Source: an uncultured OCS116 cluster bacterium (GTDB lineage: Bacteria > Pseudomonadota > Alphaproteobacteria > Rhizobiales > TMED25). Taken from it: a stretch of 64,000 nucleotides of DNA. The notes below the pieces were generated by a model. The model saw nothing but the letters and a program-made list of their open reading frames with translations. It did not search any database and was not told where the DNA came from. Within the stretch, counting starts at the first letter, position 1, and every line of letters starts with the position of its first letter. The position numbers and the translations under genes are program-made. The DNA lies in assembly GCA_902613795.1 (NCBI GenBank), contig CACMIP010000004.1, positions 62,001-126,000 on the forward strand. Reading direction: 5' to 3'. Shown here one piece after another: positions 1 to 64,000 of this stretch.

Positions 1-361
1 CGTCGCAATTGATAATCATAATAGCTTTAGTAGTATCTGGGTCTATTGCATTCTTTATCCCTCCACCTGTATCAAGTAACGCAGTCTCATGGGAAATATG
101 GATATTCGATATTTTTTTCCTTTCAATATATTCAATGACTCTTTCATGCTGATAATGTGTGTTGATATATATTTTATTTATACCAATTGTTGTTAATGCA
201 TGAAAAATATAATCAATCATTGGTTTTTGGTTGATTTCAACCAAGGGTTTTGGCATATTTTTTGTGAGAGGCATAAGCCTTCTGCCTAAGCCTGCTGCAA
301 GAATAAAAGCTTCCTCCACTGTTTTTTTATAACTAATATGTTTATTTATTTTGATATCCAT
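1..361 (-). CDS. murU: Nucleotidyltransferase, MurU-like (partial, runs off the left edge)
   Basis: The N-terminal 120 residues of a sugar-1-phosphate nucleotidyltransferase are visible; the rest lies beyond the window. The signature nucleotide-binding loop [12 protein letters not shown] is followed by KPLVEI, and a second motif, DTGGGI, sits near residue 100, as in MurU and related NTP transferases. MurU makes UDP-MurNAc from MurNAc-1-phosphate in the cytoplasm, completing cell-wall sugar salvage that starts with AmgK, encoded two genes upstream. I chose the ATG at 361, which overlaps the end of the SbmA gene by 20 bases and follows a GGGG stretch; a GTG at 319 is an alternative. Other sugar nucleotidyltransferases (for example GDP-mannose or glucose-1-phosphate types) cannot be excluded from this fragment, but gene order favours MurU. 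Confidence 0.8.
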
Positions 362-1586
362 CCCCACTGAATTCAATTTTGGATAAGCTTTTTCCTGATA
401 ATGTTGACTCAAATGTCTGCAGTCTTTTAAAAATTGAAATAAGTTCAATGATGGTTGGCCATGCGTTTACAATATATTGGAAAGAATTAGATACTTGACC
501 AAATGCTGTGAGTATTTGCTGCAATATCCCAAAGGTTATTTTACCAGCAACAATTGTCGGGATAAGTATTAAATATGCAAAAATATTGTCAGCTTGTAAA
601 TAGAAGCTTCTTGCAACGTTAAAATATAAATAGTGAAAATACAGGCGAAAATAATTTCTTCTTACGTTACTGAAAAGCTCATTTATTGATTGAGGTGTGG
701 CGCGATCTTCATAGTCTTCCCCATACACCAACTCTTTTCGAAGGGAAGCCTCAACCCTCTGGTTTCGGAATTCCAAACCGGGTAGTTTTATCCCCACGAC
801 TGCTAAAAATATTGTTCCAAATAAAGACCAGAATATCGCAGCATTTAATAATGGCGCCGGTATTTCACCCAGTATTGGTAATACTGTAACATATTCAGAC
901 AAAGCAAGGAGGACTGGTAAGAATGCAATTAATGTCATTACAGCATCAATTATTGAGACTCCAAGACCTTCCATAATGGCTGCGAACCTCATTGTATCCT
1001 CTTGGACACGTTGGGCCGCGCCCTCTATACTTCTGAGCTTTGACCACTGATCGGTGTAATAAAAATTCATGGCAGTGCGCCACCTAAAGATATAGTGACT
1101 AACAAAAAACCTAGTTAAAACAAATACTGCAAGGGAAACGAAAGCAATTTGTGCAAATATAAATAAAAGAACATACAGATCCTCTGAATAAACGGTAATT
1201 TCGTTTCCCAAAGCATTTTGGATAGCATCGAAGAAAGGTCTTCTCCAATTATTGATTGCAACTGCTACTTGAACCCCGAAGTACGTCGAAAAGATTATCA
1301 ATGATGATCCCAAAATGGACCAATTTTGCCATTTATGAGGCGAATATCTAAACCAAAAACCAGCAAATATAATTGTAGCGATGAGATAATATAAATAGAA
1401 CCATATAAATTTATGAGATATAAAGTACCCAAGACCAATTATTGGTTCAGCATCTTCATTGATATTAAAGCCAACGATTTTTGCAATATCAGTTCCTATC
1501 CAAAACCAGATTATTGTTGATAAAATAATCCAAATTATGGCAGACGGAAAAAAAATTTTTGGCATCGGGAAAAAAGATCTAAACAT
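342..1586 (-). CDS. sbmA: SbmA/BacA-family peptide transporter
   Basis: A 414-residue inner-membrane protein with hydrophobic segments near residues 15-32, 58-80, 90-112, 138-160, 210-232, 245-268 and 335-360. The central stretch with [19 protein letters not shown] and the following [13 protein letters not shown] is the hallmark of SbmA/BacA. This family imports peptides and modified peptide antibiotics using the proton gradient, and in rhizobia BacA affects very-long-chain lipid A and host interaction. There is no ABC nucleotide-binding domain, which separates it from the BclA-type relatives. It overlaps the upstream tsaE-amgK gene by 8 bases and the downstream murU by 20, so it is translated inside that operon. 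Its place between the two wall-recycling genes is unusual as far as I know. Confidence 0.92.
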
Positions 1587-3054
1587 TGAACGTTTCCTTG
1601 AAATTCTTATTCAGCCAACATGCTAGCGCTTGTATGCTACCCGATCGCATGATACGTTTGATATAACAAATTACTCGTGGCATATGAACTAAATAATTTT
1701 GATTAGTCTCAAGTATAGCAAGTCTTGCAAAGATTCCCAATATCTTAATTGATCTCTGAACTCCCAAGATATGATATTGTTGCATAAATGATGAACTATC
1801 AAATTGGAAATTGTTGAAGGGAAAATTTTTTTTGTATAACCCAATTAAATATTTTTCTTGGTACTCATCTATTGTAATCCTTGCATCATTTGTTAGGGAG
1901 ACAAGATCGTAAAGAGGGTGTCCAAATAGTGCGTCCTGAAAGTCAATTACTGCACATTTTCTAAAGCCATTTTCATTTTCCAAAAATAGAAGGTTTGGTG
2001 AGTGAAAGTCTCTTAGCATGAGTGTTTTATCATTTGTAAGATTTGAATATACTTCTCCCATAATATGTGTAAACTCTTTTTTATTATCTGCATTGCATTG
2101 TTTTCCATGAATGAAAGGCCAATAGTAATCGATAAATATCTCAGCCTCATTAAGGTAGATATCCAAATCAAATTCTTTTAGGTAATGTGGGTTTGAGTTT
2201 GTACTAATATTTTTTGGGTGATTAATATTAGAAATATGTATTAGTGTTTTTATTGCAGGATTATAGAGTTTCTGATAATTCTCTTTTGTTAACATATCTG
2301 TATAAGAATATTCTCCCAAATCCTCCTCAAGTATAATATCGTCAATCTTATTTCTGACTATTAATTTAGGGACACGCACGTCAATACTATCAAGGTACTC
2401 TTGAATTTTAATGAAATCATCAATCCCATTGGTCTGACCGGTCTTACTTTTGATAACACTTTCTTGAGTTGCATCCATCAGTATCATATTATTATCTGAG
2501 CTCATTACCCTATAGTAATGTCTGTTTGAGGCATCACCCGGTAATCTCTGTAATTCAGTGAAGTTTATATCAAGACCTCCAAGAAAATTTTCTATTTTAG
2601 CCAGATTACTTACAACTTCCCTGAATTTGCCGAGAGGGTTTATTCTATAGACTCTCTCATTTTTTGTGTATTTAATGAAAATTTCAATACGGTCTTTCGG
2701 AAGTAAGTCCCTAAATTTATCCGCCCACTCTATGATGCATATCTTATTTGTGATGGATTCGTTAAGATCTATTTCAAGGAGCTCCATCTCACTCTCAATT
2801 CTGTAAAAATCATAATGTGCAATCTCAAGAGTATCCTTATTATAAGTGTGGTATAAATTGAATGTAGGGCTAACGATATCTTCAAGCGGGATTTGAGTTA
2901 ACTCTTGTATTATGAGCTTGGCAAAGGTTGTTTTTCCGGCACCAATTTGGCCATTTAGGGTCATGACACCCCCCTCATTTAGGAGAGGGGCTAGCTCTTT
3001 TACAAGTTTCTCTAAATCAGATAAATTTTGAGATATATATTTACTATGGATCAT
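1579..3054 (-). CDS. tsaE-amgK: TsaE-AmgK fusion: t6A ATPase plus amino-sugar kinase
   Basis: A 491-residue two-domain protein. Residues 1-150 are TsaE, the ATPase of the tRNA threonylcarbamoyladenosine (t6A37) machinery: Walker [13 protein letters not shown] near residue 35, the [10 protein letters not shown] switch, HYDFYRIES, and the IIEWADKF motif. Residues 165-491 are an aminoglycoside-phosphotransferase-fold kinase with [13 protein letters not shown] as the catalytic loop and [19 protein letters not shown] as the metal loop. This matches AmgK, which phosphorylates MurNAc/GlcNAc at the anomeric position for MurU. The TsaE-phosphotransferase fusion is known in Alphaproteobacteria, so I read it as genuine. 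It overlaps the upstream kinase gene by 4 bases and sbmA by 8, indicating coupled translation. Confidence 0.9.
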
Positions 3055-5018
3055 AATTCAATAGCTGGTATTTCGATGGTAATGTTATTTCTCTGAGGCT
3101 CAATATTAATTTTCCCTGAGAAAAACATCACATATTTATCAATAATAATATTTTCAATACTGCCTGGCACATAGGTAAATTCTTTATTCAAATTTTCGAT
3201 ATCTTTGAATAGATTTTGCGGGATCTCATCAAATTTTAAAATAAACTTAGAAGATTCACGATTCAGTTTAATATCTATTTTTATTCTACATTTTTTCACA
3301 TCATTGCTTGAAATATGCCGGTCTACAAGTCTTACCACACCAGTGAAGAGTCTTGAAATATGTTTTACATCGATATTCGTAAATTCGCTATCATCTATTC
3401 CATTCCCTGCTACATCATAATCGATGTTAAAGAAATCTAATTTATTCAGTTCATCCTGAAAGATTTCTACTATGTCATTCCCATTAATTTTTTGATATTC
3501 AGACTCTATATTGCCCGACTCGAGAGCAGTAATTTCAAGTATTTGATTAATTTGATGGTGTAACTCATTACCAGATTTTTTTATGTCTTTGATATAACCA
3601 GAAATTTGTTTATCCATACCGCCTTTATTATGAGTTTCCTCAATTAATTCAGAAAAACCGATAATATTCTGTAGAGGAGCCCTTAGCTCATGAGAGATAT
3701 TATTCATAAATGATGTTTTAATATTATCTGCTTGCGCCAACGCACTATTTTTTTCAATTAGTGCCTCTTCAATTTTCTTACTATCTGTTATATCAGTGAA
3801 AGTATATAGGATTGATCTATCGGGTAAGATTGAAGACTGATAATAAATAATTTTATTATTCTCACAATTTAAGATATTGCTGTGCTCTTTTCTATCTACT
3901 CCAGAGGATGCAATATTAATATATATCTCATCAAATATTTCTGACTTTTCTATAATCTTTATGAAACTTCTTACATGCATGCCAACCAGACTATCTTCAA
4001 TTTGCCAGAGTTCGGAGAATTTAGGGTTATGAAGCTTTATTTTACCGTCAATCCCAAAAAGTACAATACCTTCCGATAGGCTATCAATAGTCTGTTTTTG
4101 TATCTCAGACAGAAGTTTTGCTGCATTTTCAAGTGCTAATCTTTCGGTATGATTCTCAAATATATGCGTTACGCCACCCATGGGATTTGGTTGTGATAAT
4201 ATGCGTAATGTCCTCCCATCCTGCAAATACCACCATTGCTCTCGATCATTTAGAGTCTCGTAAATATTGAGTTGTTTCTTCTTCCACTCTTGAAAGTTTG
4301 CCTGGTAGGGTAGTATCTCTTTTTGTCTCATGCTATCTAATATTTCTGACTCAGTTGGCTTATTATTCAAGTATTCATGGGTCAACATCGAAAAAGACTC
4401 GAATGCTGAATTAAAAAAAACCAGTGATTGGTCTTGACCGAAAATAGCAACTGGACTATTTAGCCTGTTCATTAATTGCAGATTTGTCTCATTCTGTTTA
4501 TCGAGAAGCTGATTTTGGCTATCTTCTATAGTTTTGTCTTCTGCAGTAATAATAATTGAGTCATCCTTATTCTCACTTTTCAAAATAAAAGTATATTGTT
4601 TCCCATTAAGTATTTTTTTAATTTTTGTTTTACCGTCATCTATTTTTTTTAAATCTTCAATTGGGAATATATGTATATTTTGACGTATTATTTCAGAAAT
4701 TGTTTTCCCATTATGCAAATTTTCATAATTTTTATTAAATTCAACTATTTTCCCATTTTTTATCACCCAACATATCTTATTGGATGTTTGTATGTTATAT
4801 TTATCTTCCTGAATTTTCTTTGCGAAACGCAAATCAAAAAAATAGACAAAAAATGCCTCAATGATGTATTTGAGTGAGTTTATGACAGGATATGATTTTT
4901 TCTTTTGATGAATAATGATGCAAGCGACCAATAAGGACAGCAAGAGTATAAAGATCATATCACTCATATTGTACATATCTAATATATAATCATTCATGCT
5001 ATCTATAAATTTCATCAA
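3051..5018 (-). CDS. divL: DivL-like PAS histidine-kinase homologue with degenerate ATP site
   Basis: A 655-residue protein with a single N-terminal membrane segment (about residues 19-36), tandem PAS-like domains (about 180-290 and 300-415) and a HisKA helix with HELRAPLQNIIGF, phospho-acceptor His near 443. The C-terminal domain keeps the length and rough pattern of an HATPase domain, but the N box, the DxGxG box and the GxG lid box are all unrecognisable. It sits between ahcY and tsaE, the position of DivL in related genomes. In Caulobacter, DivL is an atypical kinase that senses DivK and controls CckA and CtrA through its domains rather than by normal phosphorylation. Acting as a signalling scaffold is therefore plausible here. 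The DivL assignment is by position and architecture; the loss of ATP motifs is seen directly. Confidence 0.72.
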   Translation of the reverse strand: MMKFIDSMNDYILDMYNMSDMIFILLLSLLVACIIIHQKKKSYPVINSLKYIIEAFFVYFFDLRFAKKIQEDKYNIQTSNKICWVIKNGKIVEFNKNYENLHNGKTISEIIRQNIHIFPIEDLKKIDDGKTKIKKILNGKQYTFILKSENKDDSIIITAEDKTIEDSQNQLLDKQNETNLQLMNRLNSPVAIFGQDQSLVFFNSAFESFSMLTHEYLNNKPTESEILDSMRQKEILPYQANFQEWKKKQLNIYETLNDREQWWYLQDGRTLRILSQPNPMGGVTHIFENHTERLALENAAKLLSEIQKQTIDSLSEGIVLFGIDGKIKLHNPKFSELWQIEDSLVGMHVRSFIKIIEKSEIFDEIYINIASSGVDRKEHSNILNCENNKIIYYQSSILPDRSILYTFTDITDSKKIEEALIEKNSALAQADNIKTSFMNNISHELRAPLQNIIGFSELIEETHNKGGMDKQISGYIKDIKKSGNELHHQINQILEITALESGNIESEYQKINGNDIVEIFQDELNKLDFFNIDYDVAGNGIDDSEFTNIDVKHISRLFTGVVRLVDRHISSNDVKKCRIKIDIKLNRESSKFILKFDEIPQNLFKDIENLNKEFTYVPGSIENIIIDKYVMFFSGKINIEPQRNNITIEIPAIEL

Positions 5019-5091
5019 ATTCTTTGATAAATTAATAGTAAATGAATTTTTTATTTATTGAAATTAAATCAGAGAGATGTGGGGATATTTT

Positions 5092-6483
5092 CTAATATCT
5101 ATAGTGATCTGGTTTAAATGGTCCATTATTTGGTACACCAATGTATTCGCTCTGTTCCTCGTTTAACTTAGTTAAGTTAACATTTAACTTTTTGAGATGC
5201 AGTGAGGCAACTTTTTCGTCAAGTTCCTTTGGTAGCATGTAAACTTTGTTTGTATATTTGTCTTTGTTATTGAAAAGTTCTATTTGAGCCAGTACTTGAT
5301 TAGTGAAGGATGCACTCATTATAAAACTTGGATGTCCAGTAGCACAGCCAAGATTGACCAGTCTACCCTCAGCAAGCAAGATTATTTTTTTTCCATCAGG
5401 AAATTCTATTTCGTCGACTTGAGGTTTTACATTCACCCATTTTAAATTTTTTAATTTAGATACTTGTATCTCAGCATCAAAATGACCGATATTACAGACA
5501 ATTGCTTTATCCTTCATTAATCTCATATGTTCAAGTGTTATTATATCTTTGTTGCCTGTTGCGGTTACAAAGATGTCAGCAATTTTTGACACTTCGTCAA
5601 TAGTTCTCACTTCAAAACCCTCCAATGCCGCTTGCAGAGCACATATTGGGTCTATTTCGGTTACGACAACTCTGGCCCCGGCGGCTTTAAGTGAAGAAGC
5701 ACAACCCTTGCCAACATCTCCATATCCGGCAACGACTGCAAGTTTGCCAGCAATCATCACATCTGTTGCTCTTCTTATTCCGTCTATCAAGCTTTCACGG
5801 CAACCATAAAGATTATCAAACTTTGATTTTGTAACTGAATTATTAACATTTATTGCTGCAAACGGTAGTGTGTTATCATTCTCCATCATTTTCAGTCGAT
5901 TTACACCTGTGGTCGTTTCCTCGGTTACTCCAATAATTTGATCTTTTATTTTGGAAAACCAGTTCGGGCTTAAATCAGATCTTTTTTTTATCTGTTTGAA
6001 TAGTACTTCCTCCTCCTCGTTTTGGGGGTTATCAATGACGCTCTTATTTTTTTCATACCTTGCACCGAGAATAATATAAATCGTAGCATCCCCACCATCA
6101 TCTAATATCATGTTAGGATCACCATCTTCCCATTGAAATATTCTATCGACAAATTCCCAATATTCCTCAAGGCTTTCATTCTTGTACGCAAATACAGGAA
6201 TCTCTTTCTTTGCCATAGCTGCCGCGGCATGATCTTGCGTCGAAAATATATTGCAAGAAGCCCATCTAACTTTTGCACCTAATTCAACAAGAGTTTCTAT
6301 CAATACAGCTGTTTGTATTGTCATATGTAGACATCCAACAATTCGAGCTCCAGACAATGGTTTTTGTTCTTTATACTCATCAGTTAAAGCTACTAAACCC
6401 GGCATTTCATTCTTTGCGAGTTCTATTTCTTTATTGCCAAAATCTGCGAGTGAGATATCCTTTATTACAAAATCTTTAAACAT
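5092..6483 (-). CDS. ahcY: S-adenosylhomocysteine hydrolase
   Basis: A 463-residue cytoplasmic enzyme that splits S-adenosylhomocysteine into adenosine and homocysteine, keeping SAM-dependent methylation going. Seen in the sequence: the N-terminal [17 protein letters not shown] and [14 protein letters not shown] substrate regions, the NAD-binding glycine loop [12 protein letters not shown] (about residue 245), the catalytic-region [13 protein letters not shown], and the family C terminus PDHYRY. Length and motifs are complete. It lies 66 bases downstream of chvG and 73 bases upstream of the divL-like gene on the same strand. I looked for a SAH or SAM riboswitch in the short leader at 6484-6548 and saw none. 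Confidence 0.98.
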
Positions 6484-6548
6484 TTTTTTTAGGTTGTTAC
6501 ATATAATTAAATATACAAATTTTATTTCTCTAAATGTTAATATATCAT

Positions 6549-8180
6549 TTATATATGTTTTGGTAGTTTAATTTTAAACCTTGTACCTTTGTTCTGGCCT
6601 AATTTGAAGTTTTTGACCGAGACCTCTCCATCATGGGACTCAACTATTTGTTTGACAATTGATAGACCCAGCCCGGAATGTTTTTTTTCGTCCACTTTAT
6701 TTGGCCTGTCTGTATAAAATCTATCAAATATACGATCTATTTTTGTCCCCATTATTCCTCCACCTAAGTCTGAGACTTCTATATATATGTCATCCCTCTC
6801 ATCTCTGAGGTTTACATCAATACTATCACCATCCTTTGAGAAAGATCGCGCGTTATCAAATAAATTTATAAATACTTGATTTAGCCTATCTATATTTATC
6901 ACCGAATATAGTTTGATACCTATCTCATCGTGATTAAGTTTGATCGGATTTGTTTTATACCTTGAATTTTGTAGCATTATTAAATCGTGAAGAAACTCAT
7001 AAATATCTGTAATTTCTCTTTCCTCTACAGTCAGCGCGGTATCTAGCTTTGATGTCTCTGAGATATCAGAAATTAATCTATCAACTCTATCAATATCTTC
7101 TTGCATAATTCCAATAAGCTTTAATCTTTCGTTTTTATTTTTAATTACAGGAAATGCTTCTATTGCACTCCTCAAAGATGTTAGGGGATTCCTCAATTCA
7201 TGAGCCACGTCAGCAGAAAATTTTTCAATTGTATCTATCCTATTTAATAGTGTTACGGTCATATTATTTAAAGCACCAGATAGATTTCCAATTTCATCAT
7301 TTCTTTTAGTGAAGTCAGGTATTTTTCTTCTTATATTTAGGTTGTTGGTTAATTCATCAGCTGCATCAGCTAACTCTCTCATTGGCTTTGCAATTGTATT
7401 TGATAGTATCAATGATAGTATGATTGTGATTATTGACGCAATCATAAATACTTTCATTATTGCAGCGCGCTCTTCATAAATAATCATATCAATAGTACTG
7501 CTTTGTGTTGAAAGTACAAGGTATCCGACAATGGCCTTGAATTTAATAATGGGGACTGACACATGAACAATAGCCTGGCCGCTCTGATTTTTATTCACAA
7601 CAATATTTTTGCTACCATCTAAAGCATTTGCAACAACATTATAATCATTTGCATACTCAAGATGTCGTATGCTGTCTAAACCGAAGAATCTGATAATTTT
7701 ATTATATATTGACCAAAAAAGGCTTTCGTCTTCTATCTCTGATATTGGAAATATTGCAACTTTCTGCTCTAAAAAAAATTGATTAGACTCATGGATAAGT
7801 TTGTTATTTGAGTCATAAATTTTTGCGTTTAGGGTTTTAGGGTCAATAAGTTGTCCAATAATGCTTTCTAAAAGTTTTTTGTTAATTGTATAATTCCGGT
7901 ATTTGATCACTCTTTGATCAAAGCCATTACCATTTGCTATATTTCGATCAAATACAAATAAATTGGTATCTTTGCTAGATGTTGCACTTGCTGAAATTGT
8001 GGCGGAGATAATTTCGCTCTGTGTCTCAAGAGCATCAACTTTCGACTCAATTAAGCTTTGCCTGAATTGATTTAAATATAAAATACCTACCAACAATAAT
8101 ATTAAAGCGAGTAGATTCAATAATAGTATTCTGGCTGATAAGCTTAAGCGGGTGTTTTGAATAATTTTAATTATTCTCAT
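6549..8180 (-). CDS. chvG: ChvG-like sensor histidine kinase
   Basis: A 543-residue membrane kinase: TM1 at about residues 18-38, a periplasmic sensor region of about 200 residues, TM2 at about 240-262, then HAMP, HisKA with [18 protein letters not shown] (His near 328), and a full HATPase domain with [17 protein letters not shown] and [14 protein letters not shown]. In rhizobia and relatives ChvG/ExoS with ChvI senses envelope or acid stress and controls envelope and metabolic genes. It lies 20 bases downstream of chvI and both are divergent from pckA, which is the classic alphaproteobacterial order. The hprK-EIIA-HPr genes that usually follow chvG are missing and ahcY comes next instead. 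Confidence 0.92.
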
Positions 8181-8200
8181 AATTGTAGCACTTGTTTATA

Positions 8201-8878
8201 TTATTGTATTTTATAGCCAACGCCATATATCGTCTTTATCAGATCAAATTGTGGATCTACTGATATAAATTTTTTTCTTATCCTTTTTATATGGCTGTCA
8301 ATTACACGATCTTCTTTACTCAACGTTTCATTAAAGGCCTCATTTATAAGATCATCACGAGTTTTTATAGTTCCTGGTCTTCCCATTAATGTGCTTAATA
8401 TTGAAAACTCTGTAGATGTTAGCTCAATCGAATTATCTTTCCAATTACATAACATCGATTGTTTGTCGAGAGACAAATGGCCAAGTTCAACTCTTGTAGT
8501 TTCTTTTTGAACTTTTTTTGTAGATCTTCTCAAGATAGATTTTATTCTCTCAACCAGTAATTTATGCGAGAATGGTTTTCTGATATAATCATCGGCACCA
8601 ATCCTCAGACCAATCAGTTCATCCATTTCACTATCTTTCGACGTCAAAAATATAATTGGTATATTACTGAATTTTCTTACCCTTGTGAAAACCTCAAGTC
8701 CATCAATTCTTGGCATTTTAATGTCGAGTAAAACAATTTCGGCTCCGTTATCTTTTATGTAATCGATAGCTTCAAGACCGTCTGTAAATGCTTCAATAGC
8801 AAAACCTGCCGACTTTAATACCATTTCAAGCGACGTAAGAATATTTTGGTCGTCATCAATCAGTATAATTTTCTGCAT
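8201..8878 (-). CDS. chvI: ChvI-like response regulator
   Basis: A 225-residue OmpR/PhoB-class regulator. The receiver domain (1-120) shows the acidic pair IDDDQN, phospho-acceptor Asp in VLLDIKMPRIDG (about residue 52), the switch Thr/Ser in IFLTSKD and the conserved Lys in IRKPFS. The winged-helix DNA-binding domain (130-225) ends with the typical VIDSHIKRIRKKF and IYGVGYKIQ. It is the partner of the kinase 20 bases downstream and is transcribed away from pckA; the 97-base gap at 8879-8975 must hold both promoters, and ChvI controls pckA in some rhizobia, so cross-regulation is possible here. Confidence 0.95.
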   Translation of the reverse strand: MQKIILIDDDQNILTSLEMVLKSAGFAIEAFTDGLEAIDYIKDNGAEIVLLDIKMPRIDGLEVFTRVRKFSNIPIIFLTSKDSEMDELIGLRIGADDYIRKPFSHKLLVERIKSILRRSTKKVQKETTRVELGHLSLDKQSMLCNWKDNSIELTSTEFSILSTLMGRPGTIKTRDDLINEAFNETLSKEDRVIDSHIKRIRKKFISVDPQFDLIKTIYGVGYKIQ

Positions 8879-8975
8879 ATCTAATTTATCTTCATTGACT
8901 GCTTCGGAATAAGCATTATATTAACTTAGATTGAGTAAATATCAAAAATTATAATTCAATCATGGGAGAAGACTT

Positions 8976-10547
8976 TTGGCTGATTATAAGACATACTTGG
9001 CTAAAGCAAAAAAAATACACTACAATAACTCAGCCTCACAGCTCATACAACTTGCCGCTGAGTTGAATGAGGGTATTCTTACCATTGATGGTTCTTTTTC
9101 GGTAAATACGGGGAAGCATACTGGTAGATCGCCAAAGGATAAGCATATAATTGCTGATAACGAGACTGAGGATAATGTCTGGTGGGGCAATAATGCAAGA
9201 ATTAAAAGAGAGGATTTCAATCTTCTCGAGAGTGATATGCTCTCCCACATGCAAGGTAAAGAACTGTTTATTCAAGACTTGCACGCCGGAACAGATCCAA
9301 GCGAGAAAATAAAAGTAAGAGTTATCACTGAATTTGCTTGGCAGGCTCTATTTATTCAGCATTTACTCATTTTACCTGAAAATATTGAACAGCAGGATTT
9401 TAAAGAAGATCTTTTGATAATTGATCTACCATCATTCAAAACTGATCCTGATAAATACGGTGTGCGTACAGATACAACTATAGCATGTGACTTTACAAAT
9501 AATAAGATACTAATCGCAGGAACTTATTATGCGGGTGAAATAAAAAAATCAGTCTTTACTTACTTCAACTATACATTACCACCAAAAGGCATATTTCCAA
9601 TGCACTGCTCAGCAAATAGTGACCCAGAAGGTGAAAATACAGCAATATTTTTCGGATTATCAGGAACAGGAAAAACAACATTATCTGCAGATCCAGAACG
9701 GCTTTTAGTTGGTGATGATGAGCATGGATGGTCAAACAAAGGAGTATTTAATTTTGAGGATGGATCTTACGCAAAGGCCATTAATTTATCAAAAGATGCT
9801 GAGCCACAGATTTATAATGCTGTAAGGAGATCAACAACAGTATTGGAGAATGTGGTTGTAGATGAGGATACTGGTGAACTAGATTTTAATGATGGAAGTT
9901 TGACAGAAAATACTAGAGCTGCATTTCCAATGTCTTTTGTCGGGGAGAATGTATCGAAAGACGGCATGGCGGGCACGCCAACAAATATTGTAATGCTGAC
10001 TTGTGATGCCTTTGGTGTAATGCCTCCAATTTCAAGATTGGACTCAAACCAGGCCGTATATCATTTTTTATCAGGGTATACTGCAAAGGTTGCTGGAACT
10101 GAAAGAGGCGTTATCGATCCGTCTGCGACTTTTTCAACATGTTTCGCTGCCCCATTTTTACCTCGACACCCTATTGTTTATGGCCGGTTATTAAAAGAGT
10201 ATATGGAAAGATATAATGTCCGAACGTGGCTGATTAATACTGGATGGAGTGGCGGTCCAGCGGGTATCGGTCACAGAATGCCAATCCAGCTTACAAGAAG
10301 TTTATTAAAAGCAGCGCTTAATGATGACCTAGATAATGCCGAAATGAGGCAGGATAAATATTTTAAGTTAATGGTACCTCTCTCGATAAATGGTGATAGC
10401 AGTTACTTGAATCCAATAGATACATGGTCAAATAAAGATGACTTTGATATACAGGCAAAGAAATTAGTTGAGATGTTTGTTGAAAATTTCAAAAGATTCC
10501 AAAACGAGGTGGACGATGACATCATTAATGCAGGTCCCTCAAATTAA
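8976..10547 (+). CDS. pckA: Phosphoenolpyruvate carboxykinase (ATP)
   Basis: A 523-residue ATP-dependent PEP carboxykinase that turns oxaloacetate into PEP, the entry step of gluconeogenesis. Motifs: RSPKDKHI near the N terminus, the HCSAN motif, the P-loop GLSGTGKTTLSADP (about residue 228), the metal-binding LVGDDEHGWSN and NTGWSGGPAG. The start is a TTG at 8976, preceded by GGGAGAA at 8964-8970; the nearby ATG at 8962 is out of frame, so TTG initiation is required for a full-length protein. It is divergent from chvI and convergent with polA, with only 4 bases between the two stop codons. Confidence 0.97.
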   Translation: MADYKTYLAKAKKIHYNNSASQLIQLAAELNEGILTIDGSFSVNTGKHTGRSPKDKHIIADNETEDNVWWGNNARIKREDFNLLESDMLSHMQGKELFIQDLHAGTDPSEKIKVRVITEFAWQALFIQHLLILPENIEQQDFKEDLLIIDLPSFKTDPDKYGVRTDTTIACDFTNNKILIAGTYYAGEIKKSVFTYFNYTLPPKGIFPMHCSANSDPEGENTAIFFGLSGTGKTTLSADPERLLVGDDEHGWSNKGVFNFEDGSYAKAINLSKDAEPQIYNAVRRSTTVLENVVVDEDTGELDFNDGSLTENTRAAFPMSFVGENVSKDGMAGTPTNIVMLTCDAFGVMPPISRLDSNQAVYHFLSGYTAKVAGTERGVIDPSATFSTCFAAPFLPRHPIVYGRLLKEYMERYNVRTWLINTGWSGGPAGIGHRMPIQLTRSLLKAALNDDLDNAEMRQDKYFKLMVPLSINGDSSYLNPIDTWSNKDDFDIQAKKLVEMFVENFKRFQNEVDDDIINAGPSN

Positions 10548-10551
10548 TTAA

Positions 10552-13329
10552 TTATGCAGAATCCCAGCTGTTTGAAATTTTTGTGTCAACTTTAAGCGGA
10601 ACTTTGAAATCGATCAACGGCAGAGCTGCACTTTCCATATTACTTATTACAATATTCTTCATTTCTTCAATTTCATCGTCTGGCACTTCAAATACAAGTT
10701 CATCATGAATTTGTAAGATCATTTTTGATTTCACCTCTTTTTCTGTCATAGTTTTAGAAATCCGAACCATAGCCCTTTTGATTATATCAGCTGCTGTTCC
10801 CTGAATTGGCGCATTTATTGCAGCCCTCTCGTTGAAGGATCTAATTGGATGATTTTTGGAGTTTATATCTGGGAAATAACACCTTCTCCCAAAAATTGTT
10901 TTTACATGTTCGTTTGTTCTAGCGAATTCAATTGTGGAGTCCATATATTCTCTTATTCCTGGAAACCTACTGAAATAATCACTTATAAATTGCTGCGCAT
11001 CTTTTCTTTGTATTTTAAGCTGCTTTGAAAGTCCAAAAGCGGATATTCCATATATTATTCCAAAATTTATAGCCTTAGCGCTGTACCTCATTTTCTCTGT
11101 AACCTCATTTAAGGGGGTAGCAAATATTGTTGATGCTGTCATTTGATGTATATCAAGATCTTCTAAAAAAGCATTTTGAAGCTGTTGAATATTTGCTACA
11201 TGCGATAATACACGTAATTCAATTTGACTATAATCTGCAGACAAAAATGTTCGCCCTTTTTCGGCTATAAACGCAGATCTGATTAGCTTGCCTTCGTTTG
11301 TTCTGATTGGTATATTTTGCAAATTAGGGTTAGATGATGATAGGCGGCCTGTAGAGGTAAGTGCTTGAGAGAATTTAGTATGTACACGTCCTGATGATTG
11401 ATCTATAAAATTTGGAAGGCTATCAGTATAAGTTGTTTTTAATTTATTAAGTTGGCGCCATTCAATAATTTCATCAGCAATTGTATGCCCGATAGCCGAG
11501 AGATCTTCGAGGATATCGATCCCGGTTGCCCATGTGCCGCTTTTTGTTTTTTTTCCTCCGCTGAGACCAAGACTCTCGAAAAGTATCTCGCCAAGTTGTT
11601 TTGGACTTGCAATATTAAATTCACTCCCAGCTAAGTTATAAATATTTTGCTCAATTTTCTTAATTTTCTGACCAAATTCTTCTGAAAGTTCAGATAATAT
11701 GATTCGATCAGCTTTGATACCATTTTTTTCAATTTCACAAAGCACGCTTATTAGAGGTTTCTCAACTAACTCATACATTTGTATTAAGTCAAAATCTAGC
11801 AGGTAGAGTCTGAGATATTTCCATAAATCGAAAATTATGGAAGCCCTATCTGAACATGATATATTTATTTTCTGATCACTGCCTACCCCATCACTTCCAA
11901 TACCAATTTGAGTTTTAATTTGTTCTTTGTAGGCAATAGTGAGAGTATTCAGATCATTTTTTAATTTACCATTATTTATCACATACGACATCAAAGACAC
12001 ATCATCAAATGACTTGACAGTAATTTTATAGCTACTAAGAATTGGCAAAATATTTTTCAGGTCAAAAAAGATTTTTTTTATAGTCTCATCAGCCATAAAA
12101 GGATTAATTTTTTCAATTAGATCTAGAATAGATGGCCTACCATCTTTATTTTCGTCATCACTAAGATAGTATGTATGCATACCAGTTGAAATAGAGACAT
12201 CTATGATTTCACTATCATTTATTTCAAAATCAATACAAAAAGCTTCTGAAGATGCGATTTCATTTGCTAGTTCTTCTAGTAAATTAACTGAATGTATTTC
12301 AATATTTGACTCTCTGCCTTGTTTTTTACTTCCTGTTGAGTCGTGATTACTTGATTGTGGTGTTGTATTTGTCAAAGTAGTATTATTTGAGATTATATTT
12401 TCTGGTCCCTCTTTTGAGAACCAATTATTTATGCGATTTGAAAGGTTAGAGAGTTCCATTTCGTTTGAGAATGAAATGATTTTATCATAATCAAGCTGTT
12501 GATTGTATAAGTCATCAATATCAATCTCGATTGGTGAAGATGACTCTAGCAATGCTAGTCGATAAGAGATACGCGCATCTTCAGCATGATTTATAAGATT
12601 TTCCCTCCTTTTATTTTGCTTTATGTTCCTGGCGTTCGATAATAAATTCTCAAGTGAGTGGTATTCATTGATTAGTTCAGATGCAATTTTGATCCCAATA
12701 CCAGGGACGCCGGGTATGTTATCTGTAGAGTCTCCAGCTAAAGCTTGAACATCGACGACTTTGTCTGGGTTTACTCCAAACTTATCTCGCACGCCATTGG
12801 TATCAATAAATCGTTCTTTTCCGGGCATAGGATCATACATTCTTACATTGTTATTGATCAGTTGCATAAGATCTTTATCGCCTGAAATTATGACAGTCTT
12901 GGCATCTCTTTCGGATGCAATTTTGGAGTAGGTTGCAATAAGGTCATCAGCCTCATATCCAATTTGTGATATACACTTTATATTGAATGCCTCAACAGCT
13001 TGGTGAATAAGAGGAAATTGAGGGATTAAGTCTTCAGGAGGAGCATCTCTATTAGCTTTGTATGATGGATAAATATCACTTCTGAATGTTTTCTCTTTAG
13101 TATCAAAAATGACCGCGATATGAGATGGATGCATTCCATCTATTCCATTTGTTATAATTTTCCACATCATATTACAAAACGCCATAACAGCACCCGTGGG
13201 TGTACCATCAGATCTTGTAAAACCACTACCTCTGCTCTGGGACGCTTTATACATTGCAAAATATGCTCTAAATATAAAAGTTGAACCGTCGATTAAAAAT
13301 AAGGTAGAATTAGAGTTGATCTTTGACAT
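10552..13329 (-). CDS. polA: DNA polymerase I
   Basis: A 925-residue enzyme for Okazaki-fragment maturation and repair synthesis. Residues 1-300 are the 5' nuclease domain (FLIDGSTFIFRAYFAM, VISGDKDLMQL, GDSTDNIPGVPGIGIK). Residues about 340-540 correspond to the 3'-5' exonuclease domain, but only the first Asp-x-Glu pair (FCIDFEIND) is clear; the second and third exonuclease motifs look degraded, so proofreading is probably lost. Residues 560-925 are the family A polymerase with motif A DYSQIELRVLSH, motif B RYSAKAINFGIIYG and motif C QIHDELVFE, all intact. A low-complexity Ser/Thr/Asn linker lies at about 315-340. It is convergent with pckA. Confidence 0.97.
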   Translation of the reverse strand: MSKINSNSTLFLIDGSTFIFRAYFAMYKASQSRGSGFTRSDGTPTGAVMAFCNMMWKIITNGIDGMHPSHIAVIFDTKEKTFRSDIYPSYKANRDAPPEDLIPQFPLIHQAVEAFNIKCISQIGYEADDLIATYSKIASERDAKTVIISGDKDLMQLINNNVRMYDPMPGKERFIDTNGVRDKFGVNPDKVVDVQALAGDSTDNIPGVPGIGIKIASELINEYHSLENLLSNARNIKQNKRRENLINHAEDARISYRLALLESSSPIEIDIDDLYNQQLDYDKIISFSNEMELSNLSNRINNWFSKEGPENIISNNTTLTNTTPQSSNHDSTGSKKQGRESNIEIHSVNLLEELANEIASSEAFCIDFEINDSEIIDVSISTGMHTYYLSDDENKDGRPSILDLIEKINPFMADETIKKIFFDLKNILPILSSYKITVKSFDDVSLMSYVINNGKLKNDLNTLTIAYKEQIKTQIGIGSDGVGSDQKINISCSDRASIIFDLWKYLRLYLLDFDLIQMYELVEKPLISVLCEIEKNGIKADRIILSELSEEFGQKIKKIEQNIYNLAGSEFNIASPKQLGEILFESLGLSGGKKTKSGTWATGIDILEDLSAIGHTIADEIIEWRQLNKLKTTYTDSLPNFIDQSSGRVHTKFSQALTSTGRLSSSNPNLQNIPIRTNEGKLIRSAFIAEKGRTFLSADYSQIELRVLSHVANIQQLQNAFLEDLDIHQMTASTIFATPLNEVTEKMRYSAKAINFGIIYGISAFGLSKQLKIQRKDAQQFISDYFSRFPGIREYMDSTIEFARTNEHVKTIFGRRCYFPDINSKNHPIRSFNERAAINAPIQGTAADIIKRAMVRISKTMTEKEVKSKMILQIHDELVFEVPDDEIEEMKNIVISNMESAALPLIDFKVPLKVDTKISNSWDSA

Positions 13330-13424
13330 TTGGTTTAATTTGATAATAAATATTTATTAGTAATTTAACAGTTATAAGATTACTACGACTTATAAAAAAT
13401 CAAAACGAAAATAAATCTTTATCA

Positions 13425-14375
13425 ATGAATCAAACACCAGAATATGCAATTGAAACAAATCTTCTAAATAAGATTTATCAGCGAAATAACAAAAAATTAG
13501 CGAAGCACGCTTTAGTTGATTTCACGATAAAAATTGAGACGGGGCAAATATATGGCCTGCTTGGGCCAAATGGTGCAGGTAAATCAACGTTTATAAATGT
13601 ATTAGCAAATCTTGTAGTTAAAACGTCAGGAACTGTAAAAATTTTAGGGTTTGATATTGAAAAAGAAAAAAGAAAAGCAAGGTCAGCAATTGGCATCGTG
13701 CCTCAAGAGTTAAACCTTGACCCATTTTTTAAACCAGTTGAAGTGCTTGAAACGCAAGCAGGTTTGTACGGTATTCCAAAAAAAGATCGTGACTCAATGG
13801 GCCTTTTAAGGATATTGGGGCTAGAAGATCAGGCGTATTCATATTCAAGAACTCTATCCGGTGGGATGAGAAGGAGACTTTTGATTGCAAAAGCGCTAAC
13901 GCATAAACCAAGGGTTCTCGTGCTTGATGAGCCAACCGCAGGTGTCGATATTGAGTTGCGTCATCAACTATGGGATTTCGTTAGAGAGCTAAATAGTAAA
14001 GGAACAACTATATTATTGACGACACATTATTTGGAGGAGGCCCAGTCGCTTTGTGATCATATAGGCATAATCAATAAGGGGCGTCTTGTTGCTAACGCTC
14101 CAACAAAAGACCTTCTCGATAGTCTTGATAGAAAGCAAATATCAATAAAAGCCGATGTTAAGCAAAAGGATATAAATATCCAAATAGATGGAGTTATTAG
14201 CGTAGAAAAAAGCCAAGATGGTTATATTGATATTACATATCAACCAAGTAAAACAAATTTCTTCGATATTTTGCAGCAACTTGAAAATCAAAATATATCC
14301 ATAGTTGATATAATTTCAAAAGAAACCGACCTGGAGGATATTTTTCTTGAATTTATAAGGGGGAATAAAAAATAG
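13425..14375 (+). CDS. ABC transporter ATP-binding protein, CcmA/YadG-like
   Basis: A 316-residue ABC ATPase with Walker A GPNGAGKSTFINVL (about residue 46), Q-loop GIVPQELNLDP, signature LSGGMRRRLLIAKAL, Walker B VLVLDEPTAGVD and the switch His in LLTTHYLEEA. The C-terminal 80 residues match the accessory region of YadG/DrrA-type export ATPases, whose partner is an ABC-2 membrane permease. No permease gene is next to it: the following genes are on the other strand and the preceding one is polA. The permease may be encoded elsewhere. The gene ends inside a predicted bidirectional terminator. Confidence 0.88.
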   Translation: MNQTPEYAIETNLLNKIYQRNNKKLAKHALVDFTIKIETGQIYGLLGPNGAGKSTFINVLANLVVKTSGTVKILGFDIEKEKRKARSAIGIVPQELNLDPFFKPVEVLETQAGLYGIPKKDRDSMGLLRILGLEDQAYSYSRTLSGGMRRRLLIAKALTHKPRVLVLDEPTAGVDIELRHQLWDFVRELNSKGTTILLTTHYLEEAQSLCDHIGIINKGRLVANAPTKDLLDSLDRKQISIKADVKQKDINIQIDGVISVEKSQDGYIDITYQPSKTNFFDILQQLENQNISIVDIISKETDLEDIFLEFIRGNKK

Positions 14376-14407
14376 GGACTAAATATAACACATCAGCCCC
14401 TATTTTT
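14368..14407. terminator. Bidirectional intrinsic terminator
   Basis: A perfect 10-base-pair inverted repeat, AAAAATAGGG at 14368-14377 and CCCTATTTTT at 14398-14407, with a 20-base loop. It has a T-run on the plus strand and, read backwards, on the minus strand too. It overlaps the stop codon of the ABC ATPase gene and lies 16 bases past the stop of the convergent small gene at 14423, so it can end transcription from both sides. Confidence 0.7.
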
Positions 14408-14422
14408 ATTTTATGAAATTAA

Positions 14423-14638
14423 CTATTTTAATTGGTCAACAACAATTAATGCTGCGATAACACCAATTAGACCAGCACCTGAAAATTGATTTATTAGATC
14501 AATCAGGTTTCCTGCTACGTCAGCGTTAATGAATGCTAATGCATCTGGGAAAAGGATTTGCAAAACAACTCCCAATCCAACTAAAACCAACGCAACGTCA
14601 ATGCCACTTCTGAGCATGCCAGTTAATGATGAAAACAT
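14423..14638 (-). CDS. Small hydrophobic protein, paralogue 1 of a tandem pair
   Basis: A 71-residue protein with two predicted membrane segments (about residues 14-32 and 52-68). I placed the start at the ATG at 14638 because GGGAGAA lies just upstream at the right distance; an upstream in-frame start at 14674 would add 12 residues without a good binding site. It is clearly related to the next gene, sharing the pattern LQ-x-LF-x-D, DV-x-GN and QF-x3-GL-x-G-x-IAA. I do not recognise the family. Possible roles include a small membrane-stress protein, a holin-like or toxin-like peptide, or a subunit of a larger membrane assembly; nothing in the neighbourhood decides this. Confidence 0.65.
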   Translation of the reverse strand: MFSSLTGMLRSGIDVALVLVGLGVVLQILFPDALAFINADVAGNLIDLINQFSGAGLIGVIAALIVVDQLK

Positions 14639-14732
14639 GTTATTTCTCCCATTTGTTATAAAAAAGTTTAACAAAATTTACAGTGCCTAAAATAGACGAA
14701 ACACCATAAATCCCTTTATTATAGTGCTTGAG

Positions 14733-14966
14733 CTATTTCCGGCTAATCAAGTACGCGACGAGACCAGCGGCTATAAGTCCAACAAGTCCTTCGCTACCAA
14801 ATTGTGCCATGAGTCCACCAATGTTACCCAATACATCAATTCCGAATAATAATACAAAACTATCACCAAACAGAACCTGAAGCAGAGTAAGCAGTGCTAC
14901 CGCCCAAAGCGCTATTTCAAGAGAGCTCTTAAGAACACCTCTCAATTTGTCTAATAAAGCTGTCAT
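14733..14966 (-). CDS. Small hydrophobic protein, paralogue 2 of a tandem pair
   Basis: A 77-residue protein with two predicted membrane segments (about residues 17-36 and 56-73) and a positively charged start (DKLRGVLKSS) and end (ISRK). The ATG at 14966 is chosen because GGGAGAAGTT sits directly before it; an earlier in-frame ATG at 14978 would overlap that site. It shares LLQ-x-LFGD, DVLGNIGG and QFGSEGLVGLIAA with the 71-residue protein 94 bases downstream, so the pair arose by tandem duplication. The same ribosome-binding sequence precedes both, suggesting similar strong translation. Function unknown. Confidence 0.65.
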   Translation of the reverse strand: MTALLDKLRGVLKSSLEIALWAVALLTLLQVLFGDSFVLLFGIDVLGNIGGLMAQFGSEGLVGLIAAGLVAYLISRK

Positions 14967-15234
14967 AACTTCTCCCATCTTTATTTTCTATTTTTTAGCG
15001 TTTAAACTTAGTAAATAGAATCACTATTTAAAGTCTAAGTGTGCTGAAAAAATAGTCAAGTGATTAAAAATTTATCACTTTGCCAATATTTTAGTAGCCA
15101 AATGGTTGATAAAACCTTAATTATGATCTAATTGTTTGGGATAATTTTAAGCAAAGGAAGAGTACTTTTTTTGATGATTATAAATAAATTAAAAAAAATT
15201 TATCTAAAACTTTCAATTTTAATCAGAGCAAATA

Positions 15235-16077
15235 ATGAATAATGATAAGAAAAGTATTTTAATTACTGGGTCCTCAAGTGGTATAGGTCTGGCTGTAGCA
15301 AAGGATTTAAGTAAATTGGGTTGGAATGTTATAGCTTCCTGCCGTAAAGAGGAGGATTGTAAAATATTAGAAGATAGATACGGTCTCTCTAGTACTCTCA
15401 TTGATTACGATAATCAGAAATCTATTCTATTAGGGCTGGAATATACATTAGAAAAAACGAATGGCAAGATTGATGTTTTATTTAATAATGGGGCCTACGG
15501 ACTACCTGCTTTAGTTGAAGATATTCCTGTGGATTCTTTAAGAGGTATCTTTGAAACCAATTTTTTTGGGTGGCATTCGCTCACAAAAGAAATTATCCCA
15601 CATATGAAAGTAAATGGCTCAGGTCGGATAATCCAGAACTCGTCAATTTTAGGCTTTATGGCACTAAGATATCGTGGCGCCTATACAGCAACAAAATATG
15701 CGATTGAAGCCATGTCAGATACTCTCAGATTAGAAATAAAAGATGACAATATAAAAGTAATAATAATACAACCGGGTCCAATTACGACTAAGTTTCGAGA
15801 AAATAGCTACATTCGCTTTAAAGAGTCTATAGATTGGCAGGGGTCTGATTATAAATCAATTTATGTAAATAAAATAATTCCAAGGTTAGAATCAAAGAAA
15901 ATAAAGAAAACTACATTTGAGCTATTACCAAATGCTGTTAGTAAAGCAGTTATACACGCTTGTACAGCGCGTAATCCACGTATAAGATACAGAATTACTT
16001 GGGCAACAGTGATAATGATGTATTTGAAAAGGTTTTTGACAGATAATCTATTTGATAGAATTTCATCGAAGCTGTAG
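15235..16077 (+). CDS. Short-chain dehydrogenase/reductase
   Basis: A 280-residue SDR oxidoreductase of the classical type: nucleotide loop ITGSSSGIGLAVAK, NNGAYG motif, catalytic Ser in IIQNSSILGFM and the YTATKYAIEAMSD Tyr-x3-Lys pair. The C-terminal extension (about 60 residues) is longer than in minimal SDRs and resembles lipid- or retinol-type SDRs such as YbbO-like enzymes, but the substrate cannot be inferred. The gene stands alone, after a 268-base gap with no clear feature and before a tRNA gene. Confidence 0.88.
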   Translation: MNNDKKSILITGSSSGIGLAVAKDLSKLGWNVIASCRKEEDCKILEDRYGLSSTLIDYDNQKSILLGLEYTLEKTNGKIDVLFNNGAYGLPALVEDIPVDSLRGIFETNFFGWHSLTKEIIPHMKVNGSGRIIQNSSILGFMALRYRGAYTATKYAIEAMSDTLRLEIKDDNIKVIIIQPGPITTKFRENSYIRFKESIDWQGSDYKSIYVNKIIPRLESKKIKKTTFELLPNAVSKAVIHACTARNPRIRYRITWATVIMMYLKRFLTDNLFDRISSKL

Positions 16078-16113
16078 ATATTGTGACCCTAGCTAATTTG
16101 AATTTTGTATTTC

Positions 16114-16190
16114 GCACCCGTAGCTCAGCTGGATAGAGTAGGTGGCTTCGAACCACTTGGTCGGGAGTTCGAATCTCTCCGGGTGCGCCA
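16114..16190 (+). tRNA. tRNA-Arg(TCG)
   Basis: A complete 77-base cloverleaf: acceptor GCACCCG pairs with CGGGTGC, D-stem GCTC/GAGT, anticodon loop CTTCGAA giving anticodon TCG, T-arm GGGAG/CTCTC with TTCGAAT loop, discriminator G and an encoded CCA. D-loop A20 and C35 fit arginine identity. It would read CGA (and possibly CGG). Confidence 0.93.
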
Positions 16191-16197
16191 TAATAAC

Positions 16198-16461
16198 TCA
16201 GGGTTTTAGTTTATGCAGGGCAATGCTTAATAGTATGAGTATGAAAAGAATAATTTGTCCATTAACATATATTTGATAGAATTTATCAGACTCATTCCAT
16301 AATGCATATGTCCAATAGGTATTCGAGATTAGGGGTAGACTTGCACTGAGTACTCCAACTACAAACCCATTTTTTACAAATGCGATCCCAACCGTAAGCA
16401 GATAAGAAATAATCCCCAACAAAACAGTTAATCTTATTAATAATTCATATATTAGTTTCAT
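16198..16461 (-). CDS. Hypothetical membrane protein (87 aa)
   Basis: An 87-residue protein with three likely membrane segments (about residues 5-27, 30-47 and 66-83) and little soluble sequence apart from NESDKF in the middle. I do not recognise the family. It ends 7 bases past the tRNA-Arg gene on the opposite strand and stands alone; the gap to the divergent MFS gene is 120 bases. No function can be assigned. Confidence 0.55.
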   Translation of the reverse strand: MKLIYELLIRLTVLLGIISYLLTVGIAFVKNGFVVGVLSASLPLISNTYWTYALWNESDKFYQIYVNGQIILFILILLSIALHKLKP

Positions 16462-16581
16462 GTATAATCTTTAATAGGCTTTATCACAGTTTTATGTATG
16501 GATTATCCTAGCTTGTTTTATAAAAATCATCCATATGTATTTCATAATAGTTACGAAATAAATGAATTGGACCCATGATAG

Positions 16582-17814
16582 ATGAATAGATTTTCTAAAA
16601 GTACATTACTTAATATAAATCTGCTAAAGTTTATAAGTCTTACATGGTTTAGTCATTTCGCGCTCAAAATAATAACTTTAACAGTCGGCTGGCAAATATA
16701 TATACAGACGGGAAGTCCACTTGCTTTAGGGCTCATTGGACTTATCCAATTTGCACCACAATTTTTTTTGATTTTACCTGCAGGTGTTATTGCTGATAAA
16801 TACAACAGGAGGCATATACTCATAATATGTAACATAGTTCAGGTTTTTGTTGCTGGGTTTCTTTTATATTATTCTGTTTACAAATTAGATGATGGCTCAG
16901 TTATTCCAATTTATTTAATCTTAATATTACATGGAGTTGCAATGTCGTTTGAAGGCCCGAGTAGCTTTGCCATTCTACCAAATTTAGTCAAGTCTGAAAT
17001 TTTCCCGAGAGCTGTACATTATGTTAATTTTTTTGAAGAGTTTGGCTCATTATCTGGCCCAATCGCTGCTGGGATATTAATTGCATACATTAATGAGTGG
17101 GTTTATTTGGTGGCTTTAATTAGCTTCATAGTTTCCACATTAAGCGCGATATCACTTCCAGATATTGGGAGTGGGTCTGGAGAGATCAAGCAGATAAATG
17201 TAAAGGTTTTGCTCAGTGGGTTTGTTTATGTTTGGAAAACAAAAATAGTGCTTGGAACAATGACGATAGATATTGTTGCAATGTTGTTTAGCAGTGTTAT
17301 GGGTATGTTACCCATATTTGCTATTGATATTTTGGATATTGGCTCTGAGGGCCTTGGAATACTGAGAGCAACACCATCAATCGGCGCATTATTCGCGGCA
17401 ATGACATTATCCCAATTACCATCATTAAGGTATCCGGGCAGGATGTTAATTTATTCAATTATTGTTTTTGGGAGTGCTACAATTACATTTGCTCTATCAA
17501 CAACCTTATGGATTTCACTTGTTGCACTTTTTATTTATGGGGCATCCGATATGATTAGCATGAACATAAGGCAGATAATAGTTCAACTTGTTACACCGAA
17601 TAATATGAGAGGTAGGGTTATGTCAGTTCACTCTGTTATAACTACTGGGTCAAACGAGTTAGGAGATTTTAGGGCAGGTTTGTCCGCAAGTATTATTGGC
17701 ATAGCTCCTGCGATTATGATAGGTGGGATGCTAACAGTTTCTTTTTCAATTATTTGGTGGTTTTTATTTCCTGGTTTGAAGGAGGTAAAAGATATGAAGG
17801 ATCTTAATAATTGA
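16582..17814 (+). CDS. MFS transporter, EntS-like
   Basis: A 410-residue major-facilitator protein with about 12 membrane segments. The loop 2-3 signature appears as LPAGVIADKYNRRH near residue 70. The pattern of FSHFALKI at the start and the second-half IRQIIVQLVTPNNMRGRVM matches the MFS_3 group, which includes the enterobactin exporter EntS and many uncharacterised efflux pumps. The likely role is proton-driven export of a small compound at the inner membrane. It lies 50 bases upstream of an SMR efflux gene on the same strand, so the two may form an efflux unit. Confidence 0.85.
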   Translation: MNRFSKSTLLNINLLKFISLTWFSHFALKIITLTVGWQIYIQTGSPLALGLIGLIQFAPQFFLILPAGVIADKYNRRHILIICNIVQVFVAGFLLYYSVYKLDDGSVIPIYLILILHGVAMSFEGPSSFAILPNLVKSEIFPRAVHYVNFFEEFGSLSGPIAAGILIAYINEWVYLVALISFIVSTLSAISLPDIGSGSGEIKQINVKVLLSGFVYVWKTKIVLGTMTIDIVAMLFSSVMGMLPIFAIDILDIGSEGLGILRATPSIGALFAAMTLSQLPSLRYPGRMLIYSIIVFGSATITFALSTTLWISLVALFIYGASDMISMNIRQIIVQLVTPNNMRGRVMSVHSVITTGSNELGDFRAGLSASIIGIAPAIMIGGMLTVSFSIIWWFLFPGLKEVKDMKDLNN

Positions 17815-17864
17815 ACTTACAGATTGTTATACTACTATATATTAAAGATTAGGATATTTATAAG

Positions 17865-18194
17865 ATGCACTGGTTATATTTATTTTTAGCGGTAATTGCA
17901 GAGACGCTTGGGACTACATTTTTAAAAATGTCCAATGGCTTTACGCAACTCTTTCCATCTATCTTAGCTATAGCTCTTTTTTGTTTAGCTCTTTTCTTAT
18001 CTGCAATTACTTTAAAATATCTAGCGGTTGGTATTGTTTATGCAATATGGTCTGGAGTGGGGATAGTATTAGTTACTCTTGTTGGTTACTTTTATTTTAA
18101 ACAAAATCTGGATATAGCTGCCTTAATAGGCATTGGACTTATAACCTTAGGTGTCTTGATAATATTCACTATGTCCAGGACTCAATCAGGGTGA
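17865..18194 (+). CDS. Small multidrug resistance (SMR) transporter
   Basis: A 109-residue protein with four membrane segments, the usual SMR size. The essential membrane Glu is in LAVIAETLGTTFLKMS (about residue 14), followed by the typical AYAIWSG-like VYAIWSGVGI and the QNLDIAALIGIGLI segment. SMR pumps work as antiparallel dimers and exchange protons for lipophilic cations or, in the Gdx subgroup, guanidinium. The sequence looks closer to EmrE/QacE than to Gdx, but this is not certain. It follows the MFS gene by 50 bases. Confidence 0.92.
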   Translation: MHWLYLFLAVIAETLGTTFLKMSNGFTQLFPSILAIALFCLALFLSAITLKYLAVGIVYAIWSGVGIVLVTLVGYFYFKQNLDIAALIGIGLITLGVLIIFTMSRTQSG

Positions 18195-18211
18195 TTACGA
18201 ATAGGTAATAA

Positions 18212-18514
18212 TTAGACTGCTAGCCATTTTTTTATATTATTTATAGTCTTCAGTAACTCTACTTTTCTCAGATAAGGATCCTTTATTCCAAGTTTTTCTT
18301 CGAATGATTTTGCAAATATATGACCTTTTTCTAAGTTATTTCTTATGTAGTATAAAACCCCTTGCAGATCCTCCTCTCCTATCTCATTTGAGAAGCAAGA
18401 CTCTTGTATATTATTCATTTTTCTTAAGAAGGTTTTTTTTTCATGATCTTCTAAACTTTTCTCAGACCAATCACCTCCGAAAGCAACATTTTTTAATTGT
18501 TTTTTTTTCTCCAT
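18212..18514 (-). CDS. Hypothetical protein divergent from a Y-family polymerase
   Basis: About 100 residues, soluble and Lys/Glu-rich, with helical stretches such as EEDLQGVLYYIRNNLEKG. I placed the start at the ATG at 18514; a TTG at 18526 would add four residues. It has no recognised domain. It points away from the Y-family polymerase gene with only 53 bases between the starts, so the two probably share a promoter region. That arrangement hints at co-regulation during DNA damage, but this is inference from position only. Confidence 0.5.
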   Translation of the reverse strand: MEKKKQLKNVAFGGDWSEKSLEDHEKKTFLRKMNNIQESCFSNEIGEEDLQGVLYYIRNNLEKGHIFAKSFEEKLGIKDPYLRKVELLKTINNIKKWLAV

Positions 18515-18567
18515 AGTATAGAACAAAATAAGAACAAAAATAAAAAAAATAAAGAAAAAAATTATAA

Positions 18568-19770
18568 ATGACGAACTTTAGAACCTTATATATTGATATG
18601 GATAGTTTTTTTGCAAGTATTGAACAGCAATTAGATCCCAATTTACGAAATAAGCCTGTAGCGATAGCGGCCATAGATAACGATTCGGGATGTGTGGTAG
18701 CCGCTAGTTATGAGGCGAAGGCGTATGGTATAAAAACAGGGACCAGAGTTTATGAGGCTAAGACTTTGTGTCCAACTATTAATTTTAGGCAGAGCAGGCA
18801 CAAGCTATATGCAAAGTATAATAGATATATTTCATATTTACTGGATAGCGTAGCTGAGTTGGAAAGTGTTAGATCCATTGATGAGTTTCAAATATATCTA
18901 GGTAACAATCATTCTAAACTTTCAAAAGCGGTAGATTTATCAATGAAGATAAAGGGTCTTATTAGGAAAGAGGTTGGGGAAGAAATAAGACTGTCAATAG
19001 GTATCGGACCAAATCCTTTATTGGCCAAGATCGCAGGTAAGATAAAAAAGCCAAATGGATTGCAGTGGTTATGTAAAGAGAACATGCCTGGAAAGATCAA
19101 CCATTTATCTTTGGAAGATCTTCCTGGAATTTCCAAGGGTATTAAAAGGAGGCTTTTAGGAGCAAGAATATACTCTATTAAAGATTTGCATGAAATGGAT
19201 CCACGTCACGCTAGGTTGGTTTGGAGATCCATAGAGGGCGAGCGATTTGTAAGGGCTCTGAAAGGTGAGAATATTCCTATTAATAGGTCTAATAGAGGCA
19301 GCTACGGTAATTCAAAGGTTCTTTCACCGGAGAACCGCTCTCCGAATAGAGCTTACCTCGTAGGCAGGTGGCTATTAGAAAAATCCACTGAACGAATTAG
19401 AAAGTATAATTATTGCTCAAGCCGTCTAGATATCTTTATTAGATTAAATGATATTGGCGTTTGGCAGGACTCTATAACTTTTTCCTTCTCTCAAGATACA
19501 TTATTTTTCCTGAAAGAATTTAAAGGACTATGGGATAAAATGATTTTAGCACTAGACCCTAAAAAAGTAGACTTTGTTGGTGTTAGACTCAGTGGATTAA
19601 TTTATTTACAAGATAGGTCAGGTGAATTCTTATTAAATTTATATCCAGGTGAAAAAAATATTAGAGAAAAATTATCTACATCTATTGATAATTTAAATAT
19701 GCGTTACGGAAAGAGGATAATAAATTTTGGGGTTCATAGAGAGCACCCTGGGTTTTTTGAAAGGGAGTAG
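18568..19770 (+). CDS. Y-family DNA polymerase
   Basis: A 400-residue translesion polymerase. The palm acidic residues are visible: LYIDMDSFFASIEQ at the N terminus (first Asp of the active site) and SIDEFQIYL at about residue 105 (Asp-Glu pair). Finger residues AASYEAKAYGIKTG follow. A helix-hairpin-helix thumb, LEDLPGISKGIKRRL, is at about 185, and the C-terminal 130 residues form the little-finger domain. The catalytic motif SIDEF differs from the SIDEA/SIDES of typical DinB and UmuC, so I do not assign dinB or umuC. There is no obvious beta-clamp motif at the extreme C terminus. Confidence 0.9.
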   Translation: MTNFRTLYIDMDSFFASIEQQLDPNLRNKPVAIAAIDNDSGCVVAASYEAKAYGIKTGTRVYEAKTLCPTINFRQSRHKLYAKYNRYISYLLDSVAELESVRSIDEFQIYLGNNHSKLSKAVDLSMKIKGLIRKEVGEEIRLSIGIGPNPLLAKIAGKIKKPNGLQWLCKENMPGKINHLSLEDLPGISKGIKRRLLGARIYSIKDLHEMDPRHARLVWRSIEGERFVRALKGENIPINRSNRGSYGNSKVLSPENRSPNRAYLVGRWLLEKSTERIRKYNYCSSRLDIFIRLNDIGVWQDSITFSFSQDTLFFLKEFKGLWDKMILALDPKKVDFVGVRLSGLIYLQDRSGEFLLNLYPGEKNIREKLSTSIDNLNMRYGKRIINFGVHREHPGFFERE

Positions 19771-19798
19771 CCTCCTTAAAAATATCTCTTGTATGATA

Positions 19799-20245
19799 TT
19801 ATTTATTAGTTACGTATGACCTGAGACTCGATAAAAACTTCTTTTTTGTGTCAAGTTCAATTTCTTTTATGAAAATATTTTCTAAATCTTTCACATTCTG
19901 CTGGAGTCTTCGTAGCGTACTCCTACCTTTTGAGGTAATACTTAGCTGTTTATGCCTTTTATCACCCTCTTTATGTTGACTTGATATATAATTCTTACTT
20001 TCCAGCTTTTCTATGATCTTACTGAGTGTTGACCGATCTATATTGATAGATTCTACAATTTCATTTTGATTAGATCCTGGCTGGAAATCGATTGTTTGAA
20101 GTACGATAAATTGCCTTGGCGTTATATCATATTTCAAAAAAAGATTTTTTTGTTCGATATCCATTTTTTGCTTTACTTGGTGGAATAAGAGAAATATTGA
20201 CCCTTTTGGATTTTTAGCATTTGGGGACTTTTTTCTAACAGGCAT
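19799..20245 (-). CDS. MarR-family transcriptional regulator
   Basis: A 148-residue winged-helix regulator. Residues 40-130 give the MarR fold: TPRQFIVLQTIDFQPGSNQ, then recognition helix region INIDRSTLSKIIEKLESKN and the wing HKEGDKRHKQLSIT with the conserved Asp-Lys-Arg of the beta hairpin. Such proteins usually bind as dimers and respond to phenolic compounds or oxidants. It begins 2 bases before the ftsY stop region on the same strand, so it sits at the end of the dapF-mtaB-ftsY run. Its target is unknown. Confidence 0.9.
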   Translation of the reverse strand: MPVRKKSPNAKNPKGSIFLLFHQVKQKMDIEQKNLFLKYDITPRQFIVLQTIDFQPGSNQNEIVESINIDRSTLSKIIEKLESKNYISSQHKEGDKRHKQLSITSKGRSTLRRLQQNVKDLENIFIKEIELDTKKKFLSSLRSYVTNK

Positions 20246-20247
20246 TT

Positions 20248-21171
20248 TTATTTATCAAGTCCAACGATTAGTCGCGAAAAATCTTTTATATTAAAGTCAC
20301 TTAAATCTTCTATACTTTCCCCGACACCAATGAAGTGAATTGGGATTTTTAATTCTTGTGAAATTGATACCACGTACCCAGCTTTTGCAGAACCATCTAG
20401 CTTTGTAACAATAAGTCCTGTAATTCTTGCTATTTCATTAAAGACTTTAGCTTGCTGAATCGCATTCTGGCCTGCAGTTGCATCTAATGTAAGCAATATT
20501 GAATGTGGAGCTTGTGGCTCGTATTTTTTTATGACCCTTATTATTTTGGCAAGCTCATCCATGAGCTCACTTCTGTTTTGAAGTCTACCTGCAGTATCAA
20601 TGATCGCGGCATCATAATTATTTTCTGTAGCTATTTTTATTGTCTCAAAAGCAACACTAGCGGCATCTTTTGTTTCTGGTAAGCTTACAATATCGAGGTT
20701 TAATTTTTTAGCCCACACTTCCAACTGCTGAGTGGCCGCTGCTCTAAATGTATCGGCTGCACCAAGAATAACCCTTGCCCCATTATTTTTCATTAGATAT
20801 GCAAGCTTCGCAATTGTCGTTGTTTTTCCAGATCCATTAACTCCAACAACAATTATCGTTCGAGGTGATTTAGATTTTTCTGTATCTAACGGAGAATATG
20901 ATCCCTCGAGCTTTAACTCAATTTGGTGTGCTATGAAGTTTTTTATCTCATCTGTCTCAACGTCTTTATTAAATTTTTCTTTTTTTAAATTTTCAATTAT
21001 TGAAACAGAGTTATCTACACCCAAATCAGCTTTTATAAGAAGATCCTCGAGTTCTTGAAGAGTTTCATCATCTAACCTCCGTGATGATATTATATTTGTG
21101 ATACCCTCTGAGATTACTGTTGAAGATTTGGTAAGACTACTTTTTAATTTTTGGAACCAAGTATTTTTCAT
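20248..21171 (-). CDS. ftsY: Signal recognition particle receptor FtsY
   Basis: A 307-residue SRP receptor GTPase with a short N-terminal region, a four-helix N domain (about 10-90) and the NG GTPase domain. Motifs: G1 GVNGSGKTTTIAKLA (about residue 110), DTFRAAATQQLEVW, G3 DTAGRLQNRSELMDELAK, G4 TKLDGSAKAG and the closing GVGESIEDLSDF. It docks SRP-ribosome complexes at the inner membrane. I chose the ATG at 21171; a TTG two codons earlier is possible. It lies 20 bases downstream of mtaB. The partner gene ffh is 3.4 kb away on the other strand. Confidence 0.97.
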   Translation of the reverse strand: MKNTWFQKLKSSLTKSSTVISEGITNIISSRRLDDETLQELEDLLIKADLGVDNSVSIIENLKKEKFNKDVETDEIKNFIAHQIELKLEGSYSPLDTEKSKSPRTIIVVGVNGSGKTTTIAKLAYLMKNNGARVILGAADTFRAAATQQLEVWAKKLNLDIVSLPETKDAASVAFETIKIATENNYDAAIIDTAGRLQNRSELMDELAKIIRVIKKYEPQAPHSILLTLDATAGQNAIQQAKVFNEIARITGLIVTKLDGSAKAGYVVSISQELKIPIHFIGVGESIEDLSDFNIKDFSRLIVGLDK

Positions 21172-21191
21172 TTCCAATTATCTGTATTTAA

Positions 21192-22430
21192 TTATGCAAT
21201 TAGTTGATCCTTTGAAATACCTATAATCTTTTTTTTTATTATTTCACCCGGATTACTCACTTCATTAACTATAACCTTTGAGTATTGCTCAGTACGCCCA
21301 AATCCCTGTTTTTCAATCAGTATGGTTTTTTCCTTACCAATTTCTCTCATTAGGAATAGGTTCATTTTTTGCATGCCGAGCGTTCTTAAATCTTTTGCGC
21401 GACTCTGAATGATATTTTTTTCGACTTGCGGCATTTTTGATGCCGGTGTTCCAGTTTTTGATGAAAAAGGAAATACATGCAGATATGTTATATCACAGTC
21501 ATTAATATGCTGCATTGTACTCCTATGCATGTCATCTGTTTCTGTTGGGAATCCAGCGATCATGTCAGCTCCAAACACTGTATTTGGCCTTATTTTTTGG
21601 ATCCTTTCGCAAAATTTGATTGCATCTGATGTTTGATGTCTGCGAAGCATTCTTTTTAAAATTAGGTCGTTACCGGACTGAAGAGATAAATGCAAGTGAG
21701 GCATTATTACTTCTTCACTTGAGAATACTTCGAGAAAGTCATCATCAATTTCTATTGAGTCAATTGAAGAAATTCTGAGTCTTTTTAGGTTATTTGTCTT
21801 TTTAATTATATTCTTTATAAGTACTCCAAGGTTAGTTCCCTCATTAAGATCTTTTCCATAAGAAGTAATATCAACTCCAGTCAATATTATCTCCTGATAA
21901 CCCTTATCAATCAGTGTCTGAATTTGTTTTATTATGTGACTTTCATCTAGTGACCTTGAATCACCTCTTGCATGGGGAATTATGCAAAATGTACATCTAT
22001 GGTCACACCCATTTTGTATTTGGACAAAGGCTCTCGTTCTATTGTCAAAGTTATTTATGAAAGGTGGATCTTCGTGCGTAAGCTCAATAACTTCATTATC
22101 TGCATCATTAATTTGTGCGAGGTTCATAAATGTACTTGATTTGGTTTTATCGTCATTACCAATGACAATATCGACCTCTGGCATATCAATGAATTCTGAT
22201 GGATAGAGTTCGGCGGCGCAGCCAGTTACAACAATCTTATTCGTTGGGTTATTTCTCTTTTCTTTTCTAATAGCTCTTCTTGACTGCTTAACAGCTTCGT
22301 TTGTTACAGCACAACTATTGATAAAACTATGGTTAGTCAAAAAATAACCCTCAGCCTTTTCCTTCATGACTTGTGTTTCAAAAGCATTAAGTTTGCAGCC
22401 AAATGTTATAAAATTTAAATTATTACTCAT
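21192..22430 (-). CDS. mtaB: tRNA (t6A37) methylthiotransferase MtaB
   Basis: A 412-residue radical-SAM methylthiotransferase. The N-terminal UPF0004 domain has Cys residues in FGCKLN, NSCAVT and TGCAAE that hold one iron-sulphur cluster; the radical-SAM triad is CDHRCTFC (about residue 143). A C-terminal TRAM-like region follows at about 360-412. It converts t6A to ms2t6A on tRNAs reading ANN codons, so it acts after the TsaE-dependent t6A step also encoded in this window. It overlaps dapF by 8 bases, indicating coupling; the dapF-mtaB-ftsY order is common in Alphaproteobacteria. Confidence 0.95.
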   Translation of the reverse strand: MSNNLNFITFGCKLNAFETQVMKEKAEGYFLTNHSFINSCAVTNEAVKQSRRAIRKEKRNNPTNKIVVTGCAAELYPSEFIDMPEVDIVIGNDDKTKSSTFMNLAQINDADNEVIELTHEDPPFINNFDNRTRAFVQIQNGCDHRCTFCIIPHARGDSRSLDESHIIKQIQTLIDKGYQEIILTGVDITSYGKDLNEGTNLGVLIKNIIKKTNNLKRLRISSIDSIEIDDDFLEVFSSEEVIMPHLHLSLQSGNDLILKRMLRRHQTSDAIKFCERIQKIRPNTVFGADMIAGFPTETDDMHRSTMQHINDCDITYLHVFPFSSKTGTPASKMPQVEKNIIQSRAKDLRTLGMQKMNLFLMREIGKEKTILIEKQGFGRTEQYSKVIVNEVSNPGEIIKKKIIGISKDQLIA

Positions 22431-23274
22431 CAGTTTCTTCCATTGTCATTGAACTTGAATATTCAAGTTCAACCGGCCCAGTTTTATGAATATTACCTTC
22501 GGGGTCAATAATTATTTCTAATATACCTCCTGGTAAACTTATGTTCAAATTATTACTTGCAAGTCCTAATTTCATTGCTGAGTATGCAGCCGCGCATGCG
22601 GCGGTGCCACAGGCTCTTGTTATTCCTGCGCCTCTTTCCCATACCGCTAACTTTATATTATTTTTATCAACTATTTCGGCGAAACTAACATTTATCTTTT
22701 CTGGGAAAATTTTATGATTCTCAACCAACGGACCTATTACCTCTGGTTTGATATTGTTTATGCTATCAAGCCAAAATATGATGTGAGGGTTACCAACATT
22801 TATTACGCTCGTATATTTTACCTTTTTCAGATCTTGAAACTCAAAATTGTAATTGAAGTTTAATGTGTCATCCATATCAAGTGATATAGGAATATTCTTC
22901 CCATTAGTATTTGCTTTACCCATATTTACGATAACGCCGCCATTATCCATTTTCTTGCAGAGATGGGTACAATTTTCTGATCTCAGTTCAACATACTCAA
23001 CACCTATTTCATCAAAGATTAACTTTGCAACACACCTTGATGCGTTTCCGCATGCTTCTGCTTTACTGCCATCTTTATTCCATATATTTAAATTTAGGCA
23101 ATGCCCAACTCTTTTTTCAATTGTAATCAGTTGATCACAACTCGTTTCGAGGGAATTGGAGCATATTGAGATGACGATATCAGGTGTATAGGTAAAGTTA
23201 ATATCTGAATTATCTATTATAATGAACTCGTTACCCGCACCGTTCATTTTATGATATTTTATATTTTCTATCAT
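22423..23274 (-). CDS. dapF: Diaminopimelate epimerase
   Basis: A 283-residue enzyme converting LL- to meso-diaminopimelate for lysine and peptidoglycan. Both catalytic cysteines are present: EACGNASRC (about residue 75) and TRACGTAACAA (about residue 223). The N-terminal KMNGAGNEFIIID and the NVGNPHIIF motif also fit. It starts 2 bases after the end of the DegT aminotransferase gene and overlaps mtaB, so the four genes from 24395 to 20248 are probably one operon. Confidence 0.97.
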   Translation of the reverse strand: MIENIKYHKMNGAGNEFIIIDNSDINFTYTPDIVISICSNSLETSCDQLITIEKRVGHCLNLNIWNKDGSKAEACGNASRCVAKLIFDEIGVEYVELRSENCTHLCKKMDNGGVIVNMGKANTNGKNIPISLDMDDTLNFNYNFEFQDLKKVKYTSVINVGNPHIIFWLDSINNIKPEVIGPLVENHKIFPEKINVSFAEIVDKNNIKLAVWERGAGITRACGTAACAAAYSAMKLGLASNNLNISLPGGILEIIIDPEGNIHKTGPVELEYSSSMTMEETDE

Positions 23275-23276
23275 CC

Positions 23277-24395
23277 TTACCCTATAAACTCTTTTACCTT
23301 TCCTGAAACATAGTAAACTTGATCTTCACTCATGTACGGATGTAAGGGGAGACTTAAAACTTCACCACATAACTTTTCACTAACTATTAAGGGATCTCCA
23401 CTGTGATATTTCTGGTAAGCAGTTTGCTCATGCATACCTTTTGGGTAATATATCATTGTAGGGATACTATTTTTTGTTAAAAATTCTCTAAGTCCATCCC
23501 TGTCTCTTGTTCTTATTGTGTAATGGGCCCAAGCTGACTTTACTTGGTTTGTTGTAATTGGAGTTTCGACTATATTTTTTAACTCTTGATTGTATATGCG
23601 TGAAATACTCTCTCTTCTGCTTAACTCATCATCAAAAATTTTTAGTTTACTCAATATTACCGCAGCTTGTATTGCGTCAAAACGCGCGTTTGTTCCAATT
23701 CGGATATTTTCATAGGGATTATCTGTAATACCGTGTGATCTGATAGATTTAATTTTCATTGCGATCTCATCATCGTCTGTGAATACGGCCCCTCCATCAC
23801 CATAACAAGACAGCGGCTTTGTTGGGTAAAAACTTGTAGTGGTGATTGGTGATAATTTTCCAACTTTTTGACTTCCAATGGAACCTCCAAAAGATTGAGC
23901 TGCATCAGATATTAGGTATGAGCCTGAGTTCATGGCAATATCACAAATTGTATTGTAATCAGCTGGAAGACCAAATAAATCAACAGCAATTATTGCAGAA
24001 TTTGATAATTCTGACTTTGGATACTGATTTATTTTCGTAATTAAACTCTCACATGATATGTTATAAGTATCTTCATCCACGTCAACAAATGCAGGTTCCG
24101 CACCCAGAAGTGCAATTACTTCAGCTGTTGCCGTGTATGTGAAGGCAGGAATAAAAACTTTTGACCCTGGGCCAATTCCAAGTGCTAACAAACTGACAAA
24201 AAGCGCATCTGTTCCACTGGAAACAGAAATTGTATGCTTTGCATTTGTATAATTTGATAGTGCTTCCTCAGCTTCTTCAACAACTGGCCCAAGTATAAAC
24301 TGACCACTTTTTAAAATCGCAGATAAGGACTCATTAACATCACTTTCTATCGCTGAGTATTGTTTTTTTAGATCTACAAAGTTTATTGGTTCCAT
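23277..24395 (-). CDS. DegT/DnrJ/EryC1/StrS-family aminotransferase
   Basis: A 372-residue PLP-dependent sugar aminotransferase. The cofactor lysine is in SFYPTKPLSCYGDGGA (about residue 190), with SDAAQSFGG supplying the PLP-ring Asp, and VSSGTDALFVSLLALG near the phosphate-binding turn. The family transfers an amino group to keto-sugar nucleotides for lipopolysaccharide, glycan or antibiotic synthesis. No sugar-pathway genes are adjacent; it precedes dapF by 2 bases. The substrate is unknown. The 174-base gap upstream (24396-24569) separates it from divergent ffh. Confidence 0.9.
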   Translation of the reverse strand: MEPINFVDLKKQYSAIESDVNESLSAILKSGQFILGPVVEEAEEALSNYTNAKHTISVSSGTDALFVSLLALGIGPGSKVFIPAFTYTATAEVIALLGAEPAFVDVDEDTYNISCESLITKINQYPKSELSNSAIIAVDLFGLPADYNTICDIAMNSGSYLISDAAQSFGGSIGSQKVGKLSPITTTSFYPTKPLSCYGDGGAVFTDDDEIAMKIKSIRSHGITDNPYENIRIGTNARFDAIQAAVILSKLKIFDDELSRRESISRIYNQELKNIVETPITTNQVKSAWAHYTIRTRDRDGLREFLTKNSIPTMIYYPKGMHEQTAYQKYHSGDPLIVSEKLCGEVLSLPLHPYMSEDQVYYVSGKVKEFIG

Positions 24396-24569
24396 ATTAC
24401 ACTTAACTTCTTATTTCAATTTCGGCTAGTTCAGGCTAAACGCACATACATGCAATATAGTTATTTTTCTTATTTTATGATAGTAATTGTTAGACTAATA
24501 GAACTATTTTAATATATTATTGGATAAATATTTTACAACTGCTTCTGCAGATAAAATTAGAGGTATTTA

Positions 24570-26069
24570 ATGTTTGATACGCTGTCTGATAGGCTCTCAT
24601 CTGTATTTTCAAAATTAACAGGAAGAGGCCTACTCACCGAAGGTAATGTTGATGATGCGCTCAGGGAAGTACGAAGGGCACTTCTAGAAGCAGATGTTGC
24701 ATTAGAGGTTGTGAAGGACTTTCTTGCGAAAGTTCGTGAAAAGGCAATCGGTGAGGAGGTTATAAAGTCAGTATCACCAGGACAAACAGTTATAAAAATT
24801 GTGAATGACCAGCTTACTGAACTACTCGGATCAGAAAACGTCGAGCTAAATCTCAGATCAGGGCCACCTTCAATAATAATGATGGTTGGTCTTCAGGGCT
24901 CAGGTAAAACAACAACCTCAGCAAAATTAGCAAATTACATAAGAAATAAGTCAAAATTGAAGACTTTAATGGCATCGCTTGATGTTACAAGGCCTGCAGC
25001 CCAGGAGCAACTTGAGATTTTGGGGGCAGAAAATGCCATAGAGACACTACCGATAATAAAAGGTCAAAAACCAACCGAAATCACAAAAAGAGCTTGCAAA
25101 GAGGCAAAACTGGGAGGTTTTGATGTACTTATTCTCGATACAGCCGGGCGGATGAATGTTGATGATGAATTGATGGATGAACTGCAAAGTGTAAACAAAA
25201 TTGCGGAGGCTCACAACGTTATCCTTGTTGCAGATTCTCTAACTGGACAAGACGCTGTAAATGTTGCAGATACATTTTCAAAAAAAATACCTTTGACTGG
25301 AGTAATTCTGACAAGGCTCGATGGTGATGCAAGAGGCGGGGCTGCCTTATCAATGAGGCATGTGACCGGAAAGCCAATATTATTTGCGGGTATTGGAGAA
25401 AAGATTGAAAATCTGGAGGAGTTCTACCCAGATAGAGTTTCAAATAGAATATTGGGAATGGGCGACGTTGTCTCGCTTGTAGAGAAAGCAAAGGAAACAA
25501 TTGATGCTGATAAAGCAAATAAGATCGCCAAAAAGATATCGAAAGGCCTATTTGATCTTGAGGATATGGCACAACAACTCAAGCAGATGTCAAAGATGGG
25601 AGGAATCTCAGGAATTCTTGGAATGCTCCCAGGGATAAATAAAGTGAAGAAGCAGATGGCTGAGTCAAATATTAACGATCAAATAATTAACAGACAGATC
25701 GCGATAATCTCATCAATGACTCCAAAAGAAAAACGAAATCCAAAAATATTAAACGCATCAAGAAAAAGAAGGATTGCGATGGGATCTGGCACAGAGGTCT
25801 CTGAAATTAATAAACTGATTAAGCTATACAGGCAGACATCTGATATGATGAAAAAATTCGGCAAAAAAGGTATGTTAGATCAAGATCTCGGAGTACAAGA
25901 CATAGATAAGTCTGAGATAGATAAATTAAATGATAGTAAATTAAGTGAAAAAATGCTATCTGATTTGCAAAACGGTTCTGCGGGATCAAAATTACCTGGA
26001 TTACCTGGATTACCTAGTTCCCAAAATAAATTATCAAATTTATTAAATATAACTGGACGAAAAAAGTGA
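24570..26069 (+). CDS. ffh: Signal recognition particle protein Ffh
   Basis: A 499-residue SRP54 GTPase. N domain at 1-95; G domain with G1 GLQGSGKTTTSAKLA (about residue 108), DVTRPAAQEQL, DTAGRMNVDDELMDEL, TRLDGDARGGAAL and FAGIGEKIENLEEF; methionine-rich M domain from about 300, with the RNA-binding RKRRIAMGSGTEVSEINKL. The C-terminal tail has the Gly-Pro-Leu repeat LPGLPGLP. It binds 4.5S RNA and signal sequences of nascent membrane proteins. It leads the ffh-rpsP-trmD run common in bacteria. Confidence 0.98.
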   Translation: MFDTLSDRLSSVFSKLTGRGLLTEGNVDDALREVRRALLEADVALEVVKDFLAKVREKAIGEEVIKSVSPGQTVIKIVNDQLTELLGSENVELNLRSGPPSIIMMVGLQGSGKTTTSAKLANYIRNKSKLKTLMASLDVTRPAAQEQLEILGAENAIETLPIIKGQKPTEITKRACKEAKLGGFDVLILDTAGRMNVDDELMDELQSVNKIAEAHNVILVADSLTGQDAVNVADTFSKKIPLTGVILTRLDGDARGGAALSMRHVTGKPILFAGIGEKIENLEEFYPDRVSNRILGMGDVVSLVEKAKETIDADKANKIAKKISKGLFDLEDMAQQLKQMSKMGGISGILGMLPGINKVKKQMAESNINDQIINRQIAIISSMTPKEKRNPKILNASRKRRIAMGSGTEVSEINKLIKLYRQTSDMMKKFGKKGMLDQDLGVQDIDKSEIDKLNDSKLSEKMLSDLQNGSAGSKLPGLPGLPSSQNKLSNLLNITGRKK

Positions 26070-26115
26070 TTATGGTTATGTATAGGTGGAATTTTTTTAA
26101 AATGAAGGAATTGTG

Positions 26116-26544
26116 ATGGCATTAAAAATTAGGTTAGCAAGAGGTGGTTCAAAGAAGCGTCCATACTATAGGATAGTAGTTACGGATGTCAGAAACCCAA
26201 GGGACGGTAGGTTTATAGAAAAGCTTGGAACATATAATCCCCTACTCTCAAAAGAAAGTAATGAAAGAGTCACCCTACAAGTTGATAGAATAAAATATTG
26301 GCTTGGCGTTGGAGCGAAGCCCACCGATAGAGTTTTAAGATTTTTAGACGCAGAAGATATTGCAAAACGTCCACCAAGAAATAATCCAAAAAAAGCAATT
26401 CCAAAGAAAGATAAAGAAGAAGCAACAGCTGAAGAAGCACCCGCTGAAGAAGCTCAGGCAGAAGTGCCAGCTGAAGAAGCACCGCGGAAGAAGCACCCGC
26501 TGAAGAAGCTCAGGCAGAAGTGCCAGCTGAAGAAGCACCGGTAG
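26116..26544 (+). CDS. rpsP: 30S ribosomal protein S16, tail frameshifted
   Basis: The first ~85 residues are a normal S16: [36 protein letters not shown] and the [14 protein letters not shown] region. An Ala/Glu/Pro-rich acidic tail follows, as in other Alphaproteobacteria. Within it the frame shifts: as read, the tail turns basic ([11 protein letters not shown]) and stops at 26544. Adding one G near 26485 would restore an acidic tail to a TAA at 26586-26588, ending TEDKEK. The cause is a tandem repeat whose period is 56 instead of a multiple of 3. I start at the ATG at 26116; a GTG one codon earlier is less likely. The S16 core is untouched, so the ribosomal role should hold either way. Confidence 0.9.
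26431..26540 (+). repeat. Two-copy 54-base tandem repeat in the rpsP tail
   Basis: Identical 54-base copies at 26431-26484 and 26487-26540, separated by two bases, encode the Glu-Ala-Pro-rich tail of S16. The period is 56, so the second copy is read in a different frame from the first. An in-frame duplication would need a period of 57. This fits either a one-base deletion in the genome or a consensus error in an assembly. Confidence 0.9.
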
Positions 26545-26696
26545 AAGCACCTGCCGAAGAAGCACCCACCGAAGACAAAGAAAAATAATTATACCTATCC
26601 CATAAACACATTAATTATCTATATCAATCAGAGCAATAAAAGTGTATTTTGTTGATAGAAATCATACTGGTTAAGATAGGGTAGAACTGACCTGAG

Positions 26697-27419
26697 ATGA
26701 GTAACGTTACATGGAAAATATCTATAATCACAACAACGCCTGAGTTATTCCCCGGGCCACTTCAGTATAGTAATATTGGCAAGTCCCTAGCTGAAGGAAA
26801 ATGGAGTCTTGAAATAATTCCTCTAGAAAAGAGGCAAAATAATAAGAAAGTAAAGATCGACGGCTCTCCAGCAGGTGGTGGACCGGGTATGATTATGAGA
26901 GCAGATATCGTGCTTCCAATCATTAATAATATACGAAAAAATGGTGATACAAGGCCATTAATTGTGCCGGCGGCAAGAGGTATTAAATATGATCAAAAAA
27001 TAACAAAAGATTTGGTAAAAAATGAAGGTCTGATATTTCTGTGCGGAAGATTTGAGGGAATTGACCAAAGAATAATTGAGTCAACTGGAGCACTGGAGCT
27101 ATCAATCGGTGATTATATTCTCACAAATGGAGATATTGCAGCGATCAATATAATTGACTCTTGTGTAAGATTATTAGACGGCGTGTTGAGTTCAAAAGCC
27201 TCAACAGAGAACGAGAGCTATGAGGATGGGCTATTAGAATATCCGCAATACACATTACCAAGAGAGTATGGTGGAATGAAAATACCCGATGTACTTTTGT
27301 CGGGAGATCATGGGGCAATAAGTAAATGGAGATTTAGCCAGTCCCTTCTTGCTACAGAAAAGAACAGACCAGACCTCTACGAGAAATATAAGAAGAAAAC
27401 AAGAGATTCTAGCTCCTAA
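26697..27419 (+). CDS. trmD: tRNA (guanine-N1)-methyltransferase
   Basis: A 240-residue SPOUT methyltransferase making m1G37 in tRNAs, which prevents +1 frameshifting. Motifs: TTTPELFPGPLQYS at the N terminus, the cofactor-proximal SPAGGGPGMIMRADI (about residue 57), FLCGRFEGIDQRIIE and the knot region LSIGDYILTNGDIAA. The C terminus has PREYGGMKIPDVLLSGDHG. It follows rpsP by 108 bases with no rimM between them, and no rplS follows, unlike the usual rpsP-rimM-trmD-rplS operon. Confidence 0.97.
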   Translation: MSNVTWKISIITTTPELFPGPLQYSNIGKSLAEGKWSLEIIPLEKRQNNKKVKIDGSPAGGGPGMIMRADIVLPIINNIRKNGDTRPLIVPAARGIKYDQKITKDLVKNEGLIFLCGRFEGIDQRIIESTGALELSIGDYILTNGDIAAINIIDSCVRLLDGVLSSKASTENESYEDGLLEYPQYTLPREYGGMKIPDVLLSGDHGAISKWRFSQSLLATEKNRPDLYEKYKKKTRDSSS

Positions 27420-27480
27420 TAGATTTAAATGAATTGAATAATTAAGATTTTTGAGTAGAATAAAGTCATAAAACAGGGGT

Positions 27481-28614
27481 ATGAATATGGCAGTTGATAA
27501 GAAACTAGGTCTAGCAGTTGTTGGCTGTGGTGTTGTTGGTAGGATGCGTTCAACTCTCGCCAAAGAATACCCTGGGATTGGATGGATTGGACTTTCCGAT
27601 ATCAATGAAGACTTGGGATTAAAGTTAAAAGAAGATATAAAAGCAGATTTCTTTACAACAAATTTTAGAGAGTTAATTGAGAGACCAGAGGTTGATGCAG
27701 TAATTATTGCCACATCAACTTGGAGCCATGTTGAGCCAATACTTTCAGCTGTTGAAAGAAAGCTTCCTATGCTAATTGAAAAGCCGCTAGCGACAGACGC
27801 TGTTGAGTCTCTAAAAGTTTTGAATGCAATCCAAGAAGCAGGAGTTGATGCAGTTGTTGGCTATACACAAAGATTTAGAAGGCGCTTCCTTGCTGTAAAA
27901 GAAAGAATAAATAATGGGCAAATAGGTGAGGCAACTGCTGTTGTGGTCAGGGCATTTATGAATAAAATGGCTCCAACTGGGGAAGTAAGATTATCACAAG
28001 ATAGAAGACATTTAACACCGATGGTTGTCTCTGGCACTCATAGCTTAGATATGGCTTTATGGATGCTTGGTGATCAAGCCAAGCCTGTCTCAATTTTTGC
28101 ACGATCAACAGAAAAAATCATGGCTGAGCTCGGAACCAAAGATGCAACATTCGGTGTTTTTACTATGGAAGATGGCACAATTTTTAGTATGAATATTTGT
28201 TGGGCGCTGCCAAAAGTTTGGCCTGGAGCTGTTTATGGACTCGAAATTGGTGTTGTTGGCACAAAGGGGGTTATTGATATTGAGGACACCCATAGAGATG
28301 TAATCTTGGCAACTGAATTCAATCAGGGACCGGCATACAGGCCGGAAGGATTGCAAATAGAGGCTACCAGAAATGTGGACTTTCTTACAAGCTTTCCGCC
28401 TGGTGACATTTATAATGGTGATCTGTGGGGTCCAATGAGAGAGGAAACAAATTCTTGGTTCAGTAGAATATACCTTGGCAAAGATACGCCGCATGCGACT
28501 GCGGAAGAAGGCCATCGAAATCTAGTCTTAACTATGGCAATGGATTTATCATCAAAGACTGGAAAAGAACTTGAACTGCCAATTGATGTAAATGATCTAA
28601 TGAAAGGACTGTAA
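27481..28614 (+). CDS. Gfo/Idh/MocA-family oxidoreductase
   Basis: A 377-residue NAD(P)-dependent oxidoreductase. The Rossmann loop is VVGCGVVGRMRSTLA near the N terminus, and the family motif EKPLATD (about residue 100) supplies the catalytic Lys. The second domain holds MVVSGTHSLDMALWMLG, whose His-x3-Asp pair fits the usual H/D catalytic site. The family acts on inositols, sugars and related polyols or on dehalogenation and decarboxylation substrates. It lies 17 bases upstream of a universal stress protein gene and heads the catabolic block to 33166. An alternative start at 27487 is two codons inside. Confidence 0.88.
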   Translation: MNMAVDKKLGLAVVGCGVVGRMRSTLAKEYPGIGWIGLSDINEDLGLKLKEDIKADFFTTNFRELIERPEVDAVIIATSTWSHVEPILSAVERKLPMLIEKPLATDAVESLKVLNAIQEAGVDAVVGYTQRFRRRFLAVKERINNGQIGEATAVVVRAFMNKMAPTGEVRLSQDRRHLTPMVVSGTHSLDMALWMLGDQAKPVSIFARSTEKIMAELGTKDATFGVFTMEDGTIFSMNICWALPKVWPGAVYGLEIGVVGTKGVIDIEDTHRDVILATEFNQGPAYRPEGLQIEATRNVDFLTSFPPGDIYNGDLWGPMREETNSWFSRIYLGKDTPHATAEEGHRNLVLTMAMDLSSKTGKELELPIDVNDLMKGL

Positions 28615-28630
28615 AGTATAAAAAACTAAG

Positions 28631-29458
28631 ATGAGAAATATATTATTACCATTTGAATATATTGAGACAATACCCCACCTAGTAGATTGTGCAGTTTCTC
28701 TTGCCAAGAAATACAATTCTAGCGTTAGTGGCGTTGCCATTCATCAGAGAATAGATAGCTTTATTGCACAGGAAGGTTCAATAGTCTTTGATTCCTTGCA
28801 TCACGACGAAAACAAGGAAGAGGCGATAAAATATAAAGAGAAGTTTATAGATCATATAAATACCTTGAAAAAGAGTGATAGTGATTTGAGTGATTTAAAA
28901 TATAAGTGGTTATCTGAGGAGCTTGAGAATCAGAAATATTTGGGAGATCTCTCCAGGGTGTATAATGTGGTAATTATCTCGAGACCCTATCAAGAGCTTC
29001 AAAGTGCGAGCCTAAGTTCGATTCAAACAATACTATTCGATGGTGGTAGACCAGTAATGCTGATCCCAATGAATAAGCAGATTGATATTGGTAGAGAAGT
29101 TGTAATTTCTTGGAATTGTACAACCGAAAGTTCAAGAGCCGTTTTTGCTGCTTTACCAATACTGAAGAAAGCAAATAATGTCACAATTTTGACTGTGGAA
29201 AAGGTTATAACTGACGGCCCCAGCGGCGAACAGGTTTCTGAACTCTTAGCTTCTCATGGAATAGACGCTAAGCCAGTAACAATATCAGGTGATGAAAAAA
29301 AGATAGGTGATGCCATACTTGATTTTAGTGAATCTGTTGACGCTGATCTTATTGTAAAGGGCGCTTACACTCAAAGTCGTCTGAGAGAAATTATATTTGG
29401 CGGTGCCACTCGGCACCTCATGCTACATTCTGAAATTCCAATATATCTAGTAAATTAA
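28631..29458 (+). CDS. Universal stress protein, UspA family
   Basis: A 275-residue protein with two Usp-like halves. The N half (about 1-140) starts with ILLPFEYIETIPHLVDCAVSLA. The C half has VVISWNCTTESSRAVFAALP and the ATP-binding pattern GAYTQSRLREIIFGGATRHL (about residue 245), with the G-x2-S...G-x3-R arrangement. Such tandem Usp proteins bind ATP and often sit beside catabolic genes. It is 17 bases after the Gfo/Idh gene and 7 bases before the thiolase-like gene, so it is probably co-transcribed. Confidence 0.9.
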   Translation: MRNILLPFEYIETIPHLVDCAVSLAKKYNSSVSGVAIHQRIDSFIAQEGSIVFDSLHHDENKEEAIKYKEKFIDHINTLKKSDSDLSDLKYKWLSEELENQKYLGDLSRVYNVVIISRPYQELQSASLSSIQTILFDGGRPVMLIPMNKQIDIGREVVISWNCTTESSRAVFAALPILKKANNVTILTVEKVITDGPSGEQVSELLASHGIDAKPVTISGDEKKIGDAILDFSESVDADLIVKGAYTQSRLREIIFGGATRHLMLHSEIPIYLVN

Positions 29459-29464
29459 GAGTCA

Positions 29465-30607
29465 ATGTTTGATCCTAAAATTATTGGTGTCGGACAGTCT
29501 ATTTACACAAGACATCCAAATGACGAGCAAACTGTACAAAACCTCATGAAAGATGCCGTATTGGATGCTTTACAGGATGCAAATCTGAAGCATAAAGAAA
29601 TAGACGGCCTCGCTATTGCATCATTTTCTATTACGCCGGACTCCGCAATTGATATAGCGTGGCGATTTGGCTTAAGTTTAAACTGGTTACTCCAAGACAC
29701 AAATGGTGGCTCTTCTGCAATGAATATGTTAGGACATGCCTCGCGTGCGATTAAAACCGGGGATGCAAATAATATATTGATCCTTGCAGGAGATGCAACT
29801 GGACTTTCAGGATATGCAAAAATCGCTAATTCATACAACAGCGCTACAAGAGATCATCTTGCACCTCTTGGACACGGTGGCCCAAATGGAGTTTATTCAT
29901 TGGTTACCTCAAGGCAAATGAAAAAGTATGATTTAAAAAAAAGTGATTATGCGAATCTCTTGATATCTCAGCGTAATTGGGCATCAAAAAATCCATATGC
30001 TGTTTATAAAAAAGAATTAACTGAAGAAGAATATAACAATGCTCCCTTAGTCGCTGACCCCCTTTGTAGGTATGACTGTGTACCTGTTGTTGCTGGTGCT
30101 TACGCAATAATAATCTCGAGAAACGAAAACGAAAGACTTGAAAGGCAGGTCAGAATCAGAGCATTTGAACAAAGTTTTAATTATGAAAATCAAGAGGGTG
30201 ATGGAACAGCAACAGGCATTTCAACTTTTAAAGATAAGCTTTTTGGATCAGCAAAATTAGCACCAGTTGATATTGGCGTGCTGAGTATTTATGATGACTA
30301 TCCAGCAATTGTACTCGCTCAGTTGAATGACCTTGGAATAATAAAAAATGAAAAATTTAGGGACTATCTTGAGGGCATGGAACAGCAGACTCAAGCGGTT
30401 AATACTTGGGGTGGTATGCTCTCAGCAGGTCAACCAGGCGGAATGGCCGGAGGATTGAATGGAATTGGTGAAGTTGTTTTACAGTTACAAAATAGGGCTG
30501 GTGAGAGACAGTTAAATAATGTAAATTTTGGAATTGCTACTGGTTATGGAATGACTTTATATAGGCATGGTGGAACCGTTGCGGCAACAATATTAGAGGC
30601 AATATAA
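29465..30607 (+). CDS. Thiolase-superfamily protein lacking catalytic Cys and His
   Basis: A 380-residue protein of the SCPx/lipid-transfer thiolase group. The fold is clear (DTNGGSSAMNMLGHASRAI, VNTWGGMLSAGQPGGMAGGL, GIATGYGMTLYRHGG), but the nucleophilic Cys of the first motif is replaced by GGSS at residues 81-84, the Gly-His-Pro His is Gln near 323, and the second Cys is Ala in GIATGYG. It therefore cannot work as a normal thiolase. The DUF35 gene that starts on the next base makes it look like the Ltp2-ChsH2 type, in which a thiolase-fold protein acts as a retro-aldolase on beta-hydroxyacyl-CoA using Tyr residues. IYDDYP and GYG supply candidate tyrosines. Function is inference. Confidence 0.85.
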   Translation: MFDPKIIGVGQSIYTRHPNDEQTVQNLMKDAVLDALQDANLKHKEIDGLAIASFSITPDSAIDIAWRFGLSLNWLLQDTNGGSSAMNMLGHASRAIKTGDANNILILAGDATGLSGYAKIANSYNSATRDHLAPLGHGGPNGVYSLVTSRQMKKYDLKKSDYANLLISQRNWASKNPYAVYKKELTEEEYNNAPLVADPLCRYDCVPVVAGAYAIIISRNENERLERQVRIRAFEQSFNYENQEGDGTATGISTFKDKLFGSAKLAPVDIGVLSIYDDYPAIVLAQLNDLGIIKNEKFRDYLEGMEQQTQAVNTWGGMLSAGQPGGMAGGLNGIGEVVLQLQNRAGERQLNNVNFGIATGYGMTLYRHGGTVAATILEAI

Positions 30608-30919
30608 ATGGAAAAATTATTTGTTCAAAAATGTAGTAATTGTAATAAATTTACATTCCCAAAAAAATATTTTTGTTCAGAGTGTGGTAATACTGAATTC
30701 GACGCGATAAGCATTAATGAAGGAAAAGTAGAAGAAATTTCTGTAATTCGGCATATGTTGGGACAAAAGGATTGGAAGCCAAGAAAGATTGCAAATATAA
30801 AGACAGCATTGGGTATTTATGTGACAGCCGGGATTGAAGACGCTGCACAAGTAGGTGATGCCCTCTATATATATTCAGATAATGGAGCCCCAATCGGTAA
30901 ACTAATAGAGGAGAAATGA
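30608..30919 (+). CDS. DUF35 Zn-ribbon/OB-fold protein
   Basis: A 103-residue acyl-CoA-binding partner protein. The rubredoxin-like zinc ribbon is formed by CSNCNKF and CSECGNTEF (four Cys near residues 9, 12, 24 and 27), followed by the OB fold (about 40-100). DUF35 proteins form complexes with thiolase-fold enzymes and shuttle CoA thioesters. The start codon directly follows the stop of the thiolase-like gene, and the end overlaps the ThDP-enzyme gene by 4 bases, so all three are translated together. Confidence 0.9.
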   Translation: MEKLFVQKCSNCNKFTFPKKYFCSECGNTEFDAISINEGKVEEISVIRHMLGQKDWKPRKIANIKTALGIYVTAGIEDAAQVGDALYIYSDNGAPIGKLIEEK

Positions 30920-32550
30920 TGTATATTTGTGATTTTATTGCGAAATATCTAAAGAAAAGAGGCGTGAAGCAGGTATTCGGGACACCTGGTAGTGATACAA
31001 TTAATTTAATCAACGCATTCTCTGATCAGGGCATAAAGTATGTTTTGACCCATCATGAGAATACAGCAGCTTATATGGCTTCAACATATGGTGAAATTAC
31101 AGGTGTGCCAGGTGTTGTAATTGTAACTAAAGGACCAGGTATAACAAATCTTGCGTCGGGTATAGCATCAGCTCACCTTGACCGTCGTCCAATAATTGTT
31201 TTCTCTGCAATAATAGACCCTGAACTTTTATCAAAAAATCCCCATCAGGAGGTTCCATTGGTAGCATTTGGTGGGCTGATTACAAAACTGTCTGAAGAGA
31301 TAACATCAGCTAATGTAACCACACTTTTAGACAGGGCATATAATGTAGCGATAGATCCACGACCCGGAGCTGTCTATCTCCCAATCTCGCCGGTGCAGGC
31401 CATAGCAGAGATTGACATAGATGACTCTGAAATTGATGGAATAATAACGAGTACCAATAAATCAAGAACCATAGACAAAAAATCATTAGATAAAGCTAAT
31501 GATTTGATTACTGCGTCCAAAAAGCCGATTGTTGTTGCTGGGGTTGGTTCTGTTGCATCGAAAATATCAGATGAATTACTTTCGTTTATACATAAAATTA
31601 ATGCACCAGCTTGCGTAACCCTTCAGGCAGTTGGTAATATTCCATGCAATGATGCGCTTTATTTAGGTATGTATGGTTGGTTTGGGACTCCTATCGATGA
31701 GATGTTGAAAGAGGCTGATTTAATTATCACGGTTGGTTTAGATGGTTGGGATATTATTAGACCATACAAATCAAAAGTACCAATTATATCCATCGACGAC
31801 GCTGATGTGAATGACAGAACATTTCAACCTGTGAGTGTTGGGTTAAAAGGTAATATGGCCGAGACTTTAAACTCACTTCAAAATCTGTTAGGGGAAAGGG
31901 GGACAGATTTAGGTTGGTTAAAAAAAGCGAGGGACTGCTTTGATAGGATTCATAATTTTGAGTTAGGCATAAGTTCAGAATATAGAGAGTCAAGCGGCAT
32001 AGCGCCACAAGCAGTATATAAAGAGATCAGGAAGGTTGTCCCCGAGGAAACCATAATAGCTGCAGATGCGGGGGCTCATAAATCACTTGCATCCCAAGCA
32101 TGGCTGACGAACTTACCTTTGAAATATTTTGTTTCAAATGGTCTTTCTCCGATGGGCTTCTCCCTGGGCGCTGCAATGGGAGCTAAAATGGCACTACCAA
32201 AAGCGCCTGTCATTTCATTTGTGGGCGATGGCGGTTTCCTAATGTATGCAGGGGAGCTTGCTACATGGAAGCGATTAGATATTGCAATGATACAAGTAAT
32301 AATGGTTGATAATGGCTTGACACAAGTAAAATCTAAGCAGCTAAAAAAAGGATATAATACTGAGTCAACTAGCTTTGAAAAAATTGATTACAAAAAAATT
32401 GTTGAGAGTTTTGGAATAGATGCCATAGAAGCTCATTCTGTTCCAGAATTAGTTCATGGGATCAAGAAGGCATTGAAATTAGATAAGCCTGTCTCTATAA
32501 TTGTGAAACTGGATGGAAGTGAGTATCTTCGAATGCCAAGCGCAGTTTAA
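30916..32550 (+). CDS. ThDP-dependent enzyme, acetolactate-synthase-like
   Basis: A 544-residue thiamine-diphosphate enzyme with the three-domain layout: PYR domain (1-170) with the activating Glu in LTHHENTAAYMA, central domain (about 190-320) and PP domain with the cofactor motif VGDGGFLMYAGELATW ending in MVDNG (about 430-470). Family members include acetolactate synthase, benzoylformate decarboxylase, 2-hydroxyacyl-CoA lyase and sulphopyruvate decarboxylase. There is no regulatory small subunit next to it, so a housekeeping IlvB role is unlikely. Coupling to a DUF35/thiolase-like pair suggests it handles a 2-oxo acid or aldehyde in the same pathway. The start overlaps DUF35 (ATGATG at 30916). 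Confidence 0.88.
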   Translation: MMYICDFIAKYLKKRGVKQVFGTPGSDTINLINAFSDQGIKYVLTHHENTAAYMASTYGEITGVPGVVIVTKGPGITNLASGIASAHLDRRPIIVFSAIIDPELLSKNPHQEVPLVAFGGLITKLSEEITSANVTTLLDRAYNVAIDPRPGAVYLPISPVQAIAEIDIDDSEIDGIITSTNKSRTIDKKSLDKANDLITASKKPIVVAGVGSVASKISDELLSFIHKINAPACVTLQAVGNIPCNDALYLGMYGWFGTPIDEMLKEADLIITVGLDGWDIIRPYKSKVPIISIDDADVNDRTFQPVSVGLKGNMAETLNSLQNLLGERGTDLGWLKKARDCFDRIHNFELGISSEYRESSGIAPQAVYKEIRKVVPEETIIAADAGAHKSLASQAWLTNLPLKYFVSNGLSPMGFSLGAAMGAKMALPKAPVISFVGDGGFLMYAGELATWKRLDIAMIQVIMVDNGLTQVKSKQLKKGYNTESTSFEKIDYKKIVESFGIDAIEAHSVPELVHGIKKALKLDKPVSIIVKLDGSEYLRMPSAV

Positions 32551-32563
32551 TTGGGAGAAAGAG

Positions 32564-33166
32564 ATGAAAAGTCAACTTGATAAAAATTTGAATGCAAATA
32601 CAATTGTTCCATTATTATCCAATGATGAGTTCAGCTCACAATTTATGTCACTGATCAAAGACCTAAATGAGGCAAAAGGAAGTTCGAGGATTAATAATAG
32701 CGCAAGGGCAATGGCTCATTCTGACGATTTTGGCATGGCATCTCGAAATTACTGGCAATCAACATGGGAGCTGGGTGAACTTCCTAAACCTTTTAAAGCG
32801 CTAATTAGATACAAAGTCGCCACACGAAATACTTGTTTTTATTGTTCGACTCATCAAATAGAGCACTTAAGAAAAATGGGTGTTGAAGAGGATAAAATTA
32901 AGAATATTCAGGACTCAGACAACCACGAAGCTTTTTCAGAACCAGAAAAGGCAGCTCTAAGTTTCGTGGACCATATGATGATTGATGCATCAAATATTCC
33001 AAATAAAGTGGCTGATAATTTTAAAAATCACTACACACCAAAGCAAATGGTTGAGATTGCCCTGACAGCAACGGTTATGGTCTCCCTAAATTTATTTAAT
33101 GATGCATTTAGGGTACCAATTGAAGACGAGGTTGTAGGAATAGGCCTAGATGTCCCAGAGCTTTAA
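32564..33166 (+). CDS. Carboxymuconolactone decarboxylase / AhpD-like protein
   Basis: A 200-residue protein of the CMD/AhpD superfamily. The redox pair CFYCSTHQIEHLRKMG (Cys-x2-Cys with nearby His, about residue 90) is the AhpD-type signature, so a peroxidase or thiol-redox activity is more likely than lactone decarboxylation. I set the start at the ATG at 32564, preceded by GGGAGAAAGAG, 13 bases after the upstream stop; an in-frame start inside the ThDP gene is less likely. It closes the plus-strand catabolic run. Confidence 0.85.
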   Translation: MKSQLDKNLNANTIVPLLSNDEFSSQFMSLIKDLNEAKGSSRINNSARAMAHSDDFGMASRNYWQSTWELGELPKPFKALIRYKVATRNTCFYCSTHQIEHLRKMGVEEDKIKNIQDSDNHEAFSEPEKAALSFVDHMMIDASNIPNKVADNFKNHYTPKQMVEIALTATVMVSLNLFNDAFRVPIEDEVVGIGLDVPEL

Positions 33167-33185
33167 TTTTTGTTTATATCCAAGA

Positions 33186-34160
33186 TTATAACTTAAATAT
33201 ACGTGAAGCATTACCGTTCAATATCTTAACTTTATCCTCTTTTGATATTGAGATATTTTCAAACCAATCTGCACCAAGTTTATTGTCTATAAAGGGCCAA
33301 TCTATAGCAAATAATATCCTATCTACTCCCATTTCTTGCATGCAGCACAATAATGCTGGATCAGAGAAATTACCACTTGTCGTAACATAAAAATTATTGC
33401 AAAAAACCTCTCTAAATTCTATTGGGGCATTACCTGGTCTTTTTAAGTTATGATTAACTCTCCATAACAAGAAAGGTAAGGTCTCACCAAGATGACCTAA
33501 AATAATTTTAAGATTTGGTATTTTCTCGAATACTCTTGAAAGAACAAGTCTAATCGCCATTGTTGCTGTTTCTACAGTATATCCCCATGCAGCTTGCTGG
33601 AACAAAGCAAACTCTTCTGTGTAGTCCTGATAATAGGTCTTTCTTACTTCATGATGAGGCATACCCGGGTGTAAATATATCGGTACATCAAGTTTTGCAG
33701 CAGTTTCGTATACTGGCCAAGACTCCTTTCCATCATCAAATTTTGAATTAGTGAGGCCATGGATCATGCCACCAACAAAGTTTAGATCTTTTACGGATCT
33801 CTCAAGCTCTTCCGCTGCCGCTTCTGGGTTTTGCATTGGCAATGAAGCAAAAGCTCTGAATCTTTTTGGGTTTTCTGATATTTTGTTCGCTAAGTAATCA
33901 TTTGTCATTTTGGCTGCATCAACTGCAACATCAGCAGGTAAATTATGAATGCCTGGAGGCGCAATAGAAAGTACTTGGACATCAATGCCTGCCGCATCCA
34001 TTTCTTCGATTCTTTCACCACCAAAATCTTCCATTCTGGCCACCATTTTCGGATTTCTTATTTTAGTATTCTTAGTACTCTCTTCTTGGAGTTTTGTAAC
34101 ATTCGGATCTATGTAATGTTCTTCAATTGCAATTACCTTTTCAGTATCAAATATCGACAT
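33186..34160 (-). CDS. Amidohydrolase-family protein, decarboxylase-like
   Basis: A 324-residue amidohydrolase-2 protein. Metal and active-site residues of the decarboxylase branch are visible: VIAIEEHYIDP near the start (the EEH form instead of Asp-x-His-x-His), LHPGMPHHEV (about residue 164), ILGHLGETLPFLLWR (about 225) and ILFAIDWPF (about 285). These match the gamma-resorcylate / dihydroxybenzoate and ACMS decarboxylase group, which release CO2 from aromatic or enol acids using a divalent metal. It is convergent with the AhpD-like gene, 19 bases away, and stands alone on its strand. The substrate is unknown. Confidence 0.88.
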   Translation of the reverse strand: MSIFDTEKVIAIEEHYIDPNVTKLQEESTKNTKIRNPKMVARMEDFGGERIEEMDAAGIDVQVLSIAPPGIHNLPADVAVDAAKMTNDYLANKISENPKRFRAFASLPMQNPEAAAEELERSVKDLNFVGGMIHGLTNSKFDDGKESWPVYETAAKLDVPIYLHPGMPHHEVRKTYYQDYTEEFALFQQAAWGYTVETATMAIRLVLSRVFEKIPNLKIILGHLGETLPFLLWRVNHNLKRPGNAPIEFREVFCNNFYVTTSGNFSDPALLCCMQEMGVDRILFAIDWPFIDNKLGADWFENISISKEDKVKILNGNASRIFKL

Positions 34161-34224
34161 TTTCCAATTCCTAATCTTGTTTTGAATTTAAATACTATAG
34201 CAAAATTTTTATTATAGGAAAGTA

Positions 34225-35313
34225 TTACTTTTCCAAAATTATAAGATCATTAATATCGAACGAAGCGAACAGTTTTTTACCTATATTCAGCTCTTGTAGA
34301 GAGTTTCTATGGATGTTTTGAACATTGATATAAACTTTTGATTTATTCTTCAGCTCAATCGTAATGTAGCTCACATCACCATAATAGGTCCAATTGGTAA
34401 TTGTGCCGTTCATGCTTACTCTATTCTTATGTTTATTAAGTCCGGTCTCAATGATTATTTTTTCAGGTCTAATTCCAAGCACACCATCTTTCGGTAATTT
34501 AATATCTCGTTCGAGATTAATTTTTCCAAATGTGTCACTATTAAAAAGCATTCTATTATCAATTAAAGATGAAGCACCTTCTATTATATTTATTCGTCCG
34601 AGGAACTCTGCACTGAATTTTTTTGATGGGTATTCATACATATTTGTTGCAGTATTTGTCTCAATAATTTTTCCATTTTCCATGATTGCAATTTTTGATG
34701 ATATTGAGAGCGCTTCATCTTGATCATGGGTCACAAGCATAAAAGTCATTTTCAGATTACGTTGAATATTAACGAGCTCTTGTTGCATTTCCATTCTCAA
34801 ATTTGCATCCAATGCTGAGAGTGGTTCGTCTAAAAGTACAATTTTCGGTTTATTAACAATTGCTCTTGCAAGGGCAACTCTTTGTTTTTGGCCGCCCGAA
34901 AGTTCTGATGGCAGCTTGAAATCATAACCATTCATTTTTACAAGTTCGAGTATTTCTTCAACTCTTATTTTTATATCTATATTGCTTATTTTTTTTAATT
35001 TTAGGCCAAATTCAATATTATCTCGCACACTAAGATGTGGGAAGAGAGCGTATGACTGAAAGACCATATTAACCGGTCTCTCGTTTGCTTGGACAAAACT
35101 TGAGTCCTTATTATTTATTATAACAGCTCCACTATCTTGAACTTCAAGACCAGCAATTAATCTTAAGATAGTTGATTTTCCACAACCAGATGGACCCAAT
35201 ATGGTAAAAAAATCATTTTCAGAGATCTTTAATGACACATCGTTAACGGCAATAATATCCCCGAACTTCTTATTTAATTTTTTTAGTTCAATGGTAGTCT
35301 TTTTCTCTGTCAT
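34225..35313 (-). CDS. potA: Spermidine/putrescine ABC transporter ATPase
   Basis: A 362-residue importer ATPase: Walker A GPSGCGKSTILRLIAG (about residue 40), Q-loop MVFQSYALFPH, signature LSGGQKQRVALARAI, Walker B VLLDEPLSALD, switch His in LVTHDQDEA. The C-terminal 120 residues are the TOBE regulatory domain. It is the last of four genes in a compact minus-strand operon and overlaps the potC-like gene by 4 bases. By analogy it drives polyamine uptake; other small organic cation substrates are possible. Confidence 0.93.
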   Translation of the reverse strand: MTEKKTTIELKKLNKKFGDIIAVNDVSLKISENDFFTILGPSGCGKSTILRLIAGLEVQDSGAVIINNKDSSFVQANERPVNMVFQSYALFPHLSVRDNIEFGLKLKKISNIDIKIRVEEILELVKMNGYDFKLPSELSGGQKQRVALARAIVNKPKIVLLDEPLSALDANLRMEMQQELVNIQRNLKMTFMLVTHDQDEALSISSKIAIMENGKIIETNTATNMYEYPSKKFSAEFLGRINIIEGASSLIDNRMLFNSDTFGKINLERDIKLPKDGVLGIRPEKIIIETGLNKHKNRVSMNGTITNWTYYGDVSYITIELKNKSKVYINVQNIHRNSLQELNIGKKLFASFDINDLIILEK

Positions 35314-36149
35314 TTCATGAACTCTCTATTACTTTTGGATAGAAATCTAATTGCAAAATAAGTGCAAATTATAATTATTAAAATCAGTAATGTTGATATA
35401 GCATTTATTTCAGGGCTAATTCCAAATCTGACCATAGAGTAAATTTTAACCGGGAGTGTTACGCTATTTGGGCCGGATGTAAAAAAGGTAACTACAAAAT
35501 CATCAAGTGATAGTGTAAAAGCAAGAAGAGCAGAGGCGACAAGCGCAGGACTCATAAACGGAATTATTATTTTTCTAATTACTTGATATTTGCTCGCACC
35601 AAGATCCTGGCCTGCCTCTAAAATTTCATTATTCAACATTGAGAGTCTTGCTCTGATTATAATTGCAACAAATGGAAAAATGAAGGAGACATGTGCAATG
35701 ATAATGCTCGATAAAGTAAATGGCCATAATTGGAAATTTGGCCAGTTAATATAATTGAAGAAAACTAACATAGATATACCCATACAAATTTCTGGGATTA
35801 TGATGGGAAATAGTAACGCAACATCATAATATTTTTTTAAATAAAAATTGAATTTCCAGAGTGCAATTGCAGTTGTTATACCTAAAAAGGTTGAAATTAT
35901 TGTTGAGGTTATTGCAATTGTCATAGAATTTGAAAAAGCAAGAAAAAGCATCTCATTTTCGAACAATTTTTCATAGTACTTGCTGGTAAATCCTCGCCAC
36001 ACAATGTTTCGTTTTGAGTCATTAAAGCTGAACATAATTAAATTAATTATAGGTAGATATAAAATTACGAGGAATATAAATGTTATTATTTTCAGGGTAT
36101 TATTTTTGGCGTAATTGACTGGTGTGTAATGTTGTACTCTCTTCTTCAT
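35310..36149 (-). CDS. potC: Spermidine/putrescine ABC transporter permease, PotC-like
   Basis: A 279-residue inner-membrane permease with six membrane segments. The EAA loop reads EAGQDLGASKYQVIRKIIIP (about residue 190), which docks with the ATPase. The N-terminal FNDSKRNIVWRGFT motif is characteristic of PotC. It overlaps potA and potB by 4 bases each, so the two permeases and the ATPase are translationally coupled. Confidence 0.93.
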   Translation of the reverse strand: MKKRVQHYTPVNYAKNNTLKIITFIFLVILYLPIINLIMFSFNDSKRNIVWRGFTSKYYEKLFENEMLFLAFSNSMTIAITSTIISTFLGITTAIALWKFNFYLKKYYDVALLFPIIIPEICMGISMLVFFNYINWPNFQLWPFTLSSIIIAHVSFIFPFVAIIIRARLSMLNNEILEAGQDLGASKYQVIRKIIIPFMSPALVASALLAFTLSLDDFVVTFFTSGPNSVTLPVKIYSMVRFGISPEINAISTLLILIIIICTYFAIRFLSKSNREFMK

Positions 36150-37090
36150 GAAACACCTCTCTGATAAAGGCGTGAGTAAAGTTTTGAATAAACGTATCTT
36201 ACCCCCAGGATTATTATTGTTATATAAATCAAAATAAATGATAGCGCTGATCCAAAAGGCCAGTCATTTGCAGATTTAAACTGTCTCTCAATTATATTTC
36301 CAATCATTTGTGAGTCTGCGCCACCTAATAATTCCGGTATGATAAACGAGCCAAGGCAGGGTATGAATACCAAGATTATACCAGAAGTTATTCCAACGCT
36401 AATATTTGGCATGATTATTTTGAAAAAAGTTATTTTATGATTTGCTCCGAGATCATAACTGGCTTCAAGAATATTTCTATCGATCTTCTCTAATACTAGA
36501 TAAATTGGAATTATCATAAAAGGCACGTAGATGTAGATTAATCCGAAGATTACAGAAAAATTGTTATGCATCAAACTTAGAGGTGTAAAACTTTCGCCAA
36601 TAAAATTATGGTTAGCCAAACGAAAGAAACTCAGGAGGTAATTGGCAGACTCCCACAAGTTCTCGAGCGCATTATTAATGTGTCCTTTTGTTCTTAGTAA
36701 CGCAATTAGCGAGTATGTCCTAATTAGTAAATTAGTCCAAAGTGGAAGCAATATAGAAACTAGCAAAATTGATTTTACTCTTACTGAAGAAAAACTAATA
36801 TAAAAAGCAACGGGTATTGCGATTAGCAAGCAAAGAAAAGTTGTTATGAGACTAATAATTACAGATTTAAATAGCGTAATAAAGTAAACGCCATCGGTTG
36901 CACGCGCGTAATTTATAAAGCTCCAGCTATAGTCTATATCAATGATATCTACTTTCTGACCATAGCTCATCGAAAAAACAATAAACAATGGAATTAAAAA
37001 GAAGAGAAAAAGCCATGTCAGGCCAGGTAAAAGTAGGAGGAGGAAAAATTTGCTCCTCACAGCCCACCTAGCCATCATTATGTCTTTCAA
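36146..37090 (-). CDS. potB: Spermidine/putrescine ABC transporter permease, PotB-like
   Basis: A 314-residue permease with six or seven membrane segments and the EAA motif EASYDLGANHKITFFKIIMP (about residue 215). The sequence GSFIIPELLGGADSQMIGN after it is the well-conserved PotB C-terminal region. It follows the binding-protein gene by 17 bases and overlaps potC by 4 bases. Together they form the transmembrane channel. Confidence 0.93.
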   Translation of the reverse strand: MKDIMMARWAVRSKFFLLLLLPGLTWLFLFFLIPLFIVFSMSYGQKVDIIDIDYSWSFINYARATDGVYFITLFKSVIISLITTFLCLLIAIPVAFYISFSSVRVKSILLVSILLPLWTNLLIRTYSLIALLRTKGHINNALENLWESANYLLSFFRLANHNFIGESFTPLSLMHNNFSVIFGLIYIYVPFMIIPIYLVLEKIDRNILEASYDLGANHKITFFKIIMPNISVGITSGIILVFIPCLGSFIIPELLGGADSQMIGNIIERQFKSANDWPFGSALSFILIYITIIILGVRYVYSKLYSRLYQRGVS

Positions 37091-37107
37091 ATGCAGTCAT
37101 GATTAAC

Positions 37108-38178
37108 TCACGAGGCAAGTATACGGGTCCAAGTGTCTTGGATCATCCTACTTACTTCTTCTCCTTGGTATAGCATATTTTCGCATAATTTTACTGTTCC
37201 ATCAGCTGGAAATATGGCTGGGTTTGATTTATATTCATCATCCATTAGATCTTTTGCAGCTTTATTTGGAGTTGCATATTGAATATAGTCAGCAAGCTCC
37301 GCTCCAATATCGGCACGCAGAATAAAATCAATGAATTTGTGAGCATTCTCCTTATGAGGGGCATTTTTGGGTATGCAAAGGCAATCCTCCCAAATTATAC
37401 TACCCTCTTTGGGGACGATGTAGCTGATATTGTCATCCTCGAGCATTATCTGTGCGATGTCTCCGTTATATTCTTGGGCCATGATAACGTCGCCAGAGGC
37501 AAGTAAATCTTGGCCATTATCTTCAGCAAAAACTTTGATATGCTTCTTTTGAGTAATTAATAACTCTTCAGCCTCTTTATATTCTCTTGTACTTTTGGTA
37601 TTTGCAGAATAGCCTAAATACTTCAGTGCGCAGGCGATAACGTCTGTAGCTTCCGATAAAAGAGAAATATTTCCAGAGTATATTTCAGAATCGTAAATGT
37701 ATGACCAAGAGTCTGGAGTTTTGCTTACTTGTTTTTTATTGAACCCTATGCCGATTGTGCCCCACATGTATGGTATGGAATATTCTCTATTAGGGTCAAA
37801 TATCGGATTCAAAAAATTTTTATCAATATTTCCCATATTTGATATCTTATCTTGATCGATCCTATCCAGCATCCCTGCTTTTACCATTTTTTCTACATAA
37901 ATATCTGAAGGAACAATGATGTCATATCCGGGATTACCTTCCCTTAGTTTTGAAAATAATTCATCATTATCAGCAAAGAAATCAATGTTTGTTTTAACCC
38001 CCACCGCACTCGCAAAGTCCGATAATGTATCTTCTCCAATGTAATCATCCCAATTATAAAAATTAAGTTGATCTTGGTCCTTGGCTCTAAGGCTAAATGG
38101 CAAAAAGGTGAGGCCGATTGCGGTAGCAGATGTGCCAGCTAAAAAACTTCTTCTTGATATGTGATATTTATTGCGCAT
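37108..38178 (-). CDS. potD: Polyamine-binding periplasmic protein, PotD-like
   Basis: A 356-residue substrate-binding protein with a twin-arginine signal SRRSFLAGTSATAIGLTFLP at residues 8-27, implying export by the Tat system. Mature-part motifs LNFYNWDDYIGEDTLSDF and YDIIVPSDIYVEKM are typical of PotD/PotF, with the Trp/Asp of NWDDYI in the ligand pocket. A strong ribosome-binding site GGAGGTGTTT lies just before the ATG. It is first in the operon, which suits the higher amount needed for binding proteins. The divergent acyl-CoA dehydrogenase gene starts 163 bases away. Confidence 0.93.
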   Translation of the reverse strand: MRNKYHISRRSFLAGTSATAIGLTFLPFSLRAKDQDQLNFYNWDDYIGEDTLSDFASAVGVKTNIDFFADNDELFSKLREGNPGYDIIVPSDIYVEKMVKAGMLDRIDQDKISNMGNIDKNFLNPIFDPNREYSIPYMWGTIGIGFNKKQVSKTPDSWSYIYDSEIYSGNISLLSEATDVIACALKYLGYSANTKSTREYKEAEELLITQKKHIKVFAEDNGQDLLASGDVIMAQEYNGDIAQIMLEDDNISYIVPKEGSIIWEDCLCIPKNAPHKENAHKFIDFILRADIGAELADYIQYATPNKAAKDLMDDEYKSNPAIFPADGTVKLCENMLYQGEEVSRMIQDTWTRILAS

Positions 38179-38341
38179 TTAAACACCTCCATATAGAAAT
38201 ATTCTTTATTTTTTATGATATCCCAAGTTAAAACCAATATCAGCTTTTAACTTTATGTCAAATTTATTTTTCGTTTGTTTTCTGCGAAAGAAATTACTAT
38301 ATATATAATGTTAAAAAACTCATTTTAAGGGAAGACAACCA

Positions 38342-39544
38342 ATGCATGAAATGTTTATTCAGACAGAAGAACAAAAAGCAATATTAGAAACAGTTAAGAA
38401 ATTCGTTGATGACGTGGTCAAACCTGTGGCAGTCGATCTTGATGGAAAAGCAACTCCTGAAGAGAGATATTGTGGAGAAATAGTAAAGGAGGCAGATAAA
38501 CTTGGCCTTCGAACAATGACACTATCTGAAAAATACGGTGGGTTAAGTCTAGATTCACTAACGACTGCAATGGTTGTAGAGGAGTTAGCGGTTGGAGACG
38601 TCGGTGTGTCCGTCGTGATGGCTCAAACAATGAAACTTGCTACCATAATGGAAAAGGCTCTAAATGAAGAACAAGCTGAGAGGACATTAATTCCATACTC
38701 AAAAGACCCTGAAGCGGTTTTGGCAATTGGTATAACAGAGCCTGATAATGCTTCAAACTATTTTTTACCGTATCCGACTCCTTTTAGAACATCCGCTGAA
38801 AAAGTTGATGGGGGGTATGTCATAAATGGTATGAAACACTTCATATCAAATGGAAATAGAGCAAGCCATTACCTTTTATTTGTTCAAACGGAGAAGGGTA
38901 AGCCAATGCTTGAAGGGACCACCTGCTTCCTTTTAGAGAGAGGACGTGAAGGTTTTACAATTGGTCGTGTACACGACAAGCTAGGCGAAAGTCTTGCAAA
39001 CAATGCCGAGTTAATCTTCCAAGATTGTTTTATTCCAGATGAAAATATAGTTGGAGAGGTTGGGAAAGGTTTTCAATTACTTCAAAAGTTCTTTCCATCA
39101 AGTAACTCATTCGCAGCATCAAGCTGTCTAGGTGTTGGTGTTGCCCTCTACGAAAAAGCTGAGCAATGGGCAAAAATAAGAGTGCAAGGTGGTAGGCCAT
39201 TAATTGAGCACGATGGTATTCGAGCTCAGTTAGGCGAAATGAGAATGCTGCTTGATGCCGCAAGATCATACACACACCGAGCCTGCTACTTAGCTGATAA
39301 TCAAGAACAAGGATGGGATTGGACATTGGGTGCTCTTCCAAAGGCGATGGCAAGCCAAGCTGTGTGGAAAATTGCAACTTGGACTATGGAAGTGCATGGT
39401 GGGCATGGCTACATGAAAGAGTTTGGAGTATCAAAACTTTTAAGAGATGCAGCAGGATGGTTGCATTCTGATGGAGTAAATAGAACTTTATTCTTGAAGG
39501 CAGCAAACTACATGTACGGTTTGGACCTTTATGATAAAAAGTAG
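38342..39544 (+). CDS. Acyl-CoA dehydrogenase
   Basis: A 400-residue FAD enzyme that oxidises an acyl-CoA to the 2,3-enoyl-CoA. The FAD-proximal AIGITEPDNASNY and the MKHFISNGNRASHYLL segment are in place; the catalytic base region near the C terminus reads VHGGHGYMKEFGVSKLLRDA (about 360-380). A GGGAAGA ribosome-binding site precedes the ATG. The GST gene starts on the base after its stop codon, so the two are coupled. Its acyl chain preference is unknown; short or branched acyl-CoA would suit the neighbouring reductase and dehydrogenase genes. Confidence 0.93.
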   Translation: MHEMFIQTEEQKAILETVKKFVDDVVKPVAVDLDGKATPEERYCGEIVKEADKLGLRTMTLSEKYGGLSLDSLTTAMVVEELAVGDVGVSVVMAQTMKLATIMEKALNEEQAERTLIPYSKDPEAVLAIGITEPDNASNYFLPYPTPFRTSAEKVDGGYVINGMKHFISNGNRASHYLLFVQTEKGKPMLEGTTCFLLERGREGFTIGRVHDKLGESLANNAELIFQDCFIPDENIVGEVGKGFQLLQKFFPSSNSFAASSCLGVGVALYEKAEQWAKIRVQGGRPLIEHDGIRAQLGEMRMLLDAARSYTHRACYLADNQEQGWDWTLGALPKAMASQAVWKIATWTMEVHGGHGYMKEFGVSKLLRDAAGWLHSDGVNRTLFLKAANYMYGLDLYDKK

Positions 39545-40309
39545 ATGAAACTTGGAAATTTTAAATTATACAACGCACTGCAATCAACTTGCAGTCAACG
39601 TGTGCGCTACACTCTTCACTATAAGAATATAGGGTATAGTATGGAAATCCTGGACTTATTCTCCGGTGATCAACTAAAGCCTGAATATCTGTCAATAAAT
39701 CCGAATGGAGTTGTGCCAGCATTAGTCCATGACGGCAAAATAGTACTAGATAGTTCGGTAATAATTGAATATCTTGAAGATATTAATATAAATCATAATC
39801 CTCTTCGTCCGCCTGAGCCTGAAAACGCAGCAAAAATGAGAGCTATGATAAGATATTTTGATGAGGTTGCGGGGCCATCTGTTAGGATACCATCTTACAA
39901 TATGGCATTTTTACCACACTTTCAGGATTTATCAGTAAAAGAGTTTATTGCCCTTGCAGAGTCAAAGCCATTGAGAAAAGATTTTCTTTTGAAGATGGGT
40001 AGGACCGGCTTTTCTGAAAAAGATATGAATGACTCAACAGCAAAAATAGACGCAACTTGCAATCGTATGGAAGTTTGGTTAGGAGAGAGTGGTGGTCCTT
40101 TCCTCCTTGGGAAGGCAATATCGTATGCAGACATATGTATTATGCCAGTAATAGTCCGTATGCAAGATCTTGGTCGCTCAGATTTATGGGCCTCAAACAC
40201 TAAAGTAATTGAATGGTTAAAACTAATTCAATCTTCTGCAACTTATGAAAAGACTTATTGTGAAGGATCATTGCTATCACAAGTTTATCCTCACCTAAGA
40301 AACGGCTAA
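39545..40309 (+). CDS. Glutathione S-transferase family protein
   Basis: A 254-residue GST. The thioredoxin-like N domain (1-80) has ALQSTCSQRVRYTLHYKNI with the glutathione-site Ser/Cys near residue 10-13, the cis-Pro motif NGVVPALVHDG and LDSSVIIEYLED. The helical C domain has PFLLGKAISYADICIMPV, the usual GST folding Asp motif. It is directly downstream of the acyl-CoA dehydrogenase. It could act in reductive dehalogenation, isomerisation or detoxification; the specific reaction is not visible. Confidence 0.9.
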   Translation: MKLGNFKLYNALQSTCSQRVRYTLHYKNIGYSMEILDLFSGDQLKPEYLSINPNGVVPALVHDGKIVLDSSVIIEYLEDININHNPLRPPEPENAAKMRAMIRYFDEVAGPSVRIPSYNMAFLPHFQDLSVKEFIALAESKPLRKDFLLKMGRTGFSEKDMNDSTAKIDATCNRMEVWLGESGGPFLLGKAISYADICIMPVIVRMQDLGRSDLWASNTKVIEWLKLIQSSATYEKTYCEGSLLSQVYPHLRNG

Positions 40310-40325
40310 GAGCCATTGTTGAAGA

Positions 40326-41285
40326 TCATAAGATTTCTTTATTTACAACAAATTCAGGACTCAATTTTCCATTAAAATAATCAATTATATTTTGAGCAGA
40401 ATTTACGGACATCCTTGCAGCGCAGTCGTTGTTTAAACCGGCTATGTGTGGTGAAAATAAAACTTTTTCATGACTAAATACTTTATGGTCAGAGATGTCA
40501 GGTGGCTCTTCAGGGAAAACATCAAGACCTGCACTTCTAAGTTTGCCCGATTGCAGTCCTTCCAAAAGAGCATCCAGGTCGATATGGGAACCGCGCGATG
40601 TATTTATTAGAATCGTATTTTCTTGCATTAACTCTATCTCATCTTTCCCTATGATATGTTTACCCATCCCTGGCGCATGTAACGTGATTATTTCTGAGTC
40701 CTTAATAGCTGTATCTAATTCAACAAAAAAATTATAATCGTCTGGAAACTTTTTTTGATTATCTATATATGGATCATAAATATTAATTTGCGCATTAAAA
40801 GCACGCGCAATTTTTGCAACTTTTTGCCCGATTTTACCAAAGCCAACTATTAGTATTTTCTTCCCGGAAAAATCATTTGATATTAGCAGATCTCTATCTT
40901 TCCATTTGTCCCCTCGGACCATTGCATCATGTCTTTTACTATTTTTCAATAAATCAAGAATAAACATAATGGTATGCTCTGCTACGCTGCCTGAATTGAC
41001 ATCGCCAACAATCGTGAGGGGAATTTTCCTATTCGTCAATTCAGGAATATCGATTCGATCATAACCAACTCCATTCCTTGACAATATTTTTAGATTTGGT
41101 GAATTATCGATCATTAACTTTGTGAAAGACTGTAATCGCAATAAGACCCCATCTGCATCGGAGATATTATTTTCAAGTGTTTCTTGGCTTGCATCAGGCA
41201 AAATAATAACTTCAAAGTTATTTACTTTCTCTAAGAGATTAATTCCACTTTGATGTATTTTTCCACCAACAATTATTTTATACAT
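40326..41285 (-). CDS. D-isomer-specific 2-hydroxyacid dehydrogenase
   Basis: A 319-residue NAD(P)-dependent dehydrogenase. The Rossmann motif is VGFGKIGQKVAKIARAF (about residue 150) with Asp in INIYDPY. The catalytic triad is visible: Arg in INTSRGSHID (about 235), Glu in DVFPEEPP (about 264) and His in SPHIAGL (about 282). Such enzymes interconvert 2-oxo and D-2-hydroxy acids (phosphoglycerate, glyoxylate, hydroxypyruvate and others). The length is too short for a SerA with regulatory domains. It is on the opposite strand from both neighbours. Confidence 0.92.
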   Translation of the reverse strand: MYKIIVGGKIHQSGINLLEKVNNFEVIILPDASQETLENNISDADGVLLRLQSFTKLMIDNSPNLKILSRNGVGYDRIDIPELTNRKIPLTIVGDVNSGSVAEHTIMFILDLLKNSKRHDAMVRGDKWKDRDLLISNDFSGKKILIVGFGKIGQKVAKIARAFNAQINIYDPYIDNQKKFPDDYNFFVELDTAIKDSEIITLHAPGMGKHIIGKDEIELMQENTILINTSRGSHIDLDALLEGLQSGKLRSAGLDVFPEEPPDISDHKVFSHEKVLFSPHIAGLNNDCAARMSVNSAQNIIDYFNGKLSPEFVVNKEIL

Positions 41286-41368
41286 TTTTTCCCATTGTCC
41301 TTATATTTAATATACAGTAAAAATAAAATTATTTTAGAATTTTTATTTTAAAATATGAGGTTGATCCT

Positions 41369-42436
41369 ATGCAAAATAAAGACGAAAAACTACTTACAGC
41401 CGTATCCCACTGGTCATATCGATTTGTCTCTAATGGTGTTCCACTATCAGATTTTAATGATGTATCTGCATCGATTAGTAAATGGGATGAATGGTGCAAT
41501 CAATGGGAAATGAAAGGGCACATTCATGGGGCGCTTGGAGATAAGGCGCGAATTAATGGTTATAATTTAAGTGCGGCTGAACATTACAATACAGCTGCCG
41601 TTTGTTGTCATTTTGGAAAATTTCTATTTGTTCAAGATCCTGCACAAATGAAGCAAACACACACATTTGCAGTTGAATACCACAAAAAATCTATGGAACT
41701 TGCAGATCCTATTGGTGAAAGAATTGAAATAAATTGGAATAATCTCACGATGTATGGCAATCTCAGAAAGCCAAAAAATATTGATAACCCGCCAGTTGTC
41801 ATTATGTGCATGGGTTTAGACTCAGCTAAAGAGGAGATGGAAACAAACGAGAGAGTATTTCTTGATAGAGGTATTGCAACGCTAGCATTTGACGGACCTG
41901 GTCAAGGTGAGTCAGAGTATTTGGCGCCTATATGTCCGGAGTATGAAGAACCGGTTTCTGCAGTCATAGATTTTATCGAAAAAAGAGATGACTTAAGTTC
42001 TGAAAGGGTTGCTATTTGGGGTGTTAGTCTTGGTGGTTATTATGCGCCAAGAGCTGCGTCTTATGATGATAGGCTAAAGGCATGTATCTCCCTGACGGGA
42101 CCATTTGCCTGGAGTAATATATTTGACCGAATACCAGGGCTCACAAAAGAAGCATTTATTCACAGAAGTAAATGTCACTCTGAGGATGAAGCGAAGGAAT
42201 TTGCTAGCAGAATGGATTTGTCTGGATGCGCTAAAAATATAAAATGCCCTCTATACATTGTTGGGGGCGGCTTAGACAGAGTTGTTCCACCAGAGGAGTC
42301 TAAATTACTTGCTGAAGCAGTCAATGGGGACGTGGTATATAATTACATAGAGGATGGTTCGCACGTAGCAAACAATAGGATTTACAAATACCGCACCCAG
42401 ACTGCTGACTGGTTATCCTCGATAATATCAAATTAA
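41369..42436 (+). CDS. Alpha/beta hydrolase, possible C-C bond hydrolase
   Basis: A 355-residue hydrolase with a roughly 120-residue helical N-terminal part before the alpha/beta core. The nucleophile elbow is VSLGG in WGVSLGGYYAPRAA (Ser near 217), the acid is probably Asp in GGGLDRVVPPEES, and the base His in EDGSHVANNR. The layout matches the 2,6-dihydroxypseudooxynicotine hydrolase/FrsA-like group, some members of which cut C-C bonds of beta-diketones. It leads a run of eight plus-strand genes to 50850, 17 bases before the cyclase gene. The substrate is not known. Confidence 0.88.
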   Translation: MQNKDEKLLTAVSHWSYRFVSNGVPLSDFNDVSASISKWDEWCNQWEMKGHIHGALGDKARINGYNLSAAEHYNTAAVCCHFGKFLFVQDPAQMKQTHTFAVEYHKKSMELADPIGERIEINWNNLTMYGNLRKPKNIDNPPVVIMCMGLDSAKEEMETNERVFLDRGIATLAFDGPGQGESEYLAPICPEYEEPVSAVIDFIEKRDDLSSERVAIWGVSLGGYYAPRAASYDDRLKACISLTGPFAWSNIFDRIPGLTKEAFIHRSKCHSEDEAKEFASRMDLSGCAKNIKCPLYIVGGGLDRVVPPEESKLLAEAVNGDVVYNYIEDGSHVANNRIYKYRTQTADWLSSIISN

Positions 42437-42453
42437 TAGATAGGGAGAAATTC

Positions 42454-43425
42454 ATGCAAGAAAAAAAAATAACTAGAGCAGACATTGCAGAAGCCGCTGA
42501 AAAATATAAAAATTGGGGGAAGTGGGGCCCCGACGATGAGATAGGTACACTCAACTATGTTGGGACTGATGAGATTATTAATGCAGCAAAGCTTGTTAAA
42601 AAGGGAAAAGTAATATCGCTAGCTTTGAATTTTGACTACAAAGGTCCCCAAGGCGCTAAAACTAAATATCCTGCAATGGGTAGAACAAACCCAATTCATT
42701 CAATGTTAAGAACCGGAACGGATGCTTATTCTGGTGTGCTCGACCAGAGAGGTATTAGGGCAGCAGATGACACAGTTTTCTTACCAACGCACGGATGCAC
42801 ACATTGGGATGGGCTCGGACATGTTTTCTATGAAGACAAAATGTGGAATGGTTATGATTGCAGGGAGGTTACCTCTGCAGGAGCACAGAAGTGTGGCATT
42901 GAAAAAACAAGAGACAAAATGGTTGGCAGAGGAATCCTATTAGATGTCGCTAGAGCTCTTGGCGTGGACAGACTGGATGATGGTTATGCAATAACATGTG
43001 ATGACCTCGATCTTACTGCAGAGAAGCAAGGTGTATCTGTCCAAAAAGGTGACTTTGTAATTGTGAGAACAGGTCAAATGGAGGATTGTTTAAAAAGAGA
43101 ATCATGGGATGGTTTCCCTGGCGGTGATGCGCCAGGTATGGGCTTTGATACTATAGATTGGGTTCAAAGAACCGAGCTTGCGGCTCTTGCATCTGATACA
43201 TGGGGATGTGAGGTGAGGCCTAATCAAAGTGAAGATGGGATAAATCAACCATGGCATTGGATAACAATACCAATTCAAGGTATGACTATGGGAGAAATGT
43301 TTTATCTAAAGGAACTCGCAGAAGACTGTCTCGAAGACAATATATATGAATTCTTACTAGTTGCTCCATCTATTCCAATTACAGGAGCGGTAGGTACCCC
43401 AATAAACCCAATTGCTATTAAGTAA
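42454..43425 (+). CDS. Cyclase-family (KynB-like) metal hydrolase
   Basis: A 323-residue member of the cyclase/kynurenine formamidase family. Metal-binding motif THGCTHWDGLGHVFYED (about residue 112) has the His-x3-His-x-Asp pattern of the family, and the end carries AEDCLEDNIYEFLL and the PxP-like PITGAVGTPINP. Relatives hydrolyse formylkynurenine or isatin, or open rings. Ribosome-binding site GGGAGAAATTC precedes the ATG. Its position after the alpha/beta hydrolase and before a ThDP enzyme suggests it opens or hydrolyses a ring or amide in this pathway. Confidence 0.88.
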   Translation: MQEKKITRADIAEAAEKYKNWGKWGPDDEIGTLNYVGTDEIINAAKLVKKGKVISLALNFDYKGPQGAKTKYPAMGRTNPIHSMLRTGTDAYSGVLDQRGIRAADDTVFLPTHGCTHWDGLGHVFYEDKMWNGYDCREVTSAGAQKCGIEKTRDKMVGRGILLDVARALGVDRLDDGYAITCDDLDLTAEKQGVSVQKGDFVIVRTGQMEDCLKRESWDGFPGGDAPGMGFDTIDWVQRTELAALASDTWGCEVRPNQSEDGINQPWHWITIPIQGMTMGEMFYLKELAEDCLEDNIYEFLLVAPSIPITGAVGTPINPIAIK

Positions 43426-43439
43426 CTTAGAGGTGTGAA

Positions 43440-45125
43440 ATGAGTAATGAATTAACAGGTGCTAAGGTATTGGCTAAAATGCTCCATGATTATGGGGTAA
43501 CAGATATATTTCATGTTCCGGCAGTCCTCAGGACGACAATGGCTGAGTTAGAGACAATATCAAATATCCGAAGAATTCATGCTCATGGGGAAGCTTCAGC
43601 TGCCTACATGGCAGATGGATATGCCCGTGCATCTGGCCGACCTGGTGTATGTGCGGCACAGATAATTGGCGCTTTAAATCTTGCGGCCGGACTCAGGGAT
43701 GCCTGGCTTGCCAAGTCACCAGTTATTGCTCTAACTGGAGGACGTGATCAAGCAACAAAATTCAGAAAAGCATATCAAGAGGTTGACGACATACCAGCAT
43801 TTGAGCCAGTTACAAAGTTTAATGCAACGGTTGATAGCGCAAATAGATTCCCTGACATGCTAAACCAAGCATTCAGAGTTGCTGTATCGGGGTCGCCAGG
43901 ACCAGTTCATCTGCAATTTAAAGGCAATGAGGGTCAAGTAGATCAAGAATCATTTGATGAGAATATACCTACGTCTATCGACGAGAGCGTCTCTTCTGTT
44001 CCGCCATATCGACCAAAGCCCGACATAGCTCAAATAAAAAAAGCAATGGACATTATTAATAATGCAAGTAAGCCAATTCTGGTGGTTGGTGGTGGCGTTA
44101 GGTGGTCCAAAGCAGGAGATTTAATTGATGAAATTTCAAAAAAATTAAAAATTCCTGTAGCAACCTCACTAAACGGTAAAGATGTAATAAATTCAACAAA
44201 TCCCCTTAATGTTGGTGTAGTCGGAACGTATTCAAGAGGGTCGGCTAATAAATCTGTGCTTGCTGCAGACCTTGCCATTTTTATTGGAACAGATCTGGGG
44301 GGTATGGTAACGAATTTCTGGACTATACCAAAAATTGGAATAAAAGCCATCCATATAGATATTGACCCTGAAGTCTTGGGTAGAAACTATCCTCTAGAAG
44401 TTGGTATTATGGCAGATGCAAAAATGGCTTTAGCGGAGATGATGAAATTTGCTGATGAAAATATGGTTGAAAAGAGAATTTCATGGGTTGAAGAGGTCCA
44501 AGGTTACTGCAGAGATTGGTATGATGAGTTTCGTCCATTATTGCAGTCAGACAATATACCAATTAGACCGGAAAGGGTTTGTCACGATCTTTCTCTAAAT
44601 TTACCAGATAATTCATTTGTCGTAGTAGATACTGGACATGGCGGAATGTGGATGGGAGGAATGTTTGATTTAAAATCCTCTGGGCAGAATTATATAAGAT
44701 CTGCCGGGCACCTTGGTTGGGCATTTCCTGCATCCTTGGGCGTTAAATGCGCGGCGCCAGATAGGCCTGTCATATGTTTTACTGGGGATGCAGGTTTTTG
44801 GTATCATATTGCTGAAGTTGAAACTGCAGTTCGATGGGGAATTAACGCTGTGATCGTTGTGAATAACAATGGTGCGGGTAATCAATCAAAAAGGGGATTT
44901 GATAGGGTCTATGGCGGCACTCAAACAGAGAAGGCAAGAGAGATGTGGACGTTTAATAATGTTAACTTTGCTCAAATTGCCAAGCATATGGGCGCTGAGT
45001 CAATAAGAGTAGAAAATCCAAAAGATTTCACTCCAGCACTTCAAAAGGCAATAGCACTTAATAAGTGCGTTATTTTGGACGTTGTAACCGACGTAGACGC
45101 TCTGGCTCCACTTGCATACACATAG
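43440..45125 (+). CDS. ThDP-dependent enzyme, acetolactate-synthase/oxalyl-CoA-type
   Basis: A 561-residue thiamine-diphosphate enzyme. Activating Glu is in HAHGEASAAYMADGYARA (about residue 50), the PP-domain cofactor motif is TGDAGFWYHIAEVETAV through VVNNNG (about 440-475). It is not closely alike the ThDP enzyme at 30916: the pyrimidine-domain and cofactor motifs differ, so the two are separate subfamilies. Possible reactions include carboligation or decarboxylation of a 2-oxo acid. It starts 14 bases after the cyclase gene with a GAGGTG ribosome-binding site, and is followed by a 95-base gap, which could hold a promoter for the next genes. Confidence 0.87.
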   Translation: MSNELTGAKVLAKMLHDYGVTDIFHVPAVLRTTMAELETISNIRRIHAHGEASAAYMADGYARASGRPGVCAAQIIGALNLAAGLRDAWLAKSPVIALTGGRDQATKFRKAYQEVDDIPAFEPVTKFNATVDSANRFPDMLNQAFRVAVSGSPGPVHLQFKGNEGQVDQESFDENIPTSIDESVSSVPPYRPKPDIAQIKKAMDIINNASKPILVVGGGVRWSKAGDLIDEISKKLKIPVATSLNGKDVINSTNPLNVGVVGTYSRGSANKSVLAADLAIFIGTDLGGMVTNFWTIPKIGIKAIHIDIDPEVLGRNYPLEVGIMADAKMALAEMMKFADENMVEKRISWVEEVQGYCRDWYDEFRPLLQSDNIPIRPERVCHDLSLNLPDNSFVVVDTGHGGMWMGGMFDLKSSGQNYIRSAGHLGWAFPASLGVKCAAPDRPVICFTGDAGFWYHIAEVETAVRWGINAVIVVNNNGAGNQSKRGFDRVYGGTQTEKAREMWTFNNVNFAQIAKHMGAESIRVENPKDFTPALQKAIALNKCVILDVVTDVDALAPLAYT

Positions 45126-45220
45126 TAATTTTTTAAATTTTATGTTACTAATCCACATTTATTGATATATATATAGACAAGGGATTAATCGATACCAAAT
45201 TAACTTAGAAAGTAATAACT

Positions 45221-46525
45221 ATGACGGATAAAAGTGTTTTTTCACCTAGAATTTTAAGGCCAGAAGATGCGAATCAGAATTGGCAATGGGATAGGGCTCT
45301 GGCTTCGCCAGGATTTAAGCAGGTTGACTTTGAAACAAGAGTTGATTTTCAGCGTTTACGAAAATATCGGTTATCTCGTGCAAAAAATGCGCTTAAAAAT
45401 TCAGGTCTTGGAGCATTAATATTATTTGATGTAAATAACATAAGATATATCACTGGAACAAAAATTGGTGAATGGGAAAGGGACAAGCTCTGCCGGTTTG
45501 CCTTACTAGCTGGTGATGAGGAACCATTTGTTTGGGATTTTGGATCTGCCGCAGTTCACCATCAACTTAATTGTGACTGGCTCGACCCAAATAGGTGCCT
45601 AGCAGGCATGACTGGAATGAGAGGAACAGTTCCACCATCTGTTGGTTTAATGAAATCGCACGCAGAAGAAATAATGAGTTACTTGAAACAGGCCGGAGTT
45701 GCAGATATGCCAATCGGGCTTGATATAGCAGAAACTGCAATGTTTTTTGAACTGCAAAATGCTGGAATGAACATTGTTGACGGTCAGCAAGTAATGTTGG
45801 ATGCTCGCGAGATAAAGAATATTGACGAAATCACCTTACTCAATCAAGCCGCAACAATGGTAGATGGCGTATATCATATGATTTATGAAGAGTTAAAACC
45901 GGGTGTTAGGGAAAACGATATAGTTGCGCTTTCAAATCAAATGCTCTATGAGATGGGATCAGATGATGTTGAAGCAATAAATGCGATTTCTGGAGAAAGG
46001 TGCAGTCCACATCCACATAATTTTACTGACCGTATGTTCAGACCCGGTGACCAGGCATTTTTTGATATTCTTCAATCTTATCAGGGCTATAGAACATGTT
46101 ATTACAGAACCTTTAATGTTGGAACGGCAACATCAGAGCAAAATGATGCCTACATCCAGTGCAGAGAGTGGCTAGACAAAGCAATAGAACTTATCAAACC
46201 TGGTGTATCAACTGATGTTGTTGCCAAAGCTTGGCCTAAGGCCGAAGAGTTTGGCTTTGAAAGCGAAATGCAGGCATTTGGATTGCAGTTTGGTCACGGA
46301 CTGGGCCTCGCACTGCATGAGAGACCGATCATTTCAAGGTTGGTTTCTTTGGAAAACCCAATGGAAATAAAAACAGGTATGGTCTTTGCACTAGAAACAT
46401 ACTGTCCTGCAAAAGATGGTGTTTCGGCAGCTAGAATTGAAGAGGAAGTGGTTGTTACAGATCAAGGCTGTAAGGTAATTTCATTATTCCCTGCCGATGA
46501 ATTACCTATTGCAAATAGATATTAA
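45221..46525 (+). CDS. M24-family, creatinase-like protein
   Basis: A 434-residue pita-bread-fold protein with a creatinase N-terminal domain (about 45-190) and an M24 catalytic-fold domain (200-420). Of the five usual metal ligands, Asp282 (FFDIL), His359 (FGHGLGLALHE), Glu392 (FALETYCP) and Glu407 (ARIEEEVV) are present, but the second Asp is Cys293 in GYRTCYYRTF. Creatinases, which act without metal, also lack it. So it is unlikely to be a plain Xaa-Pro aminopeptidase. It follows a ThDP enzyme and precedes 2-oxoacid dehydrogenase genes, so C-N or C-S bond cleavage of a small substrate is a better guess than peptidase work. Confidence 0.85.
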   Translation: MTDKSVFSPRILRPEDANQNWQWDRALASPGFKQVDFETRVDFQRLRKYRLSRAKNALKNSGLGALILFDVNNIRYITGTKIGEWERDKLCRFALLAGDEEPFVWDFGSAAVHHQLNCDWLDPNRCLAGMTGMRGTVPPSVGLMKSHAEEIMSYLKQAGVADMPIGLDIAETAMFFELQNAGMNIVDGQQVMLDAREIKNIDEITLLNQAATMVDGVYHMIYEELKPGVRENDIVALSNQMLYEMGSDDVEAINAISGERCSPHPHNFTDRMFRPGDQAFFDILQSYQGYRTCYYRTFNVGTATSEQNDAYIQCREWLDKAIELIKPGVSTDVVAKAWPKAEEFGFESEMQAFGLQFGHGLGLALHERPIISRLVSLENPMEIKTGMVFALETYCPAKDGVSAARIEEEVVVTDQGCKVISLFPADELPIANRY

Positions 46526-46539
46526 TTGCTGGTGTTATA

Positions 46540-47553
46540 ATGGCAAAAAAGAAAACCCTTAAGAACGATGATATTGATGAAAAAAAGAGATTAGAACTCT
46601 ATAATTCCCAATATCTTATTCGAGTTGCTGAACAAAGGGCTTATGATTTATTTCTTGAAAATCTGGTAAAAGGTACAAGTCATTTATCGCTGGGACAAGA
46701 AGCGATCGCTGCAGGATTTGCAACTGCTATGCAGGAAAATGACAAAAGCTTCTGTACCTACAGAGGTCATGCTCACACTCTTGCTAGAGGCGCATCGGTT
46801 GTGGGTGTTCTAGGCGAATTGATGCAACGAGATTGCGGTCTAATGAGAGGTAAGGGGGGCTCGATGCATTTAACTGATACTAGCAAGGGTGTGATGGGTT
46901 CGTATGCAATCATCGGAGCGCATTTACCCATGGCTGTTGGCTCCGCTTGGAGAGCTCAATACATGGGACATGATGATGTTGCAACAGTATTTTTTGGAGA
47001 TGGGACAACGAATATAGGCGCCTTTCATGAAGCTTTAAATTATGCAGTTGTGTATAAATTACCTGTTGTTTTTGTTTGTGAAAATAATAATTACATGGAA
47101 TACACGCCTATTGAGTCAATAACTGCCGTAAAAAACCCAGCGGCTGATAGAGCTTCAGCTTATGGACTAGATAGCATTATCATAGATGGTAATGATGCCG
47201 ATGAGGTCTACAGAACTGCTCAGGCCGCCTACTCAAAAGCGCGTTCTGGTGAAGGCCCATCACTGATCGAGTGCAAAACCTACAGACAATCAGGTCATAG
47301 CCGTGCCGATCCAGGCGCTTACAGGCCGGATGGAGAACTCGATCACTGGAAAAAAAATAATGACCCGATAACAAGATACCGCTCAAGGCTCATTGAGTTT
47401 GGAGTGAAAAAAAAGATTATTGATGATATAGAGGAGAATGTAAAGAGGCTTGTTGATGAGGCAACGGAGGAAGCAAAAAGTTCACCGGTTCCACCTGAGG
47501 ATATATTAACAACGAATGTTTATGCAAATGGAGGATGGGCATGGCGCAACTAA
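46540..47553 (+). CDS. 2-oxoacid dehydrogenase E1 component, alpha subunit
   Basis: A 337-residue E1alpha of the pyruvate/acetoin dehydrogenase type. The ThDP-binding motif is FFGDGTTNIGAFHEALNYA through CENNNYMEY (about 150-185); MRGKGGSMH and the phosphorylation-loop-like TYRQSGHSRADPGAYR are also present. It forms a heterotetramer with the next gene and decarboxylates a 2-oxo acid, handing the acyl group to E2. It overlaps E1beta. The acetoin or pyruvate type is suggested by motifs such as MRGKGGSMHL, but branched-chain or other 2-oxo substrates cannot be excluded. Confidence 0.93.
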   Translation: MAKKKTLKNDDIDEKKRLELYNSQYLIRVAEQRAYDLFLENLVKGTSHLSLGQEAIAAGFATAMQENDKSFCTYRGHAHTLARGASVVGVLGELMQRDCGLMRGKGGSMHLTDTSKGVMGSYAIIGAHLPMAVGSAWRAQYMGHDDVATVFFGDGTTNIGAFHEALNYAVVYKLPVVFVCENNNYMEYTPIESITAVKNPAADRASAYGLDSIIIDGNDADEVYRTAQAAYSKARSGEGPSLIECKTYRQSGHSRADPGAYRPDGELDHWKKNNDPITRYRSRLIEFGVKKKIIDDIEENVKRLVDEATEEAKSSPVPPEDILTTNVYANGGWAWRN

Positions 47554-48518
47554 CATATAGAGAGGCAGTTGCAGCCGGAATTGCACAAGAAATGGAGCGA
47601 GATGAAACGGTTGCGTTCATAGGAGAAGATGTAGCAAGAGCAGGTGGTGTTTTTAAAGCAACGGTTGGTCTTTTTGATAAGTTTGGTCCAAAAAGAGTTA
47701 TTGATACTCCAATTTCTGAGCAAGCTATTCTCGGAGCTGCGATGGGTGCCGCGATGACTGGCATGAGGCCAATTGCAGAAATAATGTTCTCAGATTTTCT
47801 GGCAGTTTGTTGGGATTTTGTGGCAAATGAAATGTCAAAATCACGTTACATGTCAGATGGTCAATTGAAGTGCCCACTTGTTGTCAGAACAGGGAATGGA
47901 GGGGGCTCGCGTTTTGGCGCACAGCACTCTCAATCAATAGAAAATTGGGCAATGGCAATTCCCGGAATAAAAGTAGTTGCCCCATCAACTCCAGCAGATG
48001 TAAAGGGTTTGCTAGCGGCATCTATAAGAGATGAGGATCCCGTCATCTTTTTTGAGCACAAATCACTTTATGCAATTAAGGGGGAGGTACCTGAGGGTGA
48101 ACATGTCGATACGCTTGGTACTGCAAAAGTCGTACGACCAGGCAAGGATGCAACAATAGTTGCACTTGCATTAATGGTACCACGAGCGATTCAAGCGGCC
48201 GATAAATTAATGACTGATCATGGAATTGATGTTGAGGTTGTTGATATTAGAACTCTTGTTCCTTTGGATATGAAAACAATATCAAGCTCAGTAGCTAAAA
48301 CTGGACGGCTATTTACCGTTGAAGAAAACCCAAGGCTCTGTGGTTGGGGAGCTGAAATTGTCTCGATTGTAGTTGACGAATTATTTTGGGATCTTGATGG
48401 GCCTGCTGTAAGGATAACTACACCCCATATCCCACTTCCCGCAGCTGATAATCTTGAAGATATCACGATACCGTCAGTTGATAGAATTTACAGTAAAATA
48501 CTTGATGTATTAAGATAA
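47541..48518 (+). CDS. 2-oxoacid dehydrogenase E1 component, beta subunit
   Basis: A 325-residue E1beta: RDETVAFIGEDVARAGGVFK, DTPISEQAILGAAMGAA and the interface GGGSRFGAQHSQSIENW with the active-site His. The ATG at 47541 has GGAGG at 47530-47534 with good spacing; an ATG at 47535 sits too close to it. It overlaps the E1alpha gene by 13 bases and is followed 13 bases later by E2. Confidence 0.94.
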   Translation: MAQLTYREAVAAGIAQEMERDETVAFIGEDVARAGGVFKATVGLFDKFGPKRVIDTPISEQAILGAAMGAAMTGMRPIAEIMFSDFLAVCWDFVANEMSKSRYMSDGQLKCPLVVRTGNGGGSRFGAQHSQSIENWAMAIPGIKVVAPSTPADVKGLLAASIRDEDPVIFFEHKSLYAIKGEVPEGEHVDTLGTAKVVRPGKDATIVALALMVPRAIQAADKLMTDHGIDVEVVDIRTLVPLDMKTISSSVAKTGRLFTVEENPRLCGWGAEIVSIVVDELFWDLDGPAVRITTPHIPLPAADNLEDITIPSVDRIYSKILDVLR

Positions 48519-48531
48519 ATAGGTGCTATCA

Positions 48532-49884
48532 ATGAATATTCAGATGCCACAATTAGGTGAGACAGTGACCGAGGGAACTATTTCCAAATGGCATAAAAAG
48601 GTAGGGGAAACTGTTAAATCTGGTGAAATTTTATTTGAGATTGAGACAGATAAAACCTCAATGGAAATACCCGCAACAGCAGATGGTAAATTATCACAAA
48701 TTCTTGTTGCAGAAGGAAATACATCATCCGTTGGATCGATTGTTGCAATAGTTGCTATGGATGGAGAAGACGTTAATGATGTTGTTCAACATGAGGCTGA
48801 AGTCAATGAAAAAAAAGAAGTGACTCATGATGAAGCTATTCAGACAGAAACTCAATCACAAAAGGGAACGGCTGAGGAAATAAAAAATTATGATGATAAA
48901 AAAATAGATTTAGATGCTCCCGATTGGTTCTCGGTTCTAACCGAAGTGCTCACACCTGACCAAAATTACAATTCAATTAAAATACCAAATAGTGAAATAA
49001 AGCTAACCCCATTAGCAAAAAGGATTGCAAGCAATGCGAGTGTAAATCTTGATCAATTGTTGGATTACTGTAAATCAAACAATATAAAGAAAGTTAATAG
49101 AAAGTTTGTAGAGAATTTTATAACGTCCCAATCACAGATATCATTAAGCAGCAACAAGCAAGCAATTGATGAAACCATTTACAACAAGCCAGTAGCACTT
49201 AATAGAATTCGCAGAACAACCGCGCAAAGATTATCACAAAGTTGGGCTGTGGTACCTCAGGCATTCCAAGCTGTTGAGGTTAATTATAGTAATCTAGACT
49301 TCGTAAGGTCCGAAATGAAAGAGAAGAGCTTAGATAAAGCATTCAAGATTTCTTATTTATCATTCGTCGCAAGAGCAATTGCTATTGCAAGAGATAGTTT
49401 CCCTCTCATTAATAGTACTTTTAATGAGAAAGAGATTGTCGTTGCTGAGTCTCTAAACCTATCAATTGCTGTTGATTTAAAATTTGATGGATTAATTGTG
49501 CCAGTAATAAAAGGTGCTGAAAATTACAAACTTACAGATCTAAATGATAAAATAAATGATCTAGTCCACAGAGCACAAAATAATGATCTGGATCAGGATG
49601 AACATTTTGGCGGCACTTACACAATATCGAATAATGGAAGCATGGGGACATATATCACAGCTCCGATCGTTAATCCTCCTCAGGTTGCTATCATGTCTTT
49701 CGATGGTATTATTAAAAAACCTGTTATTATTGAAGATGAAAGTGGGGATAAGATAGGAATAAGGAAGATGGGTGTTTTGGGACAGAGTTTTGATCATCGA
49801 GCATTTGATGGGGCTTATGCTGCAAGTTTTTTAAAAGAGGTAAAGACAATAATTGAAGATTATAATTGGCAAAGTGAAATTTAA
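48532..49884 (+). CDS. 2-oxoacid dehydrogenase E2 component (dihydrolipoyl acyltransferase)
   Basis: About 450 residues in three parts: lipoyl domain (1-76) with the attachment Lys in EIETDKTSMEIPA; a peripheral subunit-binding domain (about 155-195, LTPLAKRIASNASVNL) that would hold E3; and the catalytic domain with QSFDHRAFDGAYAASFL (His-x3-Asp-Gly, about 425). A second possible start, GTG at 48523, is three codons earlier. The linker is acidic and charged, not the usual Ala/Pro type. No E3 (dihydrolipoyl dehydrogenase) gene follows, so E3 must be shared with another complex. Confidence 0.94.
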   Translation: MNIQMPQLGETVTEGTISKWHKKVGETVKSGEILFEIETDKTSMEIPATADGKLSQILVAEGNTSSVGSIVAIVAMDGEDVNDVVQHEAEVNEKKEVTHDEAIQTETQSQKGTAEEIKNYDDKKIDLDAPDWFSVLTEVLTPDQNYNSIKIPNSEIKLTPLAKRIASNASVNLDQLLDYCKSNNIKKVNRKFVENFITSQSQISLSSNKQAIDETIYNKPVALNRIRRTTAQRLSQSWAVVPQAFQAVEVNYSNLDFVRSEMKEKSLDKAFKISYLSFVARAIAIARDSFPLINSTFNEKEIVVAESLNLSIAVDLKFDGLIVPVIKGAENYKLTDLNDKINDLVHRAQNNDLDQDEHFGGTYTISNNGSMGTYITAPIVNPPQVAIMSFDGIIKKPVIIEDESGDKIGIRKMGVLGQSFDHRAFDGAYAASFLKEVKTIIEDYNWQSEI

Positions 49885-49899
49885 ATAAGGAGAAAAATT

Positions 49900-50850
49900 A
49901 TGAGTCACAAAATAGGATGGGTAGGAACAGGAAGAATGGGATACCCGATGGCAGGGCGTCTTGCAAAAGATGGACAAAATATAAGTGTGTGGAACAGAAC
50001 AAAGGCAAAAGCAGATCCGCTATCAGAATATGGAGCAACTGTTGTCGAAAATATGGATGAACTACATGATGTTGAGGTTTTATTCACCATGGTGTCAACA
50101 GGTAAGGATCTAAAGGAAGTATACTTTGGTGAAAAAGGTGTTCTGTCAAAGGGTTCAGTTGGGTCTCAGATATTTGTTGATTGCTCCTCGATTTCATCCG
50201 AGGACTCTGATGAAATAAGGGATAGGCTAAACGAAAAAGGTATCTCATACATATCATGTCCCGTTAGCGGTAACGGTAAAGCAGTTAAAGCCGGTGTACT
50301 ATCAATTGTCGCATCCGGACCTGAAGATGTTTTTAATACAATTAAACCATACCTTGAAACAATAGCGCCACGGGGCGTTGCATATGTTGGTGAAGGCGAT
50401 CTAGCTCGTTTCTGTAAAATAGCTCATAATGTAATGTTAGGGGTTGTAATACAGAATCTTGCTGAAATTACCATACTTGCACAAAAAGCTGGTGTCCCGA
50501 GACATGCTTTTTTAAATTTTATGAATAACTCAGTTATGGGCTCTATATTTACAAAATATAAATCAAATGCTTTCACGAATCTTGATTGGACAACAACATT
50601 TACAACTCCATTGTTACTGAAAGATCTTGATCTTGGATTGCAATCTGCAAAGGAATTGGGCGTTCCAATGCCAGTCACTGCTGCGACAAGACAAGCCGTT
50701 CAGCAGCATTCTGGTAGAATTGAACGAATGGCAAAAGAAAATTTAGAAAAGGACTTTGGGATGTTATTGGAAAGTGTCGCTGATGGCGCAGGTATAACAC
50801 TTCAGCCAGAGAATGTTGCAATCCCAACAGGCCTGGAAACCGAAGAATAA
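49900..50850 (+). CDS. 3-hydroxyisobutyrate-dehydrogenase-like NAD(P) oxidoreductase
   Basis: A 316-residue beta-hydroxyacid dehydrogenase. The N-terminal cofactor loop is GWVGTGRMGYPMAGRLA; the substrate-binding VDCSSISSEDS and SCPVSGNGKAVKAG follow. The catalytic Lys is in RFCKIAHNVMLG (about residue 175) with the conserved Asn. It belongs to the group of 3-hydroxyisobutyrate, tartronate semialdehyde and succinic-semialdehyde reductases. It starts 15 bases after E2 with a GGAG site, so it should work in the same pathway, perhaps on a beta-hydroxy acid feeding the 2-oxoacid dehydrogenase. Confidence 0.92.
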   Translation: MSHKIGWVGTGRMGYPMAGRLAKDGQNISVWNRTKAKADPLSEYGATVVENMDELHDVEVLFTMVSTGKDLKEVYFGEKGVLSKGSVGSQIFVDCSSISSEDSDEIRDRLNEKGISYISCPVSGNGKAVKAGVLSIVASGPEDVFNTIKPYLETIAPRGVAYVGEGDLARFCKIAHNVMLGVVIQNLAEITILAQKAGVPRHAFLNFMNNSVMGSIFTKYKSNAFTNLDWTTTFTTPLLLKDLDLGLQSAKELGVPMPVTAATRQAVQQHSGRIERMAKENLEKDFGMLLESVADGAGITLQPENVAIPTGLETEE

Positions 50851-50908
50851 GTTTTTTTTGTTTCTTGACCTTTAACACAAGATGGTGTTAGCTAGGGGAT
50901 TATCTTAT

Positions 50909-50989
<81 letters not shown>

Positions 50990-51050
50990 TCTTTTTATAA
51001 AAGCGCTAAACTGCAGTATAATTTTAGTTAATACTTTATACAGGTGTTGA

Positions 51051-52250
51051 ATGCTGTCTGTTTTATCCGAAAAAAGTTTTAGAAATCTTTTTTTTGCACA
51101 AAATTCCTCTTTATTGGGTAGCGGTCTTGCAACTATTGCAATTAGTCTATTGGCGTTTGATTTGACGGGTCGAAATGCTGCACTTATTCTTTCGGGCCTA
51201 TTTACAATAAAAATGTTCGTCTATGTCATTTTTTCACCTTTCGCAGGCGCAATAGCAGATAAATTTGACACAAAAAAATATCTAATAATTCAGGACGTAA
51301 TTCGTGCAATTGCTGCGTTCGGCTTAATATTTGTGAGTGAAATTTGGCATTTATACATCATAATTTTACTTATTTATCTCTCAACTGCAGCTTTTACCCC
51401 GATATATCAGTCAGCAATCCCAAAAATATTTAAAGATGAGACCGATTACACAAAAGCTCTATCACTTTTTAGGATAGCTCAAGATATGGAAAATATCTTA
51501 AGTTATGCACTCGCCACATTGTTATTACTTTTTCTTAATTATAATTTATTATTTGTAGGAACTTTTATTGGTTATTTTGTCTCTGCGTTATTGATATCTG
51601 CGATTATATTCCCATTCTTATCCAAAACATCAGGTGAAAAAGAAAATAATTTCAGTATTAATCTCACCCTTGGTATTAAAAGATACTTGAGCATATCAGA
51701 GTTGAGGGGACTGATGTTTCTGAATTTGGCAGTTTCTGCAGGCGGATCAATGATACTCGTTAATACAATCATTTTAGTACGGTCATCTCTAGAATTATCA
51801 GAAATTGCTTTCTCCATTACAATGTTAATATTCGGGGCTGGCTGCATATTTGCAGCAATAATAATTCCATATCTGTCCAAGGAGATGACAGCAAGTCGTA
51901 TAATGCTAGTAGGGTCTAGTCTCTTACCTATAGTATTCGTGGCCCTTGCCTACTGGCTGATACTTTTTGATTTCATTTGGTTTGTACTATTATTAGCATG
52001 GTTTATTTCAGGTTTTGGTTATACACTTTTGCTTACTCCGATGGGACGAGTCATTCGGAAGGTTTCTTCGGTAGAGGAGTTTTCACAGATTTATTCAGCG
52101 CAATTCTCTTTGAGTCACTTATGTTGGTTATTTATGTACCCTCTCACAGGGTATTTAATGACCACATCAGGTGGCCCTTTCACACTGCTTACACTAGCAT
52201 TACTGATGGTATGCTCAAATATAATTGCTGCAAGGCATTTTAGAAGTTGA
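51051..52250 (+). CDS. MFS transporter
   Basis: A 399-residue major-facilitator protein of about 12 membrane segments. The loop 2-3 signature reads FAGAIADKFDTKKYLI near residue 70. The N-terminal SEKSFRNLFFAQNSSLLGSG and the central YTKALSLFRIAQDMENILSY are typical of the MFS_3 drug-exporter group. It is directly upstream of the cobalamin riboswitch but belongs to a separate transcription unit by its position, and follows the initiator tRNA by 65 bases. Substrate unknown. Confidence 0.85.
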   Translation: MLSVLSEKSFRNLFFAQNSSLLGSGLATIAISLLAFDLTGRNAALILSGLFTIKMFVYVIFSPFAGAIADKFDTKKYLIIQDVIRAIAAFGLIFVSEIWHLYIIILLIYLSTAAFTPIYQSAIPKIFKDETDYTKALSLFRIAQDMENILSYALATLLLLFLNYNLLFVGTFIGYFVSALLISAIIFPFLSKTSGEKENNFSINLTLGIKRYLSISELRGLMFLNLAVSAGGSMILVNTIILVRSSLELSEIAFSITMLIFGAGCIFAAIIIPYLSKEMTASRIMLVGSSLLPIVFVALAYWLILFDFIWFVLLLAWFISGFGYTLLLTPMGRVIRKVSSVEEFSQIYSAQFSLSHLCWLFMYPLTGYLMTTSGGPFTLLTLALLMVCSNIIAARHFRS

Positions 52251-52289
52251 AAATATGATCAATTATTTTATACTCCCTGCAATTAGTAA

Positions 52290-52412
52290 TTGACAGTTGG
52301 GGTTTTTCATCATCTACTGTTTGTCATGGATTTAGGGAACACGGTGCAAAACCGAGGCTGCCCCCGCAACTGTAATTAATATGTATATATTGTAAGCCAG
52401 ATACCGATCCAT
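52290..52412 (+). promoter_or_regulatory. Cobalamin (B12) riboswitch
   Basis: Upstream of cbtB are the conserved cobalamin-aptamer segments in order: TTAGGGAACACGGTG, then AACCGAGGCTGCCCCCGC with AACTGTAA, the core B12-box region, and further on AAGCCAGATACCGATCC. A ribosome-binding site GGAGGG lies at 52430-52435, so it probably works by occluding translation, or by termination within the spacer, when B12 is plentiful. The 5' boundary is approximate. It controls at least the cbtB-cbtA cobalt transport genes. Confidence 0.9.
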
Positions 52413-52439
52413 TTTATTAAATTATTCACGGAGGGTGAT

Positions 52440-52622
52440 ATGTACTCAAAATTATATCAACTAATTACGTTTCGCGTCCCACAAACATCTATAATATTTA
52501 AGTCTTTATTTGTAATTGCATTTGGCTTTTCTATGATAATGATTTTCGGCTTTGCATCACCAGAGCTAATTCACGATGCAGCTCACGATGTAAGGCACAT
52601 TATGACTTTTCCATGCCACTGA
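52440..52622 (+). CDS. cbtB: Cobalt transporter subunit CbtB
   Basis: A 60-residue protein with one membrane segment (about residues 22-40) and a His-rich C-terminal tail with AHDVRHIMTFPCH. This is the CbtB family, the small partner of the cobalt permease CbtA. The ATG lies 5 bases after a strong GGAGGG site and the gene is led by a cobalamin riboswitch, as expected for cobalt uptake in B12 synthesis. Confidence 0.9.
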   Translation: MYSKLYQLITFRVPQTSIIFKSLFVIAFGFSMIMIFGFASPELIHDAAHDVRHIMTFPCH

Positions 52623-52639
52623 AAATATTAGGCGATTAA

Positions 52640-53287
52640 ATGATTAAATATCTATATCCCGCTCTTGTTGCAGGTCTGATAACAGGGTTTGTTGTTACAT
52701 TATTTAACTTATTTTTTGTTCAACCATTGATCGTTGAAGCAGAGTTATTAGAACTCTATTCGGCAGGGGCAGCTCACGAGCATTTCCATGATGGGGGTGA
52801 GGATAGCTCTCTTATTAATGAGAGAAATTTTCTGACATTACTGGTAAATATTGCAATGTCTGTTGCATTTTCGTTAATCGTAATAGGTTTTTATTGCATC
52901 AGAGGTGGCAGTAATGAAGCCAGAAACCTATTAAAGATAACTTTCACCGGCTTTTTCATCTTTTTTTTGTTGCCAAAGATTCTTATATTACCTCAACTTC
53001 CCGGACAAAGCCTTGGGAATACAACATTTGTCCAAATGCTATGGATTGTCACAACACTGGCATCAATAGCAATTTTAGCAATCGCTGATAAATTAAATTA
53101 TTTTTCTGTGAAGCTCTTATTAATATTAACTCTAACTGTGATATCGATATTTATCTTACTAAATACAGACTTAGCTTTATTTAAAACAGACGCGTTGCAT
53201 TCTACCTTTATATACTATACCTTTATATCAAATTTAATTTTGTGGACCTTGCTGTATCTAAATTTAAATTATTTCATCAAGGATTAA
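52640..53287 (+). CDS. cbtA: Cobalt transporter subunit CbtA
   Basis: A 215-residue membrane protein with about five membrane segments, and a His-rich loop after the first one, AHEHFHDGGED (about residue 50), that fits metal capture. This matches CbtA, which with CbtB imports cobalt without an ATPase. It follows cbtB by 17 bases and shares its riboswitch. Expression should fall when B12 is abundant. Confidence 0.9.
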   Translation: MIKYLYPALVAGLITGFVVTLFNLFFVQPLIVEAELLELYSAGAAHEHFHDGGEDSSLINERNFLTLLVNIAMSVAFSLIVIGFYCIRGGSNEARNLLKITFTGFFIFFLLPKILILPQLPGQSLGNTTFVQMLWIVTTLASIAILAIADKLNYFSVKLLLILTLTVISIFILLNTDLALFKTDALHSTFIYYTFISNLILWTLLYLNLNYFIKD

Positions 53288-53312
53288 TATTTTTTACATT
53301 AAATGGTTCTTG

Positions 53313-54077
53313 ATGTTTGAGTTATTCACCAACAATTACATACTTTATATTATTTTTCTGATAATTTTTTTGATTTCAGGATTTGTAAAAGGGGTAACAG
53401 GTATTGGTTTACCGCTTACCTCTATTGCTCTTTTAACATTTTTCATAAATCCACTCCAAGCGATTGGGTTGAATATGATTCCAGTTATTGTCGCAAATTT
53501 CCAGCAATATATTTCTGCCGAAAGCCCAATGAATACTGCAAAAAAATATAAAGTTTTTGCAATTACAATGCTGGTATTTATTTTTATTACATCATTTCAA
53601 GCAGTAATTCTAGGGGATGAAATTCTAAAATTACTTATAGGTATATTGGTCGTAATTTTTGCTTTAGATAATCTGTTCAGACGGGCTTGGTCATTTGATA
53701 TAAAAAATGATCGACTGTGGCAACTTGGAATGGGCTCGATCGCAGGCATAATTGGCGGTTTGACTTCAATTTGGGGTGTACCAATAATAATCTATTTGAT
53801 ATTGAGGAAGGCATCACCACAAGAATTTGTCGACACGACAGGATTTTTATTTTTGATTGCCGTGATTCCCGCAACAATTGGGTATTATTATACTGGTGTA
53901 TTTTTATTAGAGATGGTTCCGATTGCGATATTTTGTGCAGTATTTGCGGTTATCGGAATGCGATTAGGTAGATATGTACGTCTAAAAATTAATGCAGAGA
54001 CCTTCAAAAAGGTACTTCTATGCCTTTTTTTCATAATAGGTGTGCGGCTAATAAGTTCATTTTTTGGTGTAATGTAA
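53313..54077 (+). CDS. TauE/SafE-family permease
   Basis: A 254-residue membrane protein with about seven or eight hydrophobic segments, typical of the TSUP/TauE-SafE family. The family-defining KGVTGIGLP is near residue 30, and its second half repeats a similar pattern around GGLTSIWGVPIII. These proteins export or import small sulphonates, sulphite, sulphate or similar organic anions. I placed the start at the ATG at 53313; a TTG one codon earlier is possible. It starts 25 bases after cbtA and so may also be under the riboswitch, although its substrate need not be related to cobalt. Confidence 0.88.
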   Translation: MFELFTNNYILYIIFLIIFLISGFVKGVTGIGLPLTSIALLTFFINPLQAIGLNMIPVIVANFQQYISAESPMNTAKKYKVFAITMLVFIFITSFQAVILGDEILKLLIGILVVIFALDNLFRRAWSFDIKNDRLWQLGMGSIAGIIGGLTSIWGVPIIIYLILRKASPQEFVDTTGFLFLIAVIPATIGYYYTGVFLLEMVPIAIFCAVFAVIGMRLGRYVRLKINAETFKKVLLCLFFIIGVRLISSFFGVM

Positions 54078-54087
54078 ATTTTTGATA

Positions 54088-54369
54088 ATGATAATTACAA
54101 TTGAAGATTACATCTCTTGGCGAAAATCTACTAAATGCGTAAATCTAAAATATATTGCAGGTGACACTGCCGTGTTATCAATCTCCAAGAATGGGGTTGA
54201 TGTCCAGGCAATGTATATCAATTCGGTATCGACCGAATATTCAATTGACCCTGGCTGTTGGTTTACAGTCGAAACCTTAGGCTATAAAACTGAGATTGAA
54301 GAAAATATTAATTTAGGAAGCATAATAATAGCACCTGAGAATTGGAGACCAACACCACTTCAAAACTAG
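54088..54369 (+). CDS. Hypothetical protein (93 aa)
   Basis: About 93 residues, soluble, with an ordered beta-rich pattern (KCVNLKYIAGDTAVLSISKN and CWFTVETLGYKTEIEE) and a Pro-rich end (ENWRPTPL). It follows the TauE gene by 10 bases. I do not recognise the family. A start at TTG 54082 is also possible. It ends 6 bases before the stop of the convergent acetyltransferase gene. Its place suggests co-transcription with the permease, but the role is unknown. Confidence 0.5.
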   Translation: MIITIEDYISWRKSTKCVNLKYIAGDTAVLSISKNGVDVQAMYINSVSTEYSIDPGCWFTVETLGYKTEIEENINLGSIIIAPENWRPTPLQN

Positions 54370-54375
54370 GATACC

Positions 54376-54870
54376 CTACTTTTTGAGTTCATATTCAAAA
54401 TTTTGGGTGTCAGAATTTATGCTGATTAGTTTTGCGCCATTTCTAATATGGTAGTGAGTTGCCATGGGCGTCAATGGAGAAAGTGTTACGACTTGTTTGA
54501 TATTCACCATATTTTTTATGATATGCTCTAATAATTTTCGCATTATTTCTTTTCCCGCACCTCTTTTCCGAGACCATACGGTATAGGCTATTAGGATGGA
54601 AGAGCTTTGCTCAAGATGAGAATTTTTACTCATTAATTCTAATTCTTTTTCAGTGTGAGGGATTTCATCGGTAAAGGCTACACACACAATGCCTTCTATA
54701 TTATTATCATATTCTAATCCATAGATTTGCCTACCATAGCTAGTTCTAAAATCTAGGTTTAAGTGAGGGCGAACCGGGTCTTCATTAACGTCAATCTCTT
54801 CGAGAAGAACTAATTCTGATCCCTTTACCCACTTAAAAAAATTATCAACCTTATTTTTAAATGCTTTCAT
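54376..54870 (-). CDS. GNAT-family acetyltransferase
   Basis: A 164-residue GCN5-related N-acetyltransferase. The acetyl-CoA pyrophosphate loop reads SRKRGAGKEIMRKL (Arg-Lys-Arg-Gly-Ala-Gly, about residue 110). The C-terminal VTLSPLTPMATHYHIRNGAKL is the usual GNAT strand-helix ending. The N-terminal 60 residues hold the acceptor site. It lies directly before the tRNA-Arg(ACG) gene, same strand. The substrate cannot be predicted. Confidence 0.85.
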   Translation of the reverse strand: MKAFKNKVDNFFKWVKGSELVLLEEIDVNEDPVRPHLNLDFRTSYGRQIYGLEYDNNIEGIVCVAFTDEIPHTEKELELMSKNSHLEQSSSILIAYTVWSRKRGAGKEIMRKLLEHIIKNMVNIKQVVTLSPLTPMATHYHIRNGAKLISINSDTQNFEYELKK

Positions 54871-54885
54871 TTTATTCCTGTTCTT

Positions 54886-54962
54886 TGGCGCGCCGGGGAG
54901 GATTCGAACCCCCGACCCCCTGATTCGTAGTCAGATACTCTATCCAGCTGAGCTACCGGCGC
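54886..54962 (-). tRNA. tRNA-Arg(ACG)
   Basis: A full cloverleaf on the minus strand: acceptor GCGCCGG paired with CCGGCGC, D-loop with GGATA, anticodon loop CTACGAA giving ACG (A34 will become inosine), and an encoded CCA. Inosine lets it read CGU, CGC and CGA. It shares A20 with the Arg tRNA at 16114. Confidence 0.95.
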
Positions 54963-55123
54963 AATTCTATGTACGTTATACATATATACCCTTTATTTTA
55001 ATACCACAAGACATCTGATTTGCAATTTGAGTTAGTTGAGCCTGTAAAATTTTATTACCAAATTGAATAAATATTCTATAATTTATGGTTAGATATATTA
55101 ATTATTTGATGAATGAGAAGTGC

Positions 55124-55654
55124 ATGAGTAAAAATTGTCGCAGAGTAGTTACTGGCTTTGATGAGACTGGAGAGTCTATTATTGTCTCAGATGAGTTTGT
55201 AACAAATAAAATGGAAAAGAATACAAGGCCAGGGGTTAGTCTGACGAATTTGTGGCATACATCGGAGTTTCCAATCGAAATGAGAGGTGAAATTGAAAGG
55301 GTTGATGATGAATTTATTATGTTTCCCCAGCAGAATGAGACTATATGTAGAATTTCATCTTTTGAACCTGATAAGAAATATCAGAATATTGCTTATGATA
55401 GCGCTTCCTACTTTTCAGATTTAGATGCAGCAGATACACTTGTAAAGTCAAAAAGAAATCCATTTATGCATAAATCGCAAACAGTTGATTATGCCATAAT
55501 TCTCGAAGGTGAGATCACTTTGCTGCTTGATAAAGAGGAAGTAACTCTTAGTCAAGGAGACATTGTTATCCAAAGAGGTACAAACCACGCGTGGGTTAAT
55601 AATAGCGATAGTTTATGCCGCGTTTGCTTCATCCTCATGGGAGCAAAGAAGTAA
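55124..55654 (+). CDS. Cupin-domain protein
   Basis: About 176 residues. The last 80 form a cupin barrel: the first metal motif corresponds to DYAIILEGEITLLLDKEE (about residue 125) and the second to GDIVIQRGTNHAWVNNS, with His as ligand. The N-terminal region RRVVTGFDETGESIIVSDE is shared with a group of cupin proteins found beside aromatic and beta-ketoacid catabolic genes. I start at the ATG at 55124, in line with that family; an in-frame ATG at 55085 would add 13 residues. Possible role: oxidation, isomerisation or sensing of a small acid. Confidence 0.85.
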   Translation: MSKNCRRVVTGFDETGESIIVSDEFVTNKMEKNTRPGVSLTNLWHTSEFPIEMRGEIERVDDEFIMFPQQNETICRISSFEPDKKYQNIAYDSASYFSDLDAADTLVKSKRNPFMHKSQTVDYAIILEGEITLLLDKEEVTLSQGDIVIQRGTNHAWVNNSDSLCRVCFILMGAKK

Positions 55655-55670
55655 AAAAGAGATCAACTTT

Positions 55671-55700
55671 TGCATTGTAAGTCCGCTTCGGGCGGTTAAT
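55671..55700 (+). terminator. Weak hairpin after the cupin gene
   Basis: A short GC-rich stem CCGC/GCGG with a TTCGG loop sits around 55681-55695, after the cupin stop codon. The T-run after it is weak, so factor-independent termination is uncertain. It lies between two convergent genes. Confidence 0.35.
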
Positions 55701-55741
55701 TAGTAAGTAACTTTAATCTGTGATCTCACATTTTATATATT

Positions 55742-56434
55742 TTAGAGATCCAGTTTGTTTCCATCATAATTATAAAAATGACCTGACTTTGTCATATCAA
55801 TTTTTTGTATAAATTTGTATAGTGATCTTGCGCTTTCTTGTGTTGAAAGCGTTGCAAAGCTGCCACCCATTTCAGTTCTAACCCATCCTGGATGCACAGA
55901 AACAATAGGTATCTCACTGCGCCTTAATTCATTTGAAAAAGTAATCATTATATTATTTATTGCCGCTTTTGAAGCCCTATAAAAATAGCACTCGCTTCCA
56001 GAATGTTTTTGGCTTCCCATTTGAGAGGATATTATTATTATCTTAGGGTTTTCACTTTGTTTTATTTTATTTAAAAATGCTCGAATCGTGAAAAAAGGAC
56101 CGGCTACATTTGTCATGAGAACATCAGATATGCTATTGCCGTTGTTATCTTCGTCCATCATACCACCTCTGGCACCCATAATACCAGCGTTACACACCAA
56201 AACATCAAGACGCTCAATATTTTTTGAGGCATTAATTAGATCATTTTCAACAGTAACATCAGCTTTGTAAAGCTCTACCCAACCAGGGTTTGTATTCTGA
56301 AGAGATATAAGTTTATCTAAGTCACTGGACTCTCTGCATAGACTGATGACTTTCTCTTTATTTTTCAAAACTTCTGCGGTAAGTGCGAGGCCAATACCAC
56401 GATTTGCACCTGTAATGAGATAATTTATGCTCAT
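55742..56434 (-). CDS. Short-chain dehydrogenase/reductase
   Basis: A 230-residue SDR. The nucleotide loop is ITGANRGIGLALTAEVL, followed by LVCNAGIMGARG; the catalytic Ser is in IIIISSQMGSQ and the Tyr-x3-Lys pair in ECYFYRASKAAINN (Tyr near 156, Lys 160). The C-terminal VHPGWVRTEMGG marks the classical type. It has a shorter active-site loop than the SDR at 15235. It is directly downstream of the gene at 56449 (14-base gap), so the two probably share an operon. Confidence 0.9.
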   Translation of the reverse strand: MSINYLITGANRGIGLALTAEVLKNKEKVISLCRESSDLDKLISLQNTNPGWVELYKADVTVENDLINASKNIERLDVLVCNAGIMGARGGMMDEDNNGNSISDVLMTNVAGPFFTIRAFLNKIKQSENPKIIIISSQMGSQKHSGSECYFYRASKAAINNIMITFSNELRRSEIPIVSVHPGWVRTEMGGSFATLSTQESARSLYKFIQKIDMTKSGHFYNYDGNKLDL

Positions 56435-56448
56435 TTATACAACCCAAG

Positions 56449-57189
56449 CTATTCAATAATTGGCCAAATTCTTTGTGCTAAATTTGGAGACCCCGGAGCA
56501 TGTACCAATTTTCTTACAACACGATCTGTCCATGCTTCCATTTCAGGATTTGCCATCTCGTGATCCACAAAGGTACCGTTTCTTGCTTCTGGTGATGACC
56601 ATTCATATAAGATGGCATGCTTTGCCCAACCAGAAATCGATACTAATTTTCTAACTCCTTGGCACCCAGGTAGTTTTCTCATCGATGGTATCCTCCAAGT
56701 TGCATACCAACTTGCAAGCTCATCTTCATCCTCATATGATCCAGAATTAAAATTTCCCAGTTGAATGCATTCCGAGAGACCTGCCCCATCTAATGGTCTT
56801 TCTTCCGATCCAGGTCCTCTTGCCTCTTCTGTCATGATATTGTATCGCTCCTCAGATCTCATTTTTAAATAACCCAAATCATTTTGACTTAATGATTGAT
56901 GATATTCAGCAACTGTTGGACTTGCAAAAGTCTCAGGATTCTCTGAACCAAAAATTAATATATAACGATCACCAGCAGGAATTGATTTATTATCATGGCT
57001 TAATCTTCCCTTTTCACCTGGGTGTTCTACATTTGTAAGAGACTTAAAGTGACATGCCCACAGGATCCTTGGGTCAGTAAGCCGTGCTGGAATATATTTA
57101 CTATGCAGCCATTCCAGGTACTCCGACTCAATGTCATCACGTAAGTTATACCAGTGTATAAGATAGCCATTTTCGATTATTTCATTCAT
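56449..57189 (-). CDS. Tandem EthD-like/dimeric alpha-beta barrel protein (hypothetical)
   Basis: A 246-residue protein that looks like an internal duplication. The first half (1-120) has YLEWLHSKYIPARL and ACHFKSL, the second half (about 145-240) has ASWYATWRIPSMRKLPGC, AILYEW and a matching spacing. Each half has the strand-helix pattern with a conserved Trp-His or Trp-Arg near the helix, as in EthD-like or DUF4286-like domains of the dimeric alpha-beta barrel fold. Such domains work as isomerases, monooxygenases or in ring-cleavage steps. The assignment is by pattern only. It sits 14 bases upstream of an SDR gene. Confidence 0.6.
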   Translation of the reverse strand: MNEIIENGYLIHWYNLRDDIESEYLEWLHSKYIPARLTDPRILWACHFKSLTNVEHPGEKGRLSHDNKSIPAGDRYILIFGSENPETFASPTVAEYHQSLSQNDLGYLKMRSEERYNIMTEEARGPGSEERPLDGAGLSECIQLGNFNSGSYEDEDELASWYATWRIPSMRKLPGCQGVRKLVSISGWAKHAILYEWSSPEARNGTFVDHEMANPEMEAWTDRVVRKLVHAPGSPNLAQRIWPIIE

Positions 57190-57274
57190 AAAATTATTCC
57201 CAAATTTTGATCTTATAAATGATATTGTATATTTTAAAATAGACTAACAATTTATTAGTTACTAACATAAAAAA

Positions 57275-57568
57275 ATGAAACAAAAAAAAATTAGAGATTT
57301 TACAAATTTTCAATACAGTGTTTTTAATGAGATAAAAAAAATACCCAAGGGTGAGACAATAAGCTATAAAAAGCTAGCTGAAAAAATCGGTAGGCCAATG
57401 GCTTACAGAGCTGTGGCAAATGCGTGTGGCAAAAATCCCGACCCAAAGACTATACCATGCCATCGAGTTGTAAGATCAAATGGTAATATTGGTGGATATA
57501 GCCTAAAAGGTGGAATAAATAAAAAGCGTAAACTTCTCAAGCTTGAAAATAAAAATTATTTGAGCTGA
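57275..57568 (+). CDS. ogt: O6-alkylguanine-DNA alkyltransferase, C-terminal-domain-only
   Basis: A 97-residue protein consisting of only the DNA-binding/catalytic half of the MGMT/Ogt family. The reactive Cys lies in TIPCHRVVRSNG (about residue 61); the helix-turn-helix part is KGETISYKKLAEKIGRP and AYRAVANACGKNP. It removes alkyl groups from O6 of guanine by transfer to itself. Single-domain alkyltransferase-like proteins exist; those with Cys changed to Trp lack activity, but here the Cys remains. The symbol is approximate. Confidence 0.85.
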   Translation: MKQKKIRDFTNFQYSVFNEIKKIPKGETISYKKLAEKIGRPMAYRAVANACGKNPDPKTIPCHRVVRSNGNIGGYSLKGGINKKRKLLKLENKNYLS

Positions 57569-57586
57569 TGGATAATATTTTGACTA

Positions 57587-57796
57587 CTATTCTTCAATTA
57601 GTTTTATATTTACAGCTGATACTTTACCTTTTTCTTCTGCAACATCATACTCAACATTTTGATCTTCGAATAAATTTCTGATGCCAGAATTTTGAAGTGC
57701 AGAAATATGAACGAAAATATCTTTATCGCCTTCTTCAGGTTGAATAAAACCATAACCTTTTTTTAGGTTAAACCATTTAACTTTTCCGTTTGCCAT
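57587..57796 (-). CDS. csp: Cold-shock protein
   Basis: A 69-residue CspA-type RNA chaperone. RNP1 is KGYGFIQPEEG and RNP2 is DIFVHISAL, with the aromatic residues for single-strand binding. It starts from an ATG with GGGAG 6-10 bases upstream. It is convergent with ogt, 18 bases apart. Csp proteins melt RNA structure at low temperature and act as antiterminators. Confidence 0.97.
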   Translation of the reverse strand: MANGKVKWFNLKKGYGFIQPEEGDKDIFVHISALQNSGIRNLFEDQNVEYDVAEEKGKVSAVNIKLIEE

Positions 57797-58084
57797 TATA
57801 ATACTCCCTAGATAGCAAATTAATTAATTGGAACTTTGTTCCTGTTTCTCACTTTATCAGATATCAAATTGCCGTAGTAATATGGCTGGTATATTCACAT
57901 TAATACATTGAACTCATATATATTGAATTTTAGCTCAAAACATATCTATACATATCATCGAATTAGATAAATAGATATACATATTTTTAAGTTGTTTATA
58001 AATTTAGAATGTATCATAGCTTGCTTGTGGACGTGAATTTCATTAAGCTTATTTATAATAAATAAAGGCCAGGTATCGATAATA
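57797..58084. other. Intergenic region with csp 5' leader
   Basis: This 288-base gap separates divergent csp (minus) and the hydratase gene (plus) and so carries both promoters. In the csp leader a perfect inverted repeat, GGAAC and GTTCC with a 3-base loop, lies at 57830-57842. Beyond that I see only AT-rich sequence and no further genes. Confidence 0.4.
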
Positions 58085-58762
58085 ATGTTAAATCAAGAGA
58101 ATCTTACTGCAATAAAAATTGCAATTGAAAAAGAAATAAAACAAGGAAAAAAGCAAGTAGGTTGGAAGCTTGGATTTGGATCTCAGGCTGGGCTAAAAGC
58201 ATTGGGTATAAATCGACCGTTGATTGGAGCACTATTTGACTCTGATCAAATCCGCTCAAATACCAAAATAGATTTAGAAGCGGTTATTGAGCCAAGAGTA
58301 GAAGCTGAATTAGCAGCGCATATAAGTTCCGATATTCCTTCAGATGCGACGTTCGATCAAATAAAAAACTGTATTTCCAGTCTTGTTGCTGGTATAGAAT
58401 TTGTTGATTTTCACAGCCCTCCTAAAAGCCCCGCTTTTGTCCTATCCGAAAATATATATCAGCGCGGATGGATTGTGGATGCGGATACAAGATCGGGTTG
58501 GGGTGATGGCGTAAATAACTGTCAAATCACGGCCACAATGGGTCCTGAACGATGGGAGCCATTTGAAAATATTGAAACTCTTATAGGGACCTTGGAGGAT
58601 AATTTTGGTGAATGTAACCTTGTCGCAAACCAACTTGGGCGAGGTATATTAAGAGATGATATAATCTTATTAGGTTCGATGTTTCCACCTCATCCAGTAA
58701 ATATGAGTGATTTTGTGGTTTCAATGAATGGATCTGAGATTGCACTTAGATTTAAGTCTTAG
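58085..58762 (+). CDS. 2-keto-4-pentenoate hydratase / fumarylacetoacetate-hydrolase-like protein
   Basis: A 225-residue protein of the MhpD-like FAH superfamily. Motifs: GWKLGFGSQAGLKALGIN (about residue 25), metal-binding EPRVEAELAAHI (Glu-x3-Glu, about 80), and a C-terminal LGSMFPPHPV. MhpD adds water to 2-hydroxypenta-2,4-dienoate in aromatic meta-cleavage pathways; relatives decarboxylate 4-oxalocrotonate. No other meta-cleavage genes are adjacent, but a 2-hydroxychromene-2-carboxylate isomerase homologue at 59757 belongs to naphthalene-type degradation. The group may therefore handle aromatic or similar compounds. Confidence 0.85.
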   Translation: MLNQENLTAIKIAIEKEIKQGKKQVGWKLGFGSQAGLKALGINRPLIGALFDSDQIRSNTKIDLEAVIEPRVEAELAAHISSDIPSDATFDQIKNCISSLVAGIEFVDFHSPPKSPAFVLSENIYQRGWIVDADTRSGWGDGVNNCQITATMGPERWEPFENIETLIGTLEDNFGECNLVANQLGRGILRDDIILLGSMFPPHPVNMSDFVVSMNGSEIALRFKS

Positions 58763-58799
58763 TATTTTAAATGTCTATAGTTAATGAGAGGATTGAATA

Positions 58800-59339
58800 A
58801 TGCGCATAAAAAAAGGAGATAAAATAGAAGAAATAGTTCTTCCAAGGCATGATGGTACGCCATTTAAATTATCAGAAACAAAGGGAAAAAAGGTTTTGCT
58901 CACTTTCTATCGGATTGCTGGCTGTTCTTTTTGTAATTTGAGAATAAATGAACTACAAAAAAGGTTTAGCGAATTTGGAGATAATTTCACCCACGTTGGG
59001 ATATTTCACTCACCAGTTGATAACCTTGGTAAATATATGAATAAGCATGGTGATCTTCCATTTACCATATTAGCAGATGAAGAATTTACATATTTTAAGA
59101 AACATAACATACAAAGATCATTTCTTAAATTACTAGCCGCTACCTTATTAAAGGCTCATAAAATATTTCCAGCAATGGTTAAGGGATACATACCATTAAG
59201 TATTAAGGGTCATTTTGATATTGCGGTTACCGATATTTTAATAAATGAAGACGGTGTTGTTGAGGACGTCTACTATGCAAAAAGTGATGTTGCAGACCAC
59301 TTTACATTTGATAGAGTCAGAGAATTTTCCCTATCGTAA
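58800..59339 (+). CDS. Peroxiredoxin-like (AhpC/TSA-type) protein
   Basis: A 179-residue thioredoxin-fold protein. The N-terminal KIEEIVLPRHDGTPFKLSE and the redox motif GCSFCNLRINELQKR (Cys-x2-Cys) fit AhpC/TSA-like or TlpA-like redoxins; peroxiredoxins normally have Thr-x2-Cys with one peroxidatic Cys. There is no signal peptide, so it is cytoplasmic. It is 37 bases after the hydratase. It may be a thiol peroxidase or oxidoreductase. Confidence 0.8.
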   Translation: MRIKKGDKIEEIVLPRHDGTPFKLSETKGKKVLLTFYRIAGCSFCNLRINELQKRFSEFGDNFTHVGIFHSPVDNLGKYMNKHGDLPFTILADEEFTYFKKHNIQRSFLKLLAATLLKAHKIFPAMVKGYIPLSIKGHFDIAVTDILINEDGVVEDVYYAKSDVADHFTFDRVREFSLS

Positions 59340-59390
59340 AGTAATTATATTCGATATAATTTTAATTAAACAAAATAGAAGGGAAACATT

Positions 59391-59714
59391 ATGTCAATAA
59401 TAGAAAAATTAGGTCAAGCAATTGATCAAAAAAATGAGTCAGCTATGAATGAGTTACTGCATGATGATTATAAGTTTACAATGCATTCTAATGGGGCAGT
59501 TTTGACCAAAGAGGATGTAATTGGCTGGGCAATGAGTGACGATATAAACCGAGAAAGAGTCAGAATTATTTACGAAAATGATGAAATTGGTATTGAGCAT
59601 GCTTTTGTGACTTTTAGCGATGGAAATCAACAAGCCGTAATGGGTGTTTACACATTTAAAGATGGACAGGTCATCGGCTTCGAGACCGGTGCAACAAATA
59701 TTTCAAAAGATTAG
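59391..59714 (+). CDS. NTF2-like / SnoaL-like protein
   Basis: A 107-residue protein with the cone-shaped NTF2-like fold: a helix start SIIEKLGQAIDQKNESAM, then LLHDDYKFTMHSNGAVL and a beta sheet ending with VMGVYTFKDGQVIGFETG. The family includes ketosteroid isomerase, SnoaL cyclases and dehydratases, plus binding-only members. Active-site residues cannot be pinned to one activity. It lies 51 bases after the peroxiredoxin-like gene. Confidence 0.8.
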   Translation: MSIIEKLGQAIDQKNESAMNELLHDDYKFTMHSNGAVLTKEDVIGWAMSDDINRERVRIIYENDEIGIEHAFVTFSDGNQQAVMGVYTFKDGQVIGFETGATNISKD

Positions 59715-59756
59715 ATTTTATAAAGATTCAACCTTTTCTTTTTCTGGAGATTTTAC

Positions 59757-60353
59757 ATGAATTCAATTGATTTTTGGTTTTCTATTGGAAGTACTTATAC
59801 ATACCTATCTGTCAGTCGAATTGATGCAATATCAAAAAATGAGAATATCACATTCAACTGGAAGCCATTCAGTGTGAGAAAAATAATGATGGAAATGGAT
59901 AATATTCCCTTTACTCCACCATCAAAAAAGATCAAGTCCGATTATATGTGGCGTGACATTGAAAGAAGGGCTCAGTTTTACGGGCTCAGCCCAAAAGTTC
60001 CAGCTCCCTATCCATTAACACAATTTGATTTGGCAAATAAGATTGCAATTCTCGGAATGAATGAAGGTTGGGGAATTGATTATGTAAAAATTACCTATAG
60101 GCGCTGGTTTGAGGAGGGGAAAGAGCCAGCAACGGAACCTAATCTGAGTGAGATAATGCAAGAGATGAAGTTAAATAAAGATAAGGTACTAAAAAAAGTA
60201 GAGGCCTCGGATATTGAAGCGACATACGAAAAAAATACTAATACTGCGTTTAAATCAGGTGTCTTTGGGAGCCCAACATTTATATACGATGGTGAGGTAT
60301 TTTGGGGTGATGATAGGCTTGAAGATTGCATTAAATGGCTAAAGTTGAGATAA
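59757..60353 (+). CDS. 2-hydroxychromene-2-carboxylate isomerase family protein
   Basis: A 198-residue DsbA-fold (kappa GST-like) protein. The glutathione-site start IDFWFSIGSTYTYLSVSRI places Ser near residue 11 where the isomerase uses Ser instead of the Cys pair. The C-terminal FGSPTFIYDGEVFWGDDRLE is the standard ending. HCCA isomerase uses glutathione to isomerise a ring-fission product of naphthalene. It closes the plus-strand group of four genes from 58085. Related proteins act in other glutathione-dependent isomerisations. Confidence 0.88.
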   Translation: MNSIDFWFSIGSTYTYLSVSRIDAISKNENITFNWKPFSVRKIMMEMDNIPFTPPSKKIKSDYMWRDIERRAQFYGLSPKVPAPYPLTQFDLANKIAILGMNEGWGIDYVKITYRRWFEEGKEPATEPNLSEIMQEMKLNKDKVLKKVEASDIEATYEKNTNTAFKSGVFGSPTFIYDGEVFWGDDRLEDCIKWLKLR

Positions 60354-60653
60354 ATCACTTAGATCTAGGACATCTTGGAAGAATAATATTTAGTTCAAAT
60401 AAACTTCATCATCATAGATAAGTGCGTTTAAAAAAAACACATACATAAAACATCACAGAAAAGTGTATCATTGCATAAAATTTAGGCAGATGATACCATG
60501 AGTACGTGTGGGTAGTGATTATAGGGATGTGTTTGGTGAAACAACAAAACCGCTACCCACTAGTCAATATACGAAACCAATTCAGTCTTGGATTGCTGGT
60601 ATAATAAAAATACCTGCATTGCTATGATGCAGGCCTGCTGATATAATTATTAA
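60354..60653. other. Intergenic region with two strong hairpins, possible RNA element
   Basis: A 300-base gap without a convincing gene. It contains a 10-base-pair stem, GTGGGTAGTG at 60508-60517 and CGCTACCCAC at 60551-60560 (one G-U pair), around a 33-base A/T-rich loop with ATTATAGGGATG. Further on is a 7-base-pair hairpin, CCTGCAT and ATGCAGG, at about 60613-60633, directly before the next gene. The second might act as a terminator or leader structure, though no T-run follows. No known riboswitch pattern fits what I can see. Confidence 0.4.
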
Positions 60654-60878
60654 ATGGGAACCATTTTATTAATTACCGGTATTGTTTCTGTGTTTTCGAT
60701 GGGCGCCATACTCTTTTTGTGGTTTCTCGGTCTAATTCTATCATTCTTCAAAATTAAAATTTTTGCTAGTTCTCTCACTCATAAAATTATGCCTATTTTT
60801 ATTAAGACATTACAAATTGGCATGGTTAGTTTTGCATTAAGTACACTGTTGATTTTTATACTTTCTCAAGGGTTTTAA
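60654..60878 (+). CDS. Small membrane protein (74 aa)
   Basis: A 74-residue protein with two membrane segments (about residues 4-30 and 52-72) and little else. No SD-like sequence precedes the ATG. It stops on the base before the start of the next gene, so both are likely co-transcribed. No family recognised. Confidence 0.5.
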   Translation: MGTILLITGIVSVFSMGAILFLWFLGLILSFFKIKIFASSLTHKIMPIFIKTLQIGMVSFALSTLLIFILSQGF

Positions 60879-61157
60879 ATGGCTGGCTTTTATCAAAAAT
60901 ATATGAATACCAGAAATCAATACATCATAATGGGCGTTTTGGTCATCGCAATGTTACTGTGTTCATTATACATTTGGGATCATGATAGAAAATTACCCAA
61001 AGAAGAAGAATATATATATGAACCTTTTAAATCAGAAGATGTTGATTTTTGGATAAAAGGAGGAGGTAATATTTTAGGTCCACCAGATGACCCAATAGAT
61101 TATTACTACTATTTGGAGCTGTACAATGCTGAACACGGGCCAGACAATAGTTACTGA
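60879..61157 (+). CDS. Small membrane-anchored protein (92 aa)
   Basis: A 92-residue protein with one N-terminal membrane helix (about residues 15-30) and a soluble acidic C-terminal part rich in Tyr and Asp (DPIDYYYYLELYNAEHG). It begins on the base after the stop of the 74-residue gene. No family recognised. The arrangement suggests a two-protein membrane unit. Confidence 0.5.
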   Translation: MAGFYQKYMNTRNQYIIMGVLVIAMLLCSLYIWDHDRKLPKEEEYIYEPFKSEDVDFWIKGGGNILGPPDDPIDYYYYLELYNAEHGPDNSY

Positions 61158-61312
61158 CTCTACACGCTAAACTAATTCATAATTTTATGAAGAGCATTCA
61201 GATCCCAATAAATATGGGAAAAATTTTATATTACTAATACTTCATAATCAAGAGTTGGTCTTTATCAGATCTAGCATCGTTAATATAATAAAAAATTGTA
61301 GAAAAAAATAAA

Positions 61313-61726
61313 ATGAGAAAAATTATTTATATACCAATCCTTCTATTCTTTTTAACCATAATTTCACATGGGGCAGAAAAAGAATTTAGACCTCAAATAG
61401 AAAAAGTTATTACATCTCAGTTCAATGCGTTTCAAGAGAGGAACCTGTCACTAGCATACAGCTTTGCCTCACCTGAGATTAAAAGACAATATCCGTCTGC
61501 AGAAATTTTTGGTCAAATGGTAAAAAATGGATATTCTGATATCTGGGATTCTAAGTCACATACGTTCGAAGGATTGAAGCTTAAAGGTGAAATGGCATTC
61601 CAGATGGTCACCGTTATTTCTAGTAATAATACTATAAATAACTATCTATACACCCTCTACAACCACAATGGAGAATGGGTAATTGCAGGAGTCACGCGTT
61701 ATAGATCTGATAGTATGGGCGTCTAA
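61313..61726 (+). CDS. DUF4864-family exported protein
   Basis: A 137-residue protein with an N-terminal signal peptide, IIYIPILLFFLTIISHG, probably cut near residue 20. The mature part matches the DUF4864 pattern: an N-terminal helix with FNAFQERNLSLAYSFASPEIK, then SAEIFGQMVKNGYSDIW and a beta sheet ending NGEWVIAGV. This family has an NTF2-like fold and unknown role in the periplasm. It follows a 155-base gap with no other visible feature. Confidence 0.75.
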   Translation: MRKIIYIPILLFFLTIISHGAEKEFRPQIEKVITSQFNAFQERNLSLAYSFASPEIKRQYPSAEIFGQMVKNGYSDIWDSKSHTFEGLKLKGEMAFQMVTVISSNNTINNYLYTLYNHNGEWVIAGVTRYRSDSMGV

Positions 61727-61802
61727 CAACCTCTTCGATTGAAAAATTATTGTAAATAAAACCGACATTGTCATTGAGTATTCCATCTGTTAAACTTTCT
61801 GA

Positions 61803-62021
61803 ATGGGAAGTAGAATTTTAATAGTTATTTGCGTATTAGCTGCTGCTTATTTATATTTAAGATTATTAATGAAGCCTGTTTGGAAATGGTTAGAATTAAA
61901 TGCAGCGGATAGGGTTAATAACGAAAGCTTAAAAATTCTAGTGAGATATCTGCTCATGTTTTTTCTTGTTTCTGTTCATTTTTTTGTCATCTTCTATATA
62001 TTTGAATTGAGACCAATCTAA
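61803..62021 (+). CDS. Small membrane protein (72 aa)
   Basis: A 72-residue protein with two membrane segments (about residues 4-22 and 45-66) and a short loop with NAADRVNNESLK. No SD sequence is obvious. No family recognised. It stands 77 bases after the DUF4864 gene and 26 bases before the next small gene. Confidence 0.45.
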   Translation: MGSRILIVICVLAAAYLYLRLLMKPVWKWLELNAADRVNNESLKILVRYLLMFFLVSVHFFVIFYIFELRPI

Positions 62022-62046
62022 ATTATATGAATAAGGGCAGCTGCAT

Positions 62047-62280
62047 ATGAATATTAACCTTCTATTTTTTGTAACTCTTATAATTCTAGTAACTCTAGCT
62101 ATTTTATATTACAACCTCCTAAAAGAGCATAGGAAACTTAAGAAGTTTGCAGGTGTATTCACTATGCGAGACTGGCATAAAAAAAGGGGAACTGAGGATG
62201 AATACAACAAGCTTTTTGAGATGGGTGTCAAAGAGGTCAATGAGAGGATTAAGAAAGCTGAGAATGAGGAAAAGAACTAA
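62047..62280 (+). CDS. Small membrane-anchored charged protein (77 aa)
   Basis: A 77-residue protein with an N-terminal membrane helix (about residues 4-22) and a highly charged coiled-coil-like remainder (DWHKKRGTEDEYNKL to NERIKKAENEEKN). Such anchors are common in small envelope or respiration-related proteins. No family recognised. Confidence 0.45.
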   Translation: MNINLLFFVTLIILVTLAILYYNLLKEHRKLKKFAGVFTMRDWHKKRGTEDEYNKLFEMGVKEVNERIKKAENEEKN

Positions 62281-62356
62281 GTCTAATATTTTTTCAGAAA
62301 GCTCAGTTTTCTAATTTTAAAAAACTTTCCCAATATTGGTATTTAATAATTATAAT

Positions 62357-63445
62357 TTAAATACTTTTATAATTTTGAAGTTCTTTGTATAAATTTAATA
62401 TTTTCTGAACCTCATCTTCATGGTTAAAATGCCTTTGGATGCGCAGGCGTGATTTTTCTGAATGTTCTTGAAGCTTTTCAGTGTTATTTATATACAAATT
62501 AATATGTTTCGACATATCTTTTTCACATTTCTCGACAATATAACCGCAATCATCATTTATAATCTCTCTGTAGTAACCAACATCTGTCGCTATAACCGGA
62601 ACAGAGCATGCCATCGCTTCTAGCGGTGTGAGACCGAATCCTTCATAAAGTGATGGGGCTATATACAAATCAAGTACTTTATAAAAATCTTCGATATCGC
62701 TAGTTTCGTCAATGAAAATTACGCGACTTTCTAGATTATTATCATCAACCGCTTTCTGTAATTTATTTAGAAATTTATTAAATTTAGGAGTAGTTCTTCC
62801 GACAACAAGAGCGCCCCAATTAGGTGCACTAGGCAATACTTTGCATATAGAGTTTATAAATAGATCAGTACCCTTTTCTGGCCTTATCCTTCCAAAGCAA
62901 CCAATATAATTTATATCCGGATCCAGACTCAATTTTTTCTTTAGTGCAATTTTATTATGAGACGGTTTAAAACGTACAGTGTCAACACCATGTGTAATTA
63001 CAGTAAGCATTTGCTTTTTATTATTTTTCTGGAATATGGGCTCGACGTAAGGCGTTGTTTTGTGACTAGTTACAATGACATGGTCCATATATCTGATTAT
63101 TATTTTTGAAAATTTTGAATATGGACGTTGCTTTGCTGCTGTAAATATCAATTTTATTCTAGTTTTAAAAAAATATTTGAGGATTATACCAAATATCATA
63201 TCACTATGACGTCTTGCATGAAAAATTCTATAATCAGCATCGTCGGGTTTTTTATGCAATTGAAATATTTTCAAAAAATGAATCTTTGGAATGCTTTCTG
63301 TTGGGCCAAGTCCAATCATTCTGATATCATAATTTTTTCTACGAAGGCTCTTTACAAGACTGTATGTAGAGGTTGTAACTCCTGTTATCCGTGATTTAAA
63401 TTTTGGTGAAATTGCCAGTAATTTTCTTATATCTGTACTCATCAT
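62357..63445 (-). CDS. Glycosyltransferase, GT4-type
   Basis: A 362-residue GT-B fold sugar transferase. N domain: FKSRITGVTTSTYSLVKSLR; C domain: CFGRIRPEKGTDLFI (about residue 190) and the sugar-nucleotide motif SLYEGFGLTPLEAMACSVPVI with the EX7E pattern (Glu near 275 and 283). Such enzymes add sugars in lipopolysaccharide or capsule synthesis and may use UDP- or GDP-sugars. It is alone on its strand, and the DegT aminotransferase, the only other sugar gene, is far away. Start is the ATG at 63445; one codon later is also possible. Confidence 0.9.
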   Translation of the reverse strand: MMSTDIRKLLAISPKFKSRITGVTTSTYSLVKSLRRKNYDIRMIGLGPTESIPKIHFLKIFQLHKKPDDADYRIFHARRHSDMIFGIILKYFFKTRIKLIFTAAKQRPYSKFSKIIIRYMDHVIVTSHKTTPYVEPIFQKNNKKQMLTVITHGVDTVRFKPSHNKIALKKKLSLDPDINYIGCFGRIRPEKGTDLFINSICKVLPSAPNWGALVVGRTTPKFNKFLNKLQKAVDDNNLESRVIFIDETSDIEDFYKVLDLYIAPSLYEGFGLTPLEAMACSVPVIATDVGYYREIINDDCGYIVEKCEKDMSKHINLYINNTEKLQEHSEKSRLRIQRHFNHEDEVQKILNLYKELQNYKSI

Positions 63446-63623
63446 TGCTATAATAATATTTATAACACACTAATAAATAAAAAAATCTAATCTATAGCCT
63501 AATTAGGTTTTATAATTGCTAATCAAAATTAACCTGTAAAATATAATCATATAAATTAATTAGGACGACTTCCAAAAAGATAGTGCAAGATCGATATGAA
63601 GTTATACGATACGGAGTTTATAA

Positions 63624-63673
63624 TGGTGAGGACGACAGGATTTGAACCTGTGACCCCCAGATTAGGAATCTGG
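63624..63673 (-). other. 3' half of tRNA-Arg(CCT); probable attachment-site remnant
   Basis: Read on the minus strand, this 50-base piece is the 3' part of a tRNA: anticodon stem CCAGA with loop TTCCTAA (anticodon CCT), T-arm ACAGG/CCTGT with TTCAAAT loop, acceptor 3' strand CGTCCTC, discriminator A and CCA. The D-arm and the 5' acceptor strand (expected GAGGACG) are missing: the sequence stops matching a tRNA just before the anticodon stem. This is the usual extent of a tyrosine-recombinase att site left when an island integrates into a tRNA gene. Confidence 0.8.
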
Positions 63674-63690
63674 AGCAGGTAGTATTTATT

Positions 63691-64000
63691 TTATTGAAAG
63701 CAAGCAATTATAGAGTCTCTTAAATAAGTAAAAGATCCATTAGAAATTGTAGCTTCAACTTCGAAAGTCTCCGGATTGACAATGACAAGATCTGCACGAT
63801 TGCCTATTTTAATCACACCTCTGTCAAAAAAGCCAAGGGCTTCCGCGGGGTTTAAGCTGATAAGATTCCATGCCTCACAAAATGGCATTATTTCTTTTTT
63901 AGTGATTACTTCAACTGCTTGAATTAGTGCGGGCAAATAGTAATCAGATACCAGTACATCGCATAGGTTTTCTCTTATCAATTCTTCGGCTGCGATGTTA
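63691..64000 (-). CDS. phnM: PhnM-like amidohydrolase (partial, runs off the right edge)
   Basis: The C-terminal 102 codons of a protein that continues beyond 64000 without a stop. Motifs DVLVSDYYLPALIQAVE (metal-binding Asp), NPAEALGFFDRGVIKIG and NRADLVIVNP are those of PhnM. PhnM removes diphosphate from alpha-D-ribose 1-methylphosphonate 5-triphosphate in the C-P lyase pathway, so phnGHIJKL genes should lie nearby. It ends 17 bases before the tRNA-Arg(CCT) half on the same strand. The internal TTG at 63981 is not the true start. Confidence 0.82.
   Translation of the reverse strand, partial: NIAAEELIRENLCDVLVSDYYLPALIQAVEVITKKEIMPFCEAWNLISLNPAEALGFFDRGVIKIGNRADLVIVNPETFEVEATISNGSFTYLRDSIIACFQ

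Follow-up and report, generated by a model that had tools for sequence, protein, structure and literature searches.

The analysed window comprises 64,000 nucleotides (G000:C4:62001-126000) of a 1.32 Mb genome that is assembled in 10 contigs and 97% complete. An orphan 3′ part of a tRNA-Arg(CCT) gene lies on the minus strand at positions 63624-63676. Read from 63676 to 63624 it is GC[T]CCAGATTCCTAATCTGGGGGTCACAGGTTCAAATCCTGTCGTCCTCACCA, corresponding to positions 25-77 of tRNA-Arg(CCT), which start immediately ahead of the anticodon stem and end with CCA, and it is identical to the full gene at 52 of 53 bases. The D-arm and the 5′ acceptor strand are absent, and no tRNA was called by ARAGORN at 63624-63676. 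All 34 tRNA and tmRNA genes were scanned against the whole genome, in which the half matched the full tRNA-Arg(CCT) with E = 2e-20, far above chance; the orphan half described in the initial annotation is therefore real. Rfam matches to HPnc0260 and tRNA at 63.5-63.7 kb were rejected as sub-threshold echoes of the half tRNA.

Exactly two copies of the 50-base 3′ part were located in the genome, both on the minus strand: the half at 63624 and a copy at C4:137649-137698, the latter contained in the single full tRNA-Arg(CCT) gene of the genome (C4:137649-137725, minus strand; window position 75649-75725, outside the window). As a direct repeat the two copies are 98% identical over 54 nt (53 nt in the tRNA scan), with a spacing of 12,025 bp. 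A full minus-strand gene had been predicted beyond the window, within about 100 kb to the right; it was found at 12 kb and carries the anticipated direct repeat of 63624-63673.

The 12-kb block bounded by the two tRNA-Arg(CCT) copies begins with phnM (minus strand), the 3′ part of which occupies 63691-64000 and stops 14 bp short of the distal repeat. The other end of the gene is at G000:C4:126881 (window position 64881), and the whole gene gives PRK15446/TIGR02318 and amidohydrolase matches. It is followed by phnG, phnH, phnI, phnJ, phnK, phnL and phnN on the plus strand, a DUF1045/TIGR03223 phosphonate-operon gene on the minus strand, and phnD, phnC, phnE, a methyltransferase gene and an MFS transporter gene on the plus strand, the last of these ending ∼360 bp from the full tRNA. 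The end sequences of the block are AATAAATACTACC at the phnM end and CACCATATTCCTCTGATACC at the MFS end. The island thus runs from phnM to the full tRNA-Arg(CCT), to the right of the half, as had been predicted. The phn cargo is complete and intact. The C-P lyase pathway releases methane from methylphosphonate.

Outside the repeat, the left flank carries a glycosyltransferase gene of the GT4 family (62357-63445, minus strand; Pfam Glycos_transf_1), which was not found in the loci of relatives and stands where several of them carry typA. typA adjoins tRNA-Arg(CCT) in the congeners G003, G008 and G010; it is missing from G000 (region at window positions 62281-63623), G002 and G009, where the matches are paralogues of ≤44% identity. 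A search past the glycosyltransferase gene for a second decayed half, which would have indicated stacking on this flank, gave none. In G006 (L019:1612-1688) tRNA-Arg(CCT) is apparently inverted relative to znuA and typA when compared with the close relative G001 (L015:9925-10001).

PhnJ was present in 3/12 genomes of the genus (G000, G001 and G009) and absent from the other 9. In G009 the block lies at the same tRNA in the same orientation and shares 98.0% identity with the G000 copy along 12.16 kb, and its distal 3′ part is decayed (9/50 positions changed); both block boundaries coincide with tRNA sequence in G000 and G009. The copy in G001 stands 2.4 kb away from tRNA-Arg, and a tRNA-Arg 3′ part is lacking at the phnM end. 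The site is empty in G010, where tRNA-Arg(CCT) is followed by 26 bp and typA. In G003 it holds a different insert (L017:2625-3343), in which ∼0.6 kb separates the tRNA from a second 3′ part with 1/50 mismatch. This stretch contains a single 130-aa frame, which belongs to no known family and is unrelated to the phn block. Similarity in this second part starts at the same base as in that of G000, and beyond it lie a near-identical 26-bp spacer and typA, as in G010. Relatives of the 130-aa frame also follow tRNA-Arg(CCT) in G008 and G002, in the latter ahead of a decayed 3′ part.

An empty site of the kind sought in related genomes is therefore provided by G010, and no relative was found to share the half-tRNA at the same place without an inserted block. 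The clean comparison of empty and filled sites holds for G003 and not for G000, where the direct flank of the half differs from that of G010 and typA is missing. Since different inserts with the same repeat boundary share one site, site-specific recombination is indicated; random insertion would not readily explain the shared boundary.

Identity at fourfold sites between G000 and G009 is 96.5% in the island and 78.9% in the flanking genes; between G000 and G001 the corresponding values are 90.5% and 36.1%. The three copies of the block differ by only 2-4% of their DNA. In the tree, G001 is placed deep in the genus and grouped with G006, which is without PhnJ. By fourfold-site identity against the flanks and by the tree, the history of the block differs from that of the host chromosome (n = 3 block-bearing genomes), and the block has moved horizontally and recently between congeners, including the distant G001. 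Across 398 genomes of the order, long phnIJ copies of >70% DNA identity were confined to the three congeners. PhnJ in named genomes reached ∼74% identity at most, the closest named relatives being alphaproteobacterial, and plasmid relatives of PhnJ reached 75% at most. A tRNA beside the PhnJ locus was seen in 0/15 marine alphaproteobacterial loci checked.

An integrase had been expected beside the full tRNA-Arg(CCT), and a PF00589 search found none there or anywhere in the block; all long frames are assigned and the gaps are too small to hold one. Just two PF00589 proteins are encoded in the genome, both outside the block, and their best matches are XerD and XerC. Relaxase and transfer genes are likewise absent, every block gene being assigned to another function. 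Identification of the block as an ICE, IME or prophage was rejected, as integrase, transfer and structural genes are all missing. No ICE or IME was found at this site among the congeners, whose non-Xer integrases were found only away from tRNA-Arg(CCT), and no excised circle was found. Viral contigs scanned for the tRNA 3′ part, the island MFS protein and PhnJ gave no match, so that no phage vehicle is known; a phage collection showed only generic tRNA similarity (∼78-86%). The proposal that the C-P lyase set is borne on a mobile or formerly mobile element consequently stands as regards its position inside the repeats and its recent horizontal movement, but not as regards autonomous mobility, as there is no integrase.

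The direct observations, namely the repeat, the cargo, the occupied and empty sites, a second insert with the same boundary, the excess of identity over the flanks and the absence of an integrase, are very probably to be explained by an integrase-less, att-flanked, CIME-like cargo island that was put into the 3′ end of tRNA-Arg(CCT) by site-specific recombination. On this view, the 12-kb C-P lyase island would have entered the only tRNA-Arg(CCT) gene of the genome at its 3′ end, by recombination in the stretch that runs from the anticodon stem to CCA. The tRNA would have been restored by the incoming copy of this stretch, and the resident 3′ part would have been displaced by 12 kb to 63624-63676, where it would form the distal att-like direct repeat of the island. 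The enzyme responsible was most likely a tyrosine recombinase with the tRNA-Arg(CCT) 3′ part as its target. It would have been provided in trans by another element or would since have been lost. As three copies 2-4% apart are all bare, the block was already integrase-less at its last move. The cargo was probably kept since phosphonates serve as a phosphorus source, and homologous recombination may have aided spread between close relatives. Points against this reading are that searches gave no recombinase, excised circle or vehicle, that the G001 block stands apart from the tRNA, that the half in G000 and the empty site in G010 have different flanks, and that the flanks of G000 and G009 are mosaic.

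It is possible, though rather unlikely, that a single older site-specific insertion made the repeat and that the block later spread mainly by homologous recombination via conserved flanks, a route proposed for the phosphate and phosphonate islands of HIMB59 (PMC10734472). Such spread would be consistent with the absence of an integrase and with the position of the block, which G000 and G009 have at the same tRNA and G001 next to it. The fourfold-site comparison of G000 with G009 bears on it in both directions. Identity drops sharply at the tRNA end, from 98.7% in the MFS gene to 57% in the gene immediately beyond the tRNA, and likewise at the distal repeat, where DUF4864 is at 66%, which argues against homologous spread; some genes further left of the island are again at ∼95%, which favors it. 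Because the flanks are mosaic in this way, some homologous exchange also took place between these genomes. The flanks of G001, at only 36% at fourfold sites, would be poor substrates for homologous recombination. In the decayed halves of G002 and G009 the last 30 bases share changes and the first part is near-intact in G009 only; the pattern would fit a crossover within the half, and could also have arisen by chance.

A decayed autonomous element (prophage, ICE or IME), inserted by its own integrase and deprived of its mobility genes after insertion while the selected phn cargo was kept, would correspond to the usual origin of a CIME, the structure of which is matched here, and a truncated tyrosine recombinase is present 3.1 kb from tRNA-His in G009. 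This origin is nevertheless rather unlikely, as all three copies are without mobility genes though only 2-4% apart, so that the block was integrase-less already when it moved between these lineages, and as the one-gene insert of G003 is just as bare. An assembly artefact in which two contigs were joined through the tRNA repeat is conceivable for a draft assembly of 10 contigs, since tRNA repeats can mislead assemblers, but is highly improbable, as the separate assembly of G009, 2% different, has the same block in the same orientation with the mutated half at the same end.

The preferred reading, of a CIME-like island placed site-specifically, was compared with known systems. Like a tRNA-integrated genomic island, the block has an intact tRNA gene at one end and a repeat of the 3′ part of that gene at the other. 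CIMEs (cis-mobilizable elements), which are by definition decayed ICEs or IMEs and are mobilized in cis by a functional element with which they have accreted, form accreted islands at the 3′ ends of genes, those for tRNA among them (PMC5704250, PMC7563491). The block resembles CIMEs in its att-like direct repeats, in carrying only cargo without recombination or transfer genes, and in the presence of more inserts and remnants at the site; it has the structure of a CIME, but an ICE/IME origin belongs to the definition, and neither kind of element was seen at the site. In Candidatus Methylopumilus (PMC10872708) additive flexible genomic islands have repeats of a tRNA-Lys end; there a streamlined genome likewise carries cargo units beside tRNA-end repeats, the units ranging in length from a few hundred bases to tens of kilobases. 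Here, in contrast, tRNA-Arg(CCT) provides the 53-nt repeat, single per side, and the cargo is the whole C-P lyase pathway. Tycheposons, described from Prochlorococcus, carry a tyrosine recombinase according to the summary given in PMC10872708. Within the terms of that summary they share with the block a tRNA gene anchor at the border and nutrient-related cargo, but the phn block, being without a tyrosine recombinase, falls outside the definition.

Homologous recombination was put forward for the HIMB59 phosphonate islands on the grounds that these showed neither a tRNA nor another trace of integration (PMC10734472). Transfer of phnCDE-ubiE between Pelagibacterales and HIMB59 has also been described, the operon being adjoined by tRNA genes and tyrosine recombinases in Pelagibacterales (PMC12416821). 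The present block is like these in its C-P lyase and/or phnCDE genes with a methyltransferase, its patchy presence and its identity above the genome background; the HIMB59 islands are without tRNA boundaries, whereas tRNA sequence is present here at both. A replacement island, arising by homologous exchange, has no boundary tRNA or att repeats, and repeats were found at both ends of the block. The kind of element is already known and the junction set is unusually complete here. The locus bears on how streamlined bacteria exchange nutrient genes and ties C-P lyase to a movable unit; with HIMB59-like cargo, both boundaries, an empty site, a second insert and a transfer signal, the site-specific route becomes directly testable.

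Within the phn island, between the MFS gene and the full tRNA-Arg, lies an orphan 3′ part of tRNA-His (C4:137385-137426, L003:19385-19426, minus strand; tRNA-His positions 30-71, 93%). The corresponding part in G009 (L105:1010-1057) reaches CCA (positions 30-77, 96%). At the same block end G001 has a different tRNA-His 3′ part (L015:7552-7597; positions 32-77, 87%), the flank of which, together with a SnoaL-like gene between the part and tRNA-Arg, is common to a tRNA-His insert of G004. The G004 insert, of 1.3 kb (L189:4980-6362), has tRNA-His on one side and a diverged repeat of the tRNA-His 3′ part on the other, and shares the SnoaL-like gene and end sequences with the G001 insert next to tRNA-Arg(CCT). 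On the simplest reading of these sequences, a composite history, the phn block would have stood beside tRNA-His, or been joined to a tRNA-His-targeted element, before reaching tRNA-Arg(CCT). With the tRNA-His remnant, the other inserts at the site and the absence of typA from the lineage, the history is more complex than one insertion.

Orphan parts of two further tRNA genes were located. In G000 a 45-nt 3′ part of tRNA-Asn(GTT) (C1:5274-5318, L140) adjoins a type I restriction-modification gene set running off contig C1, the full tRNA-Asn being near the end of contig C6 (C6:1123-1197, L144); the 3′ part and the restriction-modification genes are probably a second tRNA island in this genome. 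In G003 an orphan tRNA-Met 3′ part (L017:16636-16686) lies 1.4 kb from the full tRNA-Met (18110-18186). From the orphan parts of the Arg, His, Asn and Met genes, insertion at tRNA genes is common in the genus and integrases are rare beside the inserts. A speculative and decidedly doubtful extension is that these small-genome bacteria share a pool of integrase-less cassettes of 0.6 to 12 kb, from one gene to the whole C-P lyase pathway, which would be placed at tRNA genes (Arg-CCT, His, Asn, Met) by a common recombinase acting in trans and could switch their target tRNA, as is suggested by the tRNA-His remnant within the phn island. The truncated tyrosine recombinase of G009 (L188:7092-7586), at a contig end, is a candidate for such a helper or for the remnant of an integrase-bearing element.
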